This document shows, in pieces, positions 1 through 15,981 of a DNA stretch of 15,981 nt; position 1 is the stretch's first letter; every line of letters starts with the position of its first letter. The stretch comes from Planctomycetia bacterium (GTDB lineage: Bacteria; Planctomycetota; UBA1135; GCA-002686595): assembly GCA_005778045.1 (NCBI GenBank), contig SXKQ01000040.1, forward strand, positions 1 to 15,981. The letters run 5' to 3'. The position numbers and the translations under genes were made by a program. Below the pieces are notes generated by a model. The model was given only the letters and a program-made list of their open reading frames with translations, searched no databases and was not told the DNA's origin.

Positions 1-1
1 C

Positions 2-1033
2 GCGGAGTTCGCCCTGAGCGACTCGCAGGGACGCTTCTCGCTGCGCATGCCGCCGCAGCACCCGCGTGCGCGGCTCGAGGCGCGCAAGGACGAGCTGCGC
101 AGCGAGCGCGTCGCGGTCGCGCGCGGCGCGAGCGGTGCGGAGCTCGTGCTCGCGCCCGCGGGCGGAATCGCTGGTCGGATCGCGTGGGAGGGCCTGTCGA
201 GCGGCGTCCGGCTGCACGTGGTTCCGCTGCTCGAGGCCGACGATCCCGGCGCGGAGCCTCCGCAGTGGACCTTCGTGCTCGCCGATGGCCAGTTCTTCGT
301 GCGCGGCCTGCAGCCCGGCCGCTACACGGTCGAGATCCGCCGGAGCGGTGGCTCGGATCCGCTCGCCAGCGTGATTGGGGTCGAGGTACGGCGCGGCGAG
401 ACGACGCGCGACCCGCGGCTCGATCCGCTCGCACTCGTGGCGACCGCGCGCGTCGCGACACTCACGATCGTCGATGGCTCGGGTCGGCCCCGGTCGGAAG
501 GGCTCAACATCATCGGGCGCTACAAGAACGCGAGTGGCGGCGACGACTACGAGTGGATTCCGCTCCACTCGGGCCGCGCCGTCGTGATCATTCCCGACGT
601 CGCGCCCGCGGTCTCCGTGATGGGGGCCGAGTACCTCACCGAGTACATCGAGCGCCTCGACGACGATCGCACCGTCGCGATGCGTCGCGCGCCGACGGCG
701 CACTTCCGACTCACGCAGCACGTGACCTTGCCGCCGGACATCACGCTCGGTGTCAGCCTCGAGCACGAGCTCGGTGACCGGGCCGGTTTCTCGTGGGACT
801 TGGAGCAGCCGGAGTTTGACGAGAACGGCCGCGCCGTCATGCGCGTGCGCCACCTCGGAAACTACAAGCTCCTGCTGCGCGCCACGCTGCGCGGCGAAGT
901 CTGGAAGTCGATGCCCCTCGACATGCCGGCGCTCGAGCTGCACGTGCGCGAGCTGCCTGCGGAGCAGACGTTCGAGGTCACCTGTCCGGAAGAGCCGCTG
1001 CAGGTCGTGCTCGAGGCGCTGAAGCGGCCGTGA
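2..1033 (+). CDS. Ig-like-repeat (carboxypeptidase-regulatory-like) protein, 5'-truncated, paralogue 1 of 3
   Basis: The frame is open from base 2, so the true start lies before the window; 343 codons are visible before TGA at 1031-1033. The first ATG (position 47) is internal, because the preceding residues (DSQGRFSLRMP) match the strand motif in the next two paralogues (DAQGKFELRTP, DALGRFELRVP). The visible part holds Ig-like repeats of the type 'DGxFxVRGLxPGxYTVEI' followed by 'TRDPRLDPLALV', and ends in a conserved tail (FEVTCPEEPLQVVLEALKRP) also found at the ends of the genes finishing at 2724 and 5312. The family usually forms extracellular beta-sandwich modules; no catalytic residues are evident. 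By analogy with the third paralogue it was probably exported and membrane-anchored. The reading as a regulatory-like repeat protein is confident; its biological role is unknown. Confidence 0.75.
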   Translation, partial: AEFALSDSQGRFSLRMPPQHPRARLEARKDELRSERVAVARGASGAELVLAPAGGIAGRIAWEGLSSGVRLHVVPLLEADDPGAEPPQWTFVLADGQFFVRGLQPGRYTVEIRRSGGSDPLASVIGVEVRRGETTRDPRLDPLALVATARVATLTIVDGSGRPRSEGLNIIGRYKNASGGDDYEWIPLHSGRAVVIIPDVAPAVSVMGAEYLTEYIERLDDDRTVAMRRAPTAHFRLTQHVTLPPDITLGVSLEHELGDRAGFSWDLEQPEFDENGRAVMRVRHLGNYKLLLRATLRGEVWKSMPLDMPALELHVRELPAEQTFEVTCPEEPLQVVLEALKRP

Positions 1034-2724
1034 GAGGTACGCAGCGCGCTGCTGCTCGCGCTGCTGCTCGTCGCGGCGGGCTTCTTCGTCTGGCGCCTGC
1101 GAGAGCGCGAGACCGCGGTCGATGGCGCGCAGCCGCCACGGCTGGACGCTCCTTCGCACGGCACCTCCAGCGCCGGCATGGAGTCGTCGCGCGTCGAGGG
1201 TGAGTCGTCGGCGGAGATGCAGGCGTCGAGCGGTGTGACGGCACCTTCGTCGCCCGCGCGCCACGTGCGGGCCATGCTCGCAGGCAGCTCGCGCGCGGTG
1301 GCCGGTGCCGAAATCGTCTGGTGGGTCGCGAGCGAAGGGCGCGACGAGTTCGAGCGCTGGCTCGAGGAATCGCTGGCCGAAGCGAGCCTGTCGCCGGACG
1401 CGCGCCGCACCGTCGCGGATGGTCAGGGCCGCTTCGAGGTCGCCAGCTCCGAGGCGACCGAACTCGACGAGGGTGCCGCGCTCGACGCTCACGAATGTGA
1501 CTCGCAAGGCCATGCGCTCGGCAGGGTGAGGCTCCGTCTTCCGCGCGAGGCGATGACGCAGCGCATCGAGCTCGGCGACGCGCCCGTGGAGCCGCTGCCG
1601 GTCTTCGTGAGCGGACGCGTCCGGCTCGCGACGGGCGAGCCCGCGGGTGGTGCGCTGGTTACCCCAGATGACCTGAAACCACAGTCGGGCTGGTTCGACG
1701 TCGATCGTCCGGCGTCGAGCTGGCGCATGCGCCGCGATGCGCAGGGCAAGTTCGAGCTGCGCACGCCACTGAGTGCGACACACCTGGCACTGACTGCGGC
1801 CAAGGACGGCTACACGAGCGAGCCCGTGACCGTGACGGCGGGAAGCCGCGATGTCGAGCTCGTGCCGGCTCCGGGGGCGACGCTCGCTGGCCGCCTCATG
1901 CTGCACGAATCCGTCGCCGCCGAGCGCCTGCGAGTCCGCATGCGCGAGTCGACCGAGTTGCCGTCGCTGCGATCGCCACGCCACTCCCCGACGGGAGCTT
2001 TGAGTGTCGCGGCCTGCGCCCCGGCACGCTGCCGCTGCAAGTCTACTAGCTGCAGATGACCCGCGAGTTTGCGCGCGTCGAGGGGCTTCACATCGCGGAA
2101 GCTGGCACGAGTCGCGATGCGCGGCTGGAACCGCTCGACCTTTCGAATGATCTACGCGAGATCGCGCTGTCGCTGCTCGATGCGCGCGGCGAGCCCAGCG
2201 CGCAATCCCCGCAGGTCGAGCTCCATCACGGTGGCCCGAAGGCGGAGTTCGAGTGCGCGGATGCGCGTGTTCCCTTCCTGCTCGGGCGCGAGCCCGTCGA
2301 CGTGCTCATCGCATGCAAGTCGTACTTGCACGAGTTCCTGCCGAGCGTCCGGGAGAGCGGGCCCGTCGTGCTGCACGCAGCGCCTACACTGCGCTTCCGG
2401 TTGCCGGAGGCCGCCTACGCCGCGCTGCGCTGTCTCGTACCCTCCCTGCAGCTTCGCCCGCAGCGCGAGACGAGCCTCGACGACGGCCAGCCGATCGCCT
2501 TCAAGGGCGGTCAGGCCGTCGACACGCTCGCGGTCGTGGCCGGTCAGTACCGCATGGCCCTGCAGCTCTGGCACCAGCACGACGGAAGCTGGATCTTCGG
2601 GGAGGTGCCGCTCCGCGAGCCCAGCCGCACCGAGATGGTGAAGGGCCCGCTCCCGCAGGAGTTCGACGTGTTGTGCGACCCCGTGGAGATGGCGCGGGTG
2701 GTGTCGCAACTGTTAGACAAGTGA
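1030..2724 (+). pseudogene. Broken paralogue 2 of 3 of the Ig-like-repeat anchored proteins
   Basis: Homology to the neighbours runs from about 1034 to 2724, but no single frame covers it. A hydrophobic anchor (ALLLALLLVAAGFFVW, about 1046-1093) is encoded in the frame used up to about 1940, yet that frame has no ATG, GTG or TTG before 1178; the natural GTG at 1030 is one frame off. The protein then follows paralogue 3 (GAEIVWW versus GADVLWW) until RVRMRESTEL. From about 1940-1980 homology moves to another frame (PDGSFECRGLRPGTLPLQVY, then FARVEGL and DARLEPLDL), and in that frame a TAG at 2047-2049 interrupts it. The 3' part (ATG at 2056 to TGA at 2724) ends in the family tail. It also lacks several central repeats present in paralogue 3. 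I read it as a decayed gene; clustered sequencing errors are the alternative. Confidence 0.72.
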
Positions 2725-2726
2725 GC

Positions 2727-5312
2727 ATGCAGCGCCGCGCCTACCTGACCGCAGCTCTCGTCATCGCGCTGATCGCGGTGCTGTGGACCGTTCGGATGTC
2801 GCAGCGACCTTCCGGCGCCGTGCAGCCGGAAGCCGCGGACGTGGGGACGGCACTCCCGCAACAAGATGCGGGCGCCAAGCCCGTCGAGTCGCCGGCAACG
2901 CCGCAGCGCGACGAGGTCACCGCGAGCAGCTCGACGCTCGAGGGCGAGACGCTTGCGGTGCGCGTGCTCGCGAGCGGGACCTTCGATCCCGTCGCTGGGG
3001 CGGACGTGCTCTGGTGGCCCGCGCTCGATGCGGCGCAGGGAGACGGGGAGGAGCTCGTGCGGCGCCTGCTGCGCTCGGACGAGTCGCGCACGCTGCTCTC
3101 GAGCGCGGGCCGCACGACAAGCGATGCCGACGGGCGTGCGCAGGTGCCCGATGCAGTACACGGGGTGCTGGTACTGGCGCGCGCGGAAGGGCGCTTTGGC
3201 CTCGCGCAGTTCCTGCGAGGCGAGTCACCGCCGCTCGAGGTGCTCCTGCAGCGTGACTTCGCACTCGAGGCGCGCGTCCTCGATGAGCAAGGCGCCGAGC
3301 TCGAAGGGGTCGACGTGGAATTGCGCGTGGGAGACGACCCTCGCAGCGCCGTGCAGCTGCGGGAACGCAGCGACTCCAAGGGCCGCGCGCGCTTCGAGCA
3401 CGCCGGCTTCGCCATCGCCACCTGGGGTGCGGGCTCGGAGCTTGGCTCGCTCGCGGTCGCGGAGCCGACGGAGCCGCCGGCAGTGCTCGAGTTCGCGCTG
3501 GCCGAGCCCCCGCAGGCTCCGGTCGAGCTCGTGGTCTCGCGCGGCGGCGAGTGCGAGGTGCGCATCGTCGGTCGCGACGGACAGCCCGCGAGCGGCCACT
3601 TCGACGTCATCCTTGGATATTTGCCGGGCGAGGACATCGAGCTCGAGGAACTCGATCCGAGTTGGGCGTCGGGTGCGCGGCGCAGCGACGTCGAGGGGCC
3701 GAGCGTGCTGTTCCGACACGTGCGGCCGGGACGGGAGCTGCTTGCGACGGTGCTGCGCGAAGGAGCTGGGGCTGCGCATCGGGCGATCGGGAGCGGACCG
3801 GCGAGCGCCGATACGCGCGCGGTGATCGAAGTGCGACTGGGAGCGGGCTGCACCCGGCTGGAAGGTCGCGCTCTGGCAGAGTCGGGCGAGCCGCGCGCGA
3901 GCGCGTTGCTGGAGCTCCGCATCCGTGGAGAGGACACTCTGCCCGGGCCGGCCCTCGCACCTGCCGTGCGCGCGAATGCTCAAGGTCGTTTTGAGCTCGA
4001 GTTGGAAACAGCGCGCTGGATCGAGCTGGGGGACGTGCCGCTGCAGCTCGTGGAGCTCGATTCCGAAGGCGGCGAAGTCGCGGAAGCTGCGCTGCGCGTG
4101 ACGGCGACGCCCGACACTCTTCGCGTCGATCTCGGGAACGTGCGGCTGGAAGCCCGCTCGCTCTACGCGAGCGGTCGCGTCATTACGAGCGAGCACGAGC
4201 TTGTGTGTGGCGCGTGGGTGATGGGCGCGCTGCTCCACGAGGAGCAAGGAGCACCTGCGGAGAGCGCTCTGGAGCTGCTCCCGCACGTGCGCGCGCGCAC
4301 CGACGCTCTGGGACGCTTCGAGCTGCGGGTGCCGCGCGGGCTCGAGGAACTTCAGCTGCTCGCCGGCAAGGGCGAGCTGCGCAGTCCGCCCCTTCGCGCG
4401 ACCATGGGCGTTCAGGACCTGCAGATCGTGCTCCAGCAACGCGCGGAGATCGCCGGTCGACTCGTCGTGGACCCGACGATCCCGATGAGCCGCGTGATCG
4501 TCGTGGCGACATGCAAGGCCGTCGCCGGCGAGGGGATCCTGCGCGTCCGGCCGGAGCCCGACGGGCGTTTCGTGCTGCGCGGTGTCCGTCCGGGAGAACA
4601 CTCGGTGACGGTGCACGCGGTGGATGGCTACGCCGAGCTGGCGCGCGTCGAGGGCGTGTTCGCACTCGCCGGCGAGCGCACTCTCGACGCGCGTCTCGAT
4701 CCGCTCGATCTGCGCGCTGGACATCGTTCCATCGCGCTTGCGCTGCGCGACGAGTCGGGAGCGCCGTTCACGGGCGAGGTATCGGTCGTCGTGCGCACGG
4801 TGGGCTCCGAGGGCGAGCGCGCGCTGTTCGCGCCTGTGCTGCAAGGCGTGGCGAGCGTGCTGGTCGGTGACACGCCACCGCTCGTGACGGTTGTCGCTCC
4901 CGGCCATCTGGCGCAGGTGCTCGGTCCGGTCGACAGCGATCGAAGCGTGACCTTGATGCGCGCGCCGATGTTGCGCTTCACGCTCGCCGGAGATGCCGAG
5001 CTGCCAGCCTTGCCCTACCGGCTCGCCCTGCAGTTTCGGGCCGCCGGTCCAGCCGCCCGGGACGTCGCTCGACACCTGCCGAAGCCTGAGTTCGGCGGCA
5101 ACCGCAGCGCGCGCTGCGAGGCGGTCCTCGCCGGCAAGCTGCAAGTGATGTTGAAGCTCGTGCGCCGGACCGAGGAGAGCTGGAACGAGGTCGAAATCCC
5201 GCTCGACCCGACGCTCTGGATCGATGTGCGGGAGCGTGGCGAGCAGGCGTTCGAGGTGCGCTGCACGCCCGAGGCGCTCGACAGCGCGCTGCGCGCCCTC
5301 GGAGGTCGCTAG
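2727..5312 (+). CDS. Membrane-anchored multi-repeat Ig-like (carboxypeptidase-regulatory-like) protein, paralogue 3 of 3
   Basis: 861 aa from ATG 2727, two bases after the preceding stop. The frame is open further upstream, but that extension is arginine-rich nonsense overlapping the previous gene, whereas 2727 gives a clean N-terminus: MQRRAYLTAALVIALIAVLW, a positively charged start plus one membrane helix (about residues 5-21). A Ser/Pro/Glu-rich linker follows to about residue 75. From there on there are at least five Ig-like repeats with the 'GRVxxxxGxxxxxAxVxLxxxDxxGRFxLxxP' pattern, clearest near residues 78-130, 182-240, 375-430, 476-540 and 573-630. The C-terminus carries the family tail (FEVRCTPEALDSALRALGGR). 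No enzyme motif is seen. Likely an inner-membrane-anchored periplasmic or surface structural/binding protein; function unknown. Confidence 0.82.
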   Translation: MQRRAYLTAALVIALIAVLWTVRMSQRPSGAVQPEAADVGTALPQQDAGAKPVESPATPQRDEVTASSSTLEGETLAVRVLASGTFDPVAGADVLWWPALDAAQGDGEELVRRLLRSDESRTLLSSAGRTTSDADGRAQVPDAVHGVLVLARAEGRFGLAQFLRGESPPLEVLLQRDFALEARVLDEQGAELEGVDVELRVGDDPRSAVQLRERSDSKGRARFEHAGFAIATWGAGSELGSLAVAEPTEPPAVLEFALAEPPQAPVELVVSRGGECEVRIVGRDGQPASGHFDVILGYLPGEDIELEELDPSWASGARRSDVEGPSVLFRHVRPGRELLATVLREGAGAAHRAIGSGPASADTRAVIEVRLGAGCTRLEGRALAESGEPRASALLELRIRGEDTLPGPALAPAVRANAQGRFELELETARWIELGDVPLQLVELDSEGGEVAEAALRVTATPDTLRVDLGNVRLEARSLYASGRVITSEHELVCGAWVMGALLHEEQGAPAESALELLPHVRARTDALGRFELRVPRGLEELQLLAGKGELRSPPLRATMGVQDLQIVLQQRAEIAGRLVVDPTIPMSRVIVVATCKAVAGEGILRVRPEPDGRFVLRGVRPGEHSVTVHAVDGYAELARVEGVFALAGERTLDARLDPLDLRAGHRSIALALRDESGAPFTGEVSVVVRTVGSEGERALFAPVLQGVASVLVGDTPPLVTVVAPGHLAQVLGPVDSDRSVTLMRAPMLRFTLAGDAELPALPYRLALQFRAAGPAARDVARHLPKPEFGGNRSARCEAVLAGKLQVMLKLVRRTEESWNEVEIPLDPTLWIDVRERGEQAFEVRCTPEALDSALRALGGR

Positions 5313-5318
5313 GCCAAG

Positions 5319-5582
5319 CTACTTGTTGGCGCTCACGATCGGCCAGACCAGCACGGCAAGCCCCGCGATCACGTCCAGCGCGGCGAGTCCGCTGGCGACC
5401 CACGCGGCCACGCCCGGGGACGTGGCGCGCGCCTCCTGCGAGTACTGCAGGGCGAGCAGGGTCCCGAACATTCCGACGCCCAGACCGAGCGTCCGCTTCC
5501 AGTCGCCTCAGCAGGATCCCTTGGCGAGCCAGAAGCCGAGCGGCGCCACGCCGCCTGCGAGCAGGGCATAGAGTGCTTTCAT
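5319..5582 (-). CDS. Candidate small membrane selenoprotein (Cys-Sec motif, UGA codon 25)
   Basis: Reading minus from ATG 5582 gives MKALYALLAGGVAPLGFWLA, then KGSC, a TGA at 5510-5508, then GDWKRTLGLGVGMFGTLLAL and onward in the same frame to TAG at 5321-5319: 87 residues if TGA is read as selenocysteine (Sec25). Three hydrophobic segments are visible (about residues 3-20, 31-46, 58-82), and the Cys24-Sec25 pair sits in the polar loop between the first two. Just after the TGA is a hairpin with a GGUCU loop (5475-5493) resembling a bacterial SECIS. Protein-like sequence continues on both sides of the TGA. I do not recognise the family. A vicinal Cys-Sec pair would suggest thiol/selenol redox or metal chemistry at the membrane, but that is inference. 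Alternatives are a nonsense mutation or base error (for example TGC or TGG). No clear Shine-Dalgarno precedes the ATG. Confidence 0.6.
5475..5493 (-). promoter_or_regulatory. SECIS-like hairpin downstream of in-frame UGA
   Basis: On the minus strand the stem is GACGC/GCGUC, topped by a U-G wobble or bulged U and a C-G pair, with apical loop GGUCU. The loop begins 21 nt after the UGA (the UGA is 5510-5508, the loop 5486-5482). The Escherichia coli fdhF SECIS, as I recall it, has an apical loop containing GGUCU with a bulged U on the 5' side of the upper stem, at nearly the same distance from its UGA. The pairing and loop are seen directly; recognition by SelB is inferred. Confidence 0.5.
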
Positions 5583-5693
5583 GGCGGGAGTCTGGGCTCG
5601 GAGTCGATCGGATTCCAGCCTGCGGCACGAGAGGGAATCCGGCGGAACATTGCCTGTTCGCTCGGACGCGCGGATGATGCCCGGCGAAGCGCG
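5583..5693. promoter_or_regulatory. Divergent intergenic region with inverted repeat and weak promoter-like boxes
   Basis: These 111 bases separate the minus-strand small membrane gene from the plus-strand five-gene operon. A perfect 8-bp inverted repeat, CGGATTCC (5609-5616) and GGAATCCG (5634-5641), lies near the middle with a 17-nt spacer; its placement fits an operator for a dimeric regulator. For the plus direction, TTGCCT (5650-5655) and GATGAT (5673-5678) are separated by 17 nt, each matching 4 of 6 sigma-70 consensus bases, and end 15 nt before ATG 5694. The repeat is certain; the operator and promoter roles are guesses. Confidence 0.3.
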
Positions 5694-8381
5694 ATGAAGA
5701 CCCCCAACCACTGGCCCGTGATTTCCTTGCTCGCGCTCGCGGCCTGTGCGCGCCCCGAAACGGCACCGAGCGAGTCGGCCACTCCCCAGCCGCCGATCGT
5801 GACCCGTGCGCTGGCCGATGCGGAACGTCCGAAGCTCGAGCAGGCTGTCGCGCGCATGCGCTGCGCCGCCTGTCACGCGAGCGCGTCCGAGCGAGTCACG
5901 CCCGAGCCCGCGCCATCGCTGGTCGGCATCGGCGCCCGCAAGACTCCGGAGGGCTTGCGTCGCTGGCTCGCGGATCCCCAGGCCGCCAAGCCCGGAACGG
6001 CGATGCCGGACATGCTGGCCAAGCTGCCCGCACGCGAGCGCGAGGTCGCCCTCGACGAGCTTGTTCACTATCTCGCAGCGCAGGGCGGGCCCGTGCAGCC
6101 GACGGAGCGCGAAGTGGAAGTCGCGGAGCTGGAGCTCGGACGACGCCTCTATCACGAGGTCGGCTGCGTCGCGTGCCACGAGCCGCAAGAGGATGCGGAG
6201 GACCTCGAACGTTCCCTGTGGTCTTTCCCGGCCGAGGAGCGCGTCGCGCCGCAGGTTGCCGGCACATTTGGCTCGACGGCTTTCGACACGGATGTCGACG
6301 CGCTGGCGGCATTCCTGCGCGATCCGCTCGCTGCGCGACCTTCGGGCCGCATGCCTTCGCTGCTGCTCGAAGCGGTCGAGTCGCACGCGATCGCCACCTA
6401 CCTCCTGCGCCACCGCATCGGCCCCGAGGGGCTCGTCACCAAGCCGGGCTGGCGCTACCGCTATTACGAGGGCACCTTTTCCTCGGCGCAACCGGGCTTT
6501 TCCGATGCAAAGCCCGTGCGCGAAGGCACGCTCGACTCGCTCGACGGCTTGCCGGAGCACCGACCCGACAACTTTGGCTTCGACTTCACGGGCCTGTTCG
6601 AGATCGAGGTCGCGGGGACCTACACGTTCTGGACGTGGTCGGACGATGGCTCGAACCTGTGGATCGACGGTCGTGAGGTCGTCGAGAACGACGGCGATCA
6701 CGGGCCGACCGAGCGCTCGGGTGAGATTCAGCTCGAGGCCGGCGCGCACGAGATGGTCGTGGCGATGTACGAGCACGGCGGCGGGCAGGAGCTGCGCGTC
6801 GAGTGGCAACCGCCCGGTGGCGAGAGGCAGGCGCTCCCGGCGCAGTTCTTCTCGCATGGCAGCGGACGCATGCTCGCTGCCGCGACGACGTTCCAGCTTG
6901 ACACTCCGAAGGTGGAGCGCGGTCGCGCGCGCTTCGAGCGGCTCGGCTGCAACGCCTGCCACGCGATCGAGTCGCAAGGCATCGGTGTTCCCAGCGCGAC
7001 GCCGCTGGCGGAGCTCGCGCAGCGGCCTGGCGACGGCTGCGTCGGCACGACGGCGCCCGCGCGCGGTCCGCGCTATGGGCTCGACGACGAGCAGCGCGTC
7101 GCTCTGCGCTCGTTCGTCGCGGATGCGGCGAAGCTGGCGGAGCCGCGCACGGACGAGGAGCGACTCGAGAGCACGCTGTCGCGGCTCGATTGTCGCGCTT
7201 GCCACCGCCGCGGTGACGCAGGCGGGCCTGACCTCGAGCGCGCCAAGTACTTCCGCGAGGCGATCGAGGCCGACCTCGGCAACGAAGGCCGCCTGCCGCC
7301 GCTGCTCGACAACGTCGGAGCCAAGCTGCATTCCGCGTGGCTCACGCGCGTGCTCGACGAAGGTGCACGCGTACGTCCGTACGTCGCGACGCGCATGCCG
7401 GTCTACGGATCCGCGAATACAAGCGCACTGACCGCGCTCTTCGAGCAGGTGGACGGGCACGGCGTCGAGGACGTCCCGCAGGAATTCGATCCCGTGCTCG
7501 TCGAGGCTGGCCGCAAGCTCGCGGGCAAGTCGGGACTCGGCTGCATCCAGTGTCACCGCTTCAACGGTGCCGAGTCGCTCGGCATTCCTGCCGTGGACCT
7601 CGCGACGGTCAGCGAGCGCATCCGTGGACCATGGTTCCGCCAGCTGCTCACGGACCCCAAGTCGCTCGGCATGAACACGCGCATGCCCGAGATGTGGCAG
7701 GTGATCGACACGCCCAACGGTCGCGTGCAGCGCAGTCCCGTGCGCGACGTCTGCGACGGCGAGCCCGCTCGCCAGATCGAGGCGCTGTGGCAGTACCTGT
7801 CGCTCGGCGCGTCCATGCCCTTGCCCGACGGACTCTTCATTTCAGAGCGCGAGTACGAGCTCGTACCAGCGAATGGGCCGGAGATCTGCGCGGTTTTTCT
7901 GCGCGGGCACACGCCGCGCGGGCTGATGGTCGGCCTGCCCGAGCAGGTTCACTACGCGTGGGACTTCGAGCACGCGCGCGCCGTCTGGGCTTGGCGCGGC
8001 CGCTTCTTCAACGCGGCGGGGACGTGGAACGGTCGCGCCGGTGCGCTTGAGCGTCCACCAGCGGCCGATGCGTATGAGTTCCCAGCCGGAGGCGCGCTCG
8101 CGAGCGAACCTGAGCTCGTCGCGCGTCCGCAGGGCTGGTCGCTCGATGCGGCCCAGCGTCCCGTGTTCCGCTACGCGCTCGGAAACGTCGAGGTCGAGGA
8201 GACCTTCGAGCCCAAGTTGCGCAGGGGTGGCTCGATCCTCGTGCGCAAGCTCGTCGTCTCGCACGACGGGGGCGCGAGCGAGGCCGCCGGGCTGCGCCTG
8301 CGCCACAGTGGCGCGGCGCTGGAGTTCCGTGAGGAAGGCGGGCGCTCCGTGGCGCGCGCGGAATGGGAGGTTGTGCCGTGA
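5694..8381 (+). CDS. Pentahaem c-type cytochrome lipoprotein with inserted PA14 domain
   Basis: 895 aa from ATG 5694, chosen because it gives a lipoprotein signal (ISLLALAAC, lipid-accepting Cys18). Five CXXCH haem sites are visible: CAACH (57), CVACH (158), CNACH (419), CRACH (500) and CIQCH (617). Met-Pro motifs that could give the distal ligand follow four of them (Met104, Met220, Met568, Met664); none follows the third. A PA14-type beta-sandwich lies between haems 2 and 3 (about 252-377), recognised from YYEGTF, the FTWSDDGSNLWIDG-type core (here FWTWSDDGSNLWIDG) and HEMVVAMYEHGGGQELRVEW. PA14 modules often bind carbohydrate. The C-terminus (about 740-895, from TPRGLMVG) resembles that of the cytochrome at 10997. 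Its stop overlaps the next start (GTGA). Likely an exported electron acceptor for the propeller partner; the partnership is inferred from coupling. Confidence 0.88.
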   Translation: MKTPNHWPVISLLALAACARPETAPSESATPQPPIVTRALADAERPKLEQAVARMRCAACHASASERVTPEPAPSLVGIGARKTPEGLRRWLADPQAAKPGTAMPDMLAKLPAREREVALDELVHYLAAQGGPVQPTEREVEVAELELGRRLYHEVGCVACHEPQEDAEDLERSLWSFPAEERVAPQVAGTFGSTAFDTDVDALAAFLRDPLAARPSGRMPSLLLEAVESHAIATYLLRHRIGPEGLVTKPGWRYRYYEGTFSSAQPGFSDAKPVREGTLDSLDGLPEHRPDNFGFDFTGLFEIEVAGTYTFWTWSDDGSNLWIDGREVVENDGDHGPTERSGEIQLEAGAHEMVVAMYEHGGGQELRVEWQPPGGERQALPAQFFSHGSGRMLAAATTFQLDTPKVERGRARFERLGCNACHAIESQGIGVPSATPLAELAQRPGDGCVGTTAPARGPRYGLDDEQRVALRSFVADAAKLAEPRTDEERLESTLSRLDCRACHRRGDAGGPDLERAKYFREAIEADLGNEGRLPPLLDNVGAKLHSAWLTRVLDEGARVRPYVATRMPVYGSANTSALTALFEQVDGHGVEDVPQEFDPVLVEAGRKLAGKSGLGCIQCHRFNGAESLGIPAVDLATVSERIRGPWFRQLLTDPKSLGMNTRMPEMWQVIDTPNGRVQRSPVRDVCDGEPARQIEALWQYLSLGASMPLPDGLFISEREYELVPANGPEICAVFLRGHTPRGLMVGLPEQVHYAWDFEHARAVWAWRGRFFNAAGTWNGRAGALERPPAADAYEFPAGGALASEPELVARPQGWSLDAAQRPVFRYALGNVEVEETFEPKLRRGGSILVRKLVVSHDGGASEAAGLRLRHSGAALEFREEGGRSVARAEWEVVP

Positions 8382-9811
8382 TCCACGCCTTGCTCGCCCT
8401 CTTCGCGCTCGCCCAAGACGGCTCTCGCGAGGAGCGCTACTACAAGATCGAGACGTGCAAGCTGCCCGCGGGCGTAGAGCTCGAGGTGGGTGGCTTGCTG
8501 CAACTCGCCGATGGCCGCGTCATGGCCTGCACACGTCGCGGCGAGGTCTGGACGATCGCCGAGCCGTTCTCCGACGCGCCCGTCGCCGTGCGCTTCGCGC
8601 AGGGCCTGCACGAGCCGCTCGGGCTCGTCGAGCATGCCGGGTGGATCTGGTTCACGCAGCGCGGCGAGCTCTCGCGCATGAAGGACGCCGACGGCGATGG
8701 CCGCGCGGACACCTTCGAGACCGTCTGCGACGCGTGGCCGATCTCGGGCAACTACCACGAGTACAACTTCGGGCCTGCGCTCGATCGCGACGGCAACTTC
8801 TGGATCACGACGAATAAGCCGTTTGGCGACGAGCCTTTCGGGCGTGCGAATTGGCGCGGCTTTGCGCTCAAGATCACCCCCGAGGGCGCGATGACGCCGA
8901 TCGCGTGCGGGCTGCGCTCGCCGGCGGGCATCGGCTTCAGCCCGTGGGGTGCGCTCTTCTACACGGACAATCAGGGCGAGTGGTGTGGCGCCAGCAAGCT
9001 CGCGCACATCGAGCCCGGGGACTTCCACGGCCATCCGTGGGGCACGTTCGCCTGCGAGGATCCGCTGTGGCAGTTCCCGAAGCCCGGCGACCCGCCCAAC
9101 GGCACGAAGATGCCCGAGGTCGAGGGCGTCATGCCGAGCTTCAAGCTGCCGGCCGTGTGGTTTCCCTACGACAAGATGGGGCGCTCGCCCGCGGGCTTTG
9201 CGTGGGACGAGTCGAACGGCAAGTTCGGGCCTTTCGCGGGCCAGCTGTTCGTGAGCGACCAGTATCAGTCGTCCGTGATGCGCGTGGCGCTCGAGCAGGT
9301 CGATGGCCACTGGCAGGGCGCGTGCTTTCCGTTCCGGCTCGGCTTCCAGTGCGGCATCATTCGCGTCGCGTGGGATCGCGAGGGGCGGCTCCTGTGCGGC
9401 GAGACCGACCGCGGCTGGGGCAGCCTCGGCGGCAAGACGATGGGGCTGCAGCGCCTCGCATGGACGGGCGAAGTGCCGTTCGAAGTGCGCGAGATGCACG
9501 CCACGCCGCGCGGCTTCGAGCTCGTGTTCACGCGGCCCGTCGACGCGCGCAAGGCGGCCGATGTCGCGAGCTACTCGATGCAGAGCTACACGTACTTGCT
9601 GCACGAGCCGTACGGCAGCCCAGAGACGGACACCGCGCCCTGCACGGTGAAGTCCACGCTGGTGTCGCCCGATGGTCGGCGCGTGGCGATCGAGATCGAG
9701 CCCCTGCGACGCGGCTATGTCCATGAGCTGCAGCTCTCACTCTCGTCTCTGGACGGCGAGCCGCTGCTGCACGATCGCGCGTACTACACGCTCGGCCGCG
9801 TCCCGCGGTAG
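8378..9811 (+). CDS. Exported beta-propeller, sorbosone/glucose dehydrogenase-like, couplet copy 1
   Basis: 477 aa from GTG 8378, which overlaps the previous TGA by 4 nt and has a strong Shine-Dalgarno (GGGAGG, 8365-8370) seven bases upstream; an in-frame ATG at 8363 lacks this spacing. A short hydrophobic start (IHALLALFALAQ) suggests export. Motifs fit the quinoprotein sorbosone/glucose dehydrogenase propellers: ELEVGGLLQLADGRVMACTR opening blade, calcium-type loop DADGDGRAD (103-111), His127 in NYHEYNFGP, Arg180 in GLRSPAGIG, then FYTDNQGEW and CGETDRGWG. The propeller ends near 366 and a second domain (about 366-477, from FELVFTRPVD to LLHDRAYYTL) resembles one found after such propellers in planctomycetes. 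The gene at 12085 shares every element. Quinone binding and substrate are inferred; a non-enzymatic binding propeller is possible. Confidence 0.8.
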   Translation: MIHALLALFALAQDGSREERYYKIETCKLPAGVELEVGGLLQLADGRVMACTRRGEVWTIAEPFSDAPVAVRFAQGLHEPLGLVEHAGWIWFTQRGELSRMKDADGDGRADTFETVCDAWPISGNYHEYNFGPALDRDGNFWITTNKPFGDEPFGRANWRGFALKITPEGAMTPIACGLRSPAGIGFSPWGALFYTDNQGEWCGASKLAHIEPGDFHGHPWGTFACEDPLWQFPKPGDPPNGTKMPEVEGVMPSFKLPAVWFPYDKMGRSPAGFAWDESNGKFGPFAGQLFVSDQYQSSVMRVALEQVDGHWQGACFPFRLGFQCGIIRVAWDREGRLLCGETDRGWGSLGGKTMGLQRLAWTGEVPFEVREMHATPRGFELVFTRPVDARKAADVASYSMQSYTYLLHEPYGSPETDTAPCTVKSTLVSPDGRRVAIEIEPLRRGYVHELQLSLSSLDGEPLLHDRAYYTLGRVPR

Positions 9812-9846
9812 CCGACCAGCGGGCGGGCGCTATCCTCTCCCCCCCG

Positions 9847-10926
9847 ATGCTCTTCCGTCGGCTGCTCCTTGCGCTCATGGCGCTCCTGCCCGCTGTCGCG
9901 GTCGCTCGCCCTGTCGTCCAGCAGGAGGAAGTGGCGGAGCTGGCAGGCCGCTTGCGCAACCCCAAGCTGACGCTCGACGAGCGCGTCGCGATCGAGGAGC
10001 GGATGCTGCTCTACGGCGAGAGCGGCGCGCGGGCTCTGCAGCGCATCGTCGAGGAGCGCGTGAAGAAGTGCGACGAGCGCGCACGCAAGAGCGAGAAGAC
10101 CTACCTCGCAGACCTCGACAAGGCAGCGAAGAAGCTGGTGACGGCGCGGCTCGACAAGGCGGCGGTCGCGGAAATCGAGGCGGCGCGCAAGCAGGTCAAC
10201 GACCTGCGCAAGGACGAGCGGCTCTCGAAGGATCGCATCCACGCCGAGGGCGATCCGGCGCGCGACAAGCTGCGCGCCCTGCTCGAGGTGAACGTGGATC
10301 AGGTGCTCGAGACCGCGCCGGAGCTCTCGAAGTTGCGCGAGTCGATCGGGGCGGATCTCTACGAGCTCGAGCAGGACTTCGGGCTCTGGCTACGCTGCAA
10401 CTTCGCCATCCCCGAGAAGAAGCGTTCCAAGGCCGTCGAGGATCCGGCCACGCGGTGGCCAGCGGTCGAGAGCGCCGAGGCTTGGACGTGCCTGCTGGCG
10501 ACCCCGATGACGCCGGCCGACCGCGAGGTGCTCGTCAAGAACCGTGCTCTCGCCGCGGAGCTCCCCGAGCCCGAGGAGGCGGCTGGGGTGCTCGACCTCA
10601 ATCGCCTGCGGCTCGTGCTCGGCCTCAACGCGCTCCTGCTCGACGTCAAGCTGTGCGCGGCGTCGCGCGATCACTCGAACGACATGCGCACGCTCGGCTT
10701 CTTCGACCACACCTCGCCCGTGGAAGGCAAGAAGACGCCCTGGGACCGCGCCGCGCGCTTCGGGACGAGTGCCGGCGCCGAGAACATCGCGGCGGGCCAC
10801 GAGACCGGTGCGGGCGCGAACCTCGGCTGGTGGTACAGCCCCGGGCACCACAAGAACATGCTCGCTGGTCACGCGCGCGTCGGCCTCGGCCGCAGCGAGG
10901 CCTTCTGGACGCAAATGTTCGGTTGA
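9847..10926 (+). CDS. Exported protein with helical N-terminal region and C-terminal CAP (SCP/PR1) domain
   Basis: 359 aa from ATG 9847, 35 nt after the previous stop. The start gives a classical signal peptide (MLFRRLLLALMALLPAVAVA, likely cut near residue 20-21). Residues about 30-160 are charged, helical and probably coiled coil (Lys/Glu/Ala/Arg rich, with MLLYGESGARALQRIVEERV). A CAP domain occupies about 246-359: LNRLRLVLGLNALLLDVKLC, His276 in RDHSNDMRTLGFFDHTSP, Glu312 in AENIA, and His334 in SPGHHKNML, which are the characteristic conserved cavity residues. CAP proteins are extracytoplasmic and diverse; some bind lipids or metals and bacterial members are mostly uncharacterised. It lies in the same direction between the two cytochrome-propeller couplets, so it is probably co-transcribed, but a role in sugar oxidation is not evident. 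The family call is secure; the function is unknown. Confidence 0.85.
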   Translation: MLFRRLLLALMALLPAVAVARPVVQQEEVAELAGRLRNPKLTLDERVAIEERMLLYGESGARALQRIVEERVKKCDERARKSEKTYLADLDKAAKKLVTARLDKAAVAEIEAARKQVNDLRKDERLSKDRIHAEGDPARDKLRALLEVNVDQVLETAPELSKLRESIGADLYELEQDFGLWLRCNFAIPEKKRSKAVEDPATRWPAVESAEAWTCLLATPMTPADREVLVKNRALAAELPEPEEAAGVLDLNRLRLVLGLNALLLDVKLCAASRDHSNDMRTLGFFDHTSPVEGKKTPWDRAARFGTSAGAENIAAGHETGAGANLGWWYSPGHHKNMLAGHARVGLGRSEAFWTQMFG

Positions 10927-10962
10927 GACTGGAGTCCACGAGCAGATCCGCGTCCTCCGCGC

Positions 10963-10985
10963 AGCGAGCTTGGGGCCTGCTCGCT
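10963..10985 (+). terminator. Hairpin in the gap between CAP gene and second couplet
   Basis: AGCGAGC and GCTCGCT form a perfect 7-bp stem around a 9-nt loop (TTGGGGCCT) in the only sizeable gap (70 nt) inside the operon, ending 11 nt before ATG 10997. There is no T-run after it, so it is not a canonical intrinsic terminator; it could be an attenuator, a transcript-processing site, or affect translation of the next gene. The stem is seen; the role is a guess. Confidence 0.3.
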
Positions 10986-10996
10986 AACCTGTGAGC

Positions 10997-12088
10997 ATGT
11001 TGCGAATGAAGCTCTTCCTGTTGGTGTCCCTGTGGGTCGTGCCGGCTGTCGCGCTGTCCGCTGCGCAAGGCGAGGACGACGAGCCGGTGAAGGATGGCAA
11101 GTGGCTCTACACGCGCCACTGCGCGGGCTGCCACAACGAGAATGGCGACGGCAAGGGGCCGACGATCACGCAGATGGGGCTCGTCGCGCGCGACTTCGCG
11201 CAGGGCGGCTTCGCGTTCGGCGACAGCACCGAGCAGCTCAAGCGCACGATCACTTCGGGCATTCCCGGGCGCTCGCCGATGCCGAGCTTCAAGGGCGTGC
11301 TCAACGACGAGGAGCTGGTGCTCGTGATCGGGCATGTGCGCACGCTGATGCCCAAGCGCGACGAGAACGCCGCGAAGAACACGGAGATGCTGGTCAAGGA
11401 TCGTCCGCTGATCGCGCGCGGCAAGCTGCCGCCGATCGCGGACGGTGCGAAGGAGACGCCGCGCGGGCTGCTCATCGGCACGACCGAGGGCATGACCTTC
11501 GAGTACGACGTCGACAACGTGCGCCTGCTCGGCGTGCGCCTCGGGCGGTTCGCGGATCGCGAGGACTGGGGCGATCGCGGAGGTGCGTACCTCAAGCCGC
11601 TGGGTCGGCTGATCTGGGATCGCGCGGATGGACTCTCCGTCGACGTGAAGCCGAAGCTCGAGTCGAGCTACGCGCCGATGGGCATGCAGCGCCGCGTGCT
11701 GAAGAGCACGTTCGCGACGGCGGACGTCACGGGTCTCGAGTACGAGGTGCGGGACAACGACGGCAAGGGGCGCGTGCTCGCGACTCTGCGGGAGAGTGTC
11801 CGCACGCGCACGACGTCGTTTGGTCCGGCGGTCGAGCGCTCGTGGCGCGTTCAGCCCGCGAGCCACATGAATGCCTCGCTTTCCTTCGCTCCGGCGGATG
11901 CGGAGCAGAGCGAAGGCGAATCCGTGCGCTGGTTCGCGAATCGCCGCACCGCGGACGGAGTGGACGTGACCGCCGTGCGCCGCACGACGGCGGCTGACGG
12001 CTCCGAGCAGTGGACGTCCACCTCGATTCGTGTGCCCGCCTGGGCCCCGCGCCTCGCCGCGTTCCTTGAGAAGGAGCTCGCCCAATGA
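10997..12088 (+). CDS. Exported monohaem c-type cytochrome with shared C-terminal domain
   Basis: 363 aa from ATG 10997; a GTG at 10991 and an ATG at 11006 are also in frame, and all give the same signal peptide (KLFLLVSLWVVPAVALSAAQ). The mature N-terminus is a class I cytochrome c: KWLYTRHCAGCHNENGDG with the CXXCH at 42-46, and Met95 in GRSPMPSF as the likely distal ligand. After this comes a domain (about 154-363) beginning TPRGLLIGTTEGMTFEYD and running through VRLGRFADREDWGDRGG, which matches the pattern in the C-terminus of the pentahaem protein (TPRGLMVG, YAWDFEHAR, WRGRFFNAAGTWNGRAG). Its TGA overlaps the next ATG by 4 nt, as in the first couplet. Probably a periplasmic electron carrier or acceptor for the downstream propeller; the haem call is firm, the partnership is inferred. 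Confidence 0.88.
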   Translation: MLRMKLFLLVSLWVVPAVALSAAQGEDDEPVKDGKWLYTRHCAGCHNENGDGKGPTITQMGLVARDFAQGGFAFGDSTEQLKRTITSGIPGRSPMPSFKGVLNDEELVLVIGHVRTLMPKRDENAAKNTEMLVKDRPLIARGKLPPIADGAKETPRGLLIGTTEGMTFEYDVDNVRLLGVRLGRFADREDWGDRGGAYLKPLGRLIWDRADGLSVDVKPKLESSYAPMGMQRRVLKSTFATADVTGLEYEVRDNDGKGRVLATLRESVRTRTTSFGPAVERSWRVQPASHMNASLSFAPADAEQSEGESVRWFANRRTADGVDVTAVRRTTAADGSEQWTSTSIRVPAWAPRLAAFLEKELAQ

Positions 12089-14745
12089 TCCTCCCGCTCC
12101 TCTTCCAGGCCGCTTCGATCGCCGCCAGCGAGGCCGAGTACTACAAGGTCGAGTACCTCGCCGCGCCGCAGGGCGAGCGCGTCGAGGTGGGTGGCCTCGA
12201 CTTCCTCCCCGACGGGCGACTCGTGTGCTCGACGCGCCGCGGCCAAGTGTGGCTGGTCGAGAACCCGCTCGCGGAGAACGCCGCGGACGCGAAGTTCTCG
12301 CTGTTCGCCGAAGGACTGCACGAGGGGCTCGGCCTAGAAGTCGTGAACGGAGAGATCTACGTGTTGCAGCGCGGCGAGGTCTCGAAGCTCGTCGACGAGG
12401 ACAAGGACGGCACCTGCGACCGCGTCGAGACGTTCAGCCAAGGCTGGGGCTACTCGGGGCACTACCACGAGTTCGCCTTCGGCCTGCCGCGCGACGCGCA
12501 GGGCAACTTCTACGCCTCGCTCAACGTCTCGTTTTCTGACCAGCAGTGGTGGCATGGGCGCTCCGTCGCTCCGTATCGCGGCTGGATCCTGCGCATCAAG
12601 CCCGATGGTTCGTGGGAGCCCGTTGCAAGCGGCGTCCGTAGCCCCGCCGGAATCGGCGCGACCTCGAAGGGCGAGATCTTCTACACGGACAACCAAGGCG
12701 ACTGGATGCCCGCGTGCCCGATCTTCCACGTGAAGGATGGCGCGTTCTACGGCCACCCCGCGTCGCTCAACTGGACGCCCGAGTACCGCGACAGCGGTCG
12801 CACCGCGAGCGACACGGTTCCGGCGAAGGTCGAGCGCGCGCGCGCCGCGCTCTGGCTGCCCTACGACTGGTCGCGCTCGACCGGCAACCTCGTCGAGGAC
12901 ACGACCGGCGGCAAATTCGGACCCTTTGGCGGGCAGATGTTCGTCGCGGAAATGACCAACGGCTACGTGCTGCGCGCGGGCCTCGAGCTCGTCGCGGGGC
13001 AGTATCAGGGCTGGGTCGTGCCGTTCCGCCACAAGGTCGGCTCGAACGTGCGCCTGCGCTTCGCGCCGGATGGCTCGCTCTTCTGCGGCTTCACGGATCG
13101 CGGCTGGGGCGGCCAGCCGCCGGGCGACGGCATCGCGCGCGTGCGCTGGACCGGCAAGCAGCCGTTCGAGATTCGCGACGTGCACCTGCTGGACAGTGGG
13201 TTCGAGGTCACCTTCACGGAGCCGCTCTCCGAGGTGGCAGTGGCCGCGCTCGAGCGCGCCGAAGTGCGCCAGTACGACTACAACTACTGGTGGGAGTACG
13301 GCTCGCCCGTGCAGCACCTCACGCCGCGCGCCGTCGTCGCGACGAGCCTCGACGCGACGCGCACGAAGGCCACGCTGCGCGTGGCGCTCGAGACCGGCAT
13401 GGTCGCGCGCGTGAAGCTGCAGGGAGTCCAGTCGATGTCAGGTGCCTCGCTGCTGCACGACGAGTTCGCCTACACCATCAACGAACTCCCCGGCCGCCCC
13501 GCGAGCGGCGCGCACATCGCCAAGCTCGTCGAGCAGCCCGAGGCGCGCGAGAGCGGGAACGAAGGCGTGCTCTACCTCACCGAGGGCGACGCGCTCGCGA
13601 GCTGGGACGCGACCGGCTGGCAGATGGGGGAGGTGAAGCTCTCCGACGATCGCCGCGGTCTGCTCGTGAATCCCGAGGCCAAGGCCGACGACTGGAACGG
13701 TCCCACGGTCTCGAACATCGCCGGTGCGGGCCCGTCGGAGCTCGTGTCAAAGTTCGAGTTCGGCGACATCGACTTCTCGCTGCAGTTCCAGCTCCCCGAG
13801 GGCGGCAACTCCGGCGTGTATCTGATGGGGCGTTACGAGGTGCAGCTGCTCGACTCGTCGGGCAAGACCGAGCTCAAGTTCGGCGACTGCGGCGGCATCT
13901 ACGCGGCCGCCGATCGCGCCGCGTGGCCCGGTCGCGCGCCGACGTTCAACACGTTCCGCGGCGCAGGCCGCTGGCACTGGATGAGCGGCACGTTCGAGGC
14001 GCCGCGCTTCGACGCGCAGGGCAAGAAGATCGCCAACGCGAAGTTCAAACGCGTGATGATCGACGACACGCTGCTGCACGAGGAGCTCGAGGTGCCGGTG
14101 CCGACGCAGGGCGGCTGGGAGGGCGAGGTCGCGCGCGGACCGCTGCGCATCCAGGGCGATCACGGGCCCGTGGCCGTGCGCGCGGTGCGCGTGAAGGCGC
14201 GCGACAACGTCGACGAGCGCAGCGACTGGACGCCGATCTTCGACGGCCGCTCGCTCGACGGCTGGAAGGTCTCGGACAAGGGCAACTGGTTGGTCGAGAA
14301 TGGCGAGATCGTCGGCCGCGGCGCCGCCAGTCACCTGTTCAGCCCGCGCGGCGACTACAAGGACTTCGAGCTGCGCGCCAAGCTGCGCATCAACACCGGC
14401 GGCAACTCCGGCCTCTACTTCCGCGTCGCCTACGGCCCCGGCTGGCCCGCGGGCTACGAGGCCCAGATCAACAGCACCCACGCCGATCCGGTCAAGACCG
14501 GCTCGCTCTATCACTACGCGCCTTTCAAGGCCCAACTCGTCGGCCACGACACTTGGTTCGACTACCACGTCCTCTGCAAGGACGAAGCCGAGGGCACGCG
14601 TATCCAGATCCGCGTCAACCACACCCTCGTCACCGACTACCTCGACCGCGACCGCCGCCACGCTGCGGGCCACATCGCTCTCCAGCAGCACCACGACGGC
14701 TCCGTGATCCGCGCCAAGGACCTCGAGATCCGCGAGCTGCGCTGA
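12085..14745 (+). CDS. Beta-propeller dehydrogenase-like protein fused to two DUF1080 domains, couplet copy 2
   Basis: 886 aa from ATG 12085, overlapping the previous stop (ATGA) with Shine-Dalgarno AAGGAG at 12071-12076. A short hydrophobic start (MILPLLFQAASIAAS) suggests export. Residues about 20-470 repeat the architecture of the gene at 8378: VEVGGLDFLPDGRLVCSTRR, calcium-type loop DEDKDGTCD (104-112), His128 in GHYHEFAFG, Arg185 in GVRSPAGIG, FYTDNQGDW, CGFTDRGWG, then the post-propeller domain ending LLHDEFAYTINELPG. Two DUF1080 domains follow: about 490-708 (GNSGVYLMGRYEVQLLDS) and 715-886 (WTPIFDGRSLDGWK, GGNSGLYFRV, GYEAQI, LEIREL). DUF1080 proteins include 3-keto-disaccharide hydrolases, and some members may only bind sugar. 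The fusion suggests oxidation and subsequent handling of a sugar in one exported polypeptide; that coupling is inference. Confidence 0.85.
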   Translation: MILPLLFQAASIAASEAEYYKVEYLAAPQGERVEVGGLDFLPDGRLVCSTRRGQVWLVENPLAENAADAKFSLFAEGLHEGLGLEVVNGEIYVLQRGEVSKLVDEDKDGTCDRVETFSQGWGYSGHYHEFAFGLPRDAQGNFYASLNVSFSDQQWWHGRSVAPYRGWILRIKPDGSWEPVASGVRSPAGIGATSKGEIFYTDNQGDWMPACPIFHVKDGAFYGHPASLNWTPEYRDSGRTASDTVPAKVERARAALWLPYDWSRSTGNLVEDTTGGKFGPFGGQMFVAEMTNGYVLRAGLELVAGQYQGWVVPFRHKVGSNVRLRFAPDGSLFCGFTDRGWGGQPPGDGIARVRWTGKQPFEIRDVHLLDSGFEVTFTEPLSEVAVAALERAEVRQYDYNYWWEYGSPVQHLTPRAVVATSLDATRTKATLRVALETGMVARVKLQGVQSMSGASLLHDEFAYTINELPGRPASGAHIAKLVEQPEARESGNEGVLYLTEGDALASWDATGWQMGEVKLSDDRRGLLVNPEAKADDWNGPTVSNIAGAGPSELVSKFEFGDIDFSLQFQLPEGGNSGVYLMGRYEVQLLDSSGKTELKFGDCGGIYAAADRAAWPGRAPTFNTFRGAGRWHWMSGTFEAPRFDAQGKKIANAKFKRVMIDDTLLHEELEVPVPTQGGWEGEVARGPLRIQGDHGPVAVRAVRVKARDNVDERSDWTPIFDGRSLDGWKVSDKGNWLVENGEIVGRGAASHLFSPRGDYKDFELRAKLRINTGGNSGLYFRVAYGPGWPAGYEAQINSTHADPVKTGSLYHYAPFKAQLVGHDTWFDYHVLCKDEAEGTRIQIRVNHTLVTDYLDRDRRHAAGHIALQQHHDGSVIRAKDLEIRELR

Positions 14746-14754
14746 GCGCTCAGC
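14741..14754. terminator. Palindrome spanning two convergent stop codons
   Basis: GCTGAGCGCTCAGC is a perfect 14-nt palindrome containing the plus-strand TGA (14743-14745) and the minus-strand TGA (14752-14750) of the converging genes, which are 4 bases apart. There is no loop spacer and no T-tract, so a hairpin would have a strained tip. It could act as a weak bidirectional terminator or be chance. Confidence 0.2.
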
Positions 14755-15703
14755 CGCTGAGTGCCGCGGGGTCGCGGAAGACCTCGCGGTGGTGCCAGCG
14801 CAGCATGTCGGGCCGCGGTGCATGGCTCGCGTTGGCCGGCGGTCGGATCTCTCGTCCGTCGTAGGCGTGGAAGAGCGCTCGCGTGCGCTCGTCGCGCGCG
14901 AGCTGGTTCGCGACTCGCACGCGCAGGTTCTCGTCGAGTGTGAAGGCGCCGCGATCGAAGCCCGCGTGGTGCATGCGGCACATGCTCAACCCGTTCCAGA
15001 TCTCGTCGGGGCCCTGTGCCGCGGCCCAGCGGATGTGCGCGGCCTCGATGCCGAAGAGTCGAGCGCGATGACGCGGGGCGACCTCGCACACGACGCGGCG
15101 CTCGTCGTACGCGCGCAGCACTCGAGCGCTGAAGCGGGGATCTCGAAGGACGCGCCACGTTGGGGCGACTTCGCGCACGACGAGCCCCAGCTCCGGAAGC
15201 GTGACTGGGTCAAGCTGGTCCGAGTTCCCGTCGCTCATCGCCGCGCTCAAGAGCTCGTCGCGCATGGTGTCGGGGACGATGGATGCAGCGATGCCATACG
15301 CGACGAGCCATGCTTCTTCGGGGTGCGACAGGAAGTGAGCCGCGTACTGTTGCGACAGTCCGAACGACAGGTAGGTACGCATCGCCACGATGCTCGGATT
15401 TCCCGCGGAGTCACTGGGCACCTGCTCCGCCCCGACGAGCTCCCACCAGCTCACGCTCTCCTCGCTGCGTCGCGCGAGGCGCCAAACCGGCTGCTCGGGA
15501 TGCTACTGGGCTCGCACGGGACCGAAGCGCTCCAGCAGCTCGCGCAACGGCCCCTCGGCCGCGGCGAACGTCACCAGCCGCTGTCCCGCCAGCGCACGCC
15601 CGAGCGCGAACAGAATGGCCAGGCGCTTGTGCGGCGCCCGCTCCCCACCGCGCGTCCACGCCGGCTGTTGCTCGACCTCGTTCAGGAACTGTCGCAGGTT
15701 CAA
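14750..15703 (-). pseudogene. SBD-HNH restriction endonuclease (phosphorothioate-DNA type), interrupted by an in-frame TAG
   Basis: Reading from TTG 15703, the N-terminus (NLRQFLNEVEQQPAWTRGGE, then RAPHKRLAILFALGRAL and PLRELLERFGP) matches the sulphur-binding-domain start of HNH enzymes that cut phosphorothioated DNA. A TAG at 15505-15503 then interrupts it, and the same frame continues HPEQPVWRL, where the family normally has HPEYPFWRL. The rest runs to TGA at 14752-14750, giving 317 residues in all if the stop is ignored, close to the family's usual size. The HNH part is clear: EAAHIRWAAAQGPDEIWNGL (His223), CRMHHAGFDRGAFTLDE, and a tail LRWHHREVFRDPA. The first zinc-binding pair (usually CAVCG) reads VVCEV, so one cysteine is missing. 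Two independent defects argue for a dead gene; a shorter product from ATG 15454 would lack the DNA-binding start. Confidence 0.72.
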
Positions 15704-15810
15704 TGGACTCGCGAGCGCTCAGTGTGGTTGGGAGCAAACCGTATCTCGCGACAACCTACGCGTCGCATGCGCGTCGTCAGAGTCAAGACTCAGCGAGCGC
15801 ATCTGATGGA
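15704..15810. other. Intergenic spacer, no gene seen
   Basis: These 107 bases lie between the minus-strand acyl-CoA synthetase end and the interrupted HNH gene, and are less GC-rich than their surroundings. I see no convincing hairpin, RNA gene or well-spaced promoter boxes. A minus-strand TTGACT (15781-15786) has no suitably spaced -10 box. Confidence 0.3.
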
Positions 15811-15981
15811 TCAGCGCGCGGTGAAGCGCTCGCGGAGCGCGCGCTTTTGGATCTTGGCGGTGCCGGTCTTGGGGAGGTCGGGGAGGAAGTGGATGGTACG
15901 GGGGCACTTGTAGTGGGTGAGCTTGGAGCGGCAGAACGCGATCAGGTCGTGGGGCGTGGCGCTCGCGTTGGCGCGCAGGAC
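15811..15981 (-). CDS. C-terminal fragment of AMP-forming acyl-CoA synthetase (partial, 5' end outside window)
   Basis: Only the last 56 residues are inside the window, ending at TGA 15813-15811. They read through HDLIAFCRSKLTHYKCPRTI and LPDLPKTGTAKIQKRALRER, the typical end of the small C-terminal (AMP-binding_C) domain of the ANL superfamily: the 'HYKxPR' motif and the 'LPKTGTxKIQK' motif that carries the catalytic lysine of the adenylation half-reaction. The enzyme would activate a carboxylic acid with ATP and transfer it to CoA. Chain-length preference cannot be judged from this piece. It is oriented like the HNH gene, 107 bp upstream of it, with no sign of functional linkage. Confidence 0.88.
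   Translation of the reverse strand, partial: VLRANASATPHDLIAFCRSKLTHYKCPRTIHFLPDLPKTGTAKIQKRALRERFTAR

Follow-up and report, generated by a model that had tools for sequence, protein, structure and literature searches.

Contig SXKQ01000040.1 carries on its minus strand a short frame interrupted by a single TGA, and the question raised by this locus is whether that codon breaks the gene, is read as tryptophan, or specifies selenocysteine (Sec). The whole 15,981-nt stretch of the contig is referred to here as the window, and all coordinates are those of the window. A first-pass annotation had proposed that its product, a small membrane selenoprotein with a Cys-Sec pair, may represent a new family. 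The frame with its coordinates, the single TGA after Cys24, the GDWKR sequence that follows, and the TAG end were all confirmed, and the three hydrophobic segments that had been claimed were found by a hydropathy threshold. The features are listed below, with counts of Cys and TGA codons taken from a 27-row table from which the near-twin of the window gene was left out.

5319..5582, minus strand: predicted selenoprotein coding sequence, 87 residues, TAG stop included; homologues are aligned over its whole length.
5511..5513, minus strand: Cys24 codon, immediately 5' of the Sec codon; Cys in 26 of the 27 tabulated rows, Thr in L182.
5508..5510, minus strand: UGA codon 25, predicted to be read as selenocysteine; TGA in 27 of the 27 tabulated rows and in L205.
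5475..5493, minus strand: putative SECIS hairpin, 7-bp stem with a GGUCU loop, 21 nt from the UGA to the loop.
5523..5576, minus strand: hydrophobic segment 1, residues 3 to 20 by hydropathy; helix 2 to 21 in the structure model.
5445..5492, minus strand: hydrophobic segment 2, residues 31 to 46 by hydropathy; helix 28 to 54 in the model.
5325..5414, minus strand: hydrophobic segment 3, residues 57 to 86 by hydropathy; helix 58 to 86 in the model; missing from short type B relatives.
5694..8381, plus strand: divergently oriented neighbouring gene whose product has PA14 and cytochrome c domains, given as context only.

The model of the window protein, built from 10 sequences, contains three helices (2 to 21, 28 to 54, and 58 to 86) with a mean pLDDT of 73; the structure models are modest in confidence (pLDDT 73 and 64). 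Charge counts gave no single membrane orientation that fits all types of family member. A 682-codon open frame (5508-7556, minus strand) lies opposite the cytochrome gene, enters the first 24 codons of the selenoprotein gene and ends at its UGA, an arrangement that could mislead gene callers.

The state of the TGA site was followed in relatives of the window gene. TGA occupies the site in all 29 collected genes, namely, the window gene and 28 relatives; 28 of the 29 come from planctomycete genomes, 27 of these belonging to one class. Twelve of the genes were first found through a DNA pattern that contains the TGA, and the other 17, which include the window gene and its near-twin, were found without asking for TGA. 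Protein comparison, able to find Cys forms equally well, supplied 16 of the 28 relatives. A search of protein databases returned six matches, all of them half-proteins, four ending in KGSC or KGTC and two beginning past the TGA; these entries are split because of the TGA at the site, as in FJ298_05520, which stops at it. A scan of 84,980 species, each represented by one genome and searched at a sensitivity that reaches close relatives only, yielded two loci, both in planctomycete metagenome-assembled genomes. In both of these nearest relatives (95% and 83% identity), the TGA stands at the same codon in a frame that is otherwise open.

Broader sampling came from searches within a single phylum. 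With the window protein as the query, 392 genomes of the phylum gave six matches at an E value of 0.001, four of which (51 to 95% identity) contain one TGA; weak matches without TGA in G256 and G282, screened for a C-stop-G string only, were not accepted. A profile of six rows matched 10 of the 154 genomes of the class, all with the TGA. A 10-row profile gave nine matches at an E value of 0.01 in the 392 genomes, including the same four as the single-protein query, and added a short distant relative in G157 (E = 0.0097); four further matches of this profile were not counted as members, and L054, L055, and L057 were rejected once their translations had been read. The DNA pattern combining TGA and hairpin was found at 27 places in 26 of the 154 class genomes, the reversed control giving 5 matches; on translation, 23 of the 27 proved to be members and 4 (L143, L144, L150, and L159) were judged to be chance. 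A 24-row profile run over the same 154 genomes listed 38 matches in 34 genomes at an E value of 0.1, of which the 27 at 1.4e-3 or better are members with TGA at the site, one per genome, four of them missed by the DNA pattern; the 11 weaker matches are outside the member count. Over 199 genomes of the phylum, this profile added one member, L205 in G167, which lies outside the 154 class genomes, while matches in G036 and G082 were read and rejected. Among viral contigs, the window protein found no relative, and the 64 stretches that matched the DNA pattern showed nothing member-like when their translations were inspected by eye; the window protein was likewise without a match among plasmids and phages.

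These data bear on the alternative that a nonsense mutation or a sequencing error has broken the gene. Disruption of other genes in the window speaks in its favor, and the first-pass annotation had warned of in-frame TAG codons at 1030-2724 and 14750-15703. The first of these is the central member of three related genes arranged in tandem (2-5312) and, compared with its relative in L051, shifts frame near 1969, so that part of the warning concerns an indel rather than an in-frame TAG. The second did hold: an in-frame stop at 15503-15505 interrupts the gene at 14750-15703 (minus strand), which has an HNH-like appearance, and the sequence flanking that stop looks coding. Conservation of the TGA in all 29 genes nevertheless refutes the broken-gene reading for the family as a whole, selection persists past the TGA (below), and we give this reading practically no weight.

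Coding character had been claimed to continue across the TGA, and purifying selection was indeed found on both sides of it. Among the 36 pairs formed by nine type A genes (the group that includes the window gene; types are defined below), pS is higher than pN in every case after the TGA and in 34 cases before it, the other two being ties at two decimals. The signal is clearest between close type A pairs; for example, pN/pS is 0.04/0.32 before and 0.06/0.25 after the TGA for L137-L138, and 0.08/0.34 and 0.10/0.29, respectively, for L136-L140.

The SECIS-like hairpin of the first-pass annotation is present at 5475-5493, starting 14 bases after the UGA. It satisfies the published bacterial model (PMC13188914), which specifies a loop of 3 to 9 nt with G in the first two positions, a stem of 4 to 16 bp, a distance of 16 to 37 nt from the UGA, and a minimum free energy of at most -7.5; the corresponding values in the window are 5 nt with GG first, 7 bp, 21 nt, and -9.8 kcal/mol. 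As a bare hairpin, it is weak evidence, because 51 of the 235 TGA trinucleotides in the window satisfy this implementation of the model. A search of the window for the specific combination of TGA and hairpin gave one match, none of 200 shuffles contained it, and the full set of seven pairs at these positions together with a GG loop is likewise found once, at the selenoprotein gene. When cut out as bare 19-nt hairpins, 23 of 29 meet -7.5 kcal/mol and 6 are weaker.

Comparison among members carries the case for the hairpin further. All 28 aligned members have it at the same distance from the UGA without gaps, with the proviso that the DNA pattern itself dictates the spacing, the loop start, and the 5' arm from column 21 in the members that it retrieved, leaving the 3' arm free. 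On 27 distinct rows, 94.7% of the cells are paired, compared with 25 to 46% in slid control versions, and compensatory changes on both sides occur in four of the seven stem pairs (24 such cells). None of 500 shuffles reached the paired percentage, the cell count, or the covariation score, and the two remaining measures of the five were reached by 2 and 3 of 500, in a test that may be inflated by relatedness of the rows, as the tool itself warns. RNAalifold recovered the same helix with one further pair. In L183 and L184, the two arms have changed jointly (CACGAUC..GAUCGUG and CACGGUC..GAUCGUG), and the loop of L183 has GGG in place of GGU. The codons that overlie this region also stand apart at silent positions. 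In type A, pS of the 12 codons after the TGA is 0.00 to 0.41, compared with 0.32 to 0.80 before the TGA and 0.25 to 0.74 beyond; in 34 of the 36 pairs it is below the values on either side, a comparison that has only some 10 silent sites to draw on. For the Gly in the hairpin loop, 26 of 27 rows use GGT, as do 15 of 16 when the rows that the DNA pattern found first and the near-twin are set aside; the share of GGT among all Gly codons is 13.7% in script-called open frames of at least 200 codons from the surrounding loci.

A check for selA, selB, selC, and selD had been recommended, and selA, selB, selD, and tRNA-Sec are all present in the genomes of the two close relatives, G001 and G002. tRNA-Sec with the anticodon tca scored 71 bits in both (cut-off, 47). 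The selA matches reached 499 and 497 bits in G001 and G002, respectively; selB reached 324 bits in G002 and 305 in G001, or 331 when a neighbouring match is included; and selD reached 306 and 298 bits, each match having one in-frame TGA. Machinery beyond selA was checked in these two genomes only, and selA alone was examined in the remaining member genomes. Among 27 member genomes of the class, selA is over the cut-off in 24, represented by fragments only in two, and lacking in one. Sec decoding is near-universal in the class of G001, 139 of its 154 genomes having selA above the cut-off, so that no association between selA and the family can be shown and other unknown selenoproteins may be present in the class.

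If the TGA were instead read as Trp under genetic code 4, or suppressed, the protein would contain no Sec. This reading draws on P0008, an 81-residue database relative with Trp at the Sec site; Trp in all homologues had been named beforehand as evidence against Sec, and it was encountered in this one database protein, while a partial database protein, P0009, has a different reading there. At the very position of the terminal TGA in its closest relatives, P0008 again has Trp, as is expected from code-4 gene calling, and it is therefore taken as a gene call made with that code; judging from its protein sequence, we think that its Trp is a TGA so translated. Code 4 itself was rejected, since TGA is the terminal stop in 8 of the 10 type A genes. 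With the Sec machinery present and the SECIS covarying, the Trp reading is very improbable, and UGA codon 25 of the window gene is, with high confidence from the sequence comparisons, read as selenocysteine.

Most family members have 52 to 118 residues, and most share a hydrophobic hairpin with C-U-G-[D/H] and LG. Three types were distinguished. Type A (10 genes including that of the window) has CUG[D/N][W/P][K/R]R[T/M]LGL, with three helices in the model of the window protein. Type B (12 genes) comprises proteins of 52 to 84 residues with CUGDxxxMLGTGM or a variant; by the hydropathy threshold, 10 of them have two hydrophobic segments and the other 2 a single one. Type C (7 genes) has CUGHPLxMLG or a variant, with three or more hydrophobic segments in five of the six examined. 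Variation around the site includes Ser after the Gly in L160 and IG/VG replacing LG in L183/L184 (all type B), and Cys-Sec-Arg-His versus the usual Cys-Sec-Gly-His in the type C protein L181 (G505), whose start is ambiguous. In alignment A5 (24 rows), Gly16, Cys24, the TGA, Gly26, Leu32, and Gly33 are invariant, Leu-Gly and TGA being imposed in rows that the DNA pattern supplied. In a tree built on 39 columns, type A forms a group (99/98), type C does so weakly (70/85), and type B is not one clade.

The vicinal Cys-Sec pair of the first-pass annotation thus stands for 26 of the 27 tabulated rows and fails in L182 (G413), a type B protein with Thr before Sec and no Cys anywhere, so the pair is not essential everywhere, which suggests that Sec is the constant part of the site. 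In 21 of 28 proteins, the Cys preceding Sec is the sole Cys, an arrangement that fits either a redox pair or a two-atom soft-metal site.

Homologues with Cys or Sec at residue 25 had been named as support; TGA codons are found throughout, and the Cys form was not found among the matches read from protein and genome searches, whose reach was approximately 8000 candidates scored in each of two protein profile searches and at most 13, 27, or 35 candidates scored per genome. This is unusual for selenoproteins, nearly all of which have Cys forms according to the review that holds the inventory (PMC13188914), and it would suit a role as a selenium sensor, in which low selenium causes a stop at the UGA and leaves a 24-residue peptide, sufficient selenium yields the full membrane protein, and the choice between the two is the function itself. 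Purifying selection on the downstream part and conservation of the residues around Sec as in a reactive site make such a sensor unlikely.

Window protein and members were compared with known families. No model of Pfam or NCBIfam (release 20.0) matches the window protein, and the 24 members match unrelated models only (E = 0.069 or worse), those of NCBIfam being four models at 0.11 to 0.5, each with one member. None of the 24 matches mercuric transport PF02411 or YeeE/YedE PF04143 (GUxSG) at E values up to 1. A PDB fold search gave a best E value of 1.5, and a PDB sequence search gave nothing usable, its best match being a designed repeat protein at 0.02. No entry in the 2026 inventory of 119 families (PMC13188914) is recognizable as this family by name, domain, or motif, and full-text word searches of openly licensed papers listed no title on it. 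Within the reach of these searches, we take the window gene to represent a new selenoprotein family, set apart from the inventory entries by their descriptions; the claim of a new small membrane family is supported by the constant TGA and the lack of a known-family match.

Overall, we put the probability at roughly 0.85 that the product of the window gene is a selenoprotein belonging to a new family. The ribosome would read UGA codon 25 as selenocysteine, insertion being directed by the downstream hairpin with SelB and tRNA-Sec. The product would be a small membrane protein whose loop between helices 1 and 2 holds the Cys-Sec pair and, right after it, Gly-Asp (in type C, Gly-His). Less firmly, Sec may do the reacting and the adjacent Cys the resolving, the pair cycling between thiol/selenol and a selenenylsulfide ring by analogy with thioredoxin reductase; candidates for the substrate, which could lie in or at the membrane, include quinones, lipid peroxides, and thiols. 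A membrane redox role is our tentative preference over metal handling and selenium sensing, held at less than even confidence.

Gene neighbourhood was considered in this context. In 9 of the 10 type A loci, including the window and excepting L046, a homologue of the PA14/cytochrome c protein adjoins the selenoprotein gene or lies at a remove of one gene. Upstream of the window gene lie PA14/cytochrome c, DUF7133, CAP, cytochrome c, and DUF7133 plus 3-keto-disaccharide hydrolase proteins. The type B genes L151, L152, and L160 are preceded by a 3-keto-disaccharide hydrolase/M28 protein or a homologue of it, and a glucose/sorbosone dehydrogenase follows in L195. Other loci differ; neighbours vary between types and indicate no one function.

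The other reading of the site is that Cys-Sec binds a soft metal or metalloid (Hg, Cu, Ag, or arsenite) and moves it across or out of the membrane. Small Mer transporters carry a vicinal Cys pair that handles metal, and the short length, the mostly two to three hydrophobic segments, and the adjacent Cys-Sec near residues 24 and 25 in most members resemble this arrangement. Against it, no A5 member matches Mer transport or another transporter family in Pfam/NCBIfam at E values up to 1, no metal-resistance gene was seen among 18 proteins scanned from the surroundings, and a second adjacent Cys pair is absent from the 28 listed proteins; metal handling is thus possible and rather doubtful.

Beyond the tentative redox role, we lean slightly toward a superfamily of membrane microselenoproteins, down to 52 residues, that are Sec-only and in which selenium cannot be replaced by sulphur. 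If this is so, a hydrophobic hairpin with one selenol and usually one Cys would perform selenium-specific membrane chemistry and would have been overlooked by methods that require Cys homologues. Most selenoprotein searches rely on Cys/Sec pairs or annotated families, and deep-Sep may miss selenoproteins without Cys homologues, as its description states (PMC12013277). Since no Cys form was found and database entries are cut at the TGA, small selenoprotein groups may be overlooked. Were Sec truly obligate, these proteins would be a minimal system of about 50 residues, one selenol, and usually one Cys, for asking why some proteins retain Sec although Cys does the job in most cases, a question still open. 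With its conserved hairpin, the family can also be searched for by a simple DNA pattern.

Known systems share parts of this design. Animal thioredoxin reductase ends in Gly-Cys-Sec-Gly, which cycles between thiol/selenol and a selenenylsulfide ring. The adjacent Cys-Sec is common to both, flanked on each side by Gly in several type B proteins (TGCUGD, SGCUGD), and similar selenenylsulfide chemistry would be expected; unlike the reductase, the present family has the pair in an internal loop of a short membrane protein, with no Pfam flavoprotein match. Small Mer transporters are short membrane proteins with a reactive pair near the first helix, a likeness by analogy that extends to the putative mercuric transport selenoprotein (PF02411), whose motif is C/SxxU in the inventory, whereas that of the present family is CU (PMC13188914). 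GrdA was reported in 2006 as being without known Cys-containing homologues (PMC1794560), and none was found for the present family in the searches above; the motif of GrdA is CxxU (PMC13188914), and no GrdA match was found in the family. Closest in motif are the CU selenoproteins HgcA, SaoL, SaoC, SaoB, CopZ-like form 2, MbdU, and KCU-star/DUF466 (PMC13188914, Table 1). Most of these have NCBIfam accessions in that table, whereas the window family is a small membrane protein with no NCBIfam match and no Cys form found; what they share with it is the adjacent Cys-Sec, as given in the motif column, and a UGA with its SECIS inside the coding region.
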